Source: a virus
Virus record (IMG/VR): IMGVR_UViG_3300031951_000083
Span: 1 to 64,000 of that record
Reading direction: 5' to 3' (one strand)
DNA length: 64,000 nt
A program made the position numbers and the translations under genes. Positions 1 through 64,000 of this stretch are shown here, piece by piece. A model generated the notes under the pieces. The model saw only the letters and a list, made by a program, of their open reading frames with translations, searched no databases and was not told the origin of the DNA. The stretch's first letter is position 1. Each line of letters begins with the position of its first letter.

Positions 1-3000
1 ATCTAGCCAACACTGCTCTGTTCTGAATACCATCCAAAGAGATAAGATTTCCATAGTTCTGAGGGAAATCAAAATATGAAGCAGCTCTATAAATCAACCA
101 GCTATTCACTCTATTGTCAGCATCAATATTCTGAGAATCAGAATAGATTGCTCTGAATGGATAGAATGTATAACAAGGTTTGTCCCAATCAATTGGAAGG
201 TGTGTAAATGTATTTTCTCTGTTTTGCTTAGAGAATGTTGTATTATAGTAGTAAGTGTTGTCCTGAGCAATTGACACAAAGTTTTCTTGTAACCAGTTGT
301 CAGGAATACCTGTACTCACGTGTGGCCAGAAGTCACCCTCTCTATTGTTGAAAGCTTGACGTAAGTCTAAGTTGTATGAGCTCTCACAATAGAAATTAGG
401 AATGCCATAAGCAAACAGATAGAAATATCCATCATAGAATGTTCTGTTAGGATTCTTATCTGCAGCTACAGGAGGTACAGAGTTTGGACCAGGCTCTTGA
501 CTATTTGGACAATCAAAGTTGTGTGCCTTGTATGAAATGATATTTGAAAGCACACCACCAGCACTTGTGTAATCTTTCAGAATAGAACGTGCTGAGTGCC
601 AATACTTTGGATAGGCAATGTTACCAATCTCATCATAGAATATGTCACTATCATCAGGAGCATTCACTCTATTGTCAATGAAGAATGGAAGCTTTGTCTT
701 GAAAGCAAATCTGCTGATGAATGTATCACCACCAAATACTACTTGTTCACTTGTTCCTCCTGAGCCAATTAGATATTGAAATCCAGTATCTACAGTATCG
801 TATGAGTAGATTTGTCCATACTGATTTAAGAATACATTCTTGATAGATGCGTAGTAAGAAACTACTGTAATATCTTCTTCTTTAGCAGGAGCATCACAGT
901 TACCTATGCTAGATATAGTAAATCTTGATCTATCTGTAACTCCTGTAGGAATTACGTTAGGACTTTCATTTGCAAAAGGAAGAGCTGGTTTGTTTAAATC
1001 AGTTCTCAGATAGACAGATGATTCTCTTTGGAAGTTGTTAATGTTGTATGTATCATTAACGTTCTGTACACCAGGAATCAAATATCTAGCAATGTCAAGA
1101 TTTCTCTGCTTAACACCTTGGTTATCAGGAACTCCAACACCATAGTTGTAATCAGCAACAGAGTTGAAAGAGTATGCATAATTCTTTCTTGTAATACCAT
1201 TGATATAGATGGTTAGATATGCCTGGTATGCAGCAAACATTGCTGAAGCATTAAATGGCGTAGTTTTGTTACCAAGCTCATTTGAACTATCCAACGCATC
1301 ACGTTGAGCTTCTTCTGTCAATAATTTATACTTGGCATTACCTTTCACTTCAACAAAGTGAGCCTTACCTTTACCAAACATCACACTCTCCAGCTTCAGA
1401 ACATTACCTAAGAATGGTTGTCCAAAGGATGTTTCAGGAGAATTGAACACTTGTCTATACTTCTCTGTAAAACCAGGTTGAGGAGTTTCTGCTTTACAAT
1501 CAGGACCTGTAACAATTACTGGTCCATTGATACACAAATCACCTGAACCACCAACTTTCTGAGGAGCACCTGAACCAGGAACCACATACAAAGTTAGAGT
1601 TGGTCTACTTGGCCAACCATCTACCCATCTTTCAGATGGACCCATGAATATATCATTCCATGCTACACGTGCACCTGGAGGAAATAAACCAGGACAAACT
1701 TGTACTGTCCAAAGTTCATATGTAGAAACACCAACCCCACCTGTAGCAGGAGGAAGTACAACAGGCTTACCTATAGAGCAAAGATTATATGTTCCAGTGA
1801 GTGTATACTTAATCTTAGCCTGTTTGTTAGTGTTACAATCAACATATTGCACTTCAGCAGTTGAATCAGGACCTAAAGTGTTAATAACAACTTGGTACGA
1901 TTCACAAAGCTGTGACCATGCATTATTGTTCACATTGAGAAATGGATCTGAATTCAGATCATTGTATGGATAGTTAGGATAGAAATATGTTTGCTTCTCT
2001 CTTTCATACGTGTTTACGTTTCTCAGAATACCTTTGGCAACAATAGACTTGTTTGTTCCACGATCACCACGAATAATCTTGAATCCTACAATATCATCTT
2101 TCTGTTCACGTGTAAGATTGGATGTTTCAATTAATGATGCAACTTGTTGAACATCAATACGTACACCAATTGGAAATACAGCATCATTACCCATCACCAT
2201 TCCAGCAGCTGTTGTAAACAACTTAGATTCATAAGCTGGACTAATGTTAATGTCAGGAAACTTATGATGTCTGATAGGCTGACCAGCTAAGTCACCCCAT
2301 ACACTTTCATTACAAGGATATGTCTCTATAGATTCCCAATAAGCAAATTCACCATATTGATATGGTCCCTTGTATTCAGGAGCAGGGGAATAACCAGAGG
2401 AAAATCCTGTTACAGAACCTGTATTATAGATTTTCCAATATGAGCTATAACCTATTCCTCCTGATGTGTAATCAGGTTCACCTATAAAATCAGGATTAGT
2501 ATTCGGTACATCTGGTTGTGAAAGTTCAGAATTATTTTTAACTCTACCAGGAATATGGAAACCGTCTGTTTGCTTACCGTTTCTGAGTAAGAAAACTATT
2601 TCAAAAGGATATACCTCATCTCTCAAGTAACTTCTGAGATTCGTAGCATTTAACTCATCTGCATAGTTTTCTGTTGCAGGGATTCTCCATGTTTCCCACA
2701 TCAATTCTATCTTACTAGCAATGCTCTGATAGTTGATTCTATCAATAGAAGTAAGATTGTCCCAAACCAGAACATCTTGCACATTTGTCAAATCTTGTGC
2801 AATATCATAAAAAGGAAACTTCTCAAATATATCATTGATGCTCAATCGAATCTGACTAACATTCTGGCCAGTGTACGTGATTTCCTTCTGAGGACTATCA
2901 ATATAGTATGTACCGATAAGCTCAACGGAAGTGATGGCATTTACAGTTTGTATCACTGCAAGATTGAAGTATTGATACAAACCACTATCCTCTAAGTTCT

Positions 3001-3760
3001 TGACACTCAGAACGATAGACTTACCGACTGGATAATTGAAGTTTACACTTGTAATTGCTGGGTCAGCAATAGGAGTGGGATTGGTAACTGAATAATATGA
3101 TGTATACGGATTACCTTGAGGATCACAATATTGAATAGCAAACTGATATGTACCAGCTTCCAGATTACCTGTGCTACTAACATTAACTACTTCAAGTTCT
3201 GGAATCTTGAAATTAGGCTGAAGTTTCAGTTTGTTACAATCAAGTTCCTCTGTATAATCAGGATCACAAAGAGATGTTCCAGGAGTAATTACCTTTGGAA
3301 CATTCTCAATATCCATGTATCTTCTAGGATTATATCCATCAGTCCAATAGATTTCAGTTGTACAGTTTGTAATCTTGTGTGCAATCTTATGGATGGGGTA
3401 GTTTACATTAAAATTAAGACAAGGTGCACTAGCAAGCACACGATAGACACAATCATTATTCTCCATATATCCAATCTGGCTAGCACCATCATCTGGATTT
3501 GTAATAAAGAATATGTGTTTGTTCTTCTCTTGAATAAAGTGACTACCTATAAGCACAAAGCCAGAAGGGAATGTAACGCAAAGTTCATTCCCAGGCTCAT
3601 TCTGATAGTTTACAGAATTAGCATCATAATTCTCGACAACAGCATTCAATGCATATGTCAACTTACCCTTAGGGATCTGGTTGACAGTCTGGTCCATGTT
3701 AAGACCAGTGGTAGCATTGTTATACTCTTGTCTTATGTTACCTTGTTCTTGTTCAGCCAT
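1..3760 (-). CDS. tail stabilisation protein (crAss-like Tstab), 3' end outside window
   Basis: An open frame of more than 1,250 codons runs from the ATG at 3760 to the window edge, so the C terminus is missing. Sequence seen: an N terminus beginning MAEQEQGNIRQEYN, the stretch IYWTDGYNPRRYMDIENVPK, and near the end YLFAYGIPNFYCESSYNLDLR. These resemble the large stabilisation protein of crAss-like phages, which belongs to the portal-tail assembly. It follows the tail tubular gene with a 6-base gap, as expected in that group. The family call is from memory of conserved segments. That it is a large virion protein is much surer than its exact role. Confidence 0.8.
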   Translation of the reverse strand, partial: MAEQEQGNIRQEYNNATTGLNMDQTVNQIPKGKLTYALNAVVENYDANSVNYQNEPGNELCVTFPSGFVLIGSHFIQEKNKHIFFITNPDDGASQIGYMENNDCVYRVLASAPCLNFNVNYPIHKIAHKITNCTTEIYWTDGYNPRRYMDIENVPKVITPGTSLCDPDYTEELDCNKLKLQPNFKIPELEVVNVSSTGNLEAGTYQFAIQYCDPQGNPYTSYYSVTNPTPIADPAITSVNFNYPVGKSIVLSVKNLEDSGLYQYFNLAVIQTVNAITSVELIGTYYIDSPQKEITYTGQNVSQIRLSINDIFEKFPFYDIAQDLTNVQDVLVWDNLTSIDRINYQSIASKIELMWETWRIPATENYADELNATNLRSYLRDEVYPFEIVFLLRNGKQTDGFHIPGRVKNNSELSQPDVPNTNPDFIGEPDYTSGGIGYSSYWKIYNTGSVTGFSSGYSPAPEYKGPYQYGEFAYWESIETYPCNESVWGDLAGQPIRHHKFPDINISPAYESKLFTTAAGMVMGNDAVFPIGVRIDVQQVASLIETSNLTREQKDDIVGFKIIRGDRGTNKSIVAKGILRNVNTYEREKQTYFYPNYPYNDLNSDPFLNVNNNAWSQLCESYQVVINTLGPDSTAEVQYVDCNTNKQAKIKYTLTGTYNLCSIGKPVVLPPATGGVGVSTYELWTVQVCPGLFPPGARVAWNDIFMGPSERWVDGWPSRPTLTLYVVPGSGAPQKVGGSGDLCINGPVIVTGPDCKAETPQPGFTEKYRQVFNSPETSFGQPFLGNVLKLESVMFGKGKAHFVEVKGNAKYKLLTEEAQRDALDSSNELGNKTTPFNASAMFAAYQAYLTIYINGITRKNYAYSFNSVADYNYGVGVPDNQGVKQRNLDIARYLIPGVQNVNDTYNINNFQRESSVYLRTDLNKPALPFANESPNVIPTGVTDRSRFTISSIGNCDAPAKEEDITVVSYYASIKNVFLNQYGQIYSYDTVDTGFQYLIGSGGTSEQVVFGGDTFISRFAFKTKLPFFIDNRVNAPDDSDIFYDEIGNIAYPKYWHSARSILKDYTSAGGVLSNIISYKAHNFDCPNSQEPGPNSVPPVAADKNPNRTFYDGYFYLFAYGIPNFYCESSYNLDLRQAFNNREGDFWPHVSTGIPDNWLQENFVSIAQDNTYYYNTTFSKQNRENTFTHLPIDWDKPCYTFYPFRAIYSDSQNIDADNRVNSWLIYRAASYFDFPQNYGNLISLDGIQNRAVLAR

Positions 3761-3766
3761 GTCTTA

Positions 3767-4738
3767 TTAATTATTTCTTCTCCAACCATATCTGTTAATA
3801 CGGTTAGGTAATTCGTACATATTAAATCTGTTCAAGTCATTCTTTATCCTACGCTGTTTGGCCCAAGGATCTTGCTTCTTGATTTCAATATCAGCCATGA
3901 TGAAAGCTTCTTCAGCTTGTTGTTTGTAGTAAATAAGCTTTTGCTGTAGCTGATTAAATGTCTCATCATTAGTTTGGTTCGTGAGGGTTTCCATCATCTT
4001 ATACTTGATGAATGCCTCAACATATTCTCTCACACGAAAGTTGTCTGGAATTAGCTGATTTCCTAGATTGTCATACTCAGTTGCATAGAAAATCAAGTGC
4101 ACCACTCCATTGCGGAAGTTTGTTACAAACTTATTGTCTCTGATGTCAAAGCTATCATAACCAGCAGAACCAGGTGTAAATTCACGAAGAGGAGGAGCTT
4201 CCTGATAGAATTCCCAGTTACTTGTGTAATCTACAGCACAGTTCTTTTGAGCAGATATGTTACCAGGTTTTAGTAAATATTGTCTACGATATAGTACAGG
4301 AGCTTCGTTATTAGTCTTGTACACTGTCTGGATCAACTCAGGCATACAGCTACCATCACAACCCACATTTCCACAACAAGGACTAGGAATTGCACAATCT
4401 GTTACAATTGGACTCACTTGAATAGTTGTTTCTGTTGCAGCTTGTGAGTAGAATGAATTTGCCTGTTGATATGGAAAACCATTAATTGCTGTACAAAGCC
4501 ATGCCTCACGAACAGCATAGAAGTTGTCTGGAAGTCTAGCTTCGTAATCATTGATGTACAACACTTCCTCTTGAATGACATAGGTTGCCCTGCCCAGTTT
4601 TCTTAGACACTTGTCGAGATAGGTAGGAAACATCAAATCATCTATTGCACCTGTATCGAAGTAGCTTTTAAACTCTTCCTTTACAGTTGAATAGATAATA
4701 TCAGGAGAAATGAAGTTATATTTGTAATAGTATGACAT
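3767..4738 (-). CDS. tail tubular protein, P22 gp4-like (crAss-like Ttub)
   Basis: The product is 323 aa. The N-terminal half (IIYSTVKEEFKSYFDTGAIDD, then PTYLDKCLRKLG) has the look of the gp4/T7 gp11 tail tubular or head-completion family, which forms the ring below the portal in podoviruses and crAss-like phages. A Cys-rich insert (residues about 110-135, CCGNVGCDG) may bind metal, and a basic tail rich in Arg and Asn ends the protein. It lies between an IHF-like gene and the stabilisation gene, the usual crAss-like order. Family assignment is by eye. Confidence 0.75.
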   Translation of the reverse strand: MSYYYKYNFISPDIIYSTVKEEFKSYFDTGAIDDLMFPTYLDKCLRKLGRATYVIQEEVLYINDYEARLPDNFYAVREAWLCTAINGFPYQQANSFYSQAATETTIQVSPIVTDCAIPSPCCGNVGCDGSCMPELIQTVYKTNNEAPVLYRRQYLLKPGNISAQKNCAVDYTSNWEFYQEAPPLREFTPGSAGYDSFDIRDNKFVTNFRNGVVHLIFYATEYDNLGNQLIPDNFRVREYVEAFIKYKMMETLTNQTNDETFNQLQQKLIYYKQQAEEAFIMADIEIKKQDPWAKQRRIKNDLNRFNMYELPNRINRYGWRRNN

Positions 4739-4743
4739 CTATT

Positions 4744-5220
4744 TTAAATTTTCCATGTGTGATAAATGTGTTGATATTTATCGCTGGCTTTTAGATAATG
4801 AGATAGTAGTCTAGAAGTGTTTCTGGATGGTTTGAAATACCACAATTGCGAGAACTTGAGCCTTGCAGTTTCTTTAAACCACATCCATCCAAAGAAATGA
4901 CCTTCTGTATGGAAGTTGAAGTTGTAGATGCGTTTACCTTTCTCTTTTGTCTTTTTCCAGTCAATAGGAAGATTGATAAACTCTTTACCATCCACACCTT
5001 TTATTTTTCTACGCTTCTTCTTATTAATGGAGAAGTCACCAAATCCATATGGAAGCTTTGCTCTTTCACCTGTCTCAAGGATGTATTCTTTGAAAGACTC
5101 GTTGAAAGTGTAAATAATGTTTCTCCACTCGTCAAAGCTCAGCTTTATTGAGGGATTCTTTTTACAAAAGTTATTGTAGTTTTCTTTACTTGCGCTTCGC
5201 CAATCTATCTTCACTCTCAT
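4744..5220 (-). CDS. virion-cluster protein with IHF/HU-like features
   Basis: The product is 158 aa and basic. Around residues 45-70 it reads YILETGERAKLPYGFGDFSI followed by KKKRRK, which resembles the beta-arm region of the IHF/HU-like proteins found at this place in crAss-like phages, between the gene 77-like and tubular genes. The C-terminal half is aromatic and basic (HFFGWMWFKETARL). It shares one base with the upstream gene stop and sits 5 bases before the tubular gene. It may bind DNA or RNA in the virion. Moderate confidence in the family, low in the role. Confidence 0.55.
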   Translation of the reverse strand: MRVKIDWRSASKENYNNFCKKNPSIKLSFDEWRNIIYTFNESFKEYILETGERAKLPYGFGDFSINKKKRRKIKGVDGKEFINLPIDWKKTKEKGKRIYNFNFHTEGHFFGWMWFKETARLKFSQLWYFKPSRNTSRLLSHYLKASDKYQHIYHTWKI

Positions 5221-5945
5221 TATCTCAAGTTTGGAGCATTAGGTGCTTGACCATCAACTCCATCACTTGTAATATCTGTCTTGATATTGAAGTATGTAGA
5301 CAGAAGTTTCTGTGACGTTAATTCCAAAACCTGCTTTTCCAAATACCCAGGAACAGGAGACTCCTTATCCAGAGGATTTTTGCAAAGCTCATCTACTGTA
5401 TACTCTTTTCCACAACCGCACTCAGGATACATGATGTCATTAGGAACATCTTCTTCAAATAATGCAACTAGTCTAATTGCTTTCAGAAGAGGATTGTTCA
5501 CATAGAGATAGCCATTGGAAATCCAATAGTACTCTTCCTTCTTGACGATTGGGAGTTTCAGTAGGTTAATGTATCTGTTGATGGTTATTTCTTTTAACTT
5601 CTTACCCTGACCACTCATCGCATTGATTGAGTAGACACCTTGAATAACATATTGATAGTTACCTTCAGTGATGCGAGGAAGTTTAAATTTTGTTCTTGCT
5701 ACAGAACAAGGGTCTGAGTATTCACAACATTCTGAAATAGGAACTTCCACCATCTCCAAACAAGGAATGGTGGTAAAAACTGTATCAGTGGCCCACAGTT
5801 TTCTGAGGTTTGTTTCACGCTTAATTAGTAAGAAAGCGTTGTTTTTAATCTCAGACATAATAGCTCTATCTGTTATCAAACTATCAGTTGATAACAGTTT
5901 ATGCATTGATCTTACGTCTGAAATAAGTTTCCTATAAGTAGACAT
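5220..5945 (-). CDS. crAss-like structural protein (gene 77-like)
   Basis: The product is 241 aa. The N-terminal segment RKLISDVRSMHKLLSTDSLI followed by TDRAIMSEIKNN, and the later LIKRETNLRKLWATD, match a highly conserved structural protein of crAss-like phages (called gene 77 in the prototype). A CC-containing loop (SECCEYSDPCSVAR) and a second CGCG motif near residue 178 suggest metal or disulfide sites. Its start overlaps the stop of the metallophosphoesterase gene by one base. The conservation is one of the clearest signs of a crAss-like virion module. Confidence 0.78.
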   Translation of the reverse strand: MSTYRKLISDVRSMHKLLSTDSLITDRAIMSEIKNNAFLLIKRETNLRKLWATDTVFTTIPCLEMVEVPISECCEYSDPCSVARTKFKLPRITEGNYQYVIQGVYSINAMSGQGKKLKEITINRYINLLKLPIVKKEEYYWISNGYLYVNNPLLKAIRLVALFEEDVPNDIMYPECGCGKEYTVDELCKNPLDKESPVPGYLEKQVLELTSQKLLSTYFNIKTDITSDGVDGQAPNAPNLR

Positions 5946-7198
5946 TATAAATACTGTTTGAATATGTTTGTCATTCCATAGAACCTGTCAACAAGGAAAG
6001 CTGTTACTTCCCCTTTAGCACAAGTGTAGCCATTCTTTTCGTCCCAACCACTCTTTGCAGTGGAGAAAGCAGGAACTTGGTAGAACTTGATACCATTGAA
6101 ATCTTGACTCAGTTCATGATGTTTATCACCTGTGAATATATAGAAAAATTCGTGATCTGACCAACTTTCTTTAAACTCCATTGGAAATATTCCAGCAAGC
6201 TTTGCAGGTTTAATTGCATCACCATGGTTAAACATCATTGCTGTAAAACCATAACTTATATACTTCCTGTATTTTGGAGAACAATCAAATGTCAGTCTAT
6301 CAATGTTTCTGAAATATGTCTGTAACCAATTTATCAAGTGCCATCCTACATACTCATCATGATTACCAGGAACATAGACAATTTCTACTTTTCTAGAGTA
6401 GGTGAGCAACATTTCAATCATAGCCACCTCATGAGCACATATCTCTTCAAATGATTCATGATAGCTTTTGGTATTCTGTTGAGGAGTTCCTTTTGTAGTG
6501 GTTCCTGTAAACTCACTGTTAAACTCATCTGAGCCAACTATGTAGATAATTTTTTCCAAGTTGTTAGACAGTGTAGCTTGTTCAAGAATAAGTTCTATTT
6601 TATATGAAATTGTTGAAAATCTAGCAAACGTGTCATTTTCACCATTTACATCCAACTTGTTGTAATGAGGATCCTGCTTATTAATCACCAATGCAGCATC
6701 TGTATGTCCTGGTTTAAATCTTGGTAGAGAAATCTCTTTTGCTTCGGGCTTATATCTAGTCAAAAACTCCATGAAGGAGTTCTGAAACAGTTGTTCGTCT
6801 TTCTTTTTTGTTAACCAAGCTTTCACTTGGTAATATGGTTTTTCAGCATTTCCCCAGTAATTCTGGACGTATTTGCTAATTTCCCATTTCTCTGTATCAA
6901 TTTTACACTTCTGAATTAATTCATCAAGAGTCTTGATTTCTTCATCTGTGTGAAAAATAACCTCTCCCGTTCCTTTTGCAACATCTTCTGTGAAATGTTT
7001 AATGGCTATTTGCTCTAGTTCACCAATGTATGTTGCAGTTTCAGCATCTTTATTTGTATTTTCTGAAGATCTCAGTTCTTTCAGCAGAGCTTCAACCTCA
7101 TCTTCTGAAATGTTTAGCTTTTCTGCATAGAACTTTTTACTCTTCTTCCAACTCAAAAGTTGTTCAAGTTGGCGAAGAAGGGATTGATTATCAGGCAT
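5945..7198 (-). CDS. calcineurin-like metallophosphoesterase with N-terminal helical domain
   Basis: The product is 417 aa. Phosphoesterase motifs are visible in order: QDPHYNKLD (DxH-type), VGSDEFNSE (GD-type), PGNHDEYVGWH (GNHD), FNHGD and FTGDKHHE (GDxHH). These coordinate a two-metal centre as in Mre11/SbcD-type nucleases and related phosphodiesterases. The first 40 residues (FYAEKLNISEDEVEALLKEL) resemble a helix-turn-helix. It sits inside the virion gene cluster rather than with replication genes, so it may act on packaged or incoming DNA, but that is inference. A promoter-like site and TTGGTTA repeats lie just upstream. Confidence 0.75.
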   Translation of the reverse strand: MPDNQSLLRQLEQLLSWKKSKKFYAEKLNISEDEVEALLKELRSSENTNKDAETATYIGELEQIAIKHFTEDVAKGTGEVIFHTDEEIKTLDELIQKCKIDTEKWEISKYVQNYWGNAEKPYYQVKAWLTKKKDEQLFQNSFMEFLTRYKPEAKEISLPRFKPGHTDAALVINKQDPHYNKLDVNGENDTFARFSTISYKIELILEQATLSNNLEKIIYIVGSDEFNSEFTGTTTKGTPQQNTKSYHESFEEICAHEVAMIEMLLTYSRKVEIVYVPGNHDEYVGWHLINWLQTYFRNIDRLTFDCSPKYRKYISYGFTAMMFNHGDAIKPAKLAGIFPMEFKESWSDHEFFYIFTGDKHHELSQDFNGIKFYQVPAFSTAKSGWDEKNGYTCAKGEVTAFLVDRFYGMTNIFKQYL

Positions 7199-7210
7199 TT
7201 ACCGTTACAT

Positions 7211-7294
7211 TTGGTTAAAATTACAGTAAAGGTACGAAGCTTTTTTGATAATTTCCAAATTAATTTAACCACTTTGGTTATCTATTCTAACCAA
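7211..7294. promoter_or_regulatory. four copies of TTGGTTA/TAACCA around a promoter (operator candidate)
   Basis: TTGGTTA at 7211-7217, TAACCA at 7266-7271, TTGGTTA at 7274-7280 and TAACCAA at 7288-7294. The middle two form an inverted repeat with a 2-base gap. They bracket the promoter at 7227-7259, a layout suited to a repressor or activator. Confidence 0.4.
7227..7259 (-). promoter_or_regulatory. Bacteroidota-type promoter for the metallophosphoesterase / late tail operon
   Basis: Read on the minus strand: TTTG (7256-7259), a 21-base spacer, then TACCTTTA (7227-7234), 7 of 8 to the TAnnTTTG -7 consensus. The predicted start lies about 20-25 bases before the ATG at 7198. Confidence 0.55.
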
Positions 7295-7304
7295 TCTTGT
7301 TATA

Positions 7305-7370
7305 AATAAAAACTCCCAGGAGTAGAAACTCCCAGGAGTAAGCCTTGAAAACCAACAAACAAGGCTTTTA
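7305..7370 (-). terminator. compound terminator after the fibre gene
   Basis: On the minus strand an 8-bp hairpin (AAGCCTTG/CAAGGCTT, 7340-7347 with 7360-7367) is followed by two copies of the palindrome ACTCCTGGGAGT (7328-7339 and 7312-7323), the last running into a T tract. It ends transcription from the fibre genes before the next promoter. Confidence 0.75.
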
Positions 7371-7375
7371 ATATT

Positions 7376-8299
7376 TTAACAGGAAAATCCGCCAATAGAT
7401 ACAGGATCTCCTGTTACAGTGTTTACACACGCACTTGTGATAGCATCTTCACAAAGTGATGGTGATGCACCACCTACTAGTGCAGTTCCTGAATTCTGTC
7501 CAGCCAAAATAGTAACTGTTCCAAAATACAGAGTTGAGCCTGTAGAGAAAAGTTGGTATTGGAAATCAAAATCAGTGTTCTGACTTACATTTCCTCCAAG
7601 TAATGTAATTGTAAATTGAGCCTGACAGTCTGTAACGTTAACTTGTTCAATTGTGTAAGATAAACTACTTATAGAAAGAGAAGGAGCAGCTGTAGTTGTT
7701 GTAGTTGTTGTTGTAGTAATTGAACTACACAGCGGCAGGAACTGCCAGAAAGATTGTCGTATCAAGCTGGTTGAACTTGATGCAATTACACTACCGCCAG
7801 AATCTCTCAACTGTAATGTAAAGAATACCGCAGGCTGTAAACCGTTTGGCTCTTGATAGTACAATTTACCAGACGCAGGGTTGTTATCCTGAATTGACAC
7901 ACTTGCACCAGATGGTGGCGGGTCAGTCTGAACAGTGATATAAGAACCTACTGGTGCGTTTGTAGTATTGATGTTATAAACAACGCTACAGAACGCATTA
8001 TCATTACAATTGTTGTTTCTACAAAGCGGAGAACCTAACGAAATAGTTGGAAGTGCAGCAGTTGTAGTTGTAGTAGTTGTTGTTACAAGTGTAATGTCAA
8101 TATAGTTTGTACAAACTCCTGTAGATTTTACTCTAATTGTTGTACTACCATTTGGTACAAGAGCTGATGAATAACCAGCCAGAAGAGCAGATTTACTTAC
8201 TCCTGTCTCAAAAGCTGATACATATCCATCTACATTTGAGTAGAGATTAAATGGTCCTGAGTCAGTACCAGCTGTTGTTAACGTGATCAATACCGTCAT
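7376..8299 (-). CDS. fibre/appendage protein with two poly-Thr linkers
   Basis: The product is 307 aa in three domains separated by threonine tracts (about residues 73-80 and 194-202). The first domain (LTTAGTDSGPFNLYS, with a single CTNYID near its end) is a module common in uncultured Bacteroidota phage fibres. The other two are beta-rich and have paired Cys residues. No enzyme motif is seen. It follows the collar-domain fibre gene by 24 bases and is closed by a strong terminator, so it is probably an accessory fibre or decoration protein for host binding. The GTT/GTA repeats encoding the linkers could allow domain shuffling. Confidence 0.6.
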   Translation of the reverse strand: MTVLITLTTAGTDSGPFNLYSNVDGYVSAFETGVSKSALLAGYSSALVPNGSTTIRVKSTGVCTNYIDITLVTTTTTTTTAALPTISLGSPLCRNNNCNDNAFCSVVYNINTTNAPVGSYITVQTDPPPSGASVSIQDNNPASGKLYYQEPNGLQPAVFFTLQLRDSGGSVIASSSTSLIRQSFWQFLPLCSSITTTTTTTTTAAPSLSISSLSYTIEQVNVTDCQAQFTITLLGGNVSQNTDFDFQYQLFSTGSTLYFGTVTILAGQNSGTALVGGASPSLCEDAITSACVNTVTGDPVSIGGFSC

Positions 8300-8323
8300 A
8301 AATTGTTGATTTTCAGATACTTA

Positions 8324-9400
8324 TTAAGGAATATACATAATGTAGTAGCAACCGATACCAGGTTGATAGTTAGGGTGACCTAAACCACCACCAGTAGAAC
8401 TGATTGATGTTGAAACACTTATTCCTGTAACAGCATTATCCACAGAGGGATTACCTTCAGGAGATTCATTACCCATTGCAAACTTACCGCCACCAGTAAT
8501 ACCACCAGATGTATTTGATGCAACGTGACTGTGACCAGGATCTGTAACAGTTGAAGTTGCTGAGTGTGTGTGACTAGGTAACTGACCCACTGATAATACT
8601 ACACTATTAGAACCTTGAGTACCTAAGAGAGTATATGATGGATTAGTAGAAACAGCTGGGTCTACAGCTGGACTTAGTGGACCACCACCCATACCAGATG
8701 TAACACCTACAGCAACTCTACCTCTTTTATCAGGGGTTCCGTTGTTACCATTACAGAGATAGATTTTCTCCCAATCACCTAAACCTGCACCAGTGGTGTC
8801 AAACTTACCAGCAATATCACCATAGAATTCCACAACTGTGTACGGAACCATGCGATTATAGAATTTGGTACTAACACCTTGTGAGGCTAAATAAGCAGCA
8901 ATCAAATCATTAAGATCTGCTAGCTTTACATAGTTTGTGTCTACATTTAAAGCAAGTGCATCCAAGGATACTTCTAAGCCACAAATCTTGTTAATTGCAG
9001 CCTGAAGGATTTCATGTGTTCCAGAGGAAGAAGTTACATCCTCTAGACAACCTACAGTGTAGGATCCTTCTAAAGCTTCGATCTCTCCCTCTACAGCACT
9101 GAGTCTTTGATCAAGTTCACAAGTTGCTTCGATGAGAGCATTGATAATATTTACCAGCGTGATGTCTTCACACTGAACTAAGTTCTTTTCTACAATCTCA
9201 CAAATGATTGCAGGGTTGATGGTTAGTTTGATACCTGTACCATCAAGAGTTGATGTCAGAAACTCAATCAACGCTTGTTCTACATAGGAAAGAGAATCAC
9301 CATTCTTGATACCAAGAACAGGAACATCTATACCCGTATAGCGAATACATTGATCAGAAGTTATCTCTACACAACCATTATAGCAATTTGAACAGCCCAT
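8324..9400 (-). CDS. tail fibre with phage tail-collar domain
   Basis: The product is 358 aa. The N-terminal half is helical with regular Ile/Leu spacing (likely trimeric coiled coil, residues about 70-175) plus a Cys-rich start (CSNCYNGC). The C-terminal half has the tail-collar signature: DWEKIYLCNGNNGTPDKRGR, then QLPSHTHS and PDPGHSH-like His pairs, ending GCYYIMYIP. The HxH pairs in such tips commonly bind metal along the trimer axis. It lies between a small Cys-rich gene and the poly-Thr fibre, so it is probably the receptor-contacting fibre. Confidence 0.75.
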   Translation of the reverse strand: MGCSNCYNGCVEITSDQCIRYTGIDVPVLGIKNGDSLSYVEQALIEFLTSTLDGTGIKLTINPAIICEIVEKNLVQCEDITLVNIINALIEATCELDQRLSAVEGEIEALEGSYTVGCLEDVTSSSGTHEILQAAINKICGLEVSLDALALNVDTNYVKLADLNDLIAAYLASQGVSTKFYNRMVPYTVVEFYGDIAGKFDTTGAGLGDWEKIYLCNGNNGTPDKRGRVAVGVTSGMGGGPLSPAVDPAVSTNPSYTLLGTQGSNSVVLSVGQLPSHTHSATSTVTDPGHSHVASNTSGGITGGGKFAMGNESPEGNPSVDNAVTGISVSTSISSTGGGLGHPNYQPGIGCYYIMYIP

Positions 9401-9703
9401 TTATTTGAATTTTAAGAGTTTGACTCTGCTGGCGATCATGTTTACCGTGAACTCAGCATTGTAATGAGGATTACAGTATTTGTACGTAAGAATTCTTCTG
9501 TAGTTCAGAAGGTCCAACATTGTTCCACCAGGAACAGGTTGGTTGAGCATAAATACAACATTGTTGTATAGATTACCTGCCAGCTCTGCTAGTTTACAAT
9601 CAATCTCTGCAATCAGAGATGGAATGTTAGAGCATTCTGGACAGTTTGTAAGCCTGGGTGATAACATGTTTGAATAAGTTTTTTCCTTGTTTGACAGCTC
9701 CAT
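9401..9703 (-). CDS. small virion-cluster protein of unknown function
   Basis: The product is 100 aa from the ATG at 9703. An upstream non-ATG start at 9715 is less likely. It contains CPECSNIPSL near residue 20 and a helical core (IAEIDCKLAELAGNLYNNVV), then YRRILTYKYCN. It overlaps the upstream zinc-ribbon gene by 77 bases in another frame and abuts the collar fibre gene. No function recognised. The location suggests a fibre adaptor or chaperone, which is inference. Confidence 0.6.
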   Translation of the reverse strand: MELSNKEKTYSNMLSPRLTNCPECSNIPSLIAEIDCKLAELAGNLYNNVVFMLNQPVPGGTMLDLLNYRRILTYKYCNPHYNAEFTVNMIASRVKLLKFK

Positions 9704-9779
9704 TACAAGCTGCACAAAGACCGTTAACTAAATTACATCCGCACCCAACATTAGCTCCGCAATTTTTACACTTTGCCAT
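9627..9779 (-). CDS. 50-aa zinc-ribbon-like protein
   Basis: A short frame from ATG 9779 encodes 50 aa beginning MAKCKNCGANVGCGCNLVNG followed by LCAACNG. The CxxC/CxC/CxxC pattern looks like a small zinc ribbon. It starts 2 bases after the upstream stop region at 9781 and overlaps the next gene by 77 bases. Similar tiny Cys-rich proteins occur in Bacteroidota phage tail clusters. Its role is unknown. Confidence 0.6.
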   Translation of the reverse strand: MAKCKNCGANVGCGCNLVNGLCAACNGAVKQGKNLFKHVITQAYKLSRML

Positions 9780-9780
9780 A

Positions 9781-10380
9781 CTAGTAGAAGTTTACGACAT
9801 AGTTGTTTCCAGAACAACCACAATTGTTTTTAAGAAAGTTGTCCAGCATTCTATCTGCCTGATTGTAAAGTTTCATAGCTTCTTGGGTAGCGCAGTTGTT
9901 AGCTGCAGCAATTGAACCTTGGATAAAGAAATAGATGGAGTTCAAATCCACTTTTGCCTGTGTTTTGATAGCTCTATCACATTCCATCATATCAAGCTTC
10001 ATGAACGCTCCATCAAATTTCTCTTGCAGTTTTTCTACACGCATGATGGATTTCTTTACAAAGTTTACAGAAGAAGGTGCAACAGAATATTTTAAATGGT
10101 ACACGCCATCAGGAAGAGGCTGATTAACACCGATAGGTGTTATGCCCAGGTTTGCTGTAGTGTATACATTGAAGTCATTGACATTGAATGGTTTTGTTAC
10201 AATACCAAAGCTAGGAACATTGATCTCAATTGTAGCTCCAGAAACAACAGGAGGGAATGTTGGATAGAGAGATGCATCAGCAACACCTAGCGTAAGAGTG
10301 TTGTACGTAGGAATCACCAATATATCTAACTTCAGTGGAATAGGCAACGCTGTTGTGGTAGTCGTTGTTGTTGTACTCAT
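9781..10380 (-). CDS. virion-associated protein starting with a poly-Thr tract
   Basis: The product is 199 aa and begins MSTTTTTTTTALP, the same linker found inside the neighbouring fibre. Next comes a beta-rich domain (residues 15-100, ending PDGVYHLKYSVAP). The C-terminal half is helical (RVEKLQEKFDGAFMKLDMME, later AMKLYNQADRMLDNF) with Cys residues and ends CGCSGNNYVVNFY. This two-part protein is frequent in crAss-like and other Bacteroidota phages near fibre genes. Beginning directly with a linker suggests the first domain was lost, or that the linker is a junction for swapping. Confidence 0.6.
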   Translation of the reverse strand: MSTTTTTTTTALPIPLKLDILVIPTYNTLTLGVADASLYPTFPPVVSGATIEINVPSFGIVTKPFNVNDFNVYTTANLGITPIGVNQPLPDGVYHLKYSVAPSSVNFVKKSIMRVEKLQEKFDGAFMKLDMMECDRAIKTQAKVDLNSIYFFIQGSIAAANNCATQEAMKLYNQADRMLDNFLKNNCGCSGNNYVVNFY

Positions 10381-10387
10381 GTTGTTT

Positions 10388-10437
10388 AAAAAATTAAGCC
10401 AGAGGATTGAGTTTGAATCCTCTCACCTCTGGCTTAG
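10388..10437 (-). terminator. intrinsic terminator after the 389-aa virion gene
   Basis: On the minus strand AAGCCAGAG (10427-10435) pairs with CTCTGGCTT (10396-10404), with a second hairpin AGGATT/AATCCT inside, followed by a T run (10388-10393). Confidence 0.75.
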
Positions 10438-10463
10438 GTTATAAATCTAGGTTTCTTCTACTA

Positions 10464-11633
10464 TTACGGAATCAAAGTTGATGTAGTAGTAGTAGTTGGC
10501 CATACAGTTGTGGTAGTTGAGGTAGTAGTGATACAAGAGTTACCACCAGCCACAGCACCCAAACCTGCTTCAAGAACAGTTTCAATAGCAGTTGCAATTG
10601 CACTACCAGCAGGGGCAGCGATGATTACAGTGCTATCTTCTTTGATGTAGTCACCCCATACATAATTGGCCTTGTCATACTCATTGAACCTGATGTAGTA
10701 GGTATCGTAGGTAGTACCATCAGATACCCAGCTTTCAAAGTTCTCGTTATAACCAGCCATTCTGTACAAGTGCTTCAGATAACCAGCTTGGTAGCTGTAG
10801 AAGTTCTTTTCCAACTGAGCAATTTCAGCAGAAGTACCCACCGCATAAGAAGAACGCTGAATAACAGTAGCATCAGCTACAATGTTACAAGCATCAGCCA
10901 CGATGAAGTCAGCTGTAGTTGCTGGGCCACTGTACACGAATGTACGGAACCACATTCTGTCATACTCGAAAGGAAAAGCTGCCACATCACAAGGCTGACC
11001 ATATTTGGTAAGAGGCTTACCAGTGATACGCAAGATAGCGTTTTGGTTGTTACCAATTCTCTGGAACTGATAGAAATCAGAGAAAGTGATGTTGTCAGGG
11101 TTGTTACCAGGAGCACTTTGCAAGAACTTAGCAATAATGCTGTCGATCAAAGCAGGTACGTCAACCAGATCACAAGGATCACCACCACACTCGCAACAAG
11201 GTGCTTGTACAGTTACTGAACGAGTGAAACCGTTGAAATACAGAGTGTCCAGGTAGCTAGAGTGAGCACGCAGAGTTACAGTGAGAACATCACCACACTT
11301 TACGTTGAAGTTTGCTACATCTGTAACCTGAGTTACAGGCGTAGGACAACCATTCACTTTGTACCACTCAGTTACGTTGCTGTTGCAACCAGCACCTGAA
11401 GGACAACCTTTGATCTTATCAGAACGCTTAGAGCCTTGCAGATAAGTGTTTTGACGGCCCTGCGCAATGTAAAAGTAAGGAGCAGCAGCAATGTTGCCAG
11501 CTGTAGCCAAGGTATAATCATTCTTGAAAATACCAACTTGGCCAGGAGTTAAGTCTTGTGTAGATCCAGAGCTAGGGAGCGCAGTTTGCCCTACTGGTAC
11601 TACAAAGAGCGTAGTTAAAGAAAAATCAGCCAT
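10464..11633 (-). CDS. abundant-type virion protein with Thr-rich C-terminal tail
   Basis: The product is 389 aa. It has several Cys pairs (residues about 77-83 CPSGAGC, and CCECGGDPC near 148) and a folded body, and ends in a Thr-rich tail (TTTSTTTTVWPTTTTTSTLIP is split by a few other residues). Its codon use is richer in G and C than its neighbours, as is the capsid gene, which fits high expression. A strong terminator follows. It may be a head fibre or decoration protein. I do not recognise a characterised family. Confidence 0.6.
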   Translation of the reverse strand: MADFSLTTLFVVPVGQTALPSSGSTQDLTPGQVGIFKNDYTLATAGNIAAAPYFYIAQGRQNTYLQGSKRSDKIKGCPSGAGCNSNVTEWYKVNGCPTPVTQVTDVANFNVKCGDVLTVTLRAHSSYLDTLYFNGFTRSVTVQAPCCECGGDPCDLVDVPALIDSIIAKFLQSAPGNNPDNITFSDFYQFQRIGNNQNAILRITGKPLTKYGQPCDVAAFPFEYDRMWFRTFVYSGPATTADFIVADACNIVADATVIQRSSYAVGTSAEIAQLEKNFYSYQAGYLKHLYRMAGYNENFESWVSDGTTYDTYYIRFNEYDKANYVWGDYIKEDSTVIIAAPAGSAIATAIETVLEAGLGAVAGGNSCITTTSTTTTVWPTTTTTSTLIP

Positions 11634-11659
11634 TTTGCTTTATTTTTGATGTTAAAAAA

Positions 11660-12391
11660 TTACTCACCTGTTTGTATTCTGAACTGTGCACTTTGCACGG
11701 CTGCAGAGTTTTCTGTGTACATTGCTAAGCTTTGTACTGTCAAGTCTACCAATTCATCCTCAAGATACAACTCAAGTTCACAATCTTGGTCGAATGAATC
11801 TGTACCGTCAAGTCTTACATAACCTGCTTTATCAATATACACAGGATATCTCATGTAAGAGATGCAGATCTTTGATGGTATGAATGTGCCATCTGTAAAA
11901 ATACTGATCTCATCTGAGGACAAGACATTGAAGGTTTCTTGGTACTCAAAGCTTGGTTTGTAATGGTCATTGTTCAGGATGAACTGAAGATCACCATGCT
12001 TGGCCAAGTCTCTGTTAATCCAAATCCTTCTATCTTTGCACTTACCCTTATCAGCCAGTATGTAACTATCAAGATAGAACATGTACTTAGGCACAAGTTC
12101 ATGAAGTTTAGCAAACCACTGATTTAGTTCAGGATTCTTTATTTTAAGTTCAAGAGGTTGATGGTTGTACGTAATAACCAAGCTTTGCAGGTCTTCGTAA
12201 CGCTTCTTAAAAGCATCCAAACCCATCCCACTTACCACACTAAAACCATCAACCTTTTGTTTTATCAGTCTGATCTGGTTCTCATTGAGCGCCAGAATTT
12301 TGTCTTCCAAGTTTATCTGCTGATGTATGTTAGTTGATAGCTTATTTAGTTTCTGGTCAATCTTGTACAATAAACTATCTACTGGTATCAT
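11660..12391 (-). CDS. structural-cluster protein, unknown
   Basis: The product is 243 aa. A helical N-terminal region (residues 1-60, YKIDQKLNKLSTNIHQQINL) is followed by a mixed domain with WINRDLAKHGDLQF and an acidic region (ELELYLEDELVDLTVQ). It overlaps the upstream gene by 4 bases, so the two are probably translated together. The position between the capsid and fibre genes argues for a connector or head-associated role, but no motif proves it. Confidence 0.6.
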   Translation of the reverse strand: MIPVDSLLYKIDQKLNKLSTNIHQQINLEDKILALNENQIRLIKQKVDGFSVVSGMGLDAFKKRYEDLQSLVITYNHQPLELKIKNPELNQWFAKLHELVPKYMFYLDSYILADKGKCKDRRIWINRDLAKHGDLQFILNNDHYKPSFEYQETFNVLSSDEISIFTDGTFIPSKICISYMRYPVYIDKAGYVRLDGTDSFDQDCELELYLEDELVDLTVQSLAMYTENSAAVQSAQFRIQTGE

Positions 12392-13356
12392 ACTGCAGCT
12401 AATTTCTTAGATTTCAGCTTGCCTTCGAGAGTCAGAAGCATGTCCTGATTATCATCGTCAGCCAGCATTTTAATTAAATCGTCTTCATCCTTAGCTACTT
12501 CAAACTCACCTTCATAGATCTTACCGTTAGGTTTCGCTCTATAGATTGAATGTGTCAAAGCTTGTTTCACTAAGTCTTTGATATGGAGTAAGTTATCTTT
12601 CATGTCTGCAAAGCGTGTGAACACTTCAACAGGATTCAGACCTTGATACTTACCGCTTTTGAATTCGGTTTGTTTCAGGATATTGTCTACAAGATTGTAA
12701 ACTGTTTCTTCCTTAGTATCCTCTGTAACAGGCAATCCTAACAGACGAGCTACCTTCTTCCTCTTTTCAGGAGTCATTTGCTCAAACTTCATGATTGCTT
12801 TGTTGATGAGCTGCTTCTTCTTGAATAACACTGCGTTTTCAATTTCCTCATCAGCTACATAAAACTGTGTATCTGCAGGGAACTCACCACGCTCATATGC
12901 TTGCAGGGATGAAGCGATGGTAGGGTGAACACGCAACCAAGAGAATGCAAGTTCCTGAAGAGGAACAGCAAGATCAAAGTAGTTATCGCCATCAAGTAAC
13001 TTTACAGGCTGTACATGGAGTACATCATCTGTAGAGGTTGACAAACCATAGTTCCAGAACTGAGAACGAGGGCCCAAATCAATATCACCCAGCGCAGCTT
13101 GTAACTTGGCTTTCAGTTTTGTAACACGTTCAATCTCCAGTTCTTTCTCAAGAGGATCAGCAATCCTTCTGATATAAGCAGCATCTGGATCTAAACCTGT
13201 TCTGTACTTACCATCCAACTCCTTGTAGGGGTACTTGAATACACCTGTACCAGGAATCCTTGTCAAACCTTTCAGTGCAAGACCACCTTGCATTGTCTGA
13301 AGTTGAGAGTTTTGATACTCTTTCTTAATAGTCGAAATTTTGCCTAACTTACCCAT
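12388..13356 (-). CDS. head-cluster structural protein, unknown
   Basis: The product is 322 aa from the ATG at 13356, which follows an A-rich leader. The longer in-frame extension to 13518 runs through a hairpin-rich non-coding stretch and is rejected. The protein is mostly helical and charged (KKRKKVARLLGLPV-type segment near residue 195, KTEFKSGKYQGLNPVEVFTR region near 240). It contains YRTGLDPDAAYIRRIADPLE around residue 50. It is the first gene after the capsid gene. The role is probably virion assembly. Function not recognised. Confidence 0.6.
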   Translation of the reverse strand: MGKLGKISTIKKEYQNSQLQTMQGGLALKGLTRIPGTGVFKYPYKELDGKYRTGLDPDAAYIRRIADPLEKELEIERVTKLKAKLQAALGDIDLGPRSQFWNYGLSTSTDDVLHVQPVKLLDGDNYFDLAVPLQELAFSWLRVHPTIASSLQAYERGEFPADTQFYVADEEIENAVLFKKKQLINKAIMKFEQMTPEKRKKVARLLGLPVTEDTKEETVYNLVDNILKQTEFKSGKYQGLNPVEVFTRFADMKDNLLHIKDLVKQALTHSIYRAKPNGKIYEGEFEVAKDEDDLIKMLADDDNQDMLLTLEGKLKSKKLAAV

Positions 13357-13546
13357 ATGTAGTTTTTTATTTGGTTTTATCGCAGAGTGTTTCCCATCGA
13401 AGGGAGTTGCAACTGGAAATAACCCAAGTTCAACACTCTGTAGTTTGAGAAGAGCTCCCCCACCCTGAAGTGGGGGGCATTCTCTCCTCGGTATTTGACT
13501 AGCTTCCAGAGGAAGCAAACTAGGGATTGACTATCCCTAGAGGGGC
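13357..13546 (-). other. 190-base non-coding hairpin cluster after the capsid gene
   Basis: Four hairpins stand in a row: TAGGGAT/ATCCCTA (13521-13539), GCTTCC/GGAAGC (13502-13516), CCCCCA/TGGGGG (13457-13476) and an outer CAGAGTGTT/AACACTCTG (13383-13391 with 13432-13440). No T tract follows any of them on the minus strand, so they look more like mRNA-processing or stability elements, or a structured RNA, than simple terminators. Confidence 0.6.
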
Positions 13547-15100
13547 TTAGAATTGTGGGATCTCTTCAATCAACACTGTACGAGACAGGTCTTCAATGAA
13601 TACATCGCAACGATCCTTCATCCAGATTTCGTAGCCTGGGAATTTGTTTGCAGAACTCATACCCTGAGACTTAGCAAAGCCTAAGTGGTGACGAGTACCG
13701 TCAATATAACCCCAAGTCATAGAAGGTGCACCCTTCATACGAACTTCGCGGATGTTGTTAATCATAGAACCATCAGACATTGGAGACACATCGAATACCA
13801 TAAATACTGGTGTACTCTTCTTGTTCTGACCGAATTCCAGATTAGATTGAGGCAGGTCAAGTTCCTTCAGGTGAATCAGTTCAACACGGCCTGTTTCACG
13901 TGTAACCATTGCATCGAATGCAAAGTTATAAGTGATGTGCTGACCTTCGCCCTGCAGGTAACGGTTACCACTATCAGCCATGAAGGTAAGACCGCTGTTC
14001 AAAGCGTCATTCTTCAAAGCCTGCTGGAACACGTCAAAACCAGCTTCGTTTGTGTACATTTTAACACGACGGTCCTTAACATCAACACGACGATAGAACA
14101 AGTCACCGAACACTGAACGAATCAGGTTTGCAGTGAATTCACCACGGTTGTATTGAACCAAGTTACCGTTGTTACGCATACGGTGGTAAACACCAGCAGA
14201 TGTACGCTTCAGTTCTTGCTTGCTACCGTTAGTCTTAACAGTACCAGGCTTGCTCCAAATCATACGCTTCACCTTCAGTTCCAACATGCTCTTACGCATC
14301 CAGAATTCGATGAATGGTTCCCACTTAACATCGTTACGAGTTAAAGGGAGCTGGTTTCTACGCTGAGGTGCATACACCAGGATGTCCAAAGGACGACCTG
14401 AAGCATCACGCATCATTTTGTCATCAGCCCACTCAGTAATTTTGTGCTCGAAACCATATGCAGAACCCAAAGATTCAAACATAGTGATTTGCTCGCCCAA
14501 ACGAGGCAGACCTAACAGATCCTGATCGAATTCACCGATTGCAGCATCTACCAGTTCCAGCTCAATACCAACCTGCAAGAATGTAGGACTTACGAAGTCT
14601 ACAGTTGGGTTGTCACTTACTAATGTGAACGTGTACAAGAAGCCCATGTTCCAAGGAACTGGATCCTTGATTACATAGAAGCGAGGACCATATTGACGGC
14701 TACCTACAGAAACGATTGCGTTCTTAGAGAACTCGTTTGTGTCAAGCACCAATTGGAACTCTTGACCATCAATACCAACCTTGCTCAGATCGAGCGTAGC
14801 GTTTGGAACATCAATGATCTTAGGGAATTTGTACGGAACAGCTACTTGCCATTTCCAAGCATCGCTATTATTATCAATGTAATAAGGCGTGCTCTTGTTG
14901 ATCATGTCAAGGAAGTCATTGCTGTACAGAGAGCTCTGTGTATAGAGACTGATGATTTTCTTATCGTAATCAGCAGGCTCAGTAGAGTGGAAGCTCTCCA
15001 GGTGGTTAGCGTCGGTAAGCTTACCTACAGCACGCTTGTCCATAGAGGCGACACGAGCATACGTAAAGCCAGTTAGACCTGGGATTGTTTGAATTGCCAT
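13547..15100 (-). CDS. major capsid protein (probable)
   Basis: The product is 517 aa. It lies in the canonical place, downstream of terminase, portal and a scaffold-like gene, has G/C-rich highly expressed codon use, and is flanked by a hairpin cluster. Segments such as WDVLVYAP-type stretch (LDILVYAPQRRNQLPLTRND) and TWGYIDGTRHHLGFAKSQG look like a large folded shell protein without enzymatic motifs. I assign it by position, size and codon use rather than by a recognised fold. An alternative would be another abundant head protein. Confidence 0.7.
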   Translation of the reverse strand: MAIQTIPGLTGFTYARVASMDKRAVGKLTDANHLESFHSTEPADYDKKIISLYTQSSLYSNDFLDMINKSTPYYIDNNSDAWKWQVAVPYKFPKIIDVPNATLDLSKVGIDGQEFQLVLDTNEFSKNAIVSVGSRQYGPRFYVIKDPVPWNMGFLYTFTLVSDNPTVDFVSPTFLQVGIELELVDAAIGEFDQDLLGLPRLGEQITMFESLGSAYGFEHKITEWADDKMMRDASGRPLDILVYAPQRRNQLPLTRNDVKWEPFIEFWMRKSMLELKVKRMIWSKPGTVKTNGSKQELKRTSAGVYHRMRNNGNLVQYNRGEFTANLIRSVFGDLFYRRVDVKDRRVKMYTNEAGFDVFQQALKNDALNSGLTFMADSGNRYLQGEGQHITYNFAFDAMVTRETGRVELIHLKELDLPQSNLEFGQNKKSTPVFMVFDVSPMSDGSMINNIREVRMKGAPSMTWGYIDGTRHHLGFAKSQGMSSANKFPGYEIWMKDRCDVFIEDLSRTVLIEEIPQF

Positions 15101-15126
15101 TTTGTTATCCTTTTTTTATTAAAAAT

Positions 15127-16416
15127 TTATATGAACCATGAATTAGCTTGTGCTGGCTTAGCACTTCCGCTTCCTGTCTTTTTTGTTACATGTCTAGCAA
15201 CTTCTCCAAACAGTGTATCAGATTTCTTCGTTACACCTGTTTTTTGAATTGTGGACAATGATGGATCTTTCTCCAAAATCTTGAGCAGTAAGCCAACCTT
15301 CACTTTCATAGCATGGTTCTCAGGCTTCTTCAATTCCAAGATGGTCTTATCGAAATCTGTAAGAGTTTCGCCAGATGCAGTCTTGTACTTGTCCACTAGC
15401 AGGAAGTCTTGTAGTTCGTTAGCCAACTTTGGGTTGATGGGAATGCCATCAAACTCTTTTGTCTTCAGCTTCTCTTGAAGGATCTGCTGAACATTGTTGA
15501 TGTATTGACCTTTAATTGCTTGTTTCTGTTGCAGCTCTCGCTCAGCTTGCTCTTCCATTTTGGCTAGCTTCTGAGCTTCCTTCTTAACCAACACTTTGTG
15601 GTGTTTGGTTGCCACTGTTTCCAGATCACCGTAATTCTTCAGGCGCTCAACCTCTGTATCAATGTCTTCAGCTTCAAAGCCTTGGTCTGCCAGTGCTTGT
15701 CTGATAACTGTTACTTGGTTGTTCTCTTGAGATAAATCCATCTCAGCGAAGTTCACAGCGTTGTTGTAAGTTGTGAAGTAGTCTTTTGGATCCACTCCCT
15801 TAACATATATGGCCTCAAACGCTTTTTGATAATCATCACCAAATTGACCGATGAAGTTGTTCACCATTTCAATTGCTCCCTTCTTCTTTTCATTCTGGAA
15901 TTTTTCCAGAAACTGTTCAGGGGTTGAAATATCTACATCTTCTTCATCATCATCTTTAGAGAATACACCTAGCTTGAATAAGTCACGTGAGAGAGCAGAA
16001 AATTGATTATCACCAGTAGCGGGATCATCATCATTAGCCTCTTCATCAGCAGGTTTGGCAGTTTTTGCTGGAGGTTTAGCACCAGCAGTATCATCTTCAT
16101 CTTCCTCTGTGTCATCTTCATCATCATCACCACCAAGGAAGCTTGAGATAAGTTCTTTGCCAGAAGGAGCAGGAGGATCATCATCACCTTCTGCAGAAGC
16201 AGCAGCTGCTGGTTTTTTAGCAGGTGCGGCAGCAGGTTTAGGTGCTGGTGCAGGATCTTCTACTTCCTTTACAATCTTTTGAATACTGTCAGGATCACCT
16301 GTTGATGTTTCAGGAGCTAGCAAATCACTGAGTAATTCTGCTCCACCAGGGCCCATTTCCATAGTAGTTTCAATACTAAAGTTGCCAAAAGATGGCGTTT
16401 CAAGGTTGTCAGCCAT
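15127..16416 (-). CDS. acidic coiled-coil protein, probable scaffold
   Basis: The product is 429 aa. Residues about 40-130 are a low-complexity Pro/Ala/Asp/Glu region (PAPAPKPAAAPAKKPAAAAS and acidic runs). The middle is a charged coiled coil (KKEAQKLAKMEEQAERELQQ). The tail ends KPAQANSWFI. This architecture immediately before the capsid gene is typical of scaffolding proteins. The start at 16416 follows an A/T-rich leader, and a promoter-like site lies 35-65 bases upstream. The role is inferred from context and composition. Confidence 0.65.
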   Translation of the reverse strand: MADNLETPSFGNFSIETTMEMGPGGAELLSDLLAPETSTGDPDSIQKIVKEVEDPAPAPKPAAAPAKKPAAAASAEGDDDPPAPSGKELISSFLGGDDDEDDTEEDEDDTAGAKPPAKTAKPADEEANDDDPATGDNQFSALSRDLFKLGVFSKDDDEEDVDISTPEQFLEKFQNEKKKGAIEMVNNFIGQFGDDYQKAFEAIYVKGVDPKDYFTTYNNAVNFAEMDLSQENNQVTVIRQALADQGFEAEDIDTEVERLKNYGDLETVATKHHKVLVKKEAQKLAKMEEQAERELQQKQAIKGQYINNVQQILQEKLKTKEFDGIPINPKLANELQDFLLVDKYKTASGETLTDFDKTILELKKPENHAMKVKVGLLLKILEKDPSLSTIQKTGVTKKSDTLFGEVARHVTKKTGSGSAKPAQANSWFI

Positions 16417-16450
16417 ATGTAGTTAATTTTAATTATTGGTTTATTGTGAG

Positions 16451-16481
16451 TAAAACTATACGAAAGCGATTGAATAGCAAA
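16451..16481 (-). promoter_or_regulatory. Bacteroidota-type promoter for scaffold/capsid genes
   Basis: On the minus strand TTTG (16478-16481), a 19-base spacer and TAGTTTTA (16451-16458), 7 of 8 to TAnnTTTG. It sits in the 123-base gap between the SPFH gene and the scaffold gene, the only sizeable gap in this part of the arm. Confidence 0.6.
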
Positions 16482-16539
16482 GAGTTAGAACACTATATAG
16501 AGGTTTTTGCCAGATAATATAGCATTAATATTTTTTACT

Positions 16540-17070
16540 CTAATCAAGTTTGTTTAAAATCGTATCGTTTATGATCCTGAAAGATTTAATTGGAGCAAGG
16601 TCTGTGAGTGTCACTTGTTGAATATCCACTCCCCATTTCTTTGCTTCAACCCTTGCTTTTTTACTGAGTGTATTGTCTATCTCAGAATCAACACACTCGT
16701 CTAGAGTCTTGCCCATCACAATATTCTTGATGATGGACTGAGTCATATCAGATATGGCATCCTGAGCATCGTACACTTCCAAAAGGAATGTTTTGACATC
16801 AGCAATTTTGTATTTTACCACACCTTTTACAACAATGTTTTGTTTATCCTTTGTATACAATGATTGGGAGGGCAGACTGAGTGTAGTTATCACCACGTGC
16901 TGCGTAATCACCTCATCGAAAAAAGGTCTTTTATAGTAAATGCCAGGATGGTAAGTTTTTTTGTACTTACCATTCCTGAGCACTACGGCCATTTCATATT
17001 GACGAACTATAAACACTGGAAGGACTTGCTCAATCCAGTTGGTAATAAGTTCTATAAGTTTATCAAACAT
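16540..17070 (-). CDS. SPFH/band-7 (stomatin/HflK-like) domain protein
   Basis: The product is 176 aa. After a hydrophobic N terminus (LIELITNWIEQVLPVFIV) comes a band-7 pattern: EMAVVLRNGKYKKTYHPGIY, then LPSQSLYTKDKQNIVVKGVV, a KYKI strand, and helical KKARVEAKKWGVDIQQVTL. SPFH proteins scaffold membrane microdomains and regulate proteases such as FtsH. It is tightly packed after the portal (1-base overlap) and shorter than most cellular members, lacking the long C-terminal coiled coil. Its place in the packaging cluster is unusual. It could act at the membrane during assembly or entry, or block host HflKC. The fold call is fairly strong and the role is open. Confidence 0.75.
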   Translation of the reverse strand: MFDKLIELITNWIEQVLPVFIVRQYEMAVVLRNGKYKKTYHPGIYYKRPFFDEVITQHVVITTLSLPSQSLYTKDKQNIVVKGVVKYKIADVKTFLLEVYDAQDAISDMTQSIIKNIVMGKTLDECVDSEIDNTLSKKARVEAKKWGVDIQQVTLTDLAPIKSFRIINDTILNKLD

Positions 17071-19673
17071 TACTTAGTGGGTTTTTTAGCTTGCTGCTGC
17101 TTCCTGTTCTTAGCATTCAACTTTGCAATCTCCAAATCATTCTTCTGATTCTCTCTAGCCACTTTCAATTTTTCTCTTTCAATATCCAGCTTCTGTGAGT
17201 TCTGGATCATCTTAGAATTGATGTCAGCCATTCTGAGCTCATAATCTTTTGTGAGCTTCGTTTGCTCTGCAGCTATCTTATTGATTTCCAATACATCAGG
17301 AACACCAGATGCATCTGCATCAGGCAGACCTGCACCCATGGTTTTAGACTCAGCGTTGATGAGTGCAATCTCTTTCTTGTTGAGTCTATCCATTTCGTTC
17401 TGGTAGTTCTGGTTGGCCATCTCTTGCTCATGCTGTAATTGAGCCTGCTCAAGTTGAGCAGCAGCAATTTGCTGTTGTTGCTCAAGCTGCTGTTGCTGAA
17501 TCTGTTGTTGTTGATCTTGCTGCTGGAACTGTCTATCTCTCAAATCTTTGAACACTTTCTTCATCTCTCTCATAGACTTAGTGCTATACAGTTCAATCAC
17601 ATCGTACAAACTACCACCATTCTGCATCAACGGTTGTGCCAACTGACGTAACTCGTTGAACATCTGTGTATCCTCAGGACGATTTGTCAAGAATACTTTC
17701 AGGTCACGGAATTTTAGGTCTGAACCATTCACAGACACAAAAGCAGATTCTCCTTCTGATGTAATGTAGCTCAGGGTGGATTGTGGTTTCTTTGATTCTA
17801 CGTAGAGCGCAGCATCAATAATCGCTTGATAGAGTTGACCAAGTACATATTCGTGTGCAACAAATAGTGGTTCTGTCTGCGCATACGATTGTTGAACAGC
17901 CATGTTTGTACCTGTTGCAGACTCACTAGCCTGAACAGAGCCCAATCTCTGTCTTGTAATACCAATCAATTCCCAACATTCATTCTTCAATTGCTGGGCC
18001 AGCGTGTAACGAGATTGAATTTCCTGCGTACGTGTAAGGTCAATGTCTCTAAACTGGTTGAAGCTTGAAGGACTCTTCAAGTTTTCAGGACTGTCATCAA
18101 TAAACACAACACCACGATTACGTGCTTCCATTTCCCAAATATCCAATGCATCCTGCGCATCACCATCCTTAGGAACAGGAATGTGTCTAATGGATGTTAA
18201 ATACACCTTACCAACTTCCTTCTCTAACAGTTTGTACAACTGGTTCATACACACATTATACAGCACTTGGAAAGGTTTCATCAAGTCTACCAGACTCTTG
18301 GCTTCAGTGTTTTTCACTTCAAACGTAGTACCAATAATAGGACAGTAGTTCAGAAGCTTGTAAGGTTTCACGTGATAGATGTCTGGACCAATCTTAATAC
18401 CTTGGTACCATTCGTTAATCCAGCCCCATTCCAGCGACTGTTGTGTAGGAATAGTGCCTGACTTGTAGTTCTCATCAACCAGTACAGATTGCTCATTACC
18501 CAGTTCATCCAGATAGATGAGCTTACCGATCTTTCTCTTACTAATCCAATAAGCTCTCACCACTACATACTTGTAACCAAAAGAAGAAACATTGGATGTA
18601 AGGCCCAAGAAATCTTTGAGACCATCGTTATTCTCCTTCATTTCACTTTCGATAATCATACGAGTTTGAAGGACCAGTGGATCAAATGTGTCGTATTGCA
18701 CTGAGTCAATACCAGGACTAACGTTAGGGTTACCTAAATTTGATTCACGGACGTTAATAAGTCCATAGTCTTGGAGAGAACTTCTGAGATGGTCAATCTC
18801 TTCTTTGGTTAAATCAGGAATGCTCTCAATGATTTCTGAAAGCTCCATAACTTGCACTGTACCAGCGGCATAAGCACCCTGAGCTCTACCTGTAGGATCA
18901 CTGATCCACTTTCTATCAGGAGTTGTAAGAAACCAAGTGTTCTTAGGGTTAGCCACTTCGACATTAAAACCGAGCTTAGAGTTATCTTCATATATGTGAT
19001 AGAATTCTCTTGCTGAAATCAGCAGGTCTCTGAAGGCATCTTCAGATTTTTCCTTCAGATTGAACTCAGCTTTCTGACAGGTGAGAACATGGTTAGCCCA
19101 TTTCTCAGCCACTGATGTGTAACTGTCCAGACTTTCTTTCACTTGATCAAAACTCATCTGGTTCAGCTCTTCTTCATCAATTTCCACACCCTGCATAGCT
19201 GCTTTCTGCAAAATCTCTTGCTTTGCTTTACTAAGCACGTATTCCTGAAGAATCTCAGTTTTGAACTGTAACTCTTCAGCTTTACTATCATCATCAAACG
19301 CTTTCACTCTGAATGTATCAGGGCGCTTAGTGATTTCACCCACCAGATTGTTCACTGGTGTGGTCATGATGGAATACATCTTCACGTATGATGGAAGCTG
19401 TAAATCTGCCGTGAGGACATCTGTAAAGCTTCTCACCTCTGGTTCCTGATAGAAATCTTCCATCCTCAGGATACCTTTCATGAGATCGTAGTTCTTTACA
19501 AACGTATCACGATTCTTTACAAACTCAGCATAAGCCTTGTTTGCAAAGTAGTCCATGGTATTTTTCATCCAGCTCTCGTCCTGTTTTTCTTTTTCAGTTT
19601 TGAACTGGTCAGGAAATATGTTGAGATAGGCATACCTAATGGTAGCATCTTTCGTATATCTAATAATAGCCAT
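17070..19673 (-). CDS. portal protein
   Basis: The product is 867 aa, between large terminase and SPFH genes. The N-terminal 700 residues form a long portal-like body (SYVKMYSIMTTPVNNLVGEI near residue 94, later LGSVQASESATGTNMAVQQS near 580). The C-terminal 170 residues are a Gln-rich coiled coil (QQQDQQQQIQQQQLEQQQQI) followed by KIAAEQTKLTKDYELRMADI. The long Gln-rich coiled-coil tail is seen in portals of crAss-like and related phages. The start overlaps the terminase stop by one base. The call is based on size, order and these segments. Confidence 0.82.
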   Translation of the reverse strand: MAIIRYTKDATIRYAYLNIFPDQFKTEKEKQDESWMKNTMDYFANKAYAEFVKNRDTFVKNYDLMKGILRMEDFYQEPEVRSFTDVLTADLQLPSYVKMYSIMTTPVNNLVGEITKRPDTFRVKAFDDDSKAEELQFKTEILQEYVLSKAKQEILQKAAMQGVEIDEEELNQMSFDQVKESLDSYTSVAEKWANHVLTCQKAEFNLKEKSEDAFRDLLISAREFYHIYEDNSKLGFNVEVANPKNTWFLTTPDRKWISDPTGRAQGAYAAGTVQVMELSEIIESIPDLTKEEIDHLRSSLQDYGLINVRESNLGNPNVSPGIDSVQYDTFDPLVLQTRMIIESEMKENNDGLKDFLGLTSNVSSFGYKYVVVRAYWISKRKIGKLIYLDELGNEQSVLVDENYKSGTIPTQQSLEWGWINEWYQGIKIGPDIYHVKPYKLLNYCPIIGTTFEVKNTEAKSLVDLMKPFQVLYNVCMNQLYKLLEKEVGKVYLTSIRHIPVPKDGDAQDALDIWEMEARNRGVVFIDDSPENLKSPSSFNQFRDIDLTRTQEIQSRYTLAQQLKNECWELIGITRQRLGSVQASESATGTNMAVQQSYAQTEPLFVAHEYVLGQLYQAIIDAALYVESKKPQSTLSYITSEGESAFVSVNGSDLKFRDLKVFLTNRPEDTQMFNELRQLAQPLMQNGGSLYDVIELYSTKSMREMKKVFKDLRDRQFQQQDQQQQIQQQQLEQQQQIAAAQLEQAQLQHEQEMANQNYQNEMDRLNKKEIALINAESKTMGAGLPDADASGVPDVLEINKIAAEQTKLTKDYELRMADINSKMIQNSQKLDIEREKLKVARENQKNDLEIAKLNAKNRKQQQAKKPTK

Positions 19674-21703
19674 TATGAAAACAGTTTATTCGGTTTCCTT
19701 TTGTTAAATAATCCTCTTGACTCAGTGAAGAGTTGGTTGTTCTTGTTGGGTTTGAATATTGCAGCTATTCTTGGATCAGCACTACCATTGATTTTACCAT
19801 GGATGGGATCCATTTTCATAGCTTGAGCAATTGCAAGTTCTGCTGCCACAACACGGTCAAAGTTACCAGTCTCATTGTATTGGACGATTTCTTCCAACAG
19901 AACAGGATCAAATATCTTTGACACACCAGTTACTTCTTTGATGACATTTCCTTGCTCATCTTTCTCTATGTATATCACTTGCTCCATATACTTCTTCAAG
20001 CATGTGTGGAGAAAGTCCCTAATCTTTTCAGCTGAACGGTGCACACCATAATCACGTTTCACTGTAGTTCCTGGTACCACCTCTTTCAGCCATTCAGGTT
20101 GTTTCTCTAAATAATGAGCATCCCCCTTAGCTTTCATATACTCAATAAAGGAAATATCATCATTTTCACAGAGCGTTCGTGCATTATAATACTTAATAAG
20201 CAGTCTAGCTTGTTCTTCCCAAGTTTCCTTCTTATCAGGTCTTGCACAATACGAAGCTACGAACATATCTTGATATTTCTCACCAGTGATGTCGTGCATT
20301 CGTTTATAAATGTACACTGATCCTAAGGATGAACTGTAAGCAGCTTGTCCTTGTCTGTATGGATCGACTCCAGCCACATATAATCCATATGGAGGATTTT
20401 CCATGGGAAACTCATATATCACTACAGGAGCATCTTTGGAATCATCAGTTTTCAGGGGGAAGTTTGAGATGGGAAGTTTGTCTGTAAACTCGTGATTAAT
20501 CTTCTCTCCATCATGAAACAATATAACAGGCGTACCTGTTCTTCCCTGATTAAGGAGTCTTTGTTTCTGTCTCTTGGCACCTTCAATATCAAAGATGTTC
20601 TCACTTGCAGACAGAAAACATTCATCCACTGTGATGGGATAGTACATCACCTGTTTCAGGTAGAGTGTTCTATCAGGGTTTTTCTTAGCCGATTCTCTCT
20701 CTTGATAGATTTTTTCCAGAGCCTTGTCCTTGTCTGAAACATACATCTCAACCTTAGACAGTTCTGAAACATCATCAATCTTCATTCCTCTAACGTTGAC
20801 CAGGTAGTCAGCTAACGTAGTTTTGTATTTACAGTCTTGTCTATACAAGCCAGACAGAAATAAACCTGTTTTGCTACCATCTTCCTGTTCAAACCCTAGG
20901 AAGTTGTTTGCATCAGGATTATAGAAAAAGTTCTCAGCATCCTTTCCATTATCAAAAGATCCACCTGTACCAACAAGAATAGGAACAGCTCTCCAGCCAT
21001 TCTTACCCTTAAATGCAGGTTCGGCAGCTTTGAATGCAGCTGAAAAAGCATACTTACCAACCTCATCCATGATGAAAGACTTTGCGGTGGTACCTGCAGC
21101 AACTTCCGTGTTGTGACCATCCTTAGCGTTACGAATAATGATGTAACTCCAAATTCGATCATCTCCATCAGGGGTTTTATAACCAAGTCTCACCTGGTTG
21201 GACCTCCAGGTTTTGTCCAGTCTTGGAATGGCTAAGCCTTTCCACAACTTTCTCAAACCAAAGTCCACTTTATCCTTCAACAAGGACAAGTCATTATCAT
21301 TACCACAGACAATTACATTCTGTGTGTTTTCAAACATTGTGGCATTCATTCCAAAATAAGAAGCTTCCATTTCAGATTTACCACCCTGTCGTCCACCCAC
21401 TTCTATATATCCCTGTCTCTTAGTTTTTGCAGCTTCAAGTGCTTCTGCTCTAATCCATTCATTATCACGGAGTTCTGGAAGAAGTTCTCTACGAACATCG
21501 TTTCCATAATCATCCACATCATCAATTCTAATCCACCAGTGATTGAGATGCCAATATAACCATCCTGAAATGTACACACCGTTGATAGTGACACCACCCA
21601 AAATCTTCTCTTCTTCCCACTTTATTAATTGACGAAACTCTTCCGTACCAGGAGGTGGAAGAGTTTTCATATTTCTAAAGAACTCTGAAGATTTAATTTC
21701 CAT
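19673..21703 (-). CDS. terL: terminase large subunit
   Basis: The product is 676 aa. The ATPase Walker A is GGRQGGKS (103-110), Walker B is SFIMDE (209-214), followed by a coupling-type GTGGS (246-250). The RNase H-like nuclease half begins at YVAGVDPYRQG (catalytic Asp about 447) and has later acidic clusters (CENDDISFIEY, then DRVVAAELAIAQA). The enzyme packages DNA into the prohead through the portal. The segment GYIEVGGRQGGKSEMEAS is typical of crAss-like terminases. It shares a base with the portal gene and follows a small gene that could be a small-subunit candidate. Confidence 0.92.
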   Translation of the reverse strand: MEIKSSEFFRNMKTLPPPGTEEFRQLIKWEEEKILGGVTINGVYISGWLYWHLNHWWIRIDDVDDYGNDVRRELLPELRDNEWIRAEALEAAKTKRQGYIEVGGRQGGKSEMEASYFGMNATMFENTQNVIVCGNDNDLSLLKDKVDFGLRKLWKGLAIPRLDKTWRSNQVRLGYKTPDGDDRIWSYIIIRNAKDGHNTEVAAGTTAKSFIMDEVGKYAFSAAFKAAEPAFKGKNGWRAVPILVGTGGSFDNGKDAENFFYNPDANNFLGFEQEDGSKTGLFLSGLYRQDCKYKTTLADYLVNVRGMKIDDVSELSKVEMYVSDKDKALEKIYQERESAKKNPDRTLYLKQVMYYPITVDECFLSASENIFDIEGAKRQKQRLLNQGRTGTPVILFHDGEKINHEFTDKLPISNFPLKTDDSKDAPVVIYEFPMENPPYGLYVAGVDPYRQGQAAYSSSLGSVYIYKRMHDITGEKYQDMFVASYCARPDKKETWEEQARLLIKYYNARTLCENDDISFIEYMKAKGDAHYLEKQPEWLKEVVPGTTVKRDYGVHRSAEKIRDFLHTCLKKYMEQVIYIEKDEQGNVIKEVTGVSKIFDPVLLEEIVQYNETGNFDRVVAAELAIAQAMKMDPIHGKINGSADPRIAAIFKPNKNNQLFTESRGLFNKRKPNKLFS

Positions 21704-21704
21704 A

Positions 21705-22016
21705 TCACATCATTCTAGCAGGAACCTCGCCAGATCCTCTTGCTTCTTTCTTAGCTTCTTCTTTTTCACGAAGTTTTTCCACCACTTCTAGTAAGGCTAG
21801 GTAGTTTTTCATCGTTTCTTGAATGAACTTACCCTGTGCTTCAATAGACGCAATCACCATAGGCATCAATCCACCCTTGGCTGTAGGCTTCCATTCAATT
21901 CTGTCCGTCAGCTCATGCAAGGGATTTGCATCCACATAAGCCTTCCAGGACGCTAATTGCTGTTCAGCCCAGTCAAGCTCAGCATTTATGTATGTAGTTT
22001 TAGTAGTCTTCGCCAT
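21705..22016 (-). CDS. small protein before terL (possible small terminase or adaptor)
   Basis: The product is 103 aa and helical: YINAELDWAEQQLASWKAYV, DANPLHELTDRIEW, then a charged C-terminal coiled coil (EVVEKLREKEEAKKEARGSG). It ends 1 base before terL and overlaps the upstream gene by 17 bases. Position would suit a small terminase, but no helix-turn-helix is obvious, so I leave the function open. Similar short helical proteins precede terL in other Bacteroidota phages. Confidence 0.6.
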   Translation of the reverse strand: MAKTTKTTYINAELDWAEQQLASWKAYVDANPLHELTDRIEWKPTAKGGLMPMVIASIEAQGKFIQETMKNYLALLEVVEKLREKEEAKKEARGSGEVPARMM

Positions 22017-22272
22017 CTTCCTCTTTTAAAATGTTGCTTAGGTCCATGCCCTCTTTGATGATTTTCTTAATCTCCTCATCATCTGTATGAGGAATATCCA
22101 TTTCTAGCTGGGCCTTGTATTTTTCTAAAGCAAATAGCAGCTCTTTGTCTGTCAATCCCCATATATCACCATATCCATCGAGGGCTGTTGCTAAGTGCCT
22201 TCCCATATTGTAATTTGGATAGGCTGTGTGCAAATCTTGCAGAATCTGTATGACCTTATTGTAATTACTCAT
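22000..22272 (-). CDS. small acidic protein, unknown
   Basis: The product is 90 aa. It has the segment NYNMGRHLATALDGYGDIWG, which recurs in Bacteroidota phage proteins near terL, then a helical acidic tail (KYKAQLEMDIPHTDDEEIKK). It is in the pre-packaging operon, with 17-base overlap into the next gene. Function unknown. Confidence 0.6.
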   Translation of the reverse strand: MSNYNKVIQILQDLHTAYPNYNMGRHLATALDGYGDIWGLTDKELLFALEKYKAQLEMDIPHTDDEEIKKIIKEGMDLSNILKEEDGEDY

Positions 22273-22276
22273 TCCC

Positions 22277-22546
22277 CTAAATTAAATCCATGAATTTATC
22301 CTCATCTGACTGTTCTTTCTGACTGTCAGAAACATCTTCGTCATCCACTTCTTGTCCTGTAATCCTCATCAATTTTGCACCTTCGTGCTCAAAGTATTCT
22401 GGATTGATCACCACTCTAATGGTGTCCTGGTTTTCATTGGGAATCCCCACAATGTCCACATAATTGGCACCTCTATCCCAGGCAGCTGTCAGAATTTCTA
22501 TCAGCGCCCACACTGGGATTTTCTTTAATGTGATGTTATTTTCCAT
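22277..22546 (-). CDS. small protein, unknown
   Basis: The product is 89 aa. The first 60 residues form a mixed fold (WALIEILTAAWDRGANYVDI, RVVINPEYFEH) and the C terminus is acidic. It overlaps the zinc protein gene by 11 bases. Function not recognised. Confidence 0.55.
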   Translation of the reverse strand: MENNITLKKIPVWALIEILTAAWDRGANYVDIVGIPNENQDTIRVVINPEYFEHEGAKLMRITGQEVDDEDVSDSQKEQSDEDKFMDLI

Positions 22547-22826
22547 TTCCTTTTATTTCGTCTTCCTCATCTGGTGTCACCAAATGTAACCATTTATTCA
22601 ATGGACAAGCACAAGAAAGACATTTTGTTTTAGCTGAGAGCGTACATCCACAATTTGTACAATGATCGTCCACCCTCAAGGTTTTGTAATTCTCTTTATT
22701 CTTGGAGTGGTGTTCACAAGCCTCACAAATTGCTAGCCTCTCCTTGCTGGTTTTCTTGATCAGCTCCTTCAGTTCCTTCGGTGGAAGAAGATTGTTCCTC
22801 CAACCCTCGTAAATCTGAGAAATCAT
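22536..22826 (-). CDS. zinc-binding protein with paired CxxC motifs
   Basis: The product is 96 aa. The N terminus EGWRNNLLPPKELKELI is typical of a small phage family, followed by CEACEHHS, then CTNCGC, and CLSCACPLNKW, giving several Cys pairs for zinc. Its first 104 bases overlap the end of the IHF-like gene in another frame. The family-like N terminus supports the early start. It may bind nucleic acid or act as an adaptor. No direct evidence for a substrate. Confidence 0.68.
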   Translation of the reverse strand: MISQIYEGWRNNLLPPKELKELIKKTSKERLAICEACEHHSKNKENYKTLRVDDHCTNCGCTLSAKTKCLSCACPLNKWLHLVTPDEEDEIKGNGK

Positions 22827-23202
22827 ATAATCTTGGTTTTAAATCAACAATTGCGTCTGCTGCCAGTTTAAGCTTGAACTCTGCCATATACCTTCTGGCA
22901 CCTGTCAAATTTGGATCTTGCAGCTTCTTTTCAAACAGAGCTTTAATACTTTCCAGCTTTTCCAGCAACTTATGTGCCTTCTTCTCGTTGAAATAAAACT
23001 TTCCAAACCCACTGATTTCCAAGCTCTTACTTGTAGCCAGCGCTTCATTTGCACTTTGAAACTGGTGATTGACAACAGCCTCAATGGTCTTCTCACTCAC
23101 CATCATTTTGACAGCCATCTTCCTGATCAGGTAGTCCTTCACAGAAAGATTTATGGGCTTATCCGTGAACAAGTCTGAGCTCAAGCGTAATGTCATGTTC
23201 AA
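22723..23202 (-). CDS. IHF/HU-like DNA-binding protein
   Basis: The product is 159 aa. Residues about 20-75 look like an IHF/HU domain: KMMVSEKTIEAVVNHQFQSA then SLEISGFGKFYFNEKKAHK, where GFGxF is the hallmark of the beta-arm hinge. The C-terminal half is helical and ends in a Ser/Glu/Gln-rich tail, which coincides with the 104-base overlap with the next gene. IHF-like proteins are part of the conserved crAss-like gene set. It probably bends DNA during packaging or regulation. Two close ATG starts (23202 and 23196) are possible. Confidence 0.68.
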   Translation of the reverse strand: MNMTLRLSSDLFTDKPINLSVKDYLIRKMAVKMMVSEKTIEAVVNHQFQSANEALATSKSLEISGFGKFYFNEKKAHKLLEKLESIKALFEKKLQDPNLTGARRYMAEFKLKLAADAIVDLKPRLYDFSDLRGLEEQSSSTEGTEGADQENQQGEASNL

Positions 23203-23503
23203 AGTTTAACAGGATTTGTGGATTCACCTTTATCTTAGAAGCATCCTTCACCAACACTCCCATCCTCTTCAACTTAGAGATGAGATTGTTAATAGACGGA
23301 TTGGTGGTTTTGTACTTCTCACAGAAATCTTTCCGAATGTTGGCATATGAAATGTTTCCTCTAACAGCTGTATAAGCCACCAATTCAATCTCTCTCCTTG
23401 TTAGCTTCAAATCATTTACAGCAGACAATACAGTGTAATACCTCTCAGCTAAGAGATAGTTGTCCACTTCTGCCTTTTTCAATTTCTGTAATATAATCTT
23501 CAT
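23159..23503 (-). CDS. small putative winged-helix/HTH regulator
   Basis: The product is 114 aa. It begins MKIILQKLKKAEVDNYLL and contains LKLTRREIELVAYTAVRG, then NPSINNLISKLKRMGVLVKD, the look of a winged-helix domain with a recognition helix and wing. It is the first gene of the minus-strand arm and directly follows a near-perfect promoter, so it may regulate the arm or initiate packaging. The fold call is tentative. Confidence 0.55.
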   Translation of the reverse strand: MKIILQKLKKAEVDNYLLAERYYTVLSAVNDLKLTRREIELVAYTAVRGNISYANIRKDFCEKYKTTNPSINNLISKLKRMGVLVKDASKIKVNPQILLNFEHDITLELRLVHG

Positions 23504-23515
23504 ATGTAATTCCTA

Positions 23516-23546
23516 CAAAAATAGACCTTATTATAACACATTCAAA
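23516..23546 (-). promoter_or_regulatory. Bacteroidota-type promoter for the minus-strand arm
   Basis: On the minus strand TTTG (23543-23546), a 19-base spacer and TATTTTTG (23516-23523) match TTTG-N19-TAnnTTTG exactly. The ATG at 23503 lies about 13 bases after the -7 box, so the transcript would be nearly leaderless. Confidence 0.75.
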
Positions 23547-23726
23547 TACAATATTTTACCCAATTGCTATATTATGCACTTTTTCCATTCTATCAGGAGG
23601 AACAACAATCTGTTATCCATCCCCACCCAACCACCCCAAAGTTAAAGATCCTCCATAACACCATCCAAATATTTTTCCCATAACAATCCCCCAATAGTGA
23701 ACAACCTTATATAAAACACTCCCCTC

Positions 23727-23779
23727 TGTCAGGCTATTCCCTGACAAACCTCCCCCCTGTGTCAGGCTACACCCTGACA
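23727..23779. repeat. tandem pair of TGTCAGG hairpins
   Basis: TGTCAGG/CCTGACA hairpins at 23727-23746 and 23760-23779 are spaced by 33 bases and share the loop start CTA. They lie between the two divergent arms, next to a parS-like palindrome. They could be terminators, operators or part of an origin. Confidence 0.6.
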
Positions 23780-23793
23780 TTTCACGTGGAACA
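23778..23793 (-). promoter_or_regulatory. parS-like palindrome
   Basis: On the minus strand the 16-mer is TGTTCCACGTGAAATG. It matches the bacterial ParB-binding consensus TGTTNCACGTGNAACA at every position except the last two. It overlaps the last two bases of the second TGTCAGG hairpin. The match is visible in sequence; binding is inference. Confidence 0.4.
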
Positions 23794-23914
23794 TTTCCAT
23801 GGTAAAATCTTTTGTGTGAAAGGGGGAGGAGGGTACTTCCAACAGCAACCCCACGCATGATTTAGCGAGTTGGGGTAGCCTCCCCAATCATTAATCATTA
23901 AAATCAAAATCAAA

Positions 23915-24310
23915 ATGGCGTTAAATTACAAAAAGGTCGAGTACCAGGGGACTGGTGACTTCACATTCGAAGACATGGGAACAGTAGCTAGCAACTTCAA
24001 GGGTCATTCCTTGAGATTCACTAAGAAGAATCTCGCTAGTGACAAGCGTGTCACTCTGATTGCTAAGAAGGGTGATAAAGAATTCATCCTGCCTTGTAGT
24101 GAGCCACTTAGTAAGGTGATTCGCAAAGCTTTGGAAGGCGGCAAGAGTCAGCGTGATGTGTTAAGTGTCATTGCTAAGCTCAACGTGTTCCAGAGTGAAG
24201 ATGGTGAGCGCTACTTCGTGATGCAACCTGCTGGTGACCAACTTGAAGCATTTGCTGTTGACAGCCTTGCTAAGAGTGAAGAACTCAGCTGGGAAGATGT
24301 TGCGTTCTAA
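23915..24310 (+). CDS. first rightward gene, unknown 131-aa protein
   Basis: The product is 131 aa with a beta-rich N-terminal half (GTGDFTFEDMGTVASNFKG, SLRFTKKNLASDKRVTLIAK) and an acidic end (EELSWEDVAF). Codon use is richer in G and C than the neighbouring accessory genes and a very strong terminator follows, so it is probably a highly expressed single-gene unit. The function is not recognised. It could be an early host-takeover or nucleoid-type protein, but this is only a guess from position. Confidence 0.65.
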   Translation: MALNYKKVEYQGTGDFTFEDMGTVASNFKGHSLRFTKKNLASDKRVTLIAKKGDKEFILPCSEPLSKVIRKALEGGKSQRDVLSVIAKLNVFQSEDGERYFVMQPAGDQLEAFAVDSLAKSEELSWEDVAF

Positions 24311-24316
24311 GATTGT

Positions 24317-24348
24317 AAGAGAGCTCCTTCGGGGGCTCTCTTCTTCTT
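24317..24348 (+). terminator. strong intrinsic terminator with UUCG loop
   Basis: A 9-bp stem GAGAGCTCC/GGGGCTCTC (24319-24327 with 24332-24340) is capped by a TTCG tetraloop and followed by TTCTTCTT. Confidence 0.9.
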
Positions 24349-24399
24349 ATATATAGGGTGGGTCATAAGACATCAGGGTGGGTTATTGAAAAAGTAAAC

Positions 24400-24459
24400 A
24401 TTTTGTTTAACGTTAAATAACTTTTTACGGGGTTTTTTGATGTTGTCGTTAAACAAAAT
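24400..24459. promoter_or_regulatory. operator candidate: GTTTAACG half-sites
   Basis: ATTTTGTTTAACG (24400-24412) is repeated in inverse orientation as CGTTAAACAAAAT (24447-24459). The left copy also forms the perfect 12-base palindrome TTTAACGTTAAA (24406-24417). The stretch from 24311 to 24622 has no other gene; two GGGTGGGT repeats lie at about 24357 and 24376. Confidence 0.45.
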
Positions 24460-24622
24460 AATATACATGGAAAGCTCATTGTTATCAAATGTCATTGATA
24501 ATCAATTAGTTATGAGAAAATTTGTGTGAGAGTGAGAGTTGTGGTAGATACCATCATGGATATAAAAGGCTTTTGTAAGAGCCACAAACAAACAAGAAAT
24601 AACACGCAATAAATATAGCTTT

Positions 24623-24865
24623 ATGTACATCATCATTAACAAAACCAAGCAAACTAGGTATTTACATGAAGATAGTTTTCCTAGTGCTGTATTAGATGAA
24701 ATGTTAGACAATGGAGATAGAGTGATTGTTATTAGTCTATACACTAATTTATTTAAAGTTCCCTTTATGGAGGAATTGAATGGTGTTAGACAATGGTGTT
24801 GGGAGAATTTTCCCTTGGATAGAGAAACATTGTTAAACTATGGTATTAATTATAAGAACCTGTAA
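24623..24865 (+). CDS. small protein, unknown
   Basis: The product is 80 aa, beginning MYIIINKTKQTRYLHED and including WCWENFPLDRETLL near the end. It has about 160 bases of leader after the operator-like repeats and a terminator that overlaps its stop codon. Function not recognised. Confidence 0.6.
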   Translation: MYIIINKTKQTRYLHEDSFPSAVLDEMLDNGDRVIVISLYTNLFKVPFMEELNGVRQWCWENFPLDRETLLNYGINYKNL

Positions 24866-24880
24866 CAGGGTTCTTTTTTC
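24854..24880 (+). terminator. terminator overlapping the preceding stop codon
   Basis: AAGAACC (24854-24860) pairs with GGTTCTT (24869-24875) and runs into T6. Confidence 0.85.
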
Positions 24881-24936
24881 TTTTGTCCTTATTATCCCAA
24901 TCTATAAAATGGCTGTATACAGCCGCTAACAACGTT

Positions 24937-25131
24937 ATGGAAAGATATGCATTAGTGTTAACAAGCAGTGGTTTTGTTGTGACACTGTACGAAACATGGT
25001 TTGAGAATCAGTCTATGGGCTCTGTTGTAGACACAAGCTCTAACAGACAAGCTCTGGAGGATGAAGCTGATCAACGCAATTATGAGCGTGAGCAGCAATT
25101 GGAATTTGATTTATATGACTATAACTTCTAA
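24937..25131 (+). CDS. small protein, unknown
   Basis: The product is 64 aa from the ATG at 24937. An earlier non-ATG start at 24883 would sit in the terminator tail, so it is not used. The N terminus is hydrophobic (ALVLTSSGFVVTLYETW) and the C-terminal half acidic. A 14-base palindrome GGCTGTATACAGCC (24911-24924) lies just upstream. Function unknown. Confidence 0.5.
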   Translation: MERYALVLTSSGFVVTLYETWFENQSMGSVVDTSSNRQALEDEADQRNYEREQQLEFDLYDYNF

Positions 25132-25142
25132 ATCAATCAGTT

Positions 25143-25379
25143 ATGCAAACAATTCCAAAAATTGGACTGGTGAATGCTGTAGCTACACCACCAAGACCTG
25201 TAAATATGCTCACAATGATTATTAATGAGGAATTCCACATGTCTTCACGACACATGATGATATATATGTGCGTGTATACAATGGAAGAGCTCATTTATTC
25301 ACGTGCTGGGATAGCCAAAAGGCATCTCAAGGCATATGATGCTGCTCTTGAGGAATTACAAGAACAAAGAGCCCATTAA
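25143..25379 (+). CDS. small protein, unknown
   Basis: The product is 78 aa, with a central hydrophobic, Met-rich helix (MMIYMCVYTMEELIY) and a helical charged C terminus. It starts 11 bases after the previous stop, and its own stop lies inside a terminator. Function not recognised. Confidence 0.55.
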   Translation: MQTIPKIGLVNAVATPPRPVNMLTMIINEEFHMSSRHMMIYMCVYTMEELIYSRAGIAKRHLKAYDAALEELQEQRAH

Positions 25380-25392
25380 GGGCTCTTTTTGT
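25366..25392 (+). terminator. intrinsic terminator
   Basis: AAAGAGCCC (25366-25374) pairs with GGGCTCTTT (25380-25388), followed by T residues; it overlaps the end of the 78-aa gene. Confidence 0.9.
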
Positions 25393-25394
25393 TA

Positions 25395-25760
25395 ATGCAC
25401 CATAACTCTTGTGGATATAAAGACTTCTTACAAAAAAGGTATCAAAGCGCAGAAGAGCGTACCTGTAATGTTCCTGTAAAATGGAGAGTAAGATGTGAAA
25501 CCACCTGATTAATTATAAATCTGCAGCAGAATACAGATACCTAGTAATAGGTCAACGGATTAGTTACTTAAGAGTGCTTAATTGCGAAGTAGAAACACTA
25601 ATCATTTAATCAGCTCCTAAGGAAGAGCAGTTGTAATAGAACCCAACTGAGGTCGATGTTATCCTGATTTAGTTCAGGCTGTAGTGGACTCTACATGAGA
25701 CTACATGAAATCATACTACTATTACAACTGAGTTGCAGAAGGGCAATTTATTGCTAAACT
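25395..25760 (+). ncRNA. structured non-coding RNA candidate, about 360 bases
   Basis: No gene fits here, yet paired segments are dense: TCTTAC/GTAAGA (25426-25431 with 25488-25493), CGC/GCG hairpin near 25450, GATTAGT/ACTAATC (25558-25564 with 25597-25603), and an 11-bp long-range helix AGTTGTAATAG/CTATTACAACT (25629-25639 with 25719-25729). It starts right after a terminator and ends before the ATG at 25776. It could be a free RNA or a long structured leader. Confidence 0.6.
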
Positions 25761-25775
25761 CAAAAACCAATCTAT

Positions 25776-26069
25776 ATGTCAGAAACTTTACCAAAAGTGT
25801 TCCTTGTTATCTATGACAATGGACTAAACCACGATGAACACCATCATTATGTTGAGAAAGTGTTTGCTACAGAAGAATCAGCTAGAGCATATGCTGAACA
25901 GAGAACAGAAGAAGCCAAGTTCAATCCTATGTCCAGAGAGGAATATTATGCTCAACAGGATGATGAGGATTGTACATCATATGAAGATTATCTTCTATAT
26001 GAAGGAGGTGTTCACTTCATGTATTCTGACCAGAGCTGGATTGTTGCACCAATGGATCTTCACCCATAA
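25776..26069 (+). CDS. small acidic protein, unknown
   Basis: The product is 97 aa. It has a mixed fold (KVFLVIYDNGLNHDEHHHYV), a helix (EESARAYAEQRTEEAKF) and a strongly acidic middle (YAQQDDEDCTSYEDYLLYEG). It follows the structured RNA by about 15 bases. The pattern of strand-helix plus Ala/Glu resembles small sensor-like domains in mobile elements, but no function is assigned. Confidence 0.6.
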   Translation: MSETLPKVFLVIYDNGLNHDEHHHYVEKVFATEESARAYAEQRTEEAKFNPMSREEYYAQQDDEDCTSYEDYLLYEGGVHFMYSDQSWIVAPMDLHP

Positions 26070-26087
26070 TCTAAAACGTCTACTAAC

Positions 26088-26225
26088 ATGTACGAATTTA
26101 TCACCATGTACACTACGTTCAGAGTAACAGATGTGTACCCATCAGCACTCAATCCAACTTTTGATGCTGCTGTTGTCGTCTATCCTAATGGAATGCCATC
26201 ACTTTTTTACATCTCTAAAAACTAA
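26088..26225 (+). CDS. 45-aa protein, unknown
   Basis: A short frame (MYEFITMYTTFRVTDVYP...) of 45 aa with an A-rich leader, filling the gap between two genes. Coding status is suggested by tight spacing on both sides only. Confidence 0.4.
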   Translation: MYEFITMYTTFRVTDVYPSALNPTFDAAVVVYPNGMPSLFYISKN

Positions 26226-26229
26226 CAAC

Positions 26230-26448
26230 GTGAAAAACAAAATCATTGGAGCAATTTCCTTACTAATCGCATTTGTTATTATGTTCACCTCACCAGTGAT
26301 ATATGATAACTATTTCAGTTATTTCCAACTGGAGAAAACAGGTCAAGCAGGTTTGGTTGTAAGTCTCTCTCTTGCATTTGCAATTTACATCTTCGGTGGA
26401 ATTGCATTTGAATTCCTCACCAAAAAACAAGACAATCATGAAAGCTGA
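26230..26448 (+). CDS. two-span membrane protein
   Basis: The product is 72 aa from a GTG at 26230, 4 bases after the previous stop. Two hydrophobic helices are visible (IIGAISLLIAFVIMF and LVVSLSLAFAIYIFGGIAF), then a charged tail. It overlaps the next gene by 11 bases. A longer frame back to 26131 would run over the preceding gene. It could be a small membrane toxin, holin-like or exclusion protein; there is no proof. Confidence 0.55.
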   Translation: MKNKIIGAISLLIAFVIMFTSPVIYDNYFSYFQLEKTGQAGLVVSLSLAFAIYIFGGIAFEFLTKKQDNHES

Positions 26449-26737
26449 AAGAAAACGTATGGCTGCTCTGTTACAGAGAATGTTAGACCATGAAGAACTA
26501 TTTAATGTAGGCTTGTGCATGTGGGCAGCAAGTATGGAAACTGCTGGTTATTTTACAGCTAGAGAAGAATTTGATGTACGAGATTACATTGGCAGAAATA
26601 GACCTACAGAGAGATGGACTTATGATGCTCTGTTTTATCAGAATGGACCAGACAGTGTTTACTACTGGAAAACATTTGAACTGGGCCCAAGAAAGCGTTG
26701 GCTCAAGAAACATATTAAATCACTCCTAAAAGATTGA
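26438..26737 (+). CDS. tandem GLCxW family protein 1
   Basis: The product is 99 aa, first of five consecutive paralogues. Shared pattern: leucine-rich helix, LFNVGLCMW, a middle helix ending in YIGRNRP, YYW, and a C-terminal PRKRWLKKHIKSLL. The basic C terminus may bind nucleic acid or a membrane surface. The start overlaps the membrane-protein stop by 11 bases. No characterised family recognised. Confidence 0.65.
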   Translation: MKAERKRMAALLQRMLDHEELFNVGLCMWAASMETAGYFTAREEFDVRDYIGRNRPTERWTYDALFYQNGPDSVYYWKTFELGPRKRWLKKHIKSLLKD

Positions 26738-26741
26738 TGAC

Positions 26742-27029
26742 ATGAGAACAGTATTAGAGCTATTAGAGGTGATGAATCAGAATCGTCACCTCTTTAGAGA
26801 TGGATTGTGCCACTGGGCTCTTGATTTGTATGGATGTGATCTGATTGATTCACAAGAGTATTTCCTCTTGAAGACATACATCAAGGATAACAAACCGTCA
26901 ACGTTCTCTTCATGGAATGCCTTTTTCGGAATATCAGCACCATTCTATTGGAAAAAAGGAGATCCAGAACCAAGAATCCAATGGTTATTACGTCACATTA
27001 AAAAGCTTGAACATGAGAAATATCGTTGA
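26742..27029 (+). CDS. tandem GLCxW family protein 2
   Basis: The product is 95 aa with the same order of motifs: LLEVMNQNRHLFRDGLCHW, YIKDNKPS, FYW and PRIQWLLRHIKKL. It starts 4 bases after member 1 and overlaps member 3 by 17 bases, which suggests coupled translation. Function unknown. Confidence 0.65.
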   Translation: MRTVLELLEVMNQNRHLFRDGLCHWALDLYGCDLIDSQEYFLLKTYIKDNKPSTFSSWNAFFGISAPFYWKKGDPEPRIQWLLRHIKKLEHEKYR

Positions 27030-27300
27030 ACTCTTAGAACTTATGCTCGAAAACGAGCATAGGTTCTATCTTGGGTTGTGTACATGGGCGCAAACATTGC
27101 TTGTCTATAAAACAATCACGTTTGAGGAACACCAGCTTTTGAGCAAATTCATTCTTGACAATCCACCAAGCAAATGGAGTTTTGATAGAATATGGTATTG
27201 GCCTGGTGATAGTGATGGGTTTTATTGGGAATATGGAGAAATAGCTCCAAGAAGACGTTGGATCAAAAGGCACATCAATCTCCTCACCAAAAAGAAATAG
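27013..27300 (+). CDS. tandem GLCxW family protein 3
   Basis: The product is 95 aa from the ATG at 27013 inside the end of member 2. A longer frame from 26917 would run over that gene. Motifs: LLELMLENEHRFYLGLCTW, FILDNPPS, FYW, PRRRWIKRHINLL. Function unknown. Confidence 0.65.
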   Translation: MRNIVELLELMLENEHRFYLGLCTWAQTLLVYKTITFEEHQLLSKFILDNPPSKWSFDRIWYWPGDSDGFYWEYGEIAPRRRWIKRHINLLTKKK

Positions 27301-27302
27301 CC

Positions 27303-27623
27303 ATGGAAAAAGTTTATCTTGATAGTAAAAGAAATCTACCTGTTCGTGAGCTGTTGAAAATGCTGCTTGAACGAAAGGATTTATTTTCCACTGGTTTATG
27401 TATGTGGGTGACAGAAATGTACTACCATGATTATTTCACTTTGGATGAGAAATGGAAAGTGCATAGATATATTGATAGACATGAGCCCAAAAAGTTTGTG
27501 GATGAGATATATTTTTGGAAAAGAGGATCAATCAAGCCACGAATCAACTGGATTAAAAAACACATTCAACTACTTGAAAATGAGAAAGTTAAGCGATCTA
27601 CTAGAAGTAATACTTCAAAATAA
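27303..27623 (+). CDS. tandem GLCxW family protein 4
   Basis: The product is 106 aa. Motifs: LLKMLLERKDLFSTGLCMW, YIDRHEPKK, IYFW, PRINWIKKHIQLL, with a slightly longer N terminus and a basic C-terminal extension that lies in the 44-base overlap with member 5. Function unknown. Confidence 0.65.
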   Translation: MEKVYLDSKRNLPVRELLKMLLERKDLFSTGLCMWVTEMYYHDYFTLDEKWKVHRYIDRHEPKKFVDEIYFWKRGSIKPRINWIKKHIQLLENEKVKRSTRSNTSK

Positions 27624-27867
27624 AAAGTTCTTTGGAACTGGCTTATGTGGATTAATCATTCGACTTTATTATGCAAAAATCATCACAGCTGAAGAAGAAG
27701 ACGCATTGCTTTGTTATATTGACGATCATGCACCAAAGAATTTCTTCTATGATGTGTACAAAGATTTGCTTTGCAAGCCCAATTATTGGTATCCACTAGG
27801 TTGGTGGTGGCCAAGAGAACGTTGGATTAAGAAACATATCAAAAAACTGTCAAAACAGGGGATGTAG
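27580..27867 (+). CDS. tandem GLCxW family protein 5 (divergent)
   Basis: The product is 95 aa from the ATG at 27580. Motifs: LLEVILQNKKFFGTGLCGL (the family Trp is replaced by Leu), YIDDHAPKN, PRERWIKKHIKKL. It has extra aromatic residues (YWYPLGWWWPRERW). A small structured element follows its stop. Function unknown. Confidence 0.62.
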   Translation: MRKLSDLLEVILQNKKFFGTGLCGLIIRLYYAKIITAEEEDALLCYIDDHAPKNFFYDVYKDLLCKPNYWYPLGWWWPRERWIKKHIKKLSKQGM

Positions 27868-27876
27868 CAATCCACT

Positions 27877-27941
27877 AAATGGTGTGCCCAACGTTGGCGC
27901 AGATAATTGGGAGTAATTATGAAAGCACTCACACACCATTT
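27877..27941 (+). ncRNA. small structured RNA element closed by a 10-bp helix
   Basis: AAATGGTGTG (27877-27886) pairs perfectly with CACACCATTT (27932-27941). Inside are the palindrome CCAACGTTGG (27888-27897) and AATT/AATT arms. The 3' side ends in a T5 run (27939-27943), so it may be a terminator with a large loop, or a small RNA. Confidence 0.55.
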
Positions 27942-27968
27942 TTAATCAAAAAATAAACTTTTATAATC

Positions 27969-28581
27969 ATGACAAAGTTACCACTACTTACCATCTTGCT
28001 AGAAAACAAAAATCATGTAGAGCAAGAAGCAGCGTTAGAGCTTTTGCGTAAAAAAGGTGTTCCTGTTTGGGGTAAATTTAAAATTTCCAGATGAAAATTA
28101 TCCCTATATATGTTGGGATGGAAAACATTTGGTTCAAACAAAAGGTCAACTGCATTATGATCGTACAGTGACATCCATTACAGAATTCATTTCATTGTTT
28201 ACAACATCTGAGAAAACAGTGATTCTCAACGATCAATATACAGCTAAAATCAATTATGATGAAAAAGTTGTAGAAGTGGGTTGTCAGAAAATTGCTTTTG
28301 AAAAAGTCAAAGAGTTGTATGATGGAATAGTTAATAAAGAGATTCCATTAATAAAAGAAATGACATATGAAGAATGGATGACTTTTCTTCCACATCACTA
28401 TGTTGAAAGTGCATTGAAATATGTAAGAAAAGATCCTAATAAGTGTAAAAGTGGTGTTAAAACTTTACATGAAGCTTTGCATGGTGCATTTACATGGTGC
28501 GCAACAGAAGAAGGACATGACTATTGGTCTTCGTTGCACAAAAAACTCACAACAGAGTATTACAATAAAACAAAATCATAA
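27969..28581 (+). pseudogene. VGCQ-motif family gene broken by a frameshift
   Basis: The ATG at 27969 opens a frame (MTKLPLLTILLENKNHVEQE...) that ends at a TGA (28092-28094) after 41 codons. The +1 frame continues with FPDENYPYICWDGK and the rest of the protein to 28581. The intact paralogue at 28982 has LVDLLRKYGV and FPDDEYPYIYW in one frame. The shift maps to the A run at 28080-28083; removing one A restores a fused product. C-terminal motif: VVEVGCQKIAFEKVKEL. Either a real inactivating indel, an assembly error, or programmed shifting. Confidence 0.65.
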
Positions 28582-28592
28582 AATCAAACTAC

Positions 28593-28979
28593 ATGAAAAA
28601 GCGTTTACTACCAAGCGAGAATATCGCATTGTCTGTTAAGTCAGCAATTGCACAAAATGCAGTTATTAATTTCTTCAGAGCAAATCGCATTGAAGTTTAT
28701 GAAGAAACCACCCAATTTGATCCTGAATATCCCTATTTGTATTGGGATGGTGAAGATTTGCATTTGTGTCAGACATCAGATTTTGATGATAAGAAAGTTG
28801 TTGACACTGTTGAGGAGTTTCTGGAGCTGTTCTTCAGCTACTATCCATCATTGCAATTGAATGAAGAATATACAGCATACATTGATCCTAAAAAGGAAAT
28901 AGTTACCATTGGCAGTGAGGAAATTCCTTTTGAAAAGATCATGGAGCTTGCAAAAATTGTAGATAACACAAAATCGTAA
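28593..28979 (+). CDS. VGCQ-like family protein, unknown
   Basis: The product is 128 aa. It shares with its neighbours the FDPEYPYLYWDGED segment, an LQLNEEYTAYI strand, and the C-terminal GSEEIPFEKIMELAKIV, the IPFEK signature of the family, here with GS in place of GC. It starts 11 bases after the frameshifted copy. Function unknown. Confidence 0.62.
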   Translation: MKKRLLPSENIALSVKSAIAQNAVINFFRANRIEVYEETTQFDPEYPYLYWDGEDLHLCQTSDFDDKKVVDTVEEFLELFFSYYPSLQLNEEYTAYIDPKKEIVTIGSEEIPFEKIMELAKIVDNTKS

Positions 28980-28981
28980 TT

Positions 28982-29365
28982 ATGAAGCTGAAAAAGCACT
29001 TGCCTGAATTCAGTATTGGATTTAATAATCCAAGCGCAATTGAACAGGAAGCATTAGTGGACCTCTTACGCAAGTATGGGGTCTGCATTTATGCTGGCAC
29101 AGAATTTCCTGATGATGAATATCCATACATCTATTGGACTGGAACAAAGATTGTGCAAACAAAGTATGGTACTGGCAAATATAAAACTGTCTCAACCATT
29201 GCTGAATTTGTTGCATTCTTCTTGGAATCTCATTTACAGGAAATACAGCTTAATGAGGGTTACAAAGCTGTCATCAATTATGAGACTAAGACAGTTGTTG
29301 TGAACGGGGGAATGACTATTCCTTTTGAAAAGATTCTCGAACTAGAAAAAAACATCAATCAATAA
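28982..29365 (+). CDS. VGCQ-like family protein, unknown
   Basis: The product is 127 aa and the best reference for the broken copy upstream: ALVDLLRKYGVCIYAGTEFP, DDEYPYIYWTG, IQLNEGYKAVINYETKTVVV, IPFEKILELEKNI. It is separated from the previous gene by 2 bases. Function unknown. Confidence 0.63.
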   Translation: MKLKKHLPEFSIGFNNPSAIEQEALVDLLRKYGVCIYAGTEFPDDEYPYIYWTGTKIVQTKYGTGKYKTVSTIAEFVAFFLESHLQEIQLNEGYKAVINYETKTVVVNGGMTIPFEKILELEKNINQ

Positions 29366-29383
29366 TCTCAAAAACCACAAATC

Positions 29384-29770
29384 ATGAAAACGTTTAAAGT
29401 AGACGAAGCATTTATTAAAGAAGCATACAAAGTTGCAAACAGAGAATGGAGAGAGAAACTGGAAGAACAATTTCCAGAGGCGTTTAAGAAGGAAACCTTC
29501 TTGGACAAAATTTACAAAACAGTGAATAAAGAGCCATACGATCATTCAAAACAATACATTTTCATCCAAAATGGTTATCTGGCAGTGAGAATGCCTACTG
29601 CTAACAGAGAATGGTCTATGGAAAACTTCGCATTCATCAACGATGTGTGTACCAAGTTTCCTGAAGCATATCCTGTTCATGGTAAGCAATATCTTAGTGA
29701 AGTTAACGATCACGAAAAGTACATGGATGGTGAAACCTATCAGCTCGTAAACATCAAACATTACGTTTAA
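29384..29770 (+). CDS. protein with the MKTF-EAY-FPEA module
   Basis: The product is 128 aa. The N-terminal 35 residues (FKVDEAFIKEAYKVANREWR, EQFPEAFKK) reappear as an internal module in the 263-aa gene at 30666. The rest is a mixed fold with no recognised motif. It is followed by a terminator. Function unknown. Confidence 0.6.
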   Translation: MKTFKVDEAFIKEAYKVANREWREKLEEQFPEAFKKETFLDKIYKTVNKEPYDHSKQYIFIQNGYLAVRMPTANREWSMENFAFINDVCTKFPEAYPVHGKQYLSEVNDHEKYMDGETYQLVNIKHYV

Positions 29771-29790
29771 CACAGCATTCAATAACAAAT

Positions 29791-29814
29791 AAAGGGCCTT
29801 CGAGCCCTTTTTAA
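29791..29814 (+). terminator. intrinsic terminator
   Basis: AAAGGGC (29791-29797) pairs with GCCCTTT (29804-29810) around CTTCGA, followed by T residues. Confidence 0.88.
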
Positions 29815-29824
29815 ATTTCATTTT

Positions 29825-30328
29825 ATGGCAGTGTATGAATCATTCAATAGTCTTAACAGTAAGACGTTAAAAGCAAATGATCAGCTCATTTTTAAAGGTG
29901 GAGTAGGATATGTAGAACATGCTTATATCATGTTCAATCGTTCAACAAACAATCGTATTGTATTTACCGCAATGGGATTAGATGCAGAAAAACTTGCATC
30001 AAAAGTATATGGTTATGGACATCATGGTGGTAGTTGGCCTACAGCAAAAAATCATGATTTTGAAGCACTCACCAGACTTGCACTTGTTGTATTTGCATTT
30101 GAAGAAGGTGCAGAATCTGTAAAATTGAAAATGCCTGATGGTAAATGGGTGAATATAAATCGTAACAAATTCATCTTGAAGAATCCACCACCAACTTTTG
30201 ATATTAGAGTGGGTACCTATGGTGCTAAATACAGTGGTAATGAACTTCAGGTAGGTTGTCAGAAGATTCCTTTCAAGAAGGTAGAAGAGGTGTATAAGAA
30301 AATGCTTTCACTCAGAAAAACCAAATAA
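29825..30328 (+). CDS. protein with C-terminal VGCQ motif
   Basis: The product is 167 aa. The N-terminal part is a compact fold (TLKANDQLIFKGGVGYVEHA, GYGHHGGSWPTAKNHDFEAL) and the last 30 residues carry NELQVGCQKIPFKKVEEVY, shared with the small protein families on both sides. The combination suggests that the VGCQ element is a mobile C-terminal module. Function unknown. Confidence 0.6.
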   Translation: MAVYESFNSLNSKTLKANDQLIFKGGVGYVEHAYIMFNRSTNNRIVFTAMGLDAEKLASKVYGYGHHGGSWPTAKNHDFEALTRLALVVFAFEEGAESVKLKMPDGKWVNINRNKFILKNPPPTFDIRVGTYGAKYSGNELQVGCQKIPFKKVEEVYKKMLSLRKTK

Positions 30329-30329
30329 C

Positions 30330-30641
30330 ATGTATCAATGCATTAAAACTTTCACTGCAAGTAATGGTAGACAATATGTTAAAGACCAAGCAGTTAGCGT
30401 GTATGGATATAGAGAACTTTCCTCTCTAGAACAAAGAAACTTCGTTATCATGCCTGAACGCAGATCAGATGATGATGATGATAGTGGTATTGGTAGTATC
30501 ATTGATACGGCTGTAGCAGTTTCATCTCTGTTCAACACCTTCAGTAGTGGAGACAGTGGTGATGGCAGTTCATCTTCTGATACCTTTGGAGGATTCGATG
30601 GTGGTGATTCTGGAGGAGCAGGTGCATCTGGTGATTGGTAA
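30330..30641 (+). CDS. small protein with Ser/Gly/Asp-rich tail
   Basis: The product is 103 aa. The first 45 residues fold (FTASNGRQYVKDQAVSVYGY), then a run of Asp, a short hydrophobic stretch (IGSIIDTAVAVSSLFNTF) and a Ser/Gly/Asp-rich tail ending GGAGASGDW. Similar tails are common in Bacteroidota phage proteins. It follows the previous gene by one base. Function unknown. Confidence 0.6.
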   Translation: MYQCIKTFTASNGRQYVKDQAVSVYGYRELSSLEQRNFVIMPERRSDDDDDSGIGSIIDTAVAVSSLFNTFSSGDSGDGSSSSDTFGGFDGGDSGGAGASGDW

Positions 30642-30665
30642 TTTTCTCATTCAAAAACCCAAATC

Positions 30666-31457
30666 ATGCAAAACAAATTCGTTGTAGGCGGTAAATATAT
30701 CGCCAAAAGTAAGTCTGTTGGAGATCCTTTTGATGAATCTAACGTTTTACGTAGAGCAAGAGAAAAAGGTCAACCATTTCTCTACTTCAAAGGTATTGAC
30801 AAAACACATGACGGAGAAAAAGTGCTCATTTTAACAGAAAAAATGGGTACAGGTGGAGATTTCTTTCTTCCTCAAGATGTAGAAGTGTATCTGGAAGTTG
30901 GGGAGAAATACACTCCAATTGACAAAACAGCTTATGGACATGAAGGACTTGAGCGATCTGAAAACTGGAAGGATGCTCAGAAATTAGACCAACCTTTTCT
31001 GTATTATGTTGAGACAGAAAAAGCACGTAATTTCCATGTGCTTTCTTATTTAGAAGAGAAGAAGTATGGAGACTATTTCATGATAGACGACATCATTCCT
31101 TACATTCCAGGAGCAGAAATTTTAGAATTCAACATTACAAAACCTCAAAAACCCAAAGAAGAAATGAAAACATTTGAAGTGAGTGAAAAATTCATTCAAG
31201 AAGCTTATGATTCAGCATGCAGTGAATGGAAACAAAAAATCAAGGAGAAGTTTCCAGAAGCCATTGTAAAAAAGCCATTTAATTTTGATAAGTCTTGGAC
31301 AGTTACAACAAGTAATCAAGGTGACAAACCAATTATAATTGGTCAAGGTTGGGCACCTGATGGTAAAGAATTTGAGTGCTTGGTTGTGAATGATGGCTGG
31401 GAAATGAGAGTTTCAGAACACAGTGGTCGTCAAGTGATGGAATTCTTCAGAAAGTAA
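30666..31457 (+). CDS. modular protein with internal duplication
   Basis: The product is 263 aa. Residues about 1-75 and 78-150 are copies of one domain: VGGKYIAKS...QPFLYFKGID...GGDFFLPQDVEVY and VGEKYTPID...QPFLYYVETE...YGDYFMIDDIIPY. The rest (from residue 167, MKTFEVSEKFIQEAYDSA) repeats the module seen in the gene at 29384. Internal duplication plus module sharing points to recent gene growth by recombination in this area. Function unknown. Confidence 0.6.
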   Translation: MQNKFVVGGKYIAKSKSVGDPFDESNVLRRAREKGQPFLYFKGIDKTHDGEKVLILTEKMGTGGDFFLPQDVEVYLEVGEKYTPIDKTAYGHEGLERSENWKDAQKLDQPFLYYVETEKARNFHVLSYLEEKKYGDYFMIDDIIPYIPGAEILEFNITKPQKPKEEMKTFEVSEKFIQEAYDSACSEWKQKIKEKFPEAIVKKPFNFDKSWTVTTSNQGDKPIIIGQGWAPDGKEFECLVVNDGWEMRVSEHSGRQVMEFFRK

Positions 31458-31467
31458 ATCAATTCAT

Positions 31468-31497
31468 GCTCCAGAGGAAATAACAATCCTCTGGAGC
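31468..31497 (+). other. 11-bp hairpin without T tract
   Basis: GCTCCAGAGGA (31468-31478) pairs with TCCTCTGGAGC (31487-31497), 8-base loop, located between two genes. It may protect mRNA ends. Confidence 0.6.
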
Positions 31498-31523
31498 TAT
31501 TCACATCAACAAAAGAAAATAAC

Positions 31524-31886
31524 ATGGAATACTCATTTGTAATTACAGAAAAGTATCAGTGGGAAACAATTGTCGCACTGGCAAAAGCTCAAGGAATTAA
31601 ATTTTGTAACACTTACTTAGAAGAAGGATATGAACAATATCCAACTTGTGTTCTCAACTTAGCAGTTCCTGAAATCTTTGGATCAAGAAGCACAACTTCT
31701 TACAAAACTGTCACTTTTGAAAGATTTCTGAAACTGATGGTTCAGACAAAAGTGGTTCAGATGCAACTCACAGATAATTACGAAGCAAAAATCATCACTA
31801 GTGAAAATGTGGTGAAGGTTGGTTGTCAAACTTTCTCATTTGACAAGGTGAGAGAACTTGCTACTTTGGTAAAAGAACATATGTAG
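31524..31886 (+). CDS. VGCQ family protein, unknown
   Basis: The product is 120 aa. It keeps the family C-terminal half (MQLTDNYEAKIITSENVVKV, then GCQTFSFDKVRELATL) but has a different N-terminal half (EYSFVITEKYQWETIVALAK). A terminator follows, then the tmRNA. Function unknown. Confidence 0.6.
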   Translation: MEYSFVITEKYQWETIVALAKAQGIKFCNTYLEEGYEQYPTCVLNLAVPEIFGSRSTTSYKTVTFERFLKLMVQTKVVQMQLTDNYEAKIITSENVVKVGCQTFSFDKVRELATLVKEHM

Positions 31887-31909
31887 ATTTGGGTTATGAT
31901 GAGGAAGAA

Positions 31910-31939
31910 AACAGCCCTTGAAATATAGGGCTGTTTTTA
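31910..31939 (+). terminator. intrinsic terminator
   Basis: AACAGCCCT (31910-31918) pairs with AGGGCTGTT (31927-31935), then T tract. It overlaps the -33 region of the tmRNA promoter. Confidence 0.88.
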
Positions 31940-31948
31940 TTATCTTTG
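31918..31948 (+). promoter_or_regulatory. Bacteroidota-type promoter for tmRNA
   Basis: TTG (31918-31920), a 20-base spacer, then TATCTTTG (31941-31948), a perfect TAnnTTTG -7 box 14 bases before the tmRNA 5' end. Confidence 0.65.
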
Positions 31949-31961
31949 TCAAAAAGCATAT

Positions 31962-32361
31962 GGGCCCGTATTGGTTTTGACAGCAAAGGAGTGGGTATGT
32001 ACACATGCAGAGAGATGATACTGTCTCTTAATACTGTATCGAAAAACAAATGCTAAGACTCGTTCTCAGCGTGTAGCAGAAGGTGAAGCTATCCTGGCTT
32101 CTATCTTCCAGACTGAAGCAGTAGCTGCCTAAGTCCTACGGGGTAGTTCATACCTGGCAACATAAACTGAACAAACTGTTTTCCTGGTTTTCTCAAAACT
32201 AGGTGGTGGAGCAGTCACAAACCAGTGACTCCAAAATCCTTACCGCACTCTTAGGATATAAGTGAGTGTTTACGGTGCAGCAGCAATGCAGTACTAAGCA
32301 TGTGAGACGTTGTATGTACAAACTATTTGTTTGGACAAGGGTTCGACTCCCTTCGGGTCCA
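31962..32361 (+). ncRNA. ssrA: transfer-messenger RNA (tmRNA) with long proteolysis tag
   Basis: The 5' GGGCCCG (31962-31968) pairs with 3' CGGGTCC (32354-32360), followed by discriminator A and no encoded CCA. The T arm AAGGGTTCGACTCCCTT precedes it, and the 5' domain has GGTTTTGACAGC, as in tmRNAs. The internal frame ends TAA at 32130-32132. Bacteroidota tags usually begin GE, and starting at GGT (32082) gives GEAILASIFQTEAVAA, 16 residues with a typical AVAA degron end. It rescues stalled ribosomes and tags nascent proteins. The exact resume codon is an inference. Confidence 0.9.
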
Positions 32362-32388
32362 CTTAGTTGTTAGTAGATTGGTAACAAA

Positions 32389-32421
32389 CCCCACTGTATT
32401 TCTATACTGGTGGGGTAATTT
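32389..32421 (+). terminator. intrinsic terminator after tmRNA
   Basis: CCCCAC (32389-32394) pairs with GTGGGG (32410-32415), then AATTTT. Confidence 0.7.
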
Positions 32422-32441
32422 TAAATCATTAATCAAAAGAT

Positions 32442-32645
32442 ATGACAAACAAAATTTGGCATAAAGTTGAAATAGCAACAGAAGATCAAAATGTTTCAAT
32501 CTATCCTACAGAAGGATTTAATGGACTTGTTATTGAAGCAAAAGAAATGAATGATTCTCCAAGTCCAAGACTCTATCTCAACAGGAACGAAATGGAACTG
32601 TTGATATTGAAAATGAAAGAGATGATGGATTATGTAGAATCTTAA
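32442..32645 (+). CDS. small protein, unknown
   Basis: The product is 67 aa: beta-rich start (KIWHKVEIATEDQNVSIYPT) then a helix (RNEMELLILKMKEMMDYVES). Its stop codon directly abuts the 5' strand of structured RNA A. Function unknown. Confidence 0.55.
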   Translation: MTNKIWHKVEIATEDQNVSIYPTEGFNGLVIEAKEMNDSPSPRLYLNRNEMELLILKMKEMMDYVES

Positions 32646-32762
32646 ATATCTATGGGTGTATGTGTTTATTGCGTTGGGCGATGCCCATAAATACAATTTC
32701 AACTGGGGTTTCTGGGAAACACGCAAACCAAGTGAATAGCCCACACAAAAGCCCATAGATAT
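32646..32762 (+). ncRNA. structured RNA A, closed by an 11-bp helix
   Basis: ATATCTATGGG (32646-32656) pairs perfectly with CCCATAGATAT (32752-32762). Inside, GGGC/GCCC forms a hairpin near 32675 and GGTTT/AAACC pairs near 32717-32729. No gene lies here. It is the first of a row of RNAs running up to 33,932. Confidence 0.6.
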
Positions 32763-32853
32763 ATAAGATAAGTTCTTTAAGATAAAAAACAGGGAAAGGA
32801 TGATAGTGATGATGGATACAATTCCTGCTATTATTGCGCCCTGTTAAGTTCTT

Positions 32854-32960
32854 TGTAGTTGGTGTGGCTCGGTGGGGTTGTGTAAAAGCAAAACTACCTT
32901 GCAAGCCATGATTTAGTCTTTGCCTAAAAAGTAGGGAGAATCCCCCTACCACCAACTACA
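32854..32960 (+). ncRNA. structured RNA B, closed by an 11-bp helix, tRNA-like ends
   Basis: TGTAGTTGGTG (32854-32864) pairs perfectly with CACCAACTACA (32950-32960). Next to it are TGGCTCGGTGG, like a tRNA D arm, and TAGGG/CCCTA with a 7-base loop in the T-arm position. A normal anticodon arm is not found, so it may be a degenerate tRNA or a tRNA mimic. The 90 bases before it (32763-32853) hold no clear gene. Confidence 0.5.
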
Positions 32961-32965
32961 TTTTT

Positions 32966-33040
32966 AAGCGTGGAATGGCTACCAATTAGAAATAATTGTA
33001 CGTGGTTAAAGCCTAATAATAAATCCAACCACGCTTTTTT
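32966..33040 (+). ncRNA. structured RNA C or long-loop terminator
   Basis: AAGCGTGG (32966-32973) pairs with CCACGCTT (33029-33036), ending in T6 (33035-33040). The 55-base interior has no gene. It could be a small RNA with its own terminator. Confidence 0.5.
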
Positions 33041-33833
33041 AAGTTCTTTAACAACTACTGATTGACTACAAACAATACTCTTGAGCAGTTATCAACGGCT
33101 GTAAATCCTAAATAGTTCAGGATGAATCTTAACCATGTCAGAGTAAGGAGAGTTATCTCACAGTTCTAAGATGTGAGTGGTTTGAGTCGATGTGGCAAGC
33201 GGTTACCCGAGGTAACTTAATCATGAATCAACATGAGCAACGCTTACTACCCTACTTAGAAGGCAGTAGTTGTTATCTTCTATGTTGTCTGTGAATCACA
33301 TTAAACAGTCAGTCGTTAAACATTGATACGACTTTAAACAAAGAAGGTTACCCTGAATTGACAGGGTGTTAATTGATGTCCAAGAGCCTTAGCAAAGTTC
33401 GCAACTTTGGGTGAATCTGGAAATTAACGGAGTAATCCACACGTGTTGTTCCCTTGAGCAAGGAATATAACAGAGCAGGTTAAAACTACTTAGGCATTAT
33501 CCTGACAACACGAATGAGTGCTTCTACTTACCCTAGTCAGAAATGATGGGTGGAGTAGTTATTTTTTAATCTGATGAAAAATTTATCAAGATACACGTTG
33601 AAATCTACCAACGGTTAATTAGAAGGTTATAGTAATATAACCCACAGGTGAGGATGTATGAGATAAGCCTCTGTTTACTGTGAGAAGTTCTCAGCAAGTA
33701 GTTAAAACGGATAAGTTCAAAGTCGTATCCCAAAGTACAGGTAATTAACTACGTGACCCTACTCTTACAGAATGAAATGCAACGTCATGAATTTGATGGC
33801 TGATTCTGTAAGACAAGAGGGTGCTAAATAAAC
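33041..33833 (+). ncRNA. large structured RNA, about 790 bases (GOLLD/ROOL-like candidate)
   Basis: There is no plausible gene over about 790 bases, but at least ten helices are visible: CTCACA/TGTGAG (33157/33172), GTTACC/GGTAAC (33202/33211), AGTCGT/ACGACT (33311/33328), ACCCTG/CAGGGT (33350/33362), CAAAGTT/AACTTTG (33393/33403), CGTGTTGT/ACAACACG (33442/33505), TACTTACCC/GGGTGGAGTA (33525/33548), GGTTAT/ATAACC (33625/33637) and CTTACAGAAT/ATTCTGTAAG (33764/33803) with outer CCCT/AGGG. It leads straight into a tRNA-like element. Giant phage RNAs of the GOLLD and ROOL classes have this size and sit next to tRNAs; membership is inference. Confidence 0.65.
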
Positions 33834-33932
33834 AGTCAGGTGGCGGAACTGGCTAGACGCGCTATGATTCATCTCAAGTGTCTTGGAAAATGCATTGACC
33901 TTGACGTACAGGTTCGAATCCTGTCCTGACTA
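33834..33932 (+). tRNA. tRNA-like element with long variable arm (Leu-like), anticodon unclear
   Basis: The acceptor AGTCAGG (33834-33840) pairs with CCTGACT (33925-33931), discriminator A at 33932. The D-arm TGGCGGAACTGGCTAGACGC is that of leucine tRNAs, and the T arm ACAGGTTCGAATCCTGT is perfect. At 99 bases it is about 12 longer than normal, and I cannot fold a canonical 5-bp anticodon stem. CCA is not encoded. It may be a tRNA with an unusual anticodon region or a tRNA domain of the large upstream RNA. Confidence 0.6.
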
Positions 33933-33946
33933 CTAAAACAACAAAT

Positions 33947-34087
33947 ATGTTACCAACACAAAAGAACGCTTTGAGCTGGTACAATACTCACCTACAGATC
34001 ATCAGAAAGTACGGTGAGCACAATAGCCCATTGGCTACCAAATACAAAACCTGGTGCTTTAAACACAGGTTATTACGTCATCATTAA
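33947..34087 (+). CDS. 46-aa basic protein, unknown
   Basis: A short frame (MLPTQKNALSWYNTHLQIIR...) of 46 aa, rich in His, Lys and Arg, ends HRLLRHH. It is tightly placed between the tRNA-like element and the next gene. Coding status is likely but not certain. Confidence 0.45.
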   Translation: MLPTQKNALSWYNTHLQIIRKYGEHNSPLATKYKTWCFKHRLLRHH

Positions 34088-34099
34088 ATCAAAAATCAA

Positions 34100-34441
34100 A
34101 TGAAATTACCTTTCTACAAGAAGGAGGGCAGATGGTATGCTGACCTTCCAGAGTACATTCATGCAGGTGGCACAGAAGCAGATTGTGAAATGGTTGCTGG
34201 TGCTGACACATGGTTAGACTTTCTTTCCAATAATGGAACAAACATCACATTAGAGCTTGATCATCAGGAACCTTTGAGTAACAAGATTACAAGAATAGGT
34301 ATTGATGACTTTGGTGCTACGTACATAGCACATGAATACAATGAGGAAATTGTTAATCATGTCCTCTGGATATGTCCTGTGACACTCTTTGTGTTTGGGG
34401 AATACCCTGAAACCATTTATTTTCAAATCGTAAATGAATAA
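34100..34441 (+). CDS. Bacteroidota phage/prophage conserved protein
   Basis: The product is 113 aa. Pattern: LPFYKKEGRWYADLPEYIHA, CEMVAGADTWLDFLS, VLWICPVTLFVFGEYPETIY. This set of motifs is common in a small family of Bacteroidota genomes and phages (resembling DUF6717). It begins an operon of short, closely packed genes that run to 36.9 kb. Function unknown. Confidence 0.62.
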   Translation: MKLPFYKKEGRWYADLPEYIHAGGTEADCEMVAGADTWLDFLSNNGTNITLELDHQEPLSNKITRIGIDDFGATYIAHEYNEEIVNHVLWICPVTLFVFGEYPETIYFQIVNE

Positions 34442-34443
34442 CC

Positions 34444-34650
34444 ATGACAATACATTACGCAGACATCATCATCTACTTCATAATTCTCATGTTCATCTGG
34501 TTCCTTTTTGATAATGAACGTGATAGTGAATTAGCAATAGTAATTAGCATAATATTCACTCTCATTTACATAGTGGTGTTTGCAATACTGCCATGTAATT
34601 GGGATGATATATTTCGCTACATTAAGAATGATGTAAAATTTGTACCATGA
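34444..34650 (+). CDS. two-span membrane protein
   Basis: The product is 68 aa with two hydrophobic helices (ADIIIYFIILMFIWFLF and LAIVISIIFTLIYIVVFAIL). It ends with an ATGA overlap with the next gene. It might act in superinfection exclusion or lysis control; no evidence decides. Confidence 0.55.
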   Translation: MTIHYADIIIYFIILMFIWFLFDNERDSELAIVISIIFTLIYIVVFAILPCNWDDIFRYIKNDVKFVP

Positions 34651-35033
34651 CACAGATAAAACCAACATACGTAACATTTGAGCAAGCTAAAAAGCTAAAA
34701 GAGAAAGAATTTAATGTACCTACACAATGGGCCTTTGATTTAAAAGGACAAGATTATAAAGATGAGCATTGGGATATAGATTACAACTGTTGTACCTATA
34801 ATTGTTATAGCAAACCAGAACAATGGCAAGTAGTAGAATGGTTGAGAGTGGTACATGGTATTTGGGCCTATTGTGAAATAAACGGTGACAGATATTACTG
34901 TAAAGCTAAAAAGCTCAAATCTAATTGGAGGAGAGTAGTTAGTGGTGTTGTAGATAATGAAAATACTCTTTATAACACGCCACAAGAAGCTTACTCAGAA
35001 GCATTTGATTACGTACTAAACAACTTGATATGA
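34647..35033 (+). CDS. Bacteroidota mobile-element protein, unknown
   Basis: The product is 128 aa. The pattern YVTFEQAKKLKEKEFNVPTQ at the start, WQVVEWLRVVHGIWAY, and a C-terminal EAYSEAFDYVLNNLI match a widespread family found in Bacteroidota prophages, which often has several copies per element (another lies at 35766). Overlaps both neighbours by 4 bases (ATGA). Function unknown. Confidence 0.65.
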   Translation: MTQIKPTYVTFEQAKKLKEKEFNVPTQWAFDLKGQDYKDEHWDIDYNCCTYNCYSKPEQWQVVEWLRVVHGIWAYCEINGDRYYCKAKKLKSNWRRVVSGVVDNENTLYNTPQEAYSEAFDYVLNNLI

Positions 35034-35317
35034 AAAATAATCATGAAGTAGTTTTTATAACTATTAATGTTTGGTATAAAACACAGAATTACGGTGAGGG
35101 TAAAAAAGTTAATTCTCATTTTCGAGCTTTTCATAACATTGATGAAGCTATTACCTTTTTTAATTCCGAAAATAGTGCCTATAAAATTACAGCAGGTGTT
35201 ACAATTAGAGGTAATTATTTCATGTATGGTTCTGGTAATCAAGTTACCTTATTTGAAAAAGGGTTTTATGATAATGGTAAACCACTAAATTCAGATATGA
35301 TTAAAAAGATGTTATGA
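35030..35317 (+). CDS. small protein, unknown
   Basis: The product is 95 aa, mixed alpha/beta (EVVFITINVWYKTQNYGEGK, FRAFHNIDEAITFFNSEN). ATGA overlaps on both sides indicate coupled translation. Function unknown. Confidence 0.58.
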   Translation: MKNNHEVVFITINVWYKTQNYGEGKKVNSHFRAFHNIDEAITFFNSENSAYKITAGVTIRGNYFMYGSGNQVTLFEKGFYDNGKPLNSDMIKKML

Positions 35318-35769
35318 CACAACAAGAAATACAAGAGCGTAGTGAGCAGATAGCTTTGATGCTTGGTTATGTAAATACAACTCCAGCAGACAAAGACTTT
35401 AACATATTTGAATATCCCACTAAATTCGGAGCGATACCAAAAATGATTGAAACCATGTCTATGAAGTTTCATTCAGACTGGAACTGGTTAATGGAAGCTG
35501 TTGAGTTCATAAAAGCAAATACAAGGTTGTCGGTAGATAGCAGTAATGCTAAAACAAACGAATACTTTATTGATGAATGGGAGTTTAAGGTAAAGTCGTA
35601 TTACATAAAATTAATTCAATGGACAGAAAAAGGTTGGAGAATGATTGATAAAGATAATACAGACCTATTCATCTACTACGTTATAGGTGAAAATTGTAGT
35701 TCTGAAAAGGAAGCAGTCTTCTTAGCCGTATCTGATTTTGCTAAACTTTATAATGAAGGAAAACTATGA
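35314..35769 (+). CDS. Bacteroidota mobile-element protein, unknown
   Basis: The product is 151 aa: QEIQERSEQIALMLGYVNTT, SMKFHSDWNWLMEAVEFIKA, and a C-terminal AVSDFAKLYNEGKL. The MKFHSDWNWLMEAVE motif is common in short proteins of Bacteroidota prophages. ATGA overlaps at both ends. Function unknown. Confidence 0.62.
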   Translation: MTQQEIQERSEQIALMLGYVNTTPADKDFNIFEYPTKFGAIPKMIETMSMKFHSDWNWLMEAVEFIKANTRLSVDSSNAKTNEYFIDEWEFKVKSYYIKLIQWTEKGWRMIDKDNTDLFIYYVIGENCSSEKEAVFLAVSDFAKLYNEGKL

Positions 35770-36152
35770 AACAAGAATTTGTAACACACGAACAAGCCTT
35801 AGCTCTTAAAAAAATAGGCTTCAATATGCCTGTTAATTGGTTTGTAAGTGTTGATGATGTTGATGAAATATGGGAGGGTGGAGAGTATAATTGGAATGGG
35901 TACACTGAAGACAAGAATATCTCACTACCACTCAAACAACAAGTGTTTAGATGGTTTAGGAATAAATATAGGTTAACTGGTCTTATTGAAATAGGAACTC
36001 AAGAATACACTTATCAAATTTACGATAAACAAGGTATGAAAGAACTTGGTCTTGATCCTATAAAGTATAACGGCTCTTACGAAGAAGCAGAATTAGCTTG
36101 TATTAATAACCTTATTCAAATTATTAGCGATGATACTAGAGAACAATCTTAA
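35766..36152 (+). CDS. Bacteroidota mobile-element protein, second copy
   Basis: The product is 128 aa and related to the gene at 34647: FVTHEQALALKKIGFNMPVN, QQVFRWFRNKYRLTGLIEIG, EEAELACINNLIQI. It starts with an ATGA overlap and its end overlaps a 52-aa frame. Function unknown. Confidence 0.63.
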   Translation: MKQEFVTHEQALALKKIGFNMPVNWFVSVDDVDEIWEGGEYNWNGYTEDKNISLPLKQQVFRWFRNKYRLTGLIEIGTQEYTYQIYDKQGMKELGLDPIKYNGSYEEAELACINNLIQIISDDTREQS

Positions 36153-36288
36153 ACCCGCTACGCATTTTATTGAGGTGTGGAAGCCAAGAACTTACTCAGA
36201 TTGTATTTCACGCACATCTATTCATCCAATAGAATCATTAAGAATATACGATACAACCATTGCCATCTTTAAAATCAGAGCCAAATGA
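36130..36288 (+). CDS. 52-aa protein, unknown
   Basis: A short frame MILENNLKPATHFIEVWKPR... overlaps the previous gene by 23 bases and the next by 4 (ATGA), following the packing of the operon. Function unknown. Confidence 0.45.
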   Translation: MILENNLKPATHFIEVWKPRTYSDCISRTSIHPIESLRIYDTTIAIFKIRAK

Positions 36289-36890
36289 AACCAACATACA
36301 CACTACACAAACTACCACAAGGGTACGTACTTACTTCTGATGAAAAAATAAAAGAAGGCAATTATTGTTTTTATGAACCAACATCAAATTTGCTTCAATA
36401 TAATAATACTTCTTTTTTACTTAATGCAGATTTCAAAAAAGTAATATCTCAACAAGACCAATTCGACTTCTCCGCACTCTCTCCTGAAGACCAGAAAGAG
36501 ATAGGATGGGTTGATGTTGAAGAGTTATACCCAGCAGGCAAAAGGGGAGCTATGTCAATACCTTCAAGAAAAGAATGCAATAACTATCTAAGGCAAGAGG
36601 GTTTCCGAAAAGCACAAGAACTTCTAGGAGGGTTTACTTTGGAGGATATAAAAACCGCATTTAAAGCTGGCGAAAAATACGGAAGTCAAGTTTCTACTAA
36701 AGGGAATATAGACGAATACATTCAATCTCTATCTCAACCTAAGTCATGGGAAGTAGAAGTGGAGATGGAAACCGTATATGAGGATAAATTAGAAGGTACT
36801 GAATTTATCCCACGTCCTGTCAGTAAACAACCCAAACTCACTAACGGTAAAGTCAAAGTATTAAAAATCAATAAGTTATGGCAATCATAG
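36285..36890 (+). CDS. Bacteroidota phage protein with FSALSPEDQKEIGW motif
   Basis: The product is 201 aa. Residues about 65-90 (FDFSALSPEDQKEIGWVDVE) and the GFTLEDIKTAFKAGEKYG helix are typical of a prophage family in Bacteroidota. The C-terminal third (SWEVEVEMETVYEDKLEGTE) is a beta-rich extension common to these proteins. Function unknown. It overlaps the next gene by 13 bases. Confidence 0.62.
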   Translation: MKPTYTLHKLPQGYVLTSDEKIKEGNYCFYEPTSNLLQYNNTSFLLNADFKKVISQQDQFDFSALSPEDQKEIGWVDVEELYPAGKRGAMSIPSRKECNNYLRQEGFRKAQELLGGFTLEDIKTAFKAGEKYGSQVSTKGNIDEYIQSLSQPKSWEVEVEMETVYEDKLEGTEFIPRPVSKQPKLTNGKVKVLKINKLWQS

Positions 36891-37135
36891 TTAAAACTAA
36901 AGAATCAGAAAACAAAACTGGAAAACCTTTTCCAAAATTGATGAAATCCAAAGATGGAAGAATAGTGTTTGCTACAGGAAAACATAATGGAGAAGATTGG
37001 GAAGTATTAAGAATAAGCGGATTTCCTGAAGGATGTAATGGTACAATCAGTCAAAATTTTAAATTATTTCATAATGATTTTATTATGTATTCATTTTATG
37101 ACTTTGAAGGACAACTTTTACTTGAAAATCAATAA
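36878..37135 (+). CDS. small protein, unknown
   Basis: The product is 85 aa, beta-rich (IVKTKESENKTGKPFPKLMK, GRIVFATGKHNGEDWEVLRI). It overlaps the previous gene by 13 bases. Function unknown. Confidence 0.52.
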   Translation: MAIIVKTKESENKTGKPFPKLMKSKDGRIVFATGKHNGEDWEVLRISGFPEGCNGTISQNFKLFHNDFIMYSFYDFEGQLLLENQ

Positions 37136-37138
37136 GTT

Positions 37139-37354
37139 ATGGTAGGAACAGTATTCACCAAGAAGGTTGAAAGACATGAAATGGGAACAGCAGGTAAGTC
37201 TATGGAACAGACATGGAAGGTAATTTCTCATCAGGGAGATGATATTTACCTGTGTGTACGTATAGACAATACAGATGATCCCATGCTTGCAGCTAATCCT
37301 CAGAAACGAACATTTAAGGAGAAGGACATTCTCTCTCACCTCAAAAAAGACTAA
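37139..37354 (+). CDS. small protein, unknown
   Basis: The product is 71 aa: TWKVISHQGDDIYLCVRIDN, then KRTFKEKDILSHLKKD. It reads like a small beta-barrel of the SH3-like kind. It starts 3 bases after the previous gene and is followed by the acidic protein after 1 base. Function unknown. Confidence 0.55.
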   Translation: MVGTVFTKKVERHEMGTAGKSMEQTWKVISHQGDDIYLCVRIDNTDDPMLAANPQKRTFKEKDILSHLKKD

Positions 37355-37355
37355 C

Positions 37356-37862
37356 ATGTACTATCCAGTCGAATTGGTGCTTAAGAGCTATATGCCTAAG
37401 CAACTAGAACCTGGTATGTGGTTCATTAACAAACTGCATCAGGGTACAATCAAAGAACAGGTTGAAATATGGGCACTTGAAAAGGTGCCTTTTGAGTCCC
37501 TAGAAGAGTTTGTTACAAAACATGGTGCACCTGTTGAGCCCTATCTCATCTATGATGAATTAATTGTAGCTGAACCAGAAGAAATTGGCTGGTGGGATGA
37601 AGGTGATCATGTGGATGAACTAAGAGACATCACTCTCAAAGACATCAATTACATTCTCAATGAATGGGATGGAGCTGTATATTTGGACATAGATGATGAA
37701 ACTTTTGAAGAAGAAGATGAAATCAATCCAATCCTCTATGACAACAAAGTCACTCTCGCCCTTCCTTATGAGGAAGAAGAGGAAGAAGAGGAAGAGGATG
37801 ATGATGAAGGTCCTGAATTTGATGGAGCTGGATTCTCTCATGAAGATAATATTACAGAATAA
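37356..37862 (+). CDS. acidic protein, unknown
   Basis: The product is 168 aa from the ATG at 37356. An earlier start at 37275 would overlap the previous gene. It is strongly acidic, with a Glu/Asp run near residues 138-152, so DNA mimicry is possible but untested. Segment YPVELVLKSYMPKQLEPGMW at the start. Function unknown. Confidence 0.52.
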   Translation: MYYPVELVLKSYMPKQLEPGMWFINKLHQGTIKEQVEIWALEKVPFESLEEFVTKHGAPVEPYLIYDELIVAEPEEIGWWDEGDHVDELRDITLKDINYILNEWDGAVYLDIDDETFEEEDEINPILYDNKVTLALPYEEEEEEEEEDDDEGPEFDGAGFSHEDNITE

Positions 37863-37873
37863 ATCTAACATGT

Positions 37874-38242
37874 ATGATACAGCCAAACGAATTAAGGATT
37901 GGAAATTTAATCTATCTTGATGAAACATTGATTGAGGTAGATGTTCATGTATTGATTGATATTTTAATGGGTGTTGATGGGTTTTCCCCCATCCCAATAA
38001 CACCTGAATTATTGGAGAGGGCGGGGTTGAAAAGAGATAGGGAAGGCTGGATTATATCGTATAGCTATAAAATATACGACCCGTTAGTTATTGGGGGAAC
38101 AGGCTCTTATGTTAATGCAAACAGAAAAACATATTGCATATTGCATGATGATAAAATTATGCCTAAAGGGTTTCAATACCTCCACCAACTCCAAAACCTT
38201 TATTTCGCATTAACAGGCGAAGAACTAAACATTGAATTATGA
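37874..38242 (+). CDS. Bacteroidota prophage protein (NELRIGN ... HQLQNLYFALTGEEL)
   Basis: The product is 122 aa. It begins IQPNELRIGNLIYLDE and ends with FQYLHQLQNLYFALTGEELN, a pairing that is a hallmark of a very common family in Bacteroidota prophages and phages. It overlaps the next gene by 4 bases. Function unknown, but it is strong evidence for the host phylum. Confidence 0.72.
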   Translation: MIQPNELRIGNLIYLDETLIEVDVHVLIDILMGVDGFSPIPITPELLERAGLKRDREGWIISYSYKIYDPLVIGGTGSYVNANRKTYCILHDDKIMPKGFQYLHQLQNLYFALTGEELNIEL

Positions 38243-38463
38243 CATTAAATCAAATTGGTATAGAAAGACTTCAACAGATTGAAGCTGAACGAGCAGTGTT
38301 ATCAGATGATCCTCAATTTTGTGCATGGATGGAAGAGATGCATGTAGGCAGACTTTATGTAGACAGAAGTGGCATTATCAGAGCAAATGAAATGATGCAA
38401 CAGTATGTCACACCTAAGAGATTGACATTCAAGGACATAGTGAAAACCATTTTTAATTTCTAA
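38239..38463 (+). CDS. small protein, unknown
   Basis: The product is 74 aa, helical (IGIERLQQIEAERAVLSDDP) with a C-terminal KRLTFKDIVKTIFNF. ATGA overlap upstream. Function unknown. Confidence 0.52.
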   Translation: MTLNQIGIERLQQIEAERAVLSDDPQFCAWMEEMHVGRLYVDRSGIIRANEMMQQYVTPKRLTFKDIVKTIFNF

Positions 38464-38473
38464 ATCAAGTAAC

Positions 38474-38665
38474 ATGACGCTAGAACAAGCAGTAGAAAGC
38501 TTAAAGCAAGTGAAATCAGTAGAAGAATGGAACTCAAAAAGAGATTCTATTCGATCAAAAGTAATCAGAGAACAAGGTCCAAACGTTTGGGTGACAGAAT
38601 ATGTTCCCACAATTGACGGTAATGGTCTCATCGTAGAAGTTTTAGGACCAGACAAAGAATACTAA
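38474..38665 (+). CDS. small protein, unknown
   Basis: The product is 63 aa: MTLEQAVESLKQVKSVEEWN, then VWVTEYVPTIDGNGLIVEVL. Ten bases separate it from the previous gene. Function unknown. Confidence 0.52.
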   Translation: MTLEQAVESLKQVKSVEEWNSKRDSIRSKVIREQGPNVWVTEYVPTIDGNGLIVEVLGPDKEY

Positions 38666-38695
38666 ATCATTCATCATTGTTTAAAACCAAACCTC

Positions 38696-38983
38696 ATGAC
38701 AAAGAAAAGTCGTCTTACCAAGGAACAGGTGCAAGAGTTGAAAAATGTAATTCGTACAGGTGAACCCATCTGTTTTATTGCTGAAAGACTTGCACCAGTG
38801 TACAAAAAACCCGAAACATCATTTCGTGTAACATTGTACAACTTAGCCAAGCGCACGTACAAGATAGCTGAATGGAAAGGTCCAAAGAGACGCAGCAGAA
38901 AAGCTGCATCTGTTGAATTGGAGATTTCAAAAGTTATCACCAGAGTTGAAAAGCATAAGGATCACATCAGAATCTACCTTTAA
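38696..38983 (+). CDS. basic protein, possible DNA-binding
   Basis: The product is 95 aa and very basic. SRLTKEQVQELKNVIRTGEP followed by ICFIAERLAPVYKKP could be a helix-turn-helix, and GPKRRSRKAASVELEI is a basic linker. Role is inferred from composition only. Confidence 0.52.
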   Translation: MTKKSRLTKEQVQELKNVIRTGEPICFIAERLAPVYKKPETSFRVTLYNLAKRTYKIAEWKGPKRRSRKAASVELEISKVITRVEKHKDHIRIYL

Positions 38984-39005
38984 TCACATCCAAAACCTCA
39001 TCACC

Positions 39006-39221
39006 ATGGCAGCTATATTAGTTTATCGCTCCTCTTGGAGCCAAGTTAAACCATTGGTTTACACAGACGATACAAACATTGATTCTGTCAATAGATTGGT
39101 TGATTCGATTTTCAAAACGAAGATGCGAACAGGTAGATTGGTTCGTAGTGGCAATAAAATGTACTACCAACCATCTGATGAGTACAAGAAATATGTTGTA
39201 CGTTTTCGCAGAGTTAAGTAA
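39006..39221 (+). CDS. small basic protein, unknown
   Basis: The product is 71 aa from the ATG at 39006; the earlier frame start at 38913 overlaps the previous gene. It begins MAAILVYRSSWSQVKPLVYT and ends YVVRFRRVK. A hairpin terminator follows. Function unknown. Confidence 0.52.
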   Translation: MAAILVYRSSWSQVKPLVYTDDTNIDSVNRLVDSIFKTKMRTGRLVRSGNKMYYQPSDEYKKYVVRFRRVK

Positions 39222-39228
39222 ATTTGTA

Positions 39229-39260
39229 GTGCCCTGCTCTCTATGAGAGTGGGGCATTTA
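39229..39260 (+). terminator. hairpin terminator before the polymerase operon
   Basis: TGCCC (39230-39234) with GGGCA (39252-39256) and CTCTC (39237-39241) with GAGAG (39245-39249) make one long stem, followed by TTTA. Confidence 0.65.
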
Positions 39261-39271
39261 AAACTTATTAC

Positions 39272-39472
39272 ATGGAAAAGACCTACAATTACGTGTTCCA
39301 TTACAATCACTATACAGGATTGTGGAATGCCATCCCAAGAGAAAAGTATCAGGACTACTTTTCAAAGAAACATGTTCCTGGAGTATTAAAGTCTAGTGAA
39401 ATGCCTACGTTGATTGAACTCATCAACAAAGGAGAAGACTTTATTAAACGAGTTCCAAAAGAGAAGAAATGA
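39272..39472 (+). CDS. small protein upstream of DNA polymerase
   Basis: The product is 66 aa: YNYVFHYNHYTGLWNAIPRE, then PTLIELINKGEDFIKRVPKE. It overlaps the polymerase start by 4 bases (ATGA), so the two are translated together. It might be a polymerase accessory factor; there is no motif to prove it. Confidence 0.58.
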   Translation: MEKTYNYVFHYNHYTGLWNAIPREKYQDYFSKKHVPGVLKSSEMPTLIELINKGEDFIKRVPKEKK

Positions 39473-41427
39473 ATGTAATCATTTACGATATAGAAACACT
39501 CAAAGAGTTATTTCTTGTAGGTGCTTATGTACCAGAAGCAGATACATACTTTGAGTTTGAGGTGAGTAGGTACAATAATGATTTGGACAAGTTTGTAAAA
39601 TTTACAGAATTGTTCAAAGACCGTTATTGGGTGGGCTACAATAACCTACGATTTGACTCTCAAGTGATTGAGTGGGTATTGAGGAATTATGACTATTGGC
39701 ATGATTTGTCAGGATTGGAAATCACTGGAAAGATTAGTCAGAAGGCTCAAGATGTAATCCATGATGCAAACTTTGATGTGTTCCCTGAATATAGAGAAAG
39801 TGACTTGACTCTCAAACAGTTAGATCTCTTCAAGATCAATCACTACGATAATAAGAATCGTATGGTGAGCTTGAAAAGACTAGAGTTTGAGATGAACTTG
39901 GAGAACATTGAGGAAATGCCTATACATCATGATGCTGTAGACATGACACCTCAGGATATTCAAATCACCAAGGATTATTGTAGGAATGATGTGCACGCCA
40001 CGTATCAGTTCTATAAGGTCACTACAGGAGAAACTGATCATCCTCTGTATAAGCAAAACAACCAGATCGAACTTAGACTGGATATTGAGAAGGAGTTTGG
40101 AATTCCTTGCTTGAACTATTCAGATAGTAAGATTGGGGATGAGATGATTAAGAAGTTCTACTGTGAGCAGAAGAAGATTGAGTATAAAGAGCTCCCAAAG
40201 AAGGGATTCTTCAGAAAATCTGTCAAGGTGAAACATTGCATTGCTAACTATGTAGTATTTCAAACCCCTGAACTGAAAGAATTCCTCAAACGCATCAAAG
40301 GTATTGAGCTTGGTATGCAGGATGATTTCAAAGAAGAACTGCATTTCTATGGGAATGTATATTCTTTCATGAAAGGTGGCTTGCACACAGAGAACAAACC
40401 TGAAATCTTTGAAGCTGATGATGAATATCTCATCATTGATTGGGACGTGTCTAGTTACTATCCAGCCATCATCATCAATAATGAGCGCTATCCTTTCCAT
40501 TTGGGTAAAGAATTCCTCCGTGGTTACAAGGAAATGTTTAATAGAAGATTGGAACTCAAGCCTTTAGCTAAGAAAGACAAGCGCATCAAGGGTATTGTTG
40601 GTGCACTGAAGCTTGCTGTAAACTCTGTTTATGGTAAAAGCTCAGACATGCAGTCCTGGATATATGACAGACAGCTCACTATGTTCACCACTATTACAGG
40701 GGAATTAAGCCTAATGATGCTTATTGAGGCATATGAACTTGCTGGTATTCATGTAATCAGTGCTAACACGGATGGTGTTACAATCAGAATTAAGAAGTCT
40801 CTGGTTGACAAAATGCATGAAATCAATAAGTGGTGGTGTGACCTTACAAAGTATGAACTAGAAAGAGCTGATTATCAAAAGATTATATTTTCCACTGTAA
40901 ATGACTATCTTGCAATAAAAACAGATGGAGAAATCAAGAAGAAAGGCGATTTCCTCACGGATTTCGAGCTTCATAAGAACAAATCAGCAAGAATTGTACC
41001 TCTGGCTCTCGAACAATATTTTGTTCATAATATACCTGTTGACCATACTATTAAGTCTCATCTATCTATCTTTGACTTCTGCATAAGACAGAAAGCCAGC
41101 AGAGATTTTCATTATGAAGGTATTAATAGAGCAAGTGGTGAGAAAACAATCTACAATAAGCTAATTCGTTATTATGTATCAAATACAGGTGAGAAGCTTC
41201 TAAAGGTTAAGAATGAAGATAGTGATAGTGGTGCTGCGGATATTTCTCAAGTGGAAGCTGGTGAATGGTTAGCAACAGTTTGTAATAAACTGAGCAAAGA
41301 CCATCCTCTGGATAACATCAATTATGCCTATTACATAGAGCGTGCAGAGAAAATCATCAGCAAGATAGAATCTGGTGGTAAGAAACGTAAGGTGGTTGTA
41401 AATCCTAACCAGCTTTCTTTATTTTAA
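39469..41427 (+). CDS. family B DNA polymerase with C-terminal clamp-binding motif
   Basis: The product is 652 aa. Exonuclease motif I is YDIET (6-10). Polymerase motif A is DWDVSSYYPAI (from about 324), motif B KLAVNSVYG (from about 381) and motif C is NTDG (about 433), a variant of DTD. The last five residues are QLSLF, the canonical pentapeptide for binding the bacterial sliding clamp. It replicates the phage genome. Several crAss-like lineages carry PolB rather than PolA. The order with helicase, SSB and primase genes is consistent. Confidence 0.92.
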   Translation: MNVIIYDIETLKELFLVGAYVPEADTYFEFEVSRYNNDLDKFVKFTELFKDRYWVGYNNLRFDSQVIEWVLRNYDYWHDLSGLEITGKISQKAQDVIHDANFDVFPEYRESDLTLKQLDLFKINHYDNKNRMVSLKRLEFEMNLENIEEMPIHHDAVDMTPQDIQITKDYCRNDVHATYQFYKVTTGETDHPLYKQNNQIELRLDIEKEFGIPCLNYSDSKIGDEMIKKFYCEQKKIEYKELPKKGFFRKSVKVKHCIANYVVFQTPELKEFLKRIKGIELGMQDDFKEELHFYGNVYSFMKGGLHTENKPEIFEADDEYLIIDWDVSSYYPAIIINNERYPFHLGKEFLRGYKEMFNRRLELKPLAKKDKRIKGIVGALKLAVNSVYGKSSDMQSWIYDRQLTMFTTITGELSLMMLIEAYELAGIHVISANTDGVTIRIKKSLVDKMHEINKWWCDLTKYELERADYQKIIFSTVNDYLAIKTDGEIKKKGDFLTDFELHKNKSARIVPLALEQYFVHNIPVDHTIKSHLSIFDFCIRQKASRDFHYEGINRASGEKTIYNKLIRYYVSNTGEKLLKVKNEDSDSGAADISQVEAGEWLATVCNKLSKDHPLDNINYAYYIERAEKIISKIESGGKKRKVVVNPNQLSLF

Positions 41428-41431
41428 GCTT

Positions 41432-41650
41432 ATGGCACGTAAAGCACACCCTAGAGAAAGAGTGAAGAACGAGCTAGCTCTTGTTAGACAAAGAGGCATA
41501 ACCTTTCCAAGCTATAATCCACTTCCTGTAAGAAAAGATGAAGCTAACCAAGAAATCCTTAATCAGATGAAAAAGAAAGAGGAGAAAAGAAAGAGAGGTA
41601 AACGTAAATCTTTTTCCGTGTGGGAATATCGAAAAAACTTAACAACATGA
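41432..41650 (+). CDS. small basic protein, unknown
   Basis: The product is 72 aa, beginning MARKAHPRERVKNELALVRQ, with a Lys/Arg-rich tail (MKKKEEKRKRGKRKSFSVWE). It follows the polymerase gene by 4 bases and overlaps the next by 4. It may bind nucleic acid. Function unknown. Confidence 0.58.
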   Translation: MARKAHPRERVKNELALVRQRGITFPSYNPLPVRKDEANQEILNQMKKKEEKRKRGKRKSFSVWEYRKNLTT

Positions 41651-42078
41651 AACTGAGTAAAGGAGATAGATTCAGAGACTACATGGGTAGTCTCTGTTTC
41701 ATTAGCTACATCAAGGATGATGTAGTGAAGCTTACATTCATACAAACTCCTTCATTTGTAGAAGTTTGGGATAAGAAAGAGTTCATTTCTGAAATCCAGG
41801 GCAACAGATTCTTCCAAGAGCCTAAGGTTGTCATTAACAGAAGAAACATACAAGATCATCTTGTTGAATATCAATTGAATATGATTGGTAAGACAACAGA
41901 TGATATTAAGGATGATGAAGAATGGTATTACAATAACACCATGACTGAAAAGCAACATGAGCTATTTAAAGCATACGCCATTCCCCTGTTGAAAAAGGTA
42001 TTCAAATTCAATAAAGCTAAGGCTGAGCAGACATTTGAATGGTTCAATCTGGCATACGGTCTTCGCATTAAAAACTAA
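41647..42078 (+). CDS. replication-cluster protein, unknown
   Basis: The product is 143 aa from the ATG at 41647 (ATGA overlap). MKLSKGDRFRDYMGSLCFIS at the start, then an alpha/beta region and a C-terminal LKKVFKFNKAKAEQTFEWFN. No motif recognised. Confidence 0.58.
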   Translation: MKLSKGDRFRDYMGSLCFISYIKDDVVKLTFIQTPSFVEVWDKKEFISEIQGNRFFQEPKVVINRRNIQDHLVEYQLNMIGKTTDDIKDDEEWYYNNTMTEKQHELFKAYAIPLLKKVFKFNKAKAEQTFEWFNLAYGLRIKN

Positions 42079-42083
42079 CCCTT

Positions 42084-42236
42084 ATGTTCCCCTACATTTT
42101 TATTTCTGTCCTAGTAGCACTATGGGCATGGATGGCCTATGAAATTAGTCGTGCGCCATTTCTTAATAAAAGTGATGAACCTCCTATCACTACTGAATGG
42201 CACGATGATGATTATTATCCAGACACAAAACCTTAA
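42084..42236 (+). CDS. 50-aa single-span membrane protein
   Basis: A frame of 50 aa begins with a transmembrane helix (FPYIFISVLVALWAWMAYEI) and ends in an acidic cytoplasmic tail (WHDDDYYPDTKP). It fits exactly between its neighbours (5 and 2 bases). Function unknown. Confidence 0.52.
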   Translation: MFPYIFISVLVALWAWMAYEISRAPFLNKSDEPPITTEWHDDDYYPDTKP

Positions 42237-42238
42237 CT

Positions 42239-42442
42239 ATGAAAAGACTAAAACCTTTCATTAATAACGAGGATTATGAGAGAGAACATCTTAAGGATGT
42301 AGTATATTTGCAGGCTCAGCAGGCTGAAGAAGAACAAAGAATAATGGCAGAGATTAACGAAGAAGAGCATAGATTGCCAGCAAAAGTTGAACTAGTAACC
42401 CCAGTAGTAGAACATGAAAAAACTAACAGCTTACCATTTTGA
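42239..42442 (+). CDS. small protein, unknown
   Basis: The product is 67 aa, helical and charged (LQAQQAEEEQRIMAEINEEE). It overlaps the next gene by 29 bases. Function unknown. Confidence 0.5.
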   Translation: MKRLKPFINNEDYEREHLKDVVYLQAQQAEEEQRIMAEINEEEHRLPAKVELVTPVVEHEKTNSLPF

Positions 42443-43037
42443 GGAACTTATTAAGAAAGGATATTCTCTTGATTCATTGTTCCTCTTGAAGCTCATAGAC
42501 GAGCAGTTTGACATTGCTCCCATGTGTGAATCAAGCATGAAGATCAAAGCAATGCATCAGAATTTGATCAGAAAAGGGCTCATTACAGAAACAGAAGACA
42601 AAATCACCACGCTTGGTAGAGAACTTCTGGTGTTCATTGATACAAAGGAACCAAAGAAGATTGTCAAGAAGAAAGCTGACACTACAGAGTTTGAAGAATG
42701 GTGGAAAGTCTATCCAGGTACAGACACATTCACTCATAATGGTAAAAAGTTCTCAGGCAACAGAGGTTTGAGACAGAATAAAGATGAATGCAGAATCAAA
42801 TTCAACAAGATTTTGCTAGAAGGCGAATATACAGCCAAAGATCTCATTGATGCATTGCTATTTGATGTCAATCAGAAGAAAGAGAATTCTGTAAAGACAT
42901 CTACAAACAAACTGAGCTACATGCAAAACAGTCTCACATATCTCAATCAGCGTAGCTATGAACCATTCATAGAGTTGATTAAAGAAGGGAACACTGTAGA
43001 AGAAGCTCCTAAAATTGTTGGAGGAACAGATATATGA
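42414..43037 (+). CDS. replication protein candidate (helicase-loader-like architecture)
   Basis: The product is 207 aa. N-terminal winged-helix-like region (YHFEELIKKGYSLDSLFLLK ... LITETEDKITTLGRELL), a Lys-rich linker, and a C-terminal domain with EFEEWWKVYPGTDTF, NRGLRQNKDECRIKFNKIL. The order of a wHTH and a YP-containing domain is like phage helicase loaders or DnaD-type proteins. It is two genes before the DnaB-like helicase, which favours a loader. Inference, not proof. Confidence 0.5.
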   Translation: MKKLTAYHFEELIKKGYSLDSLFLLKLIDEQFDIAPMCESSMKIKAMHQNLIRKGLITETEDKITTLGRELLVFIDTKEPKKIVKKKADTTEFEEWWKVYPGTDTFTHNGKKFSGNRGLRQNKDECRIKFNKILLEGEYTAKDLIDALLFDVNQKKENSVKTSTNKLSYMQNSLTYLNQRSYEPFIELIKEGNTVEEAPKIVGGTDI

Positions 43038-43213
43038 CACATGAACAACTTTCAGAATACGTTAGTGAACAAGTCGAGAAACATCCTAATCTGAAAACAG
43101 AGATTGAAGATTTTTACAATCTCTATTTAACTGAGATGGAAGAAGGTGGTAGTCCAGAAAACGAAAGACTGCTTTGTTACAACAGTATTGAAGAATTAAT
43201 ACAAGAACTATGA
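43034..43213 (+). CDS. 59-aa acidic protein, unknown
   Basis: A short frame MTHEQLSEYVSEQVEKHPNL... of 59 aa, helical and acidic. It overlaps the previous stop (ATGA) and the next start (ATGA), so it is certainly placed as a coupled gene. Function unknown; possibly a helicase partner. Confidence 0.6.
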   Translation: MTHEQLSEYVSEQVEKHPNLKTEIEDFYNLYLTEMEEGGSPENERLLCYNSIEELIQEL

Positions 43214-44271
43214 GTTTTGAACTACTTAAACATGAAGTTGAACGAGGCTTAACTGGTAGAAATGGTGGTATTCCTATGGGATTTAACAGGTTGAATAGGT
43301 ATATTGGTATCAGAAAGTCTTTGTATTTCCTTGTAGGTGGTTTAACAGGCTCAGGTAAAACTAGCTTCATTGATGATGCGTTTGTACTCAACCCTTTTGA
43401 CTGGTTTATCGGTCAGAAGGAACAAAGTATCAAGTTACGCATCATATATCGTTCAATGGAGCGTTCCAGAACCTACAAACTAGCCAAGTGGGTGAGTAGG
43501 AAGATATTTCTAGACCATGGATTTATCATCCCCGTAAGCAAACTCTTGGGCTGGAACGATAAAATGACACCAGATGAGCATGATTTGTTCCTGATGTATG
43601 AGGACTATATGGGAATGATGGATGAGGTGATTACAATCATTGATGGTCCAGAGAATGCTGTAGGTATTGCCAAGGAACTAAAAGCACATGCTTTGCAACA
43701 TGGTAAGATTGAGCAAGTGGATGAGTTCAATAAGAGGTATTTTCCTGAAAATGAAAATGAAATAACCATTGTTGTTATTGATCACGTTGGTCTATTGAAA
43801 ACTACCAAGGACCAGACAACCAAGAAAATGGCTATTGACAAAATGAGTGATGAGCTCAGATATGCCAGAGATTTCTATGGCTACACACCAGTAGTGGTTA
43901 GTCAGTTTAACCGTGAGATTTCAAATCCTATTCGTATCAAGAATGGTGATGTAGAGCCCCAGCTAGAAGATTTTGCAGATTCATCATCCACGCAGAACGA
44001 TGCTGATATTGTGTTAGCATTGTTTGATCCTATGCGATATAAGGTTGCTGATCCTTCAGGATATGAACTAGAGAAGCTCAAGGATGATTTTGGTGCAAAG
44101 TATTTCAGGAGCTTGAGGCTCATTAAGAATTCCTATGGAGAGGATGATGTGCGTATTGGTTTGGGCTTTATGGGCCAGATTGGTATGTTCAAGGAACTCC
44201 CAAGAAAAAGAGACATGACTGAGGACATCTATCAGTCAATTTTAGACAAAACGTATTTCCTAAACAAGTAG
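43210..44271 (+). CDS. DnaB-like replicative helicase
   Basis: The product is 353 aa, the RecA-like C-terminal domain only. Walker A is GGLTGSGKT (43-51). Walker B-like strand ITIVVIDHVGLL (about residue 187) and VVVSQFNREIS near 235 match the DnaB core, as does RSMERS-type segment near residue 78. The N-terminal DnaB domain is absent, as in many phage helicases. It unwinds the fork ahead of PolB. Confidence 0.82.
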   Translation: MSFELLKHEVERGLTGRNGGIPMGFNRLNRYIGIRKSLYFLVGGLTGSGKTSFIDDAFVLNPFDWFIGQKEQSIKLRIIYRSMERSRTYKLAKWVSRKIFLDHGFIIPVSKLLGWNDKMTPDEHDLFLMYEDYMGMMDEVITIIDGPENAVGIAKELKAHALQHGKIEQVDEFNKRYFPENENEITIVVIDHVGLLKTTKDQTTKKMAIDKMSDELRYARDFYGYTPVVVSQFNREISNPIRIKNGDVEPQLEDFADSSSTQNDADIVLALFDPMRYKVADPSGYELEKLKDDFGAKYFRSLRLIKNSYGEDDVRIGLGFMGQIGMFKELPRKRDMTEDIYQSILDKTYFLNK

Positions 44272-44283
44272 ACAGTGTACACT

Positions 44284-44466
44284 ATGGAAGTTAAATTATT
44301 CTCCACAACTCCTCATGAGAAGGATGATATGTGGCAATTAGTGATTATCCCTACGATTTCTGTAGTGAGATGTAAATCAGAACGTTATACAGTGGTAAAC
44401 TTTGAGTGGTTATTTTGGAACCTTTCAATCTTAATTCATGACAAGAGAAGAGTACCTTCAACTTAG
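44284..44466 (+). CDS. 60-aa protein, unknown
   Basis: The product is 60 aa from the ATG at 44284; a GTG at 44275 is an alternative. MEVKLFSTTPHEKDDMWQLV then TVVNFEWLFWNLSILIHDKR. It overlaps the next gene by 29 bases. Function unknown. Confidence 0.42.
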   Translation: MEVKLFSTTPHEKDDMWQLVIIPTISVVRCKSERYTVVNFEWLFWNLSILIHDKRRVPST

Positions 44467-44710
44467 AAACGATGGTAATGGAGCTATGATTGTCTACAAC
44501 TATTATGTAGAGAAGTTTGATCGTGAAAAGCATAAACCATTTCTTTCATTCAATGAGTTGTTTATGTATCTAAACATGTGGACCTTCCATAAACCTGAAA
44601 TTGCTGTAGCAATTCATGATTTATCACAATCTATTATTAACAAGCTGGATAATAGATTTTCAGTGAGGCATTTGATGGACAAAGAAGGACATTACATAAA
44701 AAGTGTATGA
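44438..44710 (+). CDS. small protein, unknown
   Basis: The product is 90 aa: MTREEYLQLRNDGNGAMIVY, FLSFNELFMYLNMWTFHKPE. It overlaps the helicase-like gene start by 4 bases (ATGA). Function unknown. Confidence 0.58.
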   Translation: MTREEYLQLRNDGNGAMIVYNYYVEKFDREKHKPFLSFNELFMYLNMWTFHKPEIAVAIHDLSQSIINKLDNRFSVRHLMDKEGHYIKSV

Positions 44711-45789
44711 CATTAAGAGATCAACGGCAAAAAGAATTTGCTGAAACCTGGATAAGCAGTGGTAAACGAGGCATATTGTATCTATGTGCTAGATTTGGTA
44801 AGATCCGCACGAGCATCAATGCATTCAAGAAATTGAAGCCTAAAAGCATACTCATTGCCTATCCAGACAACAAGATCAGAGATTCCTGGAAAGCAGATTT
44901 TGAATATCTGAAGTATGATGATGATCATGATCATGTCACATACACTACACACCTTTCTATGCATAAGTATGTGGATGAGGTGTTTGATATTGTGGTGATT
45001 GATGAAATTCACTTACTGTCTGAAAATCAAATAGTTGCAGCACAGGACCTCCTGAAGAATAATCCCGTAGTGCTTGGCTTAACAGGCACCTTGTCCAAAT
45101 GGACAGAAGAAACACTATTGCGAGAACTGGATTTACCAGTTGTTGCAGAATATCCCATTGAGCAAGCTATTGAGGAAGGTGTAATTACAGACTACGAAAT
45201 CATTATTAGAACAGTTCCTTTGGACAACAGAGTTAAGATGGACTTCAAAGGAAAGATTCGTACAGAGAAGCAGCAGTTTGATAATTACACCAAGGCAATC
45301 AATTACAACCAGATAGTTGGTAGGGAAACTATGTTTCTCAGACTTGCTAGAATGCGCATCATCCAAAACAGTATTGCTAAAAAGGAACTTACCAAAAGAA
45401 TATTACAGCAACACAAAGATGATCGTATTCTTGTATTTTGTGGTGTGACAAAGATTGCTGATGAGTTGGGAATTCCTTCCTATCACAGCAAGGCTGGAGA
45501 GAAAGAAGTGTTTGACAAGTTTGCTGAAGGTGAAGGTAATCACTTAGCAGTGGTGAAGATAGGTAACACAGGAGTTACCTATAAACCACTTAACATGGTG
45601 ATTATCAACTACTTTGATAGTAATGCTGAAAATCTAGCACAGAAGATCAATAGATGTATGGCTATGGAATACAACAATCCAGAGAAAAAAGCCATCATAT
45701 ATATCATCTGTACTAACGAGGAAGTTGAGCGAAACTGGTTGAAAAAAGCTCTTGCATTCTTCGATAAAGACAAAATCAGATTTGCCTAA
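44707..45789 (+). CDS. SF2 helicase
   Basis: The product is 360 aa. Motif II DEIH is at residues 99-102 (FDIVVIDEIHLLSE), motif III GLTGTL follows, and late motifs KIGNTGVTYKPLN and QKINRCMAM belong to domain 2. Motif I is unusual (CARFGKIRTS, 27-36), with Ile-Arg between the Lys and the Thr of a standard GKT. Either a divergent nucleotide site or a lineage-specific form. It probably works in repair, recombination or replication restart. The gene uses the ATGA overlap with its neighbour. Confidence 0.8.
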   Translation: MTLRDQRQKEFAETWISSGKRGILYLCARFGKIRTSINAFKKLKPKSILIAYPDNKIRDSWKADFEYLKYDDDHDHVTYTTHLSMHKYVDEVFDIVVIDEIHLLSENQIVAAQDLLKNNPVVLGLTGTLSKWTEETLLRELDLPVVAEYPIEQAIEEGVITDYEIIIRTVPLDNRVKMDFKGKIRTEKQQFDNYTKAINYNQIVGRETMFLRLARMRIIQNSIAKKELTKRILQQHKDDRILVFCGVTKIADELGIPSYHSKAGEKEVFDKFAEGEGNHLAVVKIGNTGVTYKPLNMVIINYFDSNAENLAQKINRCMAMEYNNPEKKAIIYIICTNEEVERNWLKKALAFFDKDKIRFA

Positions 45790-45812
45790 ATCACTTGTAT
45801 TTCGTATCTTTA
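45781..45812 (+). promoter_or_regulatory. Bacteroidota-type promoter for the ATPase-SSB operon
   Basis: TTTG (45781-45784), a 20-base spacer and TATCTTTA (45805-45812), 7 of 8 to TAnnTTTG. It lies at the end of the SF2 gene, 32 bases before the next ATG. Confidence 0.62.
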
Positions 45813-45843
45813 TCACACTAAACTACATAAATAAACAAGAAAA

Positions 45844-46515
45844 ATGGCAAGTAAATTAATCGGTATTGTGGGCCCAACTGGTACAGGTAAGTCCACAGCA
45901 ATCAAGCATTTGAATCCAGAAGAAACGTACATCATTAACGTAGCAAAGAAAGAATTACCTTTCAAAGGTTCTGAAAAACTGTATAACACAGAGAAGAAGA
46001 ATTACAAAGAGGTAGATGATGCAAACGAAATCACACGCTTGTTGAAGACGCTTTCAGAAAAAGCTCCTCATATCAAGAATGTTGTAATTGAGGACAGTAA
46101 CTACATCATGGGTTTCAATATGGTGGCAAAGGCTACAGAAACAGGTTTCACCAAGTTTAGCCTGATGGCAAAAGACATGGTGGATATGTTTAGAGAAGCT
46201 CGTAAGTTGCGTGATGATATTACAGTGTTCTATATCACTCACCCTGAAACTATTGAAGATGGTGGTGATATTGTGGGTTACAAAATCAAAACTGCAGGTA
46301 AGCTGATTGATAACCAAGTGTTATTGGAAGGTTTGCTTACAGTGTGCTTGTACACACATGTTGAAGAGAACAAGGAAGGTGTTGTAAGTTACTATTTCGT
46401 AACCAACAGATTCAAGAAATATCCAGCTAAGAGTCCTGATGGAATGTTTGCAGAGGTGAAGATTCCAAACAACCTGCAGCTGGTAGTAGACACAGTAAAA
46501 GAGTATTATTCATAA
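45844..46515 (+). CDS. P-loop ATPase (crAss-like AAA, Sak4-like candidate)
   Basis: The product is 223 aa. Walker A GPTGTGKST (10-18) and a Walker B-like strand NVVIEDSNYIM (about 79-89), then DDITVFYITHPE (sensor region). The short RecA-like ATPase next to an SSB gene is the setting of Sak4-type annealases and of the crAss-like AAA ATPase. It has its own promoter. The catalytic fold is sure. The annealase role is inference. Confidence 0.72.
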   Translation: MASKLIGIVGPTGTGKSTAIKHLNPEETYIINVAKKELPFKGSEKLYNTEKKNYKEVDDANEITRLLKTLSEKAPHIKNVVIEDSNYIMGFNMVAKATETGFTKFSLMAKDMVDMFREARKLRDDITVFYITHPETIEDGGDIVGYKIKTAGKLIDNQVLLEGLLTVCLYTHVEENKEGVVSYYFVTNRFKKYPAKSPDGMFAEVKIPNNLQLVVDTVKEYYS

Positions 46516-46527
46516 AACCAAAAAATT

Positions 46528-46809
46528 ATGCGTGACCAAGTGTATAATCCCGAAGGAGCTACATTAAGACAAAATCCTCTTACTATAGATGAAGCAGTAC
46601 CATCAGGGTTACCAACCCTCACTGATCAAGAAGTGTTACAGCAACACAATATATTCATTGAATTCTTGTCAGTGGGAGCAATGATTAGAATAGGATGTAA
46701 AACCATACCTTTTAGATCAGCAAAGGAAGCTATCGAAGAGCTGTATGCTTACGTAAACAATCCTAAGAGAGAAATCGAACGTTGGAAAAAAATCTTTAAT
46801 AAACAATAA
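46528..46809 (+). CDS. small protein with IGC-IPF motif
   Basis: The product is 93 aa. The middle MIRIGCKTIPFRSAKEAIEE is a diverged form of the VGCQxIPFxKV motif of the accessory families at 28-32 kb. It sits between the ATPase and SSB genes. Function unknown; it shows that the module is not restricted to the accessory zone. Confidence 0.58.
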   Translation: MRDQVYNPEGATLRQNPLTIDEAVPSGLPTLTDQEVLQQHNIFIEFLSVGAMIRIGCKTIPFRSAKEAIEELYAYVNNPKREIERWKKIFNKQ

Positions 46810-46820
46810 AACAAAACAAA

Positions 46821-47684
46821 ATGAGCGGAATCTCAGGAGAAAAACGACAATCACTACCCGAAGTAAGTAAGAAAGTTGGCTTATTTGAAGCAAAAGTAAT
46901 TGCTATCAACCCATCTGCAGAAGAGTACAAGGATATGACAGGTGTGGATTTGCCAGCAGAAAGCAAGTTAACAGAGTATTTAGGCAAAAGCAAGGATGAT
47001 AATACATTCTTGCGTGTTGATGTTTGGCTGCAGGAAATTAAGAATGGTGACAAGTTCAAGGTTACATTCTTCCTGGAAGACAAAGATCGTGAAAACAAAG
47101 ATGGTACCAAGAAGCAGTATATCAATAACATTGGTAGCTGTACGTGGGCTGCTGACGAGAATGATTTACCTGAATGGTTTACGAAGCGTGAGTATCGTGT
47201 AGCCAAGATGGGTGAAGAAGATTTGTATAGCTTCCTCCGTGTATGGCTGGGTGAACTGGATTATGCTAAAGAAAGCACAGTGTTACAGCTTGAGTGGAAG
47301 AAACTGATGAAAGGTAATGTGAAGGATCTGAAGGATCAGGTTGATGGTGCGTATTCTGTAAATGTTGTTGCGTTAGCCACTGTATCTGTAAAAGAGAAAG
47401 ATGGTGAAACCAAGGAATATCAGAGCATCTACAACAAGGCATTCCTTCCAGCCTATTATCTGAAGAACTTCCGTCTGGTTGATTACAATAGTGCCACTGT
47501 TCAAAGCGGTTTGCGTGCTAAGAAATCAAAAGACCTGAAGCCTCATGAGCGTTTTGTTCTGACTGTTACAGGTGAGTATGGTTGCAAAGACTATTATACT
47601 CTGCGTGATATTCAGGAATACAATGCAGATGATAATCTGGTAGCTTCTGATGCACCTCTGACAACAGATGGTGATGATTATTAA
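46821..47684 (+). CDS. single-stranded DNA-binding protein (crAss-like SSB)
   Basis: The product is 287 aa. It has the N terminus LPEVSKKVGLFEAKVIAINP and segments TFLRVDVWLQEI, YINNIGSCTWAADENDLPEW, and an acidic tail (LTTDGDDY) of the kind that recruits partners. Size, acidic tail and position between ATPase and primase genes match the conserved SSB of crAss-like phages. It would coat single strands at the fork. G/C-richer codons suggest strong expression. A terminator follows. Confidence 0.78.
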   Translation: MSGISGEKRQSLPEVSKKVGLFEAKVIAINPSAEEYKDMTGVDLPAESKLTEYLGKSKDDNTFLRVDVWLQEIKNGDKFKVTFFLEDKDRENKDGTKKQYINNIGSCTWAADENDLPEWFTKREYRVAKMGEEDLYSFLRVWLGELDYAKESTVLQLEWKKLMKGNVKDLKDQVDGAYSVNVVALATVSVKEKDGETKEYQSIYNKAFLPAYYLKNFRLVDYNSATVQSGLRAKKSKDLKPHERFVLTVTGEYGCKDYYTLRDIQEYNADDNLVASDAPLTTDGDDY

Positions 47685-47699
47685 ACAATAATTCTTAAC

Positions 47700-47735
47700 A
47701 AGCCCTCACTAGAAATGGTGGGGGCTTTTATTTTT
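47700..47735 (+). terminator. intrinsic terminator after SSB
   Basis: AAGCCCTCAC (47700-47709) pairs with GTGGGGGCTT (47718-47727), followed by T-rich sequence. Confidence 0.88.
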
Positions 47736-47740
47736 GCGTT

Positions 47741-48121
47741 ATGGTAACACTTACAGTTAGTGTAGGAGAGCTCATTGATAGATATAGCATCCTACACATC
47801 AAGAGTAAAAAAATCACAGATATAGACAAGCTTGGTAAAGTAGAAAATGAAAAACAAGCATTGTTACGACTTGTAAGTGATTATATAATCAATCCTGTTA
47901 TGGGTGATTTGTATCAAGACTTGATTGGCGTAAACCTTCAGTTGTGGGATATAGAGGATAAGCTTCGTGATTTTGAAAGACAAGGCAAGTTTGATGAAGA
48001 GTTTGTTTCTTGTGCAAGATCAGTGTATATTCTCAATGATCAGCGTCATCAGCTGAAGACAAAGATCAATCTAATGACAAATTCACCCAACGAGGTTAAA
48101 CAATACACAGAATACAAATGA
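47741..48121 (+). CDS. DUF6165-like protein
   Basis: The product is 126 aa. MVTLTVSVGELIDRYSILHI followed by KSKKITDIDKL, then LGKVENEKQALLRLV and an alpha-helical remainder match the pattern of the DUF6165 family (VGELIDKxxILxIKxxxI). It ends with an ATGA overlap with the primase gene. Function unknown; coupling suggests a link with primer synthesis. Confidence 0.6.
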   Translation: MVTLTVSVGELIDRYSILHIKSKKITDIDKLGKVENEKQALLRLVSDYIINPVMGDLYQDLIGVNLQLWDIEDKLRDFERQGKFDEEFVSCARSVYILNDQRHQLKTKINLMTNSPNEVKQYTEYK

Positions 48122-49122
48122 TTACAGGAGAAATAAAGGTGAGACTCACACCTGAAGCGGTGCTTAAGAAAATATCAGAGTATGATATATTCAGATATTA
48201 CATGCCAGATAAAACCTGGAAAGTGAATCAAGCTACGCTATCTCCATTCAGAAACGAGAGAAACCCATCCTTCGTAATAGGTAACAAGAGAGGTTTTCTG
48301 TCATTCATAGACTTTGGTGACACCTCTAAAAAAGGTGATTGTTTCACGTTCGTAAAGCTTTTGTTCAATCTACGTACCATGGATGATGTCCTGAAGATGA
48401 TTGATAAAGATTTCGGACTAGGGTTTTCAAACAATACCTCCACTGAAAAGTATAAACAAATCGTCAAGGAGTACAAACAGCCTGAAGAGGTTGGTAAGCG
48501 CTACTCTCTTATACAAGTGGTTACACGCAAGTTTACAAACGAAGAATTGGCATATTGGAACCAGTATTACCAGAGCCTTGATGATCTTAGAGCAAACAAC
48601 ATATATGCCATTAAGAAACTCTATCTCAATAGGCAGTTGTTTCATCTGAAGGACACAGAGCTCAGATTTGGTTATTTCTATGATGGACATTGGAAAATCT
48701 ACCGCCCATTTGCTGATAAGAAAAGTAAATGGATCCCCAACAATGTTCCTATTACAGCCATGGATGGTAAGGAAGATATCACTAATTGTAGCATAGCCAT
48801 CATTAATAAGTCCAAGAAAGACTATATGGTGATGAAGAAAGTGTTCCCTTGCTGTTGTGCTGTCCAGAACGAAGGATTGGGTTGTTTCTCTGATGGTAAT
48901 GTTGAATATCTAAAAGCAAACTCTGATAGACAGATACTGAGTTTTGATAGTGACGAAACTGGTGTAAAGAATTCTCTACAGATTACAGAACTCTTTGGTT
49001 TTGAATATACTAACGTCCCACGTAAGTATTTGTCTGAAGGTATCAAAGACTGGGCAGATCTTGCCAAGGCTCACGGACTAAAAGCTGTTGAGTTTCATCT
49101 GAAAGAAAAACAATTGATATGA
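48118..49122 (+). CDS. DnaG-type primase, zinc ligands lost
   Basis: The product is 334 aa. The N-terminal domain has LSPFRNERNPSFVIG (41-55) and FIDFGDTSKKGDCFTFVK, the layout of a CHC2 zinc domain, but the Cys and His zinc ligands are replaced (Ser for the first Cys, Arg for His). The TOPRIM half includes YMVMKKVFPCCCAVQNEG and ILSFDSDETGVKNS, then KDWADL. The gene overlaps the previous one by 4 bases. It should make primers for PolB. A metal-free structural role of the N-terminal domain is inferred. Confidence 0.8.
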   Translation: MITGEIKVRLTPEAVLKKISEYDIFRYYMPDKTWKVNQATLSPFRNERNPSFVIGNKRGFLSFIDFGDTSKKGDCFTFVKLLFNLRTMDDVLKMIDKDFGLGFSNNTSTEKYKQIVKEYKQPEEVGKRYSLIQVVTRKFTNEELAYWNQYYQSLDDLRANNIYAIKKLYLNRQLFHLKDTELRFGYFYDGHWKIYRPFADKKSKWIPNNVPITAMDGKEDITNCSIAIINKSKKDYMVMKKVFPCCCAVQNEGLGCFSDGNVEYLKANSDRQILSFDSDETGVKNSLQITELFGFEYTNVPRKYLSEGIKDWADLAKAHGLKAVEFHLKEKQLI

Positions 49123-49343
49123 AGGACTTAGAAAATCTCAAGAAAGAAATCGGTTTCAACATTGAATGGTTGGAAACAAGTGAAGGAGATGTAATAGAAT
49201 GCATCTCTATCGAGAATCTGGAAGGGGCACTTTCCAGATTTTTTGGTAAAAGAATATCCCTCAATCCTGATCAAGAGGAATCGGTTGAGGAAGAGAAACC
49301 AAAGTTTAAACAGTTAGAAATGTTTCAAGATGGATTGGAGTAA
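49119..49343 (+). CDS. small protein with clamp-binding-like tail
   Basis: The product is 74 aa. It ends KFKQLEMFQDGLE, where QLEMF resembles the pentapeptide by which proteins bind the bacterial sliding clamp. The rest (NLKKEIGFNIEWLETSEGDV) is mixed and acidic. It overlaps the primase (ATGA) and UDG-like gene (14 bases). It might tether or block the host clamp. Motif seen; role inferred. Confidence 0.58.
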   Translation: MKDLENLKKEIGFNIEWLETSEGDVIECISIENLEGALSRFFGKRISLNPDQEESVEEEKPKFKQLEMFQDGLE

Positions 49344-50052
49344 ATTCAGTGACAAGTTTGATGAGAGTTGGCATGATAAGGTGAGACCTTTTATTGAGAG
49401 CGAAGAGTGTGACAAGATTTATGAATTCCTCAAGAAGGAATCTAAAAGAGGGAAGAAGATTGCTCCTCTATCTGCAAACACTTACAGAGCTTTCAAGGAA
49501 ACATCTCTAACCAATCTCAAGGTGATATTGCTAGGCATGTGCCCCTATCACACAATGACTTATACAGGAGAATATGTAGCAGATGGTTTGCTCATGGGTT
49601 GTTCTGTAACAAACAGGATGCAGCCCTCTCTGGAACAGTTCTATGGAGCTATTGAAAGAGAACTCTATGATGGACTAGATCTCAAGCATTATAAAACTCC
49701 AGACGTAAGCTATCTAGCTTCCCAGGGTGTACTAATGCTTAACGCAGCTCTTACAACAGAAATCAATAAGGCAGGCTCACATATGGCTTTATGGGAACCT
49801 TTCACCAAGTATTTCTTTGAAGAGATGATTGCTACAGCAGGCGTACCTATTATATTTCTAGGTAAGGAAGCAGCAAAATATGAGAAGTATGTAGCACCTT
49901 TTACATGGTCATTTAAACTCAGTCACCCTGCATCAGCAGCTTACAAGAATACTGACTGGGATAGTGAAGGAGTGTTCAAGAAAGTAAACAACATTCTTAA
50001 ACAGAACAACGGTTATGAAATTAGCTGGTTGTGCGAAGAAGCCCCGTTTTAA
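49330..50052 (+). CDS. uracil-DNA glycosylase-like protein, catalytic Asp replaced
   Basis: The product is 240 aa of the family 1 UDG fold: motif 1 LLGMCPYH (67-74), GVLMLNAALTT, and the leucine-loop region LSHPASAAYK followed by DWDSEGVFKKVN. In family 1 the water-activating residue is the Asp of GQDPYH; here it is Cys (71), with Met at the Gln position. The loop His of HPxS is kept. A UDG-like gene is part of the crAss-like set, so this may be a binding rather than a cleaving protein. Confidence 0.8.
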   Translation: MDWSKFSDKFDESWHDKVRPFIESEECDKIYEFLKKESKRGKKIAPLSANTYRAFKETSLTNLKVILLGMCPYHTMTYTGEYVADGLLMGCSVTNRMQPSLEQFYGAIERELYDGLDLKHYKTPDVSYLASQGVLMLNAALTTEINKAGSHMALWEPFTKYFFEEMIATAGVPIIFLGKEAAKYEKYVAPFTWSFKLSHPASAAYKNTDWDSEGVFKKVNNILKQNNGYEISWLCEEAPF

Positions 50053-50054
50053 TT

Positions 50055-50369
50055 ATGCTAGTCAAAATTGAAGATCTGAAGATAGGTGATGAGATACTCA
50101 TTGGTGCTAACAGTAATGTTATGCGTGCAAGAGTGATGAGAGATCCAAGACCAATGAAAACTCAACCTAGTTATGCAAATCCAGGTGAAACTTTCTACAC
50201 ATCACTCTTACTTGAAGTGATACTTGTAGCAAAAGTTTACACATACAAATTTGCTAACAAAGTGCACACATATACAAAGAAGACATATATGTGCGAGGGT
50301 GAATACAATCATCAAAAGAGAGTGGATCTGAATCGTAAAAACATTTGGTTACTTGAAAAAAAAGTATAA
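50055..50369 (+). CDS. small beta-rich protein, unknown
   Basis: The product is 104 aa from the ATG at 50055. MLVKIEDLKIGDEILIGANS, then KVHTYTKKTYMCEGEYNHQK. The LKIGDEILI start is shared by the next gene (KVEIGDFVIIA), so the two may be paralogues. Function unknown. Confidence 0.55.
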   Translation: MLVKIEDLKIGDEILIGANSNVMRARVMRDPRPMKTQPSYANPGETFYTSLLLEVILVAKVYTYKFANKVHTYTKKTYMCEGEYNHQKRVDLNRKNIWLLEKKV

Positions 50370-50372
50370 TAT

Positions 50373-50750
50373 ATGGAAATCAACGGTCTTAAAGTAGAAA
50401 TTGGAGACTTTGTAATCATTGCTTGTGACAACCATTTATATTATGGTTGGGTTGCAGGAACAGGTGTTGGTAACAGCACATTGCAGTTTTACACAGTTCC
50501 AGTTGTTAATGCCACTGCAAAAAGTTATGAAGACTGGAAACTAAATCTTGATACTACCACCTATTTGGGACGTAGATTCTCTAAAGGATTCACTGTCAAA
50601 AGTCTCTACAAAACCTACATAAACACAGTGGGTAATTGGAGAGTGATGGTGGTAAAAGAACCAGACCTACTGTTTGCAGATGAAGAAAAAAATGAAGCAT
50701 ACATTAAAGCAAAAGAAACATTAATCAAGTTAAATTTCCTCAAATCATGA
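50373..50750 (+). CDS. small beta-rich protein, unknown
   Basis: The product is 125 aa: INGLKVEIGDFVIIACDNHL, then TYLGRRFSKGFTVKSLYKTY. It is followed by the rIIA-like gene with an ATGA-type overlap. Function unknown. Confidence 0.55.
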   Translation: MEINGLKVEIGDFVIIACDNHLYYGWVAGTGVGNSTLQFYTVPVVNATAKSYEDWKLNLDTTTYLGRRFSKGFTVKSLYKTYINTVGNWRVMVVKEPDLLFADEEKNEAYIKAKETLIKLNFLKS

Positions 50751-53080
50751 TTTTAGAAAAACAAACCGAAGCGTTAGTACATCAAGAAGGCGAAACACAG
50801 GAATCAATTAGCATGTCCCTAGACTTAGATTCTGCTCAGATTTTGATGCAGATGTTAAGTAAGAATCTCTATTCAGATTCGATAGGCTCTACTATCCGTG
50901 AGTGTGCAAGTAATGCACTGGATAGTCACAGAAGAGCTGGTGTGGACGAACCAATTATTGTTTCCTTACAAAAAAACCAAGAGGACAACTTTGAGTTCTC
51001 TGTAGAAGATTTTGGTACTGGTTTAGATGCTGAAGACGTAAAGAATATTATCAGCAAATATGGTAAGTCTACCAAACGTAACAGTGCTAACGAGTTAGGT
51101 ATGATGGGCTTAGGTTTCAAGGCACCATTAGCATATTCTTCCAGCTTCTACTTTGTGTGTCGTAAGGATGGTATGGAGCGCAAGTATATGATGTATGAAG
51201 GTGAAGATGTGAACACAATTGACCTTCTGTATGAAACTCCCACTACAGAACGCAATGGTGTGAAGGTGATTGTTCCTATTGATTACAGTGACCGTTACAT
51301 ATTCAGAAACAAGATCAGAGAGCAGCTTGCTTATTTTGAGAATGTTTACTTCAATGCAGAAGCTATTGATAATGATTTCTCTATTATTCGTAGTGAACAT
51401 TTTCAATTTTCAGAACTGGCTAGTGATTCAAGCTTACACATCTGTTTGGATAATGTGTATTATCCTTTAGATTTCAATAAGCTGGAGATCTCTAGAATCT
51501 ACATTCCTGTTGCACTTCGTTTCAGTCTTACAGATGGTATCTATCCCACTCCAAACCGAGAGTCTATTAGATATACACAAGAAGCTAAAGACATCATTCT
51601 CAACAAGTTATCCTTGATGGCTAATTATTTTGTCGAAAAGTATAATGCCTCTGTGGAAAATTGTAAAGACGTTCCTACAATAGTTGATTATTTAACAAGT
51701 AGCTATCGTTATGTCAATCTATCAGAATCAAGGAGATATGACATTAGTAATATAATGCAATATGCTAGTGTTAAGATGATTGTACCAAAGCTTGATGGTA
51801 TAGAACTCTTTGATATAGAAAGACTTGGTAAGATTCAGGAGTATGTCTTAGATGAATATGCTCCTAAATTCTTTGTAGATGGTAAAAGAATAAGACAGGC
51901 CAAGCACTATTACAGACCTACAGCAATTAAGAGTCTTCCAGAGAGAGTTTACATCTACAGTGGGGATAAATTGCCTGGTATAATGAAAGACTATATCAAG
52001 CATCTTCAGAGGTCTTACACAAATGAAGCAATGATTGTCAAGAAGACAAAGGAATTTAAGCTTTACGGTAAAAAGTTTACAAGTGGTGAATATGATAACT
52101 ATCACAGAATCATTGGATTAGGAGCATATCCTAAGCATCAATGGAGACAAGTTATCAAAGAGTTTCAGCACATTGTCAAGCTTCTCTCAGACAATTTTAT
52201 TGATATAGATAAGCTGGAGATTCCTCAAGAGTTCATTGATATGCGTAAAGCAATGAGAGCTCCTTCAGTTAGTCGTGTTAAGGTTACATCCTCAGGACAA
52301 ACAGTAAGACGCACCAAGCTGAAAGGTGAGATGATCTGTAAAGTGGCTGAAGATTTGGAACGCTGGGTAGATGGTAAGAATTGTAAATGGGTGAGTAAGA
52401 CTTTCCAGATGGAAAACTTCCACAAGAATAATTTTATCCTGGTGTATGGTAGTCAGGAGGAGGTTGAAAAGATGGACAAGTGGTACAAAGCTACAAAAGG
52501 AACAAGAGTTCGCTTTGCTGTTCTTAGTGATCGTGAGATGAAAGTAGCAAAAGGAATCAATTTACATAACTTGATGTCATTCAGTAAATTTATGGAAGGA
52601 AAGAATAAGCCTTTTCAGAGAATAGCAACAGCCTGTCTAATTGATAAACTGATGTATGAACACAGACACTTGTTCTCAGAAAAAAATGAACTCTGTAGCA
52701 TTTCTAAAAGTTTACATGAGATGATTAATGGAATGGAGAGTTATAGAGATAAACATTTCAAAAACGTAAACGATGATGTTAGAAATATCATCATTGATTA
52801 TGCTAAAGAAGTGAATGCTTTCGATCCTTCCATCTATGATGACTGTAAAAAAGTGGAAGAAATTTCTAAGAAGTTTCCGTTTATTAACGTAATTTTAGGA
52901 GAGCTTCCACATTATAATTCTGAAAGAAAAAATGTTTTGTTGGCTGCATTAGTAGATCTCTTGAAGTATCATAAACATAGAATTAATTGGGAGAACTACA
53001 AAATTGTATTGAATGAAGATGCTCCTTTGCAAGAAACATTAACAGAAGACACAATAGAAGTGTTAGAAAATCAAGATTAA
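50747..53080 (+). CDS. rIIA-like protein with GHKL ATPase domain
   Basis: The product is 777 aa. The N terminus carries a GHKL-type ATPase: TIRECASNALDSHRRAG (N box), VEDFGTGLDAEDV (G1 box), GMMGLGFKAPLAYSSS (G2 lid). This layout followed by a long C-terminal region is that of T4 rIIA-like proteins. It is paired with an rIIB-like gene, as in T4. In T4 the pair counters prophage-based exclusion; here the role is presumed similar. Confidence 0.8.
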   Translation: MILEKQTEALVHQEGETQESISMSLDLDSAQILMQMLSKNLYSDSIGSTIRECASNALDSHRRAGVDEPIIVSLQKNQEDNFEFSVEDFGTGLDAEDVKNIISKYGKSTKRNSANELGMMGLGFKAPLAYSSSFYFVCRKDGMERKYMMYEGEDVNTIDLLYETPTTERNGVKVIVPIDYSDRYIFRNKIREQLAYFENVYFNAEAIDNDFSIIRSEHFQFSELASDSSLHICLDNVYYPLDFNKLEISRIYIPVALRFSLTDGIYPTPNRESIRYTQEAKDIILNKLSLMANYFVEKYNASVENCKDVPTIVDYLTSSYRYVNLSESRRYDISNIMQYASVKMIVPKLDGIELFDIERLGKIQEYVLDEYAPKFFVDGKRIRQAKHYYRPTAIKSLPERVYIYSGDKLPGIMKDYIKHLQRSYTNEAMIVKKTKEFKLYGKKFTSGEYDNYHRIIGLGAYPKHQWRQVIKEFQHIVKLLSDNFIDIDKLEIPQEFIDMRKAMRAPSVSRVKVTSSGQTVRRTKLKGEMICKVAEDLERWVDGKNCKWVSKTFQMENFHKNNFILVYGSQEEVEKMDKWYKATKGTRVRFAVLSDREMKVAKGINLHNLMSFSKFMEGKNKPFQRIATACLIDKLMYEHRHLFSEKNELCSISKSLHEMINGMESYRDKHFKNVNDDVRNIIIDYAKEVNAFDPSIYDDCKKVEEISKKFPFINVILGELPHYNSERKNVLLAALVDLLKYHKHRINWENYKIVLNEDAPLQETLTEDTIEVLENQD

Positions 53081-53089
53081 TCACAAAAA

Positions 53090-53112
53090 AAGGGGGACTA
53101 GTTCCCCCTTCT
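53090..53112 (+). terminator. hairpin between rIIA-like and rIIB-like genes
   Basis: AAGGGGGA pairs with TTCCCCCTT around ACTAG (53090-53110), followed by CTTAAA. It may attenuate rather than stop transcription of the rIIB-like gene. Confidence 0.7.
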
Positions 53113-53127
53113 TAAAAACCCAATCGT

Positions 53128-54510
53128 ATGAGTATTTTTAGTTTGAACTGGTTCAAGTCAAAAAGACAAAAGCAAATCCAAGAGTTACAAGAAGAACTGA
53201 AACTGAAACGCTTACAAGAAGAGCTATCAAAAACACAGGGACCTTCTGTTCCACCAGTAAGAGAAAGTGAAAAGCCTTACAAGAAAATCAAGTTGGTAAA
53301 CAAGGTGTTAACAATTGTTCTTCAAGACGGTAGCATTTTGTCAAAAATGAAAGCTACTGAAGAAGATTTCAAAGAAGCAAGAGAAGCAACTTCTGAGAAA
53401 CAACTTCTGGCTATTGTAGCAACTCCAGAACTTGTTGCTGAAAGACAGAAGCAAGAAGAGCAAGTGAGTAAAATGAAAGCCATTCAAAAAGGCATTGAGG
53501 TGTTAAAGAATACTAATGATTTCAGAGTGGAAGACAATGTTGTTTATCTGAAAGGAATCAACAGAAGCCTGCCTCAATTACTTGTGGAAGAATTCATTCG
53601 TATTGTAGACAGCCACGAAAATTGTCCTAATGGAGATTTGCAAGCAGCTTTAAATGAAGATGAAAAGTATCAATCGCTTAAGCGCTTCTTTATGTGGTGT
53701 TGCCTTAACCCACGTGCAGAGGTGGCAAATGAGCTATATCGTTTCTTGACAGAGAACAGTTTCCGCATCACCAAGCAGGGCTTCTTTGTAGCATTGAGGA
53801 ACGTAGTAACACTTCGTTCAGACAATGAGTTGGTTCAGTTTGTCAGCAATTCCTACAACAAGATTAAAGCTGTATGGAAAAAGAAGCCAGATGATTATTT
53901 TGTTATTCAGAACGAAAAGAATGAGTACGTTCTCACCACTGTTAATAATCCCACTGGTGATAACAAGATGATCGGTAATCTTACACAGCTTTATTTGGAC
54001 TTGCCAAACATGGCTGAGAACAGATTTACAGATGATTGGACCAAGACTTTTGACATCAGAGTGGGCAGAGTGGTGAACATGCCTATGGAAGAATGTAATT
54101 GGAGCACACAGGATTGTGCTGCTGCAGGTTTACATTTCACTGCTAATGAGATTCACTATGTAGGATGTGGTGACCAATCTGTTTTAGTCCTCATTAACCC
54201 AATGAAGGTGGTTGGTATTGGTCATTTTAAGGGTAGATGCTATGAGTATTTACCAATCATGACTGTTCCACGTGATGAAGCTACACAAATCTTGCATGAT
54301 TTGGACTTTGACACACTGGAGCTGGATGAAGATTATGCTATCCGTGAATTGGAAGACTTAGCTGAAAAAGCTAAAGCTGGTTTTGTAGCAGAAACTAGTA
54401 AACATTCATTCAATCTCCCTCATATTTCAACTGCAGAAATTAACAACATTGTTCTGAAGCTTGATGATATAAAGAAAGAGATTAGCAAGAGAGTCGTTTC
54501 TTTGGACTAA
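53128..54510 (+). CDS. rIIB-like protein
   Basis: The product is 460 aa. The N-terminal helical part (KRQKQIQELQEELKLKRLQE) is followed by a region with LPQLLVEEFIRIVDSHENCP, and the C-terminal block NWSTQDCAAAGLHFTANEIH followed by VLVLINPMKVVGIGHFKGRC YE-type ending, which is like T4 rIIB (GLH ... VxVxPxxVVxIP ... K). It lies right after the rIIA-like gene. The pair presumably acts together. Confidence 0.78.
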   Translation: MSIFSLNWFKSKRQKQIQELQEELKLKRLQEELSKTQGPSVPPVRESEKPYKKIKLVNKVLTIVLQDGSILSKMKATEEDFKEAREATSEKQLLAIVATPELVAERQKQEEQVSKMKAIQKGIEVLKNTNDFRVEDNVVYLKGINRSLPQLLVEEFIRIVDSHENCPNGDLQAALNEDEKYQSLKRFFMWCCLNPRAEVANELYRFLTENSFRITKQGFFVALRNVVTLRSDNELVQFVSNSYNKIKAVWKKKPDDYFVIQNEKNEYVLTTVNNPTGDNKMIGNLTQLYLDLPNMAENRFTDDWTKTFDIRVGRVVNMPMEECNWSTQDCAAAGLHFTANEIHYVGCGDQSVLVLINPMKVVGIGHFKGRCYEYLPIMTVPRDEATQILHDLDFDTLELDEDYAIRELEDLAEKAKAGFVAETSKHSFNLPHISTAEINNIVLKLDDIKKEISKRVVSLD

Positions 54511-54518
54511 TTTAACTA

Positions 54519-55017
54519 GGGTTGTCACAAATTATAACAATTCATTAACATATTTTTGTGACAAAATTGCGACAAGTTACATATATTTACTGCATGAAAA
54601 CATGTAGTAAATGTAAAATAGAAAAGTCTTTATCAGATTTCCATAATGTCAAGAATGGTAAGTTTGGTAAACATCATTATTGTAAAGATTGTATGTCTGC
54701 TCATAAAAAACAGACATACAATTACAATAATGCTTTCAATCGTAGACTTCGCAAGTCTTATAACTTAACATTAGATGAACTAAAATCTATGCATCATTCA
54801 CAGAATAAAAAATGTAAAATCTGTGGTGATGTTTATGAAGATGTTAGTAAACATGGCGGATTATATATTGATCATTGCCATTCATCTGGAAAAGTTAGAG
54901 GTCTTCTATGTGCAAAATGTAATCAATTACTAGGTGCATGTAGAGATGATGTTGCAATTTTACAGTCAGCAATTGACTACTTAAATTCACAAAAATAGAA
55001 TAAATTTGTGACAGCCC
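54519..55017 (+). repeat. 15-base inverted repeats flanking an HNH gene (split terminator)
   Basis: GGGTTGTCACAAATT (54519-54533) and AATTTGTGACAGCCC (55003-55017) are inverse copies differing at one base. The right copy is followed by TTTTTATTA. Together they would make an intrinsic terminator for the rIIB-like gene with the HNH gene in its loop. A third partial copy, TTTTTGTGACAAAATT, lies at about 54554-54570 and can pair with the left copy instead. Confidence 0.7.
54594..54998 (+). CDS. HNH endonuclease, endonuclease VII family
   Basis: The product is 134 aa from the ATG at 54594; the earlier in-frame start at 54558 lies within the repeat region. It has CSKCKIEKSLSDFH, a CKDCMSAHKK pair, CKICGDVY, then LYIDHCHSSGKVRGLLCAKC with NQLLGACRDD, the treble-clef HNH core with zinc Cys pairs. 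Members are often free-standing homing endonucleases. The gene is bracketed by inverted repeats, supporting late insertion. Confidence 0.85.
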   Translation: MKTCSKCKIEKSLSDFHNVKNGKFGKHHYCKDCMSAHKKQTYNYNNAFNRRLRKSYNLTLDELKSMHHSQNKKCKICGDVYEDVSKHGGLYIDHCHSSGKVRGLLCAKCNQLLGACRDDVAILQSAIDYLNSQK

Positions 55018-55032
55018 TTTTTATTATAGCAT

Positions 55033-55425
55033 ATGAAAACAAGAAAGAAACGAGTGTCTAAGCCTAGAGTGGTCCGCACTAGAAATGCTGGAACAATGAC
55101 TGAAAGTGGATTTTGGTCATTCATACGCAGCGCTCTTAGGCAGAAAAGTAGATTTTGGAAACCTATATTACAAGCAAAGCTTGCAGCTCGTAGAGTCTAT
55201 AAAGGACCCAATAAGAGACAAAAGTTTGAATATCAATGTAATGAATGTAAGAATTGGTTTCCAGAGAAGCATATTAACGTGGACCATATTGTTCCCGCAG
55301 GTAGTTTAAGTTGTTCAGCAGATCTTCCAGGATTTGTAGATCGTCTATTCTGTGAACAGGACAATCTTCAAGTGATGTGTGAGAAATGCCATGACAAGAA
55401 AACGAAAGCAGAAAAAACCAAATAG
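55033..55425 (+). CDS. HNH nuclease, second
   Basis: The product is 130 aa. After a very basic start (KTRKKRVSKPRVVRTRNAGT) come YQCNECKNWF, VDHIVPAGSL and EQDNLQVMCEKCHDKKTKAE, the HNH pattern with two CxxC pairs. Unlike the first nuclease it is of a kind conserved in many phages at replication loci, so it may serve recombination or packaging rather than homing. It starts 15 bases after the split terminator. Confidence 0.82.
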   Translation: MKTRKKRVSKPRVVRTRNAGTMTESGFWSFIRSALRQKSRFWKPILQAKLAARRVYKGPNKRQKFEYQCNECKNWFPEKHINVDHIVPAGSLSCSADLPGFVDRLFCEQDNLQVMCEKCHDKKTKAEKTK

Positions 55426-55427
55426 TT

Positions 55428-55784
55428 ATGTATGGTAATTTTGAACTAATCGTAGAGGGCAAAGAGCTCACCTACGTACTATCAGCACTCTTTGAACCAA
55501 AGACTAAGTCTTATCACATGCCATCTTTCATAGCCTATAGAGACTATGGAATGACATATGAGAAAGATATATTCTACTGGGACAATGATTCCTACCTACA
55601 TGATACCTTTTACAAGAAAGTGATCATGCCATGGTACTTAAATCAAAAGATTGTTGATCCAGAGGAATTTGCTGAATTCATTGATAATGAAGGTGTTAGC
55701 ATTAAGGATATTGGCTTAATTGCAGAAATGTTCCAAAAAGCTGATGAGTTAGGATTATTTTATGAACATCAAAAATCAAGCTAA
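55428..55784 (+). CDS. conserved phage protein, unknown
   Basis: The product is 118 aa: YGNFELIVEGKELTYVLSAL, then DISYWDNDSYLHD-type segment (FYWDNDSYLHDTFYKKVI) and a helical end. The next gene starts within its stop codon. Function unknown. Confidence 0.6.
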   Translation: MYGNFELIVEGKELTYVLSALFEPKTKSYHMPSFIAYRDYGMTYEKDIFYWDNDSYLHDTFYKKVIMPWYLNQKIVDPEEFAEFIDNEGVSIKDIGLIAEMFQKADELGLFYEHQKSS

Positions 55785-56032
55785 TGGATAATAAAGAAGA
55801 GGTTAATCAAATAGTGATTAACAAAGAACCCTCATTTACAGAGGTGTGGCATGAAGGATATATTGAATCCAAAGGAGAACGTCATTACTTCTGGCTTATT
55901 GATCCTCAGGGTACAGATCCTAGGGGGAATGAATATGCTCCAGAGGTTAGATGGTTCTTTGCCAGGGTGCCACGTGAAGTTAGAGTTATGTACAATTCAA
56001 TTATCGAAGCATTTAAACAAACCAAAAAATGA
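55784..56032 (+). CDS. conserved small phage protein, unknown
   Basis: The product is 82 aa: FTEVWHEGYIESKGERHYFW, then EYAPEVRWFFARVPREVRVM, IEAFKQTKK. ATGA overlap with the nuclease gene suggests it works with it. Function unknown. Confidence 0.6.
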   Translation: MDNKEEVNQIVINKEPSFTEVWHEGYIESKGERHYFWLIDPQGTDPRGNEYAPEVRWFFARVPREVRVMYNSIIEAFKQTKK

Positions 56033-57075
56033 TCACAGGAGAAGTAAAAACAGAAGCACTCTATCGTGCAAAAGCAATTGATAGCTCGTCCAGCTTGAAG
56101 GAATTCAGCATGGACAGAAAGAAGTATTACAAAAAGTATATCCTTGGTGAAAACATAGAGGATAAAGAGAATCAAGCAGCCACAATGGGCAAGATTGTAG
56201 AAACCTTACTGATGGAACCAGAGTTGTTTGACCAGAAGTTCTACATGTCAGCATGTATAAGTGCACCTACAGGATTGATGCTTGCATTTGTTGAAGCATT
56301 GTACAAGTTTACCAGAGAGGCTACAGATGAAGATGGTAATGTTACCAGAAGCTTTGAGGAAATCTCTAAGGATGCATATGCAGAATCTGGTTTCAAAATC
56401 AAGTATGATGCAGTGATTGGTAAGTTTGCAGGATCTGATGCAGAAATCTACTATAATGAAATCCGCAAGGTGAGAACCATGGGTCTTACAGTGGTGACAG
56501 CAGAAGATGTAAACACTGCAGAGAAGATTGTAGAAGAGCTGCGTAACAATCCTGTTACCAAGGATGTAGTGAATCTGGTGAGCAGTGCTAGATATACAGT
56601 GCACAATCAGCTTCAAGTGGAAGGTTATACACTGGACCACCATGAGTTTAAAAGCATGATGGATAAGGTGGTTATTGACCATGAGGAAAAAACAGTGCAG
56701 GTATATGATCTTAAGTGCACATGGTCTGTAGAGAATTTCTTGGAAGAATACTATCTCTACCGCAGAGCATATATTCAAGCTTTATTGTATTACAAAGCTG
56801 CAATTCACTACATGAACAATACACCAGAGATCAGAGGCTATCGTGTAGAACCTCCAAAGTTCATTGTTTGTGACAGTACAAACTATTACAATCCACTGAT
56901 TTATACTCTCTCTGATAAAGATTTGGAGAATGCCTATAACGGTTTCACTCATAAGAATAGGGAGTATAAAGGTGTAGCTACGCTTATTAAGGATTTACAA
57001 TGGGCCATTGAAAACAACACATGGAACATATCTAGAGAAAATAGTATGAATAACGGATTGGTAAACATTATGTAA
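56029..57075 (+). CDS. PD-(D/E)XK nuclease (crAss-like exonuclease)
   Basis: The product is 348 aa. Core motif: FKSMMDKVVIDHEEKTVQVY followed by DLKCTWS (Asp near 208, DxK near 222), the PD-(D/E)XK layout, plus a helical Tyr-rich YYLYRRAYIQALLYYKAA typical of RecB-like nucleases. The N-terminal SSSLKEFSMDRKKYYKKYIL is like lambda-exonuclease-type enzymes that load on DNA ends. With the ATPase and SSB it can form a recombination set. Confidence 0.78.
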   Translation: MITGEVKTEALYRAKAIDSSSSLKEFSMDRKKYYKKYILGENIEDKENQAATMGKIVETLLMEPELFDQKFYMSACISAPTGLMLAFVEALYKFTREATDEDGNVTRSFEEISKDAYAESGFKIKYDAVIGKFAGSDAEIYYNEIRKVRTMGLTVVTAEDVNTAEKIVEELRNNPVTKDVVNLVSSARYTVHNQLQVEGYTLDHHEFKSMMDKVVIDHEEKTVQVYDLKCTWSVENFLEEYYLYRRAYIQALLYYKAAIHYMNNTPEIRGYRVEPPKFIVCDSTNYYNPLIYTLSDKDLENAYNGFTHKNREYKGVATLIKDLQWAIENNTWNISRENSMNNGLVNIM

Positions 57076-57629
57076 TGGATAGAAAGAAGACTATCACAAG
57101 TATATTCATGGTGCCCACCCTTGGTATTCCTAGGGTGGACCTCATGGATAATGGTTTTATTAATGGCTATATAAAGGATGGCGGTAGAGATGTGCATTAT
57201 GAAGGCTGCATCTATCTACTGTTCCAGCCTAAGAACCTTGATAAGTTCAGGGAATTTTTGGATAAGGAGTATGACAGAACCAAGGCAATCGTTGATGATT
57301 ATGATTGTGAAGATGGATTTGTAGTGGTGGTGTATCAGCTTGATGATAAATACTCCAAAGATTTTGCATTGGTTAGACAAAGCAAGTATTCCAAAACTTC
57401 TCCTGCATTTCAAGCACTGTTCCCTAAAGTGATCAAGATCAAAAAGAACGGTTTGCATAAGGATGAAGTCAGTTTGCAGTATCGTATCTTCAACAAGACA
57501 GAAGACTTGATTAAGTTTTGGGAAGAGAAACTTGACGTGACATTTGATGATGATCAAGAGATCTGGTATAGCTTCGAGGAGGAGTATGAGATTTTAAACA
57601 TTGAAAAAGCTAAACAGCATGTACAATGA
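57075..57629 (+). CDS. Bacteroidota phage conserved protein, unknown
   Basis: The product is 184 aa. TSIFMVPTLGIPRVDLMDNG, then YEGCIYLLFQPKNLDKFREF, VVVYQLDDKYSKDFALVRQS, YSKTSPAFQALFPK. This set is seen in phages of Bacteroidota. It shares one base with the nuclease stop. Function unknown. Confidence 0.62.
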   Translation: MDRKKTITSIFMVPTLGIPRVDLMDNGFINGYIKDGGRDVHYEGCIYLLFQPKNLDKFREFLDKEYDRTKAIVDDYDCEDGFVVVVYQLDDKYSKDFALVRQSKYSKTSPAFQALFPKVIKIKKNGLHKDEVSLQYRIFNKTEDLIKFWEEKLDVTFDDDQEIWYSFEEEYEILNIEKAKQHVQ

Positions 57630-57861
57630 TGAACTTGTAAGTCGAATGACAGAAAAGTTTGGTGAAGAATCAATGGTAAAATTTGCCGAAATGGTATCTT
57701 TTATGCACGGTATTCTTCATCAGGAAGCTGTCAAAGAAGGTAGGGATGAACCTACAGAACACGATTTTGAACGTGATTGGTGGAAAAACAAATTTGAAGA
57801 ACTTAATAAAAAGTACAATGAAGTCAATAGAAATGTTAGAAAAACACCCATATGCTACTGA
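57619..57861 (+). CDS. small acidic protein, unknown
   Basis: The product is 80 aa from the ATG at 57619, 11 bases before the previous stop. Helical: VKFAEMVSFMHGILHQEAVK, then FERDWWKNKFEELNKKYNEV. Function unknown. Confidence 0.52.
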   Translation: MYNDELVSRMTEKFGEESMVKFAEMVSFMHGILHQEAVKEGRDEPTEHDFERDWWKNKFEELNKKYNEVNRNVRKTPICY

Positions 57862-58249
57862 GGTAATCAAAGCATGGTTTATGGGAGAAATGATCGAATC
57901 TTTCAAAGATAGAGATGTTCCTGAGGAGTTCAAGGAATATATGCGTCAACAAGGCATATCTGATGAAGCGCTTTCTAAGGTGATTGATGCAAATCCTAGG
58001 CTACTATTTGATGTCTTTGATGATAACAAGTTAATTATCAATGTTGTAAAGAAAGAAGGAGGATTCCTCTGGAACATCAATGATGTATGGAGCATGGATC
58101 CTTATCATGACAACAGAAAAGAGGCTGAAACATGGGCCATCAAAAGAGCATTTACATTATTAAATCACAGGCTTGAGCCAAAACTTTCAACAGATGATGA
58201 AGGATCCCATAGTACAACAGGTGTTGGAGAAATATGTCCAGCGGAGTGA
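57818..58249 (+). CDS. conserved phage protein, unknown
   Basis: The product is 143 aa from the ATG at 57818 (44-base overlap). SIEMLEKHPYATEVIKAWFM, then SKVIDANPRLLFDVFDDNKL, MDPYHDNRKEAETWAIKRAF. The C-terminal 18 codons overlap the next gene. Function unknown. Confidence 0.55.
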   Translation: MKSIEMLEKHPYATEVIKAWFMGEMIESFKDRDVPEEFKEYMRQQGISDEALSKVIDANPRLLFDVFDDNKLIINVVKKEGGFLWNINDVWSMDPYHDNRKEAETWAIKRAFTLLNHRLEPKLSTDDEGSHSTTGVGEICPAE

Positions 58250-58448
58250 TGTAGGGATGCAGAAGTATGGCACCACATTAGGCCAGAATAACAAAGATAG
58301 TTATTTAAAACATCTTCAAGAGGAGCTAATGGATGCCACTCTCTACATAGAGAAAGAAATGTCATTAAACAAGGAGATGAGAAGACTAGTTGACTTGTAT
58401 TCCAATGATCAAGAATTGGGTGCAGCGATAAGGAAACTAGTTAGCTAG
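58194..58448 (+). CDS. small protein with HLQEELMDA motif, unknown
   Basis: The product is 84 aa. RSDVGMQKYGTTLGQNNKDS followed by YLKHLQEELMDATLYIEKEM is a pattern seen in small phage proteins related to MazG-type nucleotide pyrophosphohydrolases. Without further residues the catalytic role is uncertain. It is upstream of the ribonucleotide reductase, consistent with nucleotide metabolism. Confidence 0.55.
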   Translation: MMKDPIVQQVLEKYVQRSDVGMQKYGTTLGQNNKDSYLKHLQEELMDATLYIEKEMSLNKEMRRLVDLYSNDQELGAAIRKLVS

Positions 58449-58475
58449 AATTTTCTCATTGTCTTGGAAGTTAGA

Positions 58476-58509
58476 GGGCAGCGAGTTAAATTTGCTGCCC
58501 TTTATTTTT
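58476..58509 (+). terminator. intrinsic terminator before ribonucleotide reductase
   Basis: GGGCAGC (58476-58482) pairs with GCTGCCC (58494-58500), then TTTATTTTT. It shows that the frame start at 58459 is not used for the next gene. Confidence 0.9.
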
Positions 58510-58530
58510 CATTTAAAAATCACCCTTATT

Positions 58531-60444
58531 ATGGATTTAGGATTGGACGTATTGAGCAAGTTGACTGTGTTTAGCAAGTATGCTAAATACATTCCAGAAT
58601 TACAGAGAAGAGAGACCTGGGAAGAAATTATTACTAGGTATCAGCAGATGATGATTAAGAAGTATCCTAAGATTGAAGAATCAATCATGCAGACTTCTAA
58701 GTTCATCCTTGACAAAAAAGTGTTACCTTCTATGCGTGCGTTGCAATTTGCTGGACCAGCAGCAGAAGTGAACAACTCAAGAATTTACAACTGTTGCTAT
58801 CTACCTATTGATAGTGTACACAGTTTCAGTGAGACTATGTTCTTGCTGTTAGGTGGTACAGGTGTAGGCTATAGTGTTCAGAAACAACACGTTGCACAAT
58901 TACCAGACATCAAAAAACCTGGAAAACAAAGAAATTACCTCATTGAGGACAGCATTATGGGATGGGCTGATGCTGTAAAAGTGTTGATGAAAGCCTATCT
59001 GGAAGGAAGCTTCATGCCTAAGTTTGACTTTAGAGCCATTCGTAAGAAGGGTGCTAGATTGATTACGGCTGGTGGTAAAGCTCCTGGTCCAGAGCCCTTG
59101 AAGATTTGCTTAGTCCATGTACAAGCTATCTTAGACAGAAAGCAGGAAGGTGATAAACTTAGTCCTCTGGAATGTCATGATATTCTGTGCCACATTGCAA
59201 ACAGTGTATTGGCTGGCGGTATTCGTAGAAGCGCTATGATTAGTCTGTTCAGTCATGATGATGAAGAAATGATCACATGTAAGTATGATAATTGGTGGGA
59301 GACTAACGAACAGCGTGGTAGAGCAAACAATTCTGCTGTGTTGTTGAGAGGTTCTGTAGGTAAGGAGGAATTTGATGCCCTCTGGAAGCGAATTGAAGCT
59401 TCTGGTAGCGGTGAGCCTGGTATTTATTGGACCAACAATCTGGACTGGGGAACCAATCCATGTTGTGAGATTGCCCTTAGACCTTATCAGTTCTGTAACT
59501 TGTGTGAGGTGAATGTATCAGACATCGTTAGTCAGGAAGACCTGAATGACCGTGTAACAGCTGCTGCATTCTTTGGTACATTACAGGCTGGCTTTACAGA
59601 CTTCCATTACCTCAGACCTATTTGGCAGAAAACCACTCAAAAGGATGCTCTGTTAGGCATTGGTATGACAGGTATTGGTAGTGGTGAAATCCTGAAATAC
59701 AATCTGGAAGCTGCAGCCCATGTAGCAAAACTCACAAACTCTATAGTGAGTGAGATGATTGGCATCAACGAAGCTGCTCGTGTAACATGTATTAAGCCTT
59801 CTGGTACCACATCATTGGTGCTGGGCACAGCTAGTGGTATTCATGCATGGCATAATAACTACTATCTGCGTACAGTGCGCTTTGGTAAGAATGAAGACAT
59901 TGCAAGCTATCTGATTGTAAATCATCCAGAACTCGTTGAAGATGATGTACGTAGACCTCATGATACCATTTGTGTACGCATCCCTGTGAAGGCTCCTGAA
60001 GGATCAATCTTCAGAACAGAAACAGCAATTGACACTCTGGAACGTGTAAAGAAATTTGCAACCGAGTGGATTAAGGCTGGTCATAACACAGGTGACAATA
60101 CACACAACGTATCTGCTACAATTTCTATTGATTCTAAAAGAACTGTAGGAACTGGTAAGTTTGATATGATGGGTAATGAAACTACAACTACTATAAACGA
60201 ATGGGAAGTTGTAGGAGAATGGATGTGGAACAATCGTGAGTATTACAATGGTTTGAGTGTGCTACCTTATGATAACGGATCTTATACTCAGGCTCCTTTT
60301 GAAGACATCTCAAGAGGGGAATATGAAAAGCGTGTTCAGACATTGAAGCTAGTTGACTTAACCAAAGTGATTGAGTTGGATGATACAGTGGAGTTTGGTC
60401 AAGTGGCAGCATGTGCTGGTGGCGCTTGTGAAATTAATATCTAA
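58531..60444 (+). CDS. nrdJ: adenosylcobalamin-dependent (class II) ribonucleotide reductase
   Basis: The product is 637 aa from the ATG at 58531. A frame start at 58459 is TTG and lies upstream of a terminator, so it is rejected. Motifs: NNSRIYNCCYLPID, LLLGGTGVGYSVQKQH, WTNNLDWGTNPCCEIAL, QFCNLCEVNVSD, KPSGTTSLVLGTASGIHAWH. The tail ends VAACAGGACEINI, the redox Cys pair. It makes deoxynucleotides and depends on B12, so the host must supply or salvage it. No class I small subunit gene is near. Confidence 0.9.
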   Translation: MDLGLDVLSKLTVFSKYAKYIPELQRRETWEEIITRYQQMMIKKYPKIEESIMQTSKFILDKKVLPSMRALQFAGPAAEVNNSRIYNCCYLPIDSVHSFSETMFLLLGGTGVGYSVQKQHVAQLPDIKKPGKQRNYLIEDSIMGWADAVKVLMKAYLEGSFMPKFDFRAIRKKGARLITAGGKAPGPEPLKICLVHVQAILDRKQEGDKLSPLECHDILCHIANSVLAGGIRRSAMISLFSHDDEEMITCKYDNWWETNEQRGRANNSAVLLRGSVGKEEFDALWKRIEASGSGEPGIYWTNNLDWGTNPCCEIALRPYQFCNLCEVNVSDIVSQEDLNDRVTAAAFFGTLQAGFTDFHYLRPIWQKTTQKDALLGIGMTGIGSGEILKYNLEAAAHVAKLTNSIVSEMIGINEAARVTCIKPSGTTSLVLGTASGIHAWHNNYYLRTVRFGKNEDIASYLIVNHPELVEDDVRRPHDTICVRIPVKAPEGSIFRTETAIDTLERVKKFATEWIKAGHNTGDNTHNVSATISIDSKRTVGTGKFDMMGNETTTTINEWEVVGEWMWNNREYYNGLSVLPYDNGSYTQAPFEDISRGEYEKRVQTLKLVDLTKVIELDDTVEFGQVAACAGGACEINI

Positions 60445-60611
60445 TGAAAAAAGAATTCATAGAAGGCGTGCATTATTATCTTGAAGGTGGAAGAGTGGTG
60501 TTCACAGAAAAATACCATTTAGAAAGAGGTAGCTGTTGTGGAAACAAATGTAGACATTGTCCATACACTCCTAAACACATCAAGGGAAATAAGGAACGTG
60601 AAAAGAGATGA
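60444..60611 (+). CDS. DUF5522-like small Cys-rich protein
   Basis: A frame of 55 aa overlaps the reductase stop by one base: FIEGVHYYLEGGRVVFTEKY, HLERGSCCGNKCRHCPYTP. This FT-YH-RG-CC-CRHCPY pattern matches the DUF5522 family, common in Bacteroidota. It could bind metal next to the reductase, but function is unknown. A terminator follows. Confidence 0.72.
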   Translation: MKKEFIEGVHYYLEGGRVVFTEKYHLERGSCCGNKCRHCPYTPKHIKGNKEREKR

Positions 60612-60636
60612 TTTTGGTTTTTGATTTATGGTTAAT

Positions 60637-60671
60637 GAGCCCTGGTGTTTCTACATTGGGGCTTCTTTTTT
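60637..60671 (+). terminator. intrinsic terminator after the DUF5522-like gene
   Basis: AGCCC (60638-60642) pairs with GGGCT (60659-60663), followed by TCTTTTTTA. Confidence 0.75.
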
Positions 60672-60685
60672 ATGGTCTTTTTTCA

Positions 60686-60715
60686 TTGAAAAGTCCTCTT
60701 AATTTTGTAAATTTG
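60686..60715 (+). promoter_or_regulatory. Bacteroidota-type promoter for recA
   Basis: TTG (60686-60688), a 19-base spacer and TAAATTTG (60708-60715), an exact TAnnTTTG. The ATG is 20 bases downstream. Confidence 0.75.
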
Positions 60716-60735
60716 TAGACAATAAATATCAAATA

Positions 60736-61773
60736 ATGGCTAAAGCAAAACAAGAAACAGCCGAAGGAAAAAGTAAGTTCCAAGAGGCAATGGAAAAATT
60801 AAATAAGGCTTATGGTGTAGGTAGTGTACTTGCACTTGATAGTAAGCCTGGTGGTGATTATGATATAATCAGCACAGGATCAATTGGTTTTGACTACATT
60901 ACATTGGGTGTAGGTGGTTTTGTAAAAGGTAAGCTGTACGAACTCATGGGATGGGAAGGTACAGGTAAGTCCACCATCTGTGGTCACGCTGCTGCAGAAT
61001 GTCAAAAGAAAGGTGGTACAGTGTTATATATTGACGGTGAACATGCTGTTGATAAGAAATACTTCCAAGCATTGGGTGTAGACACTACAAAGATGTTGAT
61101 TGCTCAGCCAAGTTGCGGTGAAGAAGGTTTCAATATTGCCATGGAAATGATTCAAACAGGAGAGATTGACTTGGTGATTATTGATTCAGATAGCTCACTT
61201 ATTCCTAAGAAGGTGTTAGATGGTGATGTGGGTGACAGTGCTATTGGTAAGAAAGCTGTATTGAACAGCAACGCCTATCCAAAGCTCAAAACTGCTGCTG
61301 CTAATAACAAAGTTTGTGTGATTGTTATCAGTCAGTATCGTGAGAAGATTGGTGTAATGTTTGGCAATCCTACAACAACACAAGGTGGACATGCTCTGAA
61401 GTTCTATTCAGATGTTCGTATTGAGGTGAGTAGATCATTGGCTAAAGAAGGTGATGTCACTTATGGTAATCTCACCAAGGTGAAAGCCACAAAGAATAAG
61501 ATGAGTCCTCCGTATAGAATGGCAAGCTTTGAGATTGTGTATGGTGAGGGTATTGATAAGGTGGGCGAAGTGTTGGAGCTCATGAATGAATATGAGATTG
61601 GTAGAAAGTATGGCAAAACCATGACCTTCAAAGAGACCAAATATGACCTGGAAGAGTTCAAGAAAATGCTCATTGACAATCCAGAGTTCTATGAAGAGGT
61701 GGTAAAAGAAATTCTTAACAAAATCAAATTAAAAGATGGCGAAGAAGTTAGTAATCAAGTTCAAGAAGATTGA
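60736..61773 (+). CDS. recA: RecA recombinase
   Basis: The product is 345 aa. Walker A is GWEGTGKST (72-80), preceded by KAYGVGSVLALD, then VLYIDGEHAVDKKYFQALGV, DLVIIDSDSS and VIVISQYREKIGVMFGNP with TTQGGHALKFYSDV. These follow cellular RecA closely, with a compact C terminus. It has its own host-type promoter, set back from the main operon. It exchanges strands during phage repair and replication. Confidence 0.92.
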   Translation: MAKAKQETAEGKSKFQEAMEKLNKAYGVGSVLALDSKPGGDYDIISTGSIGFDYITLGVGGFVKGKLYELMGWEGTGKSTICGHAAAECQKKGGTVLYIDGEHAVDKKYFQALGVDTTKMLIAQPSCGEEGFNIAMEMIQTGEIDLVIIDSDSSLIPKKVLDGDVGDSAIGKKAVLNSNAYPKLKTAAANNKVCVIVISQYREKIGVMFGNPTTTQGGHALKFYSDVRIEVSRSLAKEGDVTYGNLTKVKATKNKMSPPYRMASFEIVYGEGIDKVGEVLELMNEYEIGRKYGKTMTFKETKYDLEEFKKMLIDNPEFYEEVVKEILNKIKLKDGEEVSNQVQED

Positions 61774-62182
61774 TGAGCAGAGCAAGCTCCCCGTAAAGGG
61801 GAGTGCTCATGCTGCATGTTATGATGTACATGCACGTGAAATCCTAGTGGAATATCCAAACAAAATGACTGTCAAGCTGGGATTCAGCACAGAAATCCCT
61901 GTTGGGTACAAAGGACTAGTTTTACCTCGTAGTGGCATTTCAAAAACCAATTGGGTGTTAGCTAACTCCATGGGTGTAATTGATGCTGACTATCGTGGTG
62001 AATGGATGATGGTGTTCAGATGTTTGGGTGAAATGATGGAGTCTCCTATACCTTTTGGTGTTGGTGACAGATGTGGTCAAATCTACTTTGAAAAGGTCCA
62101 AGACTTTGATATTGAGGAAGTTGAAGAGCTCTCCTCTACAGAACGTGGTGAGGGTGGGTTTGGTAGTACGGGAGTAAAATAA
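61736..62182 (+). CDS. dut: dUTPase
   Basis: The product is 148 aa. Motif 1 AACYDVHA, motif 2 LVLPRSGISK, motif 3 GVIDADYRGEW, motif 4 DRCGQIYFE and motif 5 ERGEGGFGSTG are all present. It overlaps the end of recA by 38 bases in another frame. It converts dUTP to dUMP, keeping uracil out of phage DNA; with the UDG-like gene it forms a uracil-control pair. Confidence 0.92.
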   Translation: MAKKLVIKFKKIDEQSKLPVKGSAHAACYDVHAREILVEYPNKMTVKLGFSTEIPVGYKGLVLPRSGISKTNWVLANSMGVIDADYRGEWMMVFRCLGEMMESPIPFGVGDRCGQIYFEKVQDFDIEEVEELSSTERGEGGFGSTGVK

Positions 62183-62189
62183 CATCTCT

Positions 62190-62384
62190 ATGTCAGAAGG
62201 CTCTGAAAAAGAATACACATTAGTGGTAGAAATGCAACAGGACATTGAAGCCTTGTTTGAAGAAGGAGATAAAATGGACAAACGCAAGAAGCGACTGTAC
62301 GAGGAGTGGAAAGACAAGATAAACGCTCTGATCACAAAGCATAATGACAGAGTGGGTTTTAAATGTTATTCAAAAATCAAATGA
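62190..62384 (+). CDS. small charged protein, unknown
   Basis: The product is 64 aa, helical (QQDIEALFEEGDKMDKRKKR). Its end overlaps the next start (ATGA). Function unknown. Confidence 0.5.
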   Translation: MSEGSEKEYTLVVEMQQDIEALFEEGDKMDKRKKRLYEEWKDKINALITKHNDRVGFKCYSKIK

Positions 62385-62743
62385 TGAACGCACAAGAGTT
62401 AATGACAATTAAGGGTTACCAGAGAGAGTTTGAAGAAAAGTATGGCAAGAAGCTAATCATAGATTGGAACAGTATGAAAGGTGTAAGACGAAGTAAAGGT
62501 AACAACACCCCTACAGCACAAGAACTACTAGACCAAGCTCTTGTTAAATATAGCGCCTCCTTAGATGTTATCAAAAGTGGTTGTAGATTGTTTATGAACA
62601 GTCACGAGAACGAAAGATTAGCTATTGAGGACTTCTGTAAGAATATTGCACACCATCAAATCAATTATGGTAAAGCTGCCAAGCTTATCAATAGAGATAG
62701 ATCTATCATCTACTACTATGAAAAACGAGTGCAAAACGTGTAA
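62381..62743 (+). CDS. protein with DnaA-like C-terminal HTH
   Basis: The product is 120 aa from the ATG at 62381 (ATGA overlap); a start at 62363 is possible. The last 35 residues, INYGKAAKLINRDRSIIYYY followed by EKRVQNV, look like the DnaA domain IV helix-turn-helix (GRDHSTV-type motif as NRDRSII). The upstream part is helical. It may recognise phage origin sites or mimic DnaA. Moderate. Confidence 0.6.
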   Translation: MMNAQELMTIKGYQREFEEKYGKKLIIDWNSMKGVRRSKGNNTPTAQELLDQALVKYSASLDVIKSGCRLFMNSHENERLAIEDFCKNIAHHQINYGKAAKLINRDRSIIYYYEKRVQNV

Positions 62744-63161
62744 AGCTAAATGTGAAGGAGAATATTGCTTCAGGCACAAACCTAGAAAGCCTATTCCTAA
62801 ATCTCGTGCGGAGAATAAATCCCCTATTCTCCGCAAAAATGCGAAGAAAATGTCCAGTTTATTTACTAAAAAACTGGACAATTCTTCTCATAACTCATTG
62901 AAAATGAATGAGTTTTTCATGACTATCTGGAACAAGAAACCACATAGGTCAGAGATAAGTGGCATCTCTCTAGGAAAAGAGCCTTTGACAATATTCTTCC
63001 ATCACATTTTGCCCAAAGAAAAATATCCTCAAGCTTGTTTCGATGAGGAAAATATTATACTTTTGACATGGGAAGAACATGATCAAGTGGAGATGGACAT
63101 CTACAGGTATGATAAGATCAATGAACAACGTAATTATTTAAAAACCAAATACAATTTGTAA
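62718..63161 (+). CDS. HNH/NinG-like protein
   Basis: The product is 147 aa from the ATG at 62718, within the end of the previous gene (26-base overlap). It starts with CKTCKAKCEGEYCFRHKPRK, a zinc knuckle and basic stretch, then PIPKSRAENKSP, and ends with IFFHHILPKEKYPQACFDEE followed by NIILLTWEEHDQVE, an HNH-like pattern. NinG-type proteins have a similar order. Likely a recombination nuclease. Confidence 0.62.
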   Translation: MKNECKTCKAKCEGEYCFRHKPRKPIPKSRAENKSPILRKNAKKMSSLFTKKLDNSSHNSLKMNEFFMTIWNKKPHRSEISGISLGKEPLTIFFHHILPKEKYPQACFDEENIILLTWEEHDQVEMDIYRYDKINEQRNYLKTKYNL

Positions 63162-63162
63162 C

Positions 63163-63408
63163 ATGGAAGACATGACAACAAGACCTATGACATTTGGAGA
63201 AATGTTGGTAGGTGTAGATTTCAATCCCTCAGGAGACCCAAAGGTGAATAGAGTAAAACAGCTCTGTGCAGAACTGGCAGACATTGTTCAAGATAATCTT
63301 ACATCTAAAGGACACTCTCAATTAAGTGTAGGTATTCATCAAAATGCTTTCTCAGAAATCCTGAATGCTCAAATGAACATTGTAAAAGCAATCACTTTTA
63401 AATATTAA
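63163..63408 (+). CDS. Acb2/Tad1-hairpin-like protein, anti-defence candidate
   Basis: The product is 81 aa. Pattern: MTFGEMLVGVDFNPSGDPKV followed by KQLCAELADIV and C-terminal AQMNIVKAITFKY. This order (FG..VG..FNPSG..V..K..A...D ... AQM..VKA.T) is that of Acb2-type cyclic nucleotide sponges, which block CBASS. It starts 1 base after the NinG-like gene. Family assignment is by eye and from memory, and cyclic-nucleotide binding is untested. Confidence 0.6.
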   Translation: MEDMTTRPMTFGEMLVGVDFNPSGDPKVNRVKQLCAELADIVQDNLTSKGHSQLSVGIHQNAFSEILNAQMNIVKAITFKY

Positions 63409-63411
63409 TCA

Positions 63412-63684
63412 ATGAACCTGTTTTTTTATACAAGAACCGTAGAAGACAAAACTTTCAAAGACAGTTTTAATGTAAACAAGGTGATTCGTACCGTGCAAAA
63501 CGAAGATGGATCAGCCTTAGTATTGTTAGATGATCTTCATGAACGTGCTCATGAGATTCCTGATATGCATCCTAAAACAAGAGCAATTATAGGAACTAAG
63601 CGTGTAAAGGATGTGTTCCAGAGTGAAATCACATTGTCTAAAGAAGACTACGCTAGATTGTCAAACCTTACAAATATCCAATAA
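63412..63684 (+). CDS. small protein, unknown
   Basis: The product is 90 aa, mixed alpha/beta (FFYTRTVEDKTFKDSFNVNK, ALVLLDDLHERAHEIPDMHP). Three bases separate it from the Acb2-like gene. Function unknown; it may be another host-interaction protein. Confidence 0.55.
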   Translation: MNLFFYTRTVEDKTFKDSFNVNKVIRTVQNEDGSALVLLDDLHERAHEIPDMHPKTRAIIGTKRVKDVFQSEITLSKEDYARLSNLTNIQ

Positions 63685-63686
63685 TC

Positions 63687-63980
63687 ATGGAGTTTAAGAA
63701 ACTGCTGGGCAATCGTGTATATCTTGAGATGCCCAAGAAAGAAGAAGAAAGTAAGCTGATCGTTGATGAGAACACCAAGGAAGCCCTGAAGAAGGAATTG
63801 CTGGGTAAAATGTCACGATTGAAAGTGTATGCTGTAGGTGATCTGGTAACCTCGTTTGCTGCTGGTGATGAAGTGCTGGTTGATCCTGAGGCATTAGCCA
63901 GAAAAGCCACAATCATCCCTCTGTCAAAAGAACGTGAGGTGTTATTGGTGTCACCATTTGATATTGTACATGTCTGGTAA
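63687..63980 (+). CDS. GroES-like co-chaperonin candidate
   Basis: The product is 97 aa, about GroES length. MEFKKLLGNRVYLEMPKKEE is like the R-P-L-x-D-R-V start, followed by a mobile-loop-like IVDENTKEALKKELLGKMS, then LKVYAVGDLVTSFAAGDEVL, VLLVSPFDIVHVW at the end, as in GroES beta strands and its C-terminal strand. Phages of the T4 type carry such a co-chaperonin for capsid folding. Call is by eye. Confidence 0.6.
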   Translation: MEFKKLLGNRVYLEMPKKEEESKLIVDENTKEALKKELLGKMSRLKVYAVGDLVTSFAAGDEVLVDPEALARKATIIPLSKEREVLLVSPFDIVHVW

Positions 63981-64000
63981 TTTACCTTTCATAAGCTGTA

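Follow-up and report, generated by a model that had tools for sequence, protein, structure and literature searches.

The window analyzed here is a 64,000-nucleotide stretch of viral DNA, positions 1 to 64,000 of an 86,339-base virus record in IMG/VR. Its middle part carries, on the plus strand, a phage tmRNA gene, a region of about 790 bases (33041-33833), and a tRNA-like gene that follows it directly (Table 1). The initial annotation had read this region as a large structured noncoding RNA without a credible gene, leading into a tRNA-like element. As seen, no open reading frame (ORF) of 60 aa or more is present, the longest having 42 aa on the minus strand, and a check for a conserved protein-coding frame across the stretch found none. 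The predicted RNA fold reached -214.4 kcal/mol, compared with -179.3 ± 5.8 kcal/mol for 20 shuffles (z = -6.1). Both helices that had been singled out were also found, namely, CTTACAGAAT/ATTCTGTAAG (33764-33773/33803-33812), with its outer CCCT/AGGG (33757-33760/33818-33821), and CGTGTTGT/ACAACACG (33442-33449/33505-33512); they are the P7 and P4 helices, respectively, of the RNA family described below. The reading of its size and start had to be qualified. The RNA is large, and part of the 790 bases consists of a homing-endonuclease scar and a duplicated domain. The RNA may begin downstream of 33041, the conserved core starting near 33311 and identity to the nearest relative extending back to 33255 (100% over 66 nt, 33255-33320, with L282); for 33041-33254, no significant match was obtained in any DNA fetched. 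The description of the genome as crAss-like holds only broadly, the terminase being 41% identical to that of Leptolyngbya phage Lbo-JY46 and approximately 30% identical to those of Crassvirales.

Table 1. Coordinates of the noncoding RNA, its parts, and its RNA neighbors in the window
Feature	Coordinates	Strand	Remarks
Phage tmRNA	31962-32364	+	RNA core lies some 950 nt further downstream; Rfam, 78.5 bits
Candidate 5' extension with predicted long-range helix 33049-33058/33266-33275	33041-33310	+	From folding; membership in the mature RNA uncertain
P1 hairpin, AGTCGT-TAAACATTGA(TA)-ACGACT	33311-33333	+	Loop TAAACATTGA near-invariant in the family
P2b hairpin, ACCCTGAATTGACAGGGT	33350-33367	+	Kept in the long-P3 subclass
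P3, long form, GTTAATT.../AATTAAC closing GG-AGTAAT-CC	33368-33438	+	Helix varies in step in L214, L264, and L328
P4 (33442-33448/33506-33512), enclosing P5 and exchangeable hairpin v3	33442-33512	+	
P5 hairpin, kissing loop TTGAGCA	33449-33465	+	Inside P4
AATGAG and truncated kissing strand TGCT	33513-33522	+	Broken by insertion; TGCTCAG in the closest intact copies
Homing-endonuclease cassette remnant	33523-33624	+	
Hairpin ending TTATTTTTT (T run)	33524-33567	+	In cassette remnant
14-codon ORF, MKNLSRYTLKSTNG and stop	33574-33618	+	In cassette remnant; matches NUMOD4/HNH C terminus in L101 and L324
Second P3-P4-P5-kissing domain	33625-33694	+	
Second P3	33625-33642	+	
Second P4	33643-33647/33678-33682	+	
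Second P5	33650-33671	+	
Second-domain kissing strands	33659-33663/33689-33693	+	
P6, AAGTAGTTAA (33696-33705) with TTAACTACG (33745-33753)	33696-33753	+	
P7, GACCCT...CTTACAGAAT/ATTCTGTAAG...AGGGTGCTAAA	33755-33828	+	Family 3' end
tRNA-like gene	33834-33932	+	Neighbor, outside the RNA; acceptor, D, and T arms intact, anticodon region abnormal; RF00005, 36.1 bits; no ARAGORN call

Several other elements surround the RNA. The predicted tag of the window tmRNA is unusually long, with 26 aa (AKTRSQRVAEGEAILASIFQTEAVAA), tags in relatives ranging from 10 to 32 aa. Four more strong hairpin RNAs are found at 32646-33045, with the closing helices ATCTATGGG/CCCATAGAT, AACAGGG/CCCTGTT, GTAGTTGGTG/CACCAACTAC, and AAGCGTGG/CCACGCTT, the last with a T run. 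Repeats resembling TTAAGTTCTTTA lie between or after these hairpins (32768, 32844, and 33039); a role of TTAAGTTCTTTA as a phage promoter was rejected, since its count with two mismatches is no more than expected by chance. Further upstream (27969-31886), several adjacent small proteins look paralogous, with FPDE-YPYIYW and VGCQ-IPFEKV motifs in common. The tRNA-like gene of the window resembles those at L171:2067-2222 and L188:8280-8137 (minus strand), all three having intact acceptor, D, and T arms and a long variable region where a normal anticodon arm would be. Many such genes, often with AGTCAGG/CCTGACT, occur in these phages, and ARAGORN fails to call most of them.

Relatives of the RNA were sought by sequence pattern. 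Among 80 loci related to the DNA polymerase of the window, one (L076) had a 27-base match inside the RNA. The motif TTCCCTTGAGnAAGGAA was then found in at least 120 stretches in IMG/VR, nearly always within GTGTTG...CAACAC, and three more patterns were used, built on the kissing strand (among the matches listed), on P1 only (80 stretches), and on P7 only (48 stretches). The four patterns combined gave at least 124 distinct complete copies, including some in contigs of more than 300 kb. The carriers are one cultured phage and more than a hundred phages from the environment. Within species genomes of bacteria and archaea, the pattern was limited to three metagenome-assembled contigs, and among named phages the consensus matched only Cellulophaga phage phi14:2, at 2912-3359. 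In that phage, 1.7 kb (NC_021806.1, 2905-4600; L303 and L360) holds the RNA and a tmRNA, and RefSeq has dropped hypothetical ORFs there. Scans with Rfam 15 at gathering and relaxed thresholds, covering the window and relatives, returned only tRNA, tmRNA, and chance matches; between 32300 and 34500, no Rfam family other than tRNA and tmRNA appeared even at an E value of 5. A literature search, with little coverage of subscription journals and most preprints, found no published description of the RNA.

Two forms of the RNA exist. The longer one, here called form B, has a defined order of elements. From the 5' end, these are P1 (AGGYTAAACATTGA..CCT), AAAGATA, P3 with the loop AGTAAT, and P4 (TGTGTTG/CAACACA), which encloses P5 (TTCC-C-TTGAGAA-A-GGAA) and a variable hairpin; AATGAG, TTCTCAG, P6 (AAGTAGTTA/TAACTAC), and P7 (GACCCT...AGGGTGCTAA) follow. 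The P1 loop UAAACAUUGA is near-invariant, and P7 ends with GGGUGCUAAA. The loop of P5 pairs with a strand 3' of P4, forming a kissing pseudoknot (UUGAGAA/UUCUCAG). An additional pairing of CAUU in the P1 loop with the AAUG before the kissing strand gained no support, as L132 and L271 change one side only. The window copy is of form B, containing in order the P1 loop UAAACAUUGA, the AGUAAU loop, P4/P5, AAUGAG, P6, and GACCCU...GGGUGCUA; the family model R1 matches it with an E value of 7.3e-9, fitted to the second P3-P5 copy. The core measured 124 to 846 nt in the 88 distinct full copies among the matches listed, the longest holding an endonuclease ORF, and intact cores span approximately 125 to 590 nt. 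The variable hairpins occupy fixed points and are exchanged between phages. We also observed a shorter form A, a unit of 75 to 153 nt with only P4, P5, the variable hairpin, and a hairpin bearing the kissing partner, which lies 3 to 5 nt from a tRNA-like gene in 18 of 47 distinct units. Form A units were seen in tRNA arrays of L171, L121, L153, L162, L192, L195, and L103, with up to four per locus. An automatic search at 85% found no cassettes common to forms A and B, the end rule used being one that misses some cases, such as a cassette shared by L157 and L166 that was recognized by eye.

Next, the helices were evaluated by covariation. In a first set of 37 copies, P3 was 100% paired with double changes at 5 of 5 pairs, and the whole structure scored 0.162 versus 0.078 for shuffled alignments. 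Since P5 and the kissing strand had played a part in choosing these copies, a second set was used, with 30 sequences found through P1 alone, from which copies with a different P5 hairpin length were excluded by hand. In this alignment, 97.0% of cells were paired, compared with 81.0% after shuffling and 37 to 45% after sliding; double-change cells numbered 82 versus 12.7, and covariation was 0.431 versus 0.118, none of 500 shuffles reaching any observed value. Both sides change in 16 of the 23 pairs. P4 is wholly replaced in some relatives (CATGCAG/CTGCATG in L321 and ACGTGAG/CTCACGT in L334), and P6 also covaries. The kissing pseudoknot likewise covaries in a few copies: TTGAGAA/TTCTCAG is replaced by TTGGAAA/TTTCCAG in L315 and by TTGAGCA/TGCTCAG in L188 and L282. 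The compensating base changes for which the initial annotation had suggested a test are present in homologues, and its alternative of a new class is supported, no Rfam 15 model matching this covarying family.

The window copy departs from the family in its middle part. Full NUMOD4/HNH endonucleases ending in LPRYKLKSTNFN and a stop occur in L101 and L324 in the same setting as the window ORF, another lies inside the RNA of L332, and a shortened remnant is found in L197; the insertions are at two different sites of the RNA gene. A P3-P5 domain is found 3' of the endonuclease in L101, L324, and L197, and the window is 77.6% identical to L324 over 192 nt across the scar junction. The relative L282, which has the same downstream ORF, shows the plain form without the scar and without the tRNA-like gene. 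The match of the scar to L101 and L324, together with this plain form, therefore identifies the window RNA as a scarred member. The copy is enlarged by a homing-endonuclease cassette, now a 14-codon scar followed by a second P3-P5 domain, and the scar is presumably what was left of a full cassette once the endonuclease had been deleted. The first kissing strand is broken to TGCT (33519-33522), and the kissing strands of the second domain could pair with each other, which would make up for the lost pseudoknot. That homing endonucleases invade the RNA gene also speaks for a recurrence of its sequence in different phages. Overall, these results indicate that the region is a real, large folded noncoding RNA gene and a damaged member of an uncatalogued phage RNA family; the part from 33311 to 33828 is almost certainly a copy of this family, which no Rfam model matches.

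To describe the genomic setting, neighbors of the copies were tabulated. In the RNA loci, 101 tRNA-like genes were on the same strand and 2 on the opposite strand. Among the matches listed, 7 of 88 copies begin at most 3 nt from the end of a tRNA-like gene, and a tmRNA lies 6 to 201 nt downstream on the same strand in 11 of 124; 17 of the 18 copy-tmRNA pairs found share one strand. Among 50 contigs of at least 70 kb, a tmRNA above the Rfam cutoff was present in 24 and started approximately 40 to 200 nt downstream of the RNA on the same strand in 8. With random placement, a rough calculation expects well under one such adjacent case; some of the eight contigs share ancestry (G071 and G074 seem to come from a single phage), leaving perhaps five to seven independent cases. 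A tmRNA occurred in 7 of 24 control contigs, which are kin of a tmRNA-bearing phage. The tmRNA of phi14:2 (4031-4502) scores 46.0 bits, slightly below the cutoff. The majority of copies do not directly adjoin a tRNA or tmRNA. The RNA is rare among polymerase relatives (3 of 43), and 24 pairs of copies (31 copies) are mosaic, with one cassette at least 90% identical and three or more other segments below 60%. The patchy presence and the mosaic copies therefore indicate that the RNA moves and recombines, and the patchiness also shows that it is dispensable for many relatives. No conserved protein neighbor, which would be a sign of cis-regulation, was found, the largest neighbor cluster covering 8 of 88 loci. 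The RNA is a stand-alone gene, without a conserved protein neighbor, patchily distributed, lying on the tRNA and tmRNA strand, and often directly upstream of the tmRNA.

This setting points to translation takeover. By analogy with other phage RNAs, the RNA is most likely a stand-alone structural RNA of tmRNA/tRNA islands that may act on translation or as an RNA assembly like GOLLD and ROOL; a translation-linked role for such a structural RNA is a tentative proposal, and for family identity and translation-linked role taken together we estimate a probability of roughly 0.4. The RNA would be transcribed together with the tmRNA/tRNA island, be freed by tRNA processing at loci where tRNAs adjoin it, and fold into a compact RNA or RNA-protein particle, which might aid the phage in translation takeover, e.g., by attaching to ribosomes or by keeping hold of tmRNA and tRNAs. 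A more far-reaching version, which we consider rather doubtful, is that GOLLD and ROOL are joined by a third class of large and widespread phage RNA, in which a fixed pseudoknotted core with swappable hairpins travels with tmRNA and tRNAs as an RNA machine on the host translation apparatus, and form A units would be processed linker RNAs in tRNA arrays.

Two serious rivals overlap with a translation-linked structural RNA. The RNA might form an RNA-only homo-oligomer, a cage or particle like those of GOLLD and ROOL, in which the conserved loop pair would link separate molecules instead of joining parts of one. The large size, the phage tRNA-island setting, the kissing-loop chemistry kept under compensatory change, and the co-residence with GOLLD fit this idea; however, form A has both kissing loops in one unit of 75 to 153 nt, suggesting an intramolecular contact, and we regard oligomerization as rather unlikely. 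Alternatively, a counter-defense or decoy RNA would present exchangeable hairpins on a fixed scaffold that titrate out an RNA-binding factor or RNA-targeting nuclease of the host. Hypervariable and mosaic peripheral hairpins (the 24 copy pairs), the patchy presence, and the nearby tRNA-like genes with abnormal anticodon regions would suit a decoy, yet the most conserved features are those of the core and not the variable loops; we consider it somewhat less probable still.

A self-cleaving or tRNA-processing ribozyme, comparable to the theta ribozymes found next to phage tRNAs, might be suspected from the long conserved unpaired segments and from copies abutting tRNA-like genes (within 3 nt in form B and 3 to 5 nt in form A). 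Nevertheless, most form B copies have no adjacent tRNA, the 5' bases self-pair as hairpin P1, unlike the P1 of HDV-like ribozymes, and no Rfam ribozyme matches, so that this reading is improbable. For a riboswitch-like, cis-regulatory leader of the next gene, an ATG follows the RNA 3' end closely in some loci, but the downstream genes are unrelated between loci, and tRNA, tmRNA, or opposite-strand genes are often next; we consider it very improbable. The endonuclease ORFs in L101, L324, and L332 and their remnants in L197 and the window could recall a self-splicing intron with its homing endonuclease. The endonuclease, present in few of the 124 copies among the matches listed and at two different sites, looks like an invader of the RNA gene; in addition, the genes or tRNAs flanking the copies are complete, and no group I or II intron model matches, so that an intron is, if anything, even less probable. 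Membership in GOLLD or ROOL, or divergent relatedness to them, as the initial annotation had considered, has the similar niche in its favor, that of large phage RNAs that lie close to tRNA islands and contain pseudoknots or kissing loops (PMC12286853). The models speak against it: no Rfam model matched the RNA up to an E value of 5 in the window or 10 in eight relatives. The GOLLD model, which is RF02032 (gathering score, 150 bits) and not of the RF01998 type that had been named, does not touch the family RNA in any of 17 contigs. It scores 315.7 bits on a separate true GOLLD (L359:1589-1987, minus strand; with a tmRNA and 13 tRNAs) in the 310-kb contig of L188, so the search works and the two RNAs are separate genes of one phage. 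The ROOL model (RF03087), run without a positive control, matched none of the 17 contigs at an E value of 10, nor did relaxed Rfam scans of the window and eight relatives find it. Such membership is, accordingly, hardly credible.

The stand-alone RNA described here can be compared with several known systems. Only a small number of large structured RNA classes are known from bacteria, and assembly into a 14-mer nanocage is a feature of GOLLD. The family shares with GOLLD the nature of a large phage noncoding RNA in tRNA islands, as illustrated by the tRNA-like gene at 33834-33932 and the tRNA islands of relatives. In the contig of L188, tmRNA (288.5 kb), GOLLD (290 kb), tRNAs, and the family RNA (305.3 kb) all lie on the minus strand within approximately 22 kb; the two RNAs differ in having neither sequence nor covariance-model similarity. 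ROOL, too, is a large RNA of phages, contains pseudoknots, and is often located close to tRNA islands (PMC12286853); it differs by the lack of a model match in the 17 contigs mentioned. Ribosome pull-down and RNA cages have been reported for GOLLD, which is no more than an analogy here, and what GOLLD, ROOL, and OLE do is regarded as poorly understood (PMC12286853). HDV-like theta ribozymes are phage RNAs abutting tRNAs (PMC10879173); they are small, with a nested double pseudoknot and a cleavage site that adjoins the tRNA, whereas the family RNA has another fold and usually no tRNA neighbor, and no HDV-family Rfam match was obtained in the window or relatives. The tmRNA (RF00023), a frequent same-strand neighbor, is a separate gene whose model does not match the family RNA. 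The copy in phi14:2, a cultured phage of Cellulophaga baltica #14, makes expression, structure, and function directly testable. With its strong covariation, over a hundred members, link to tmRNA, and an island in common with GOLLD, the RNA represents an apparently undescribed class; by Rfam, it is a new family, and by kind, it joins the large phage RNAs.
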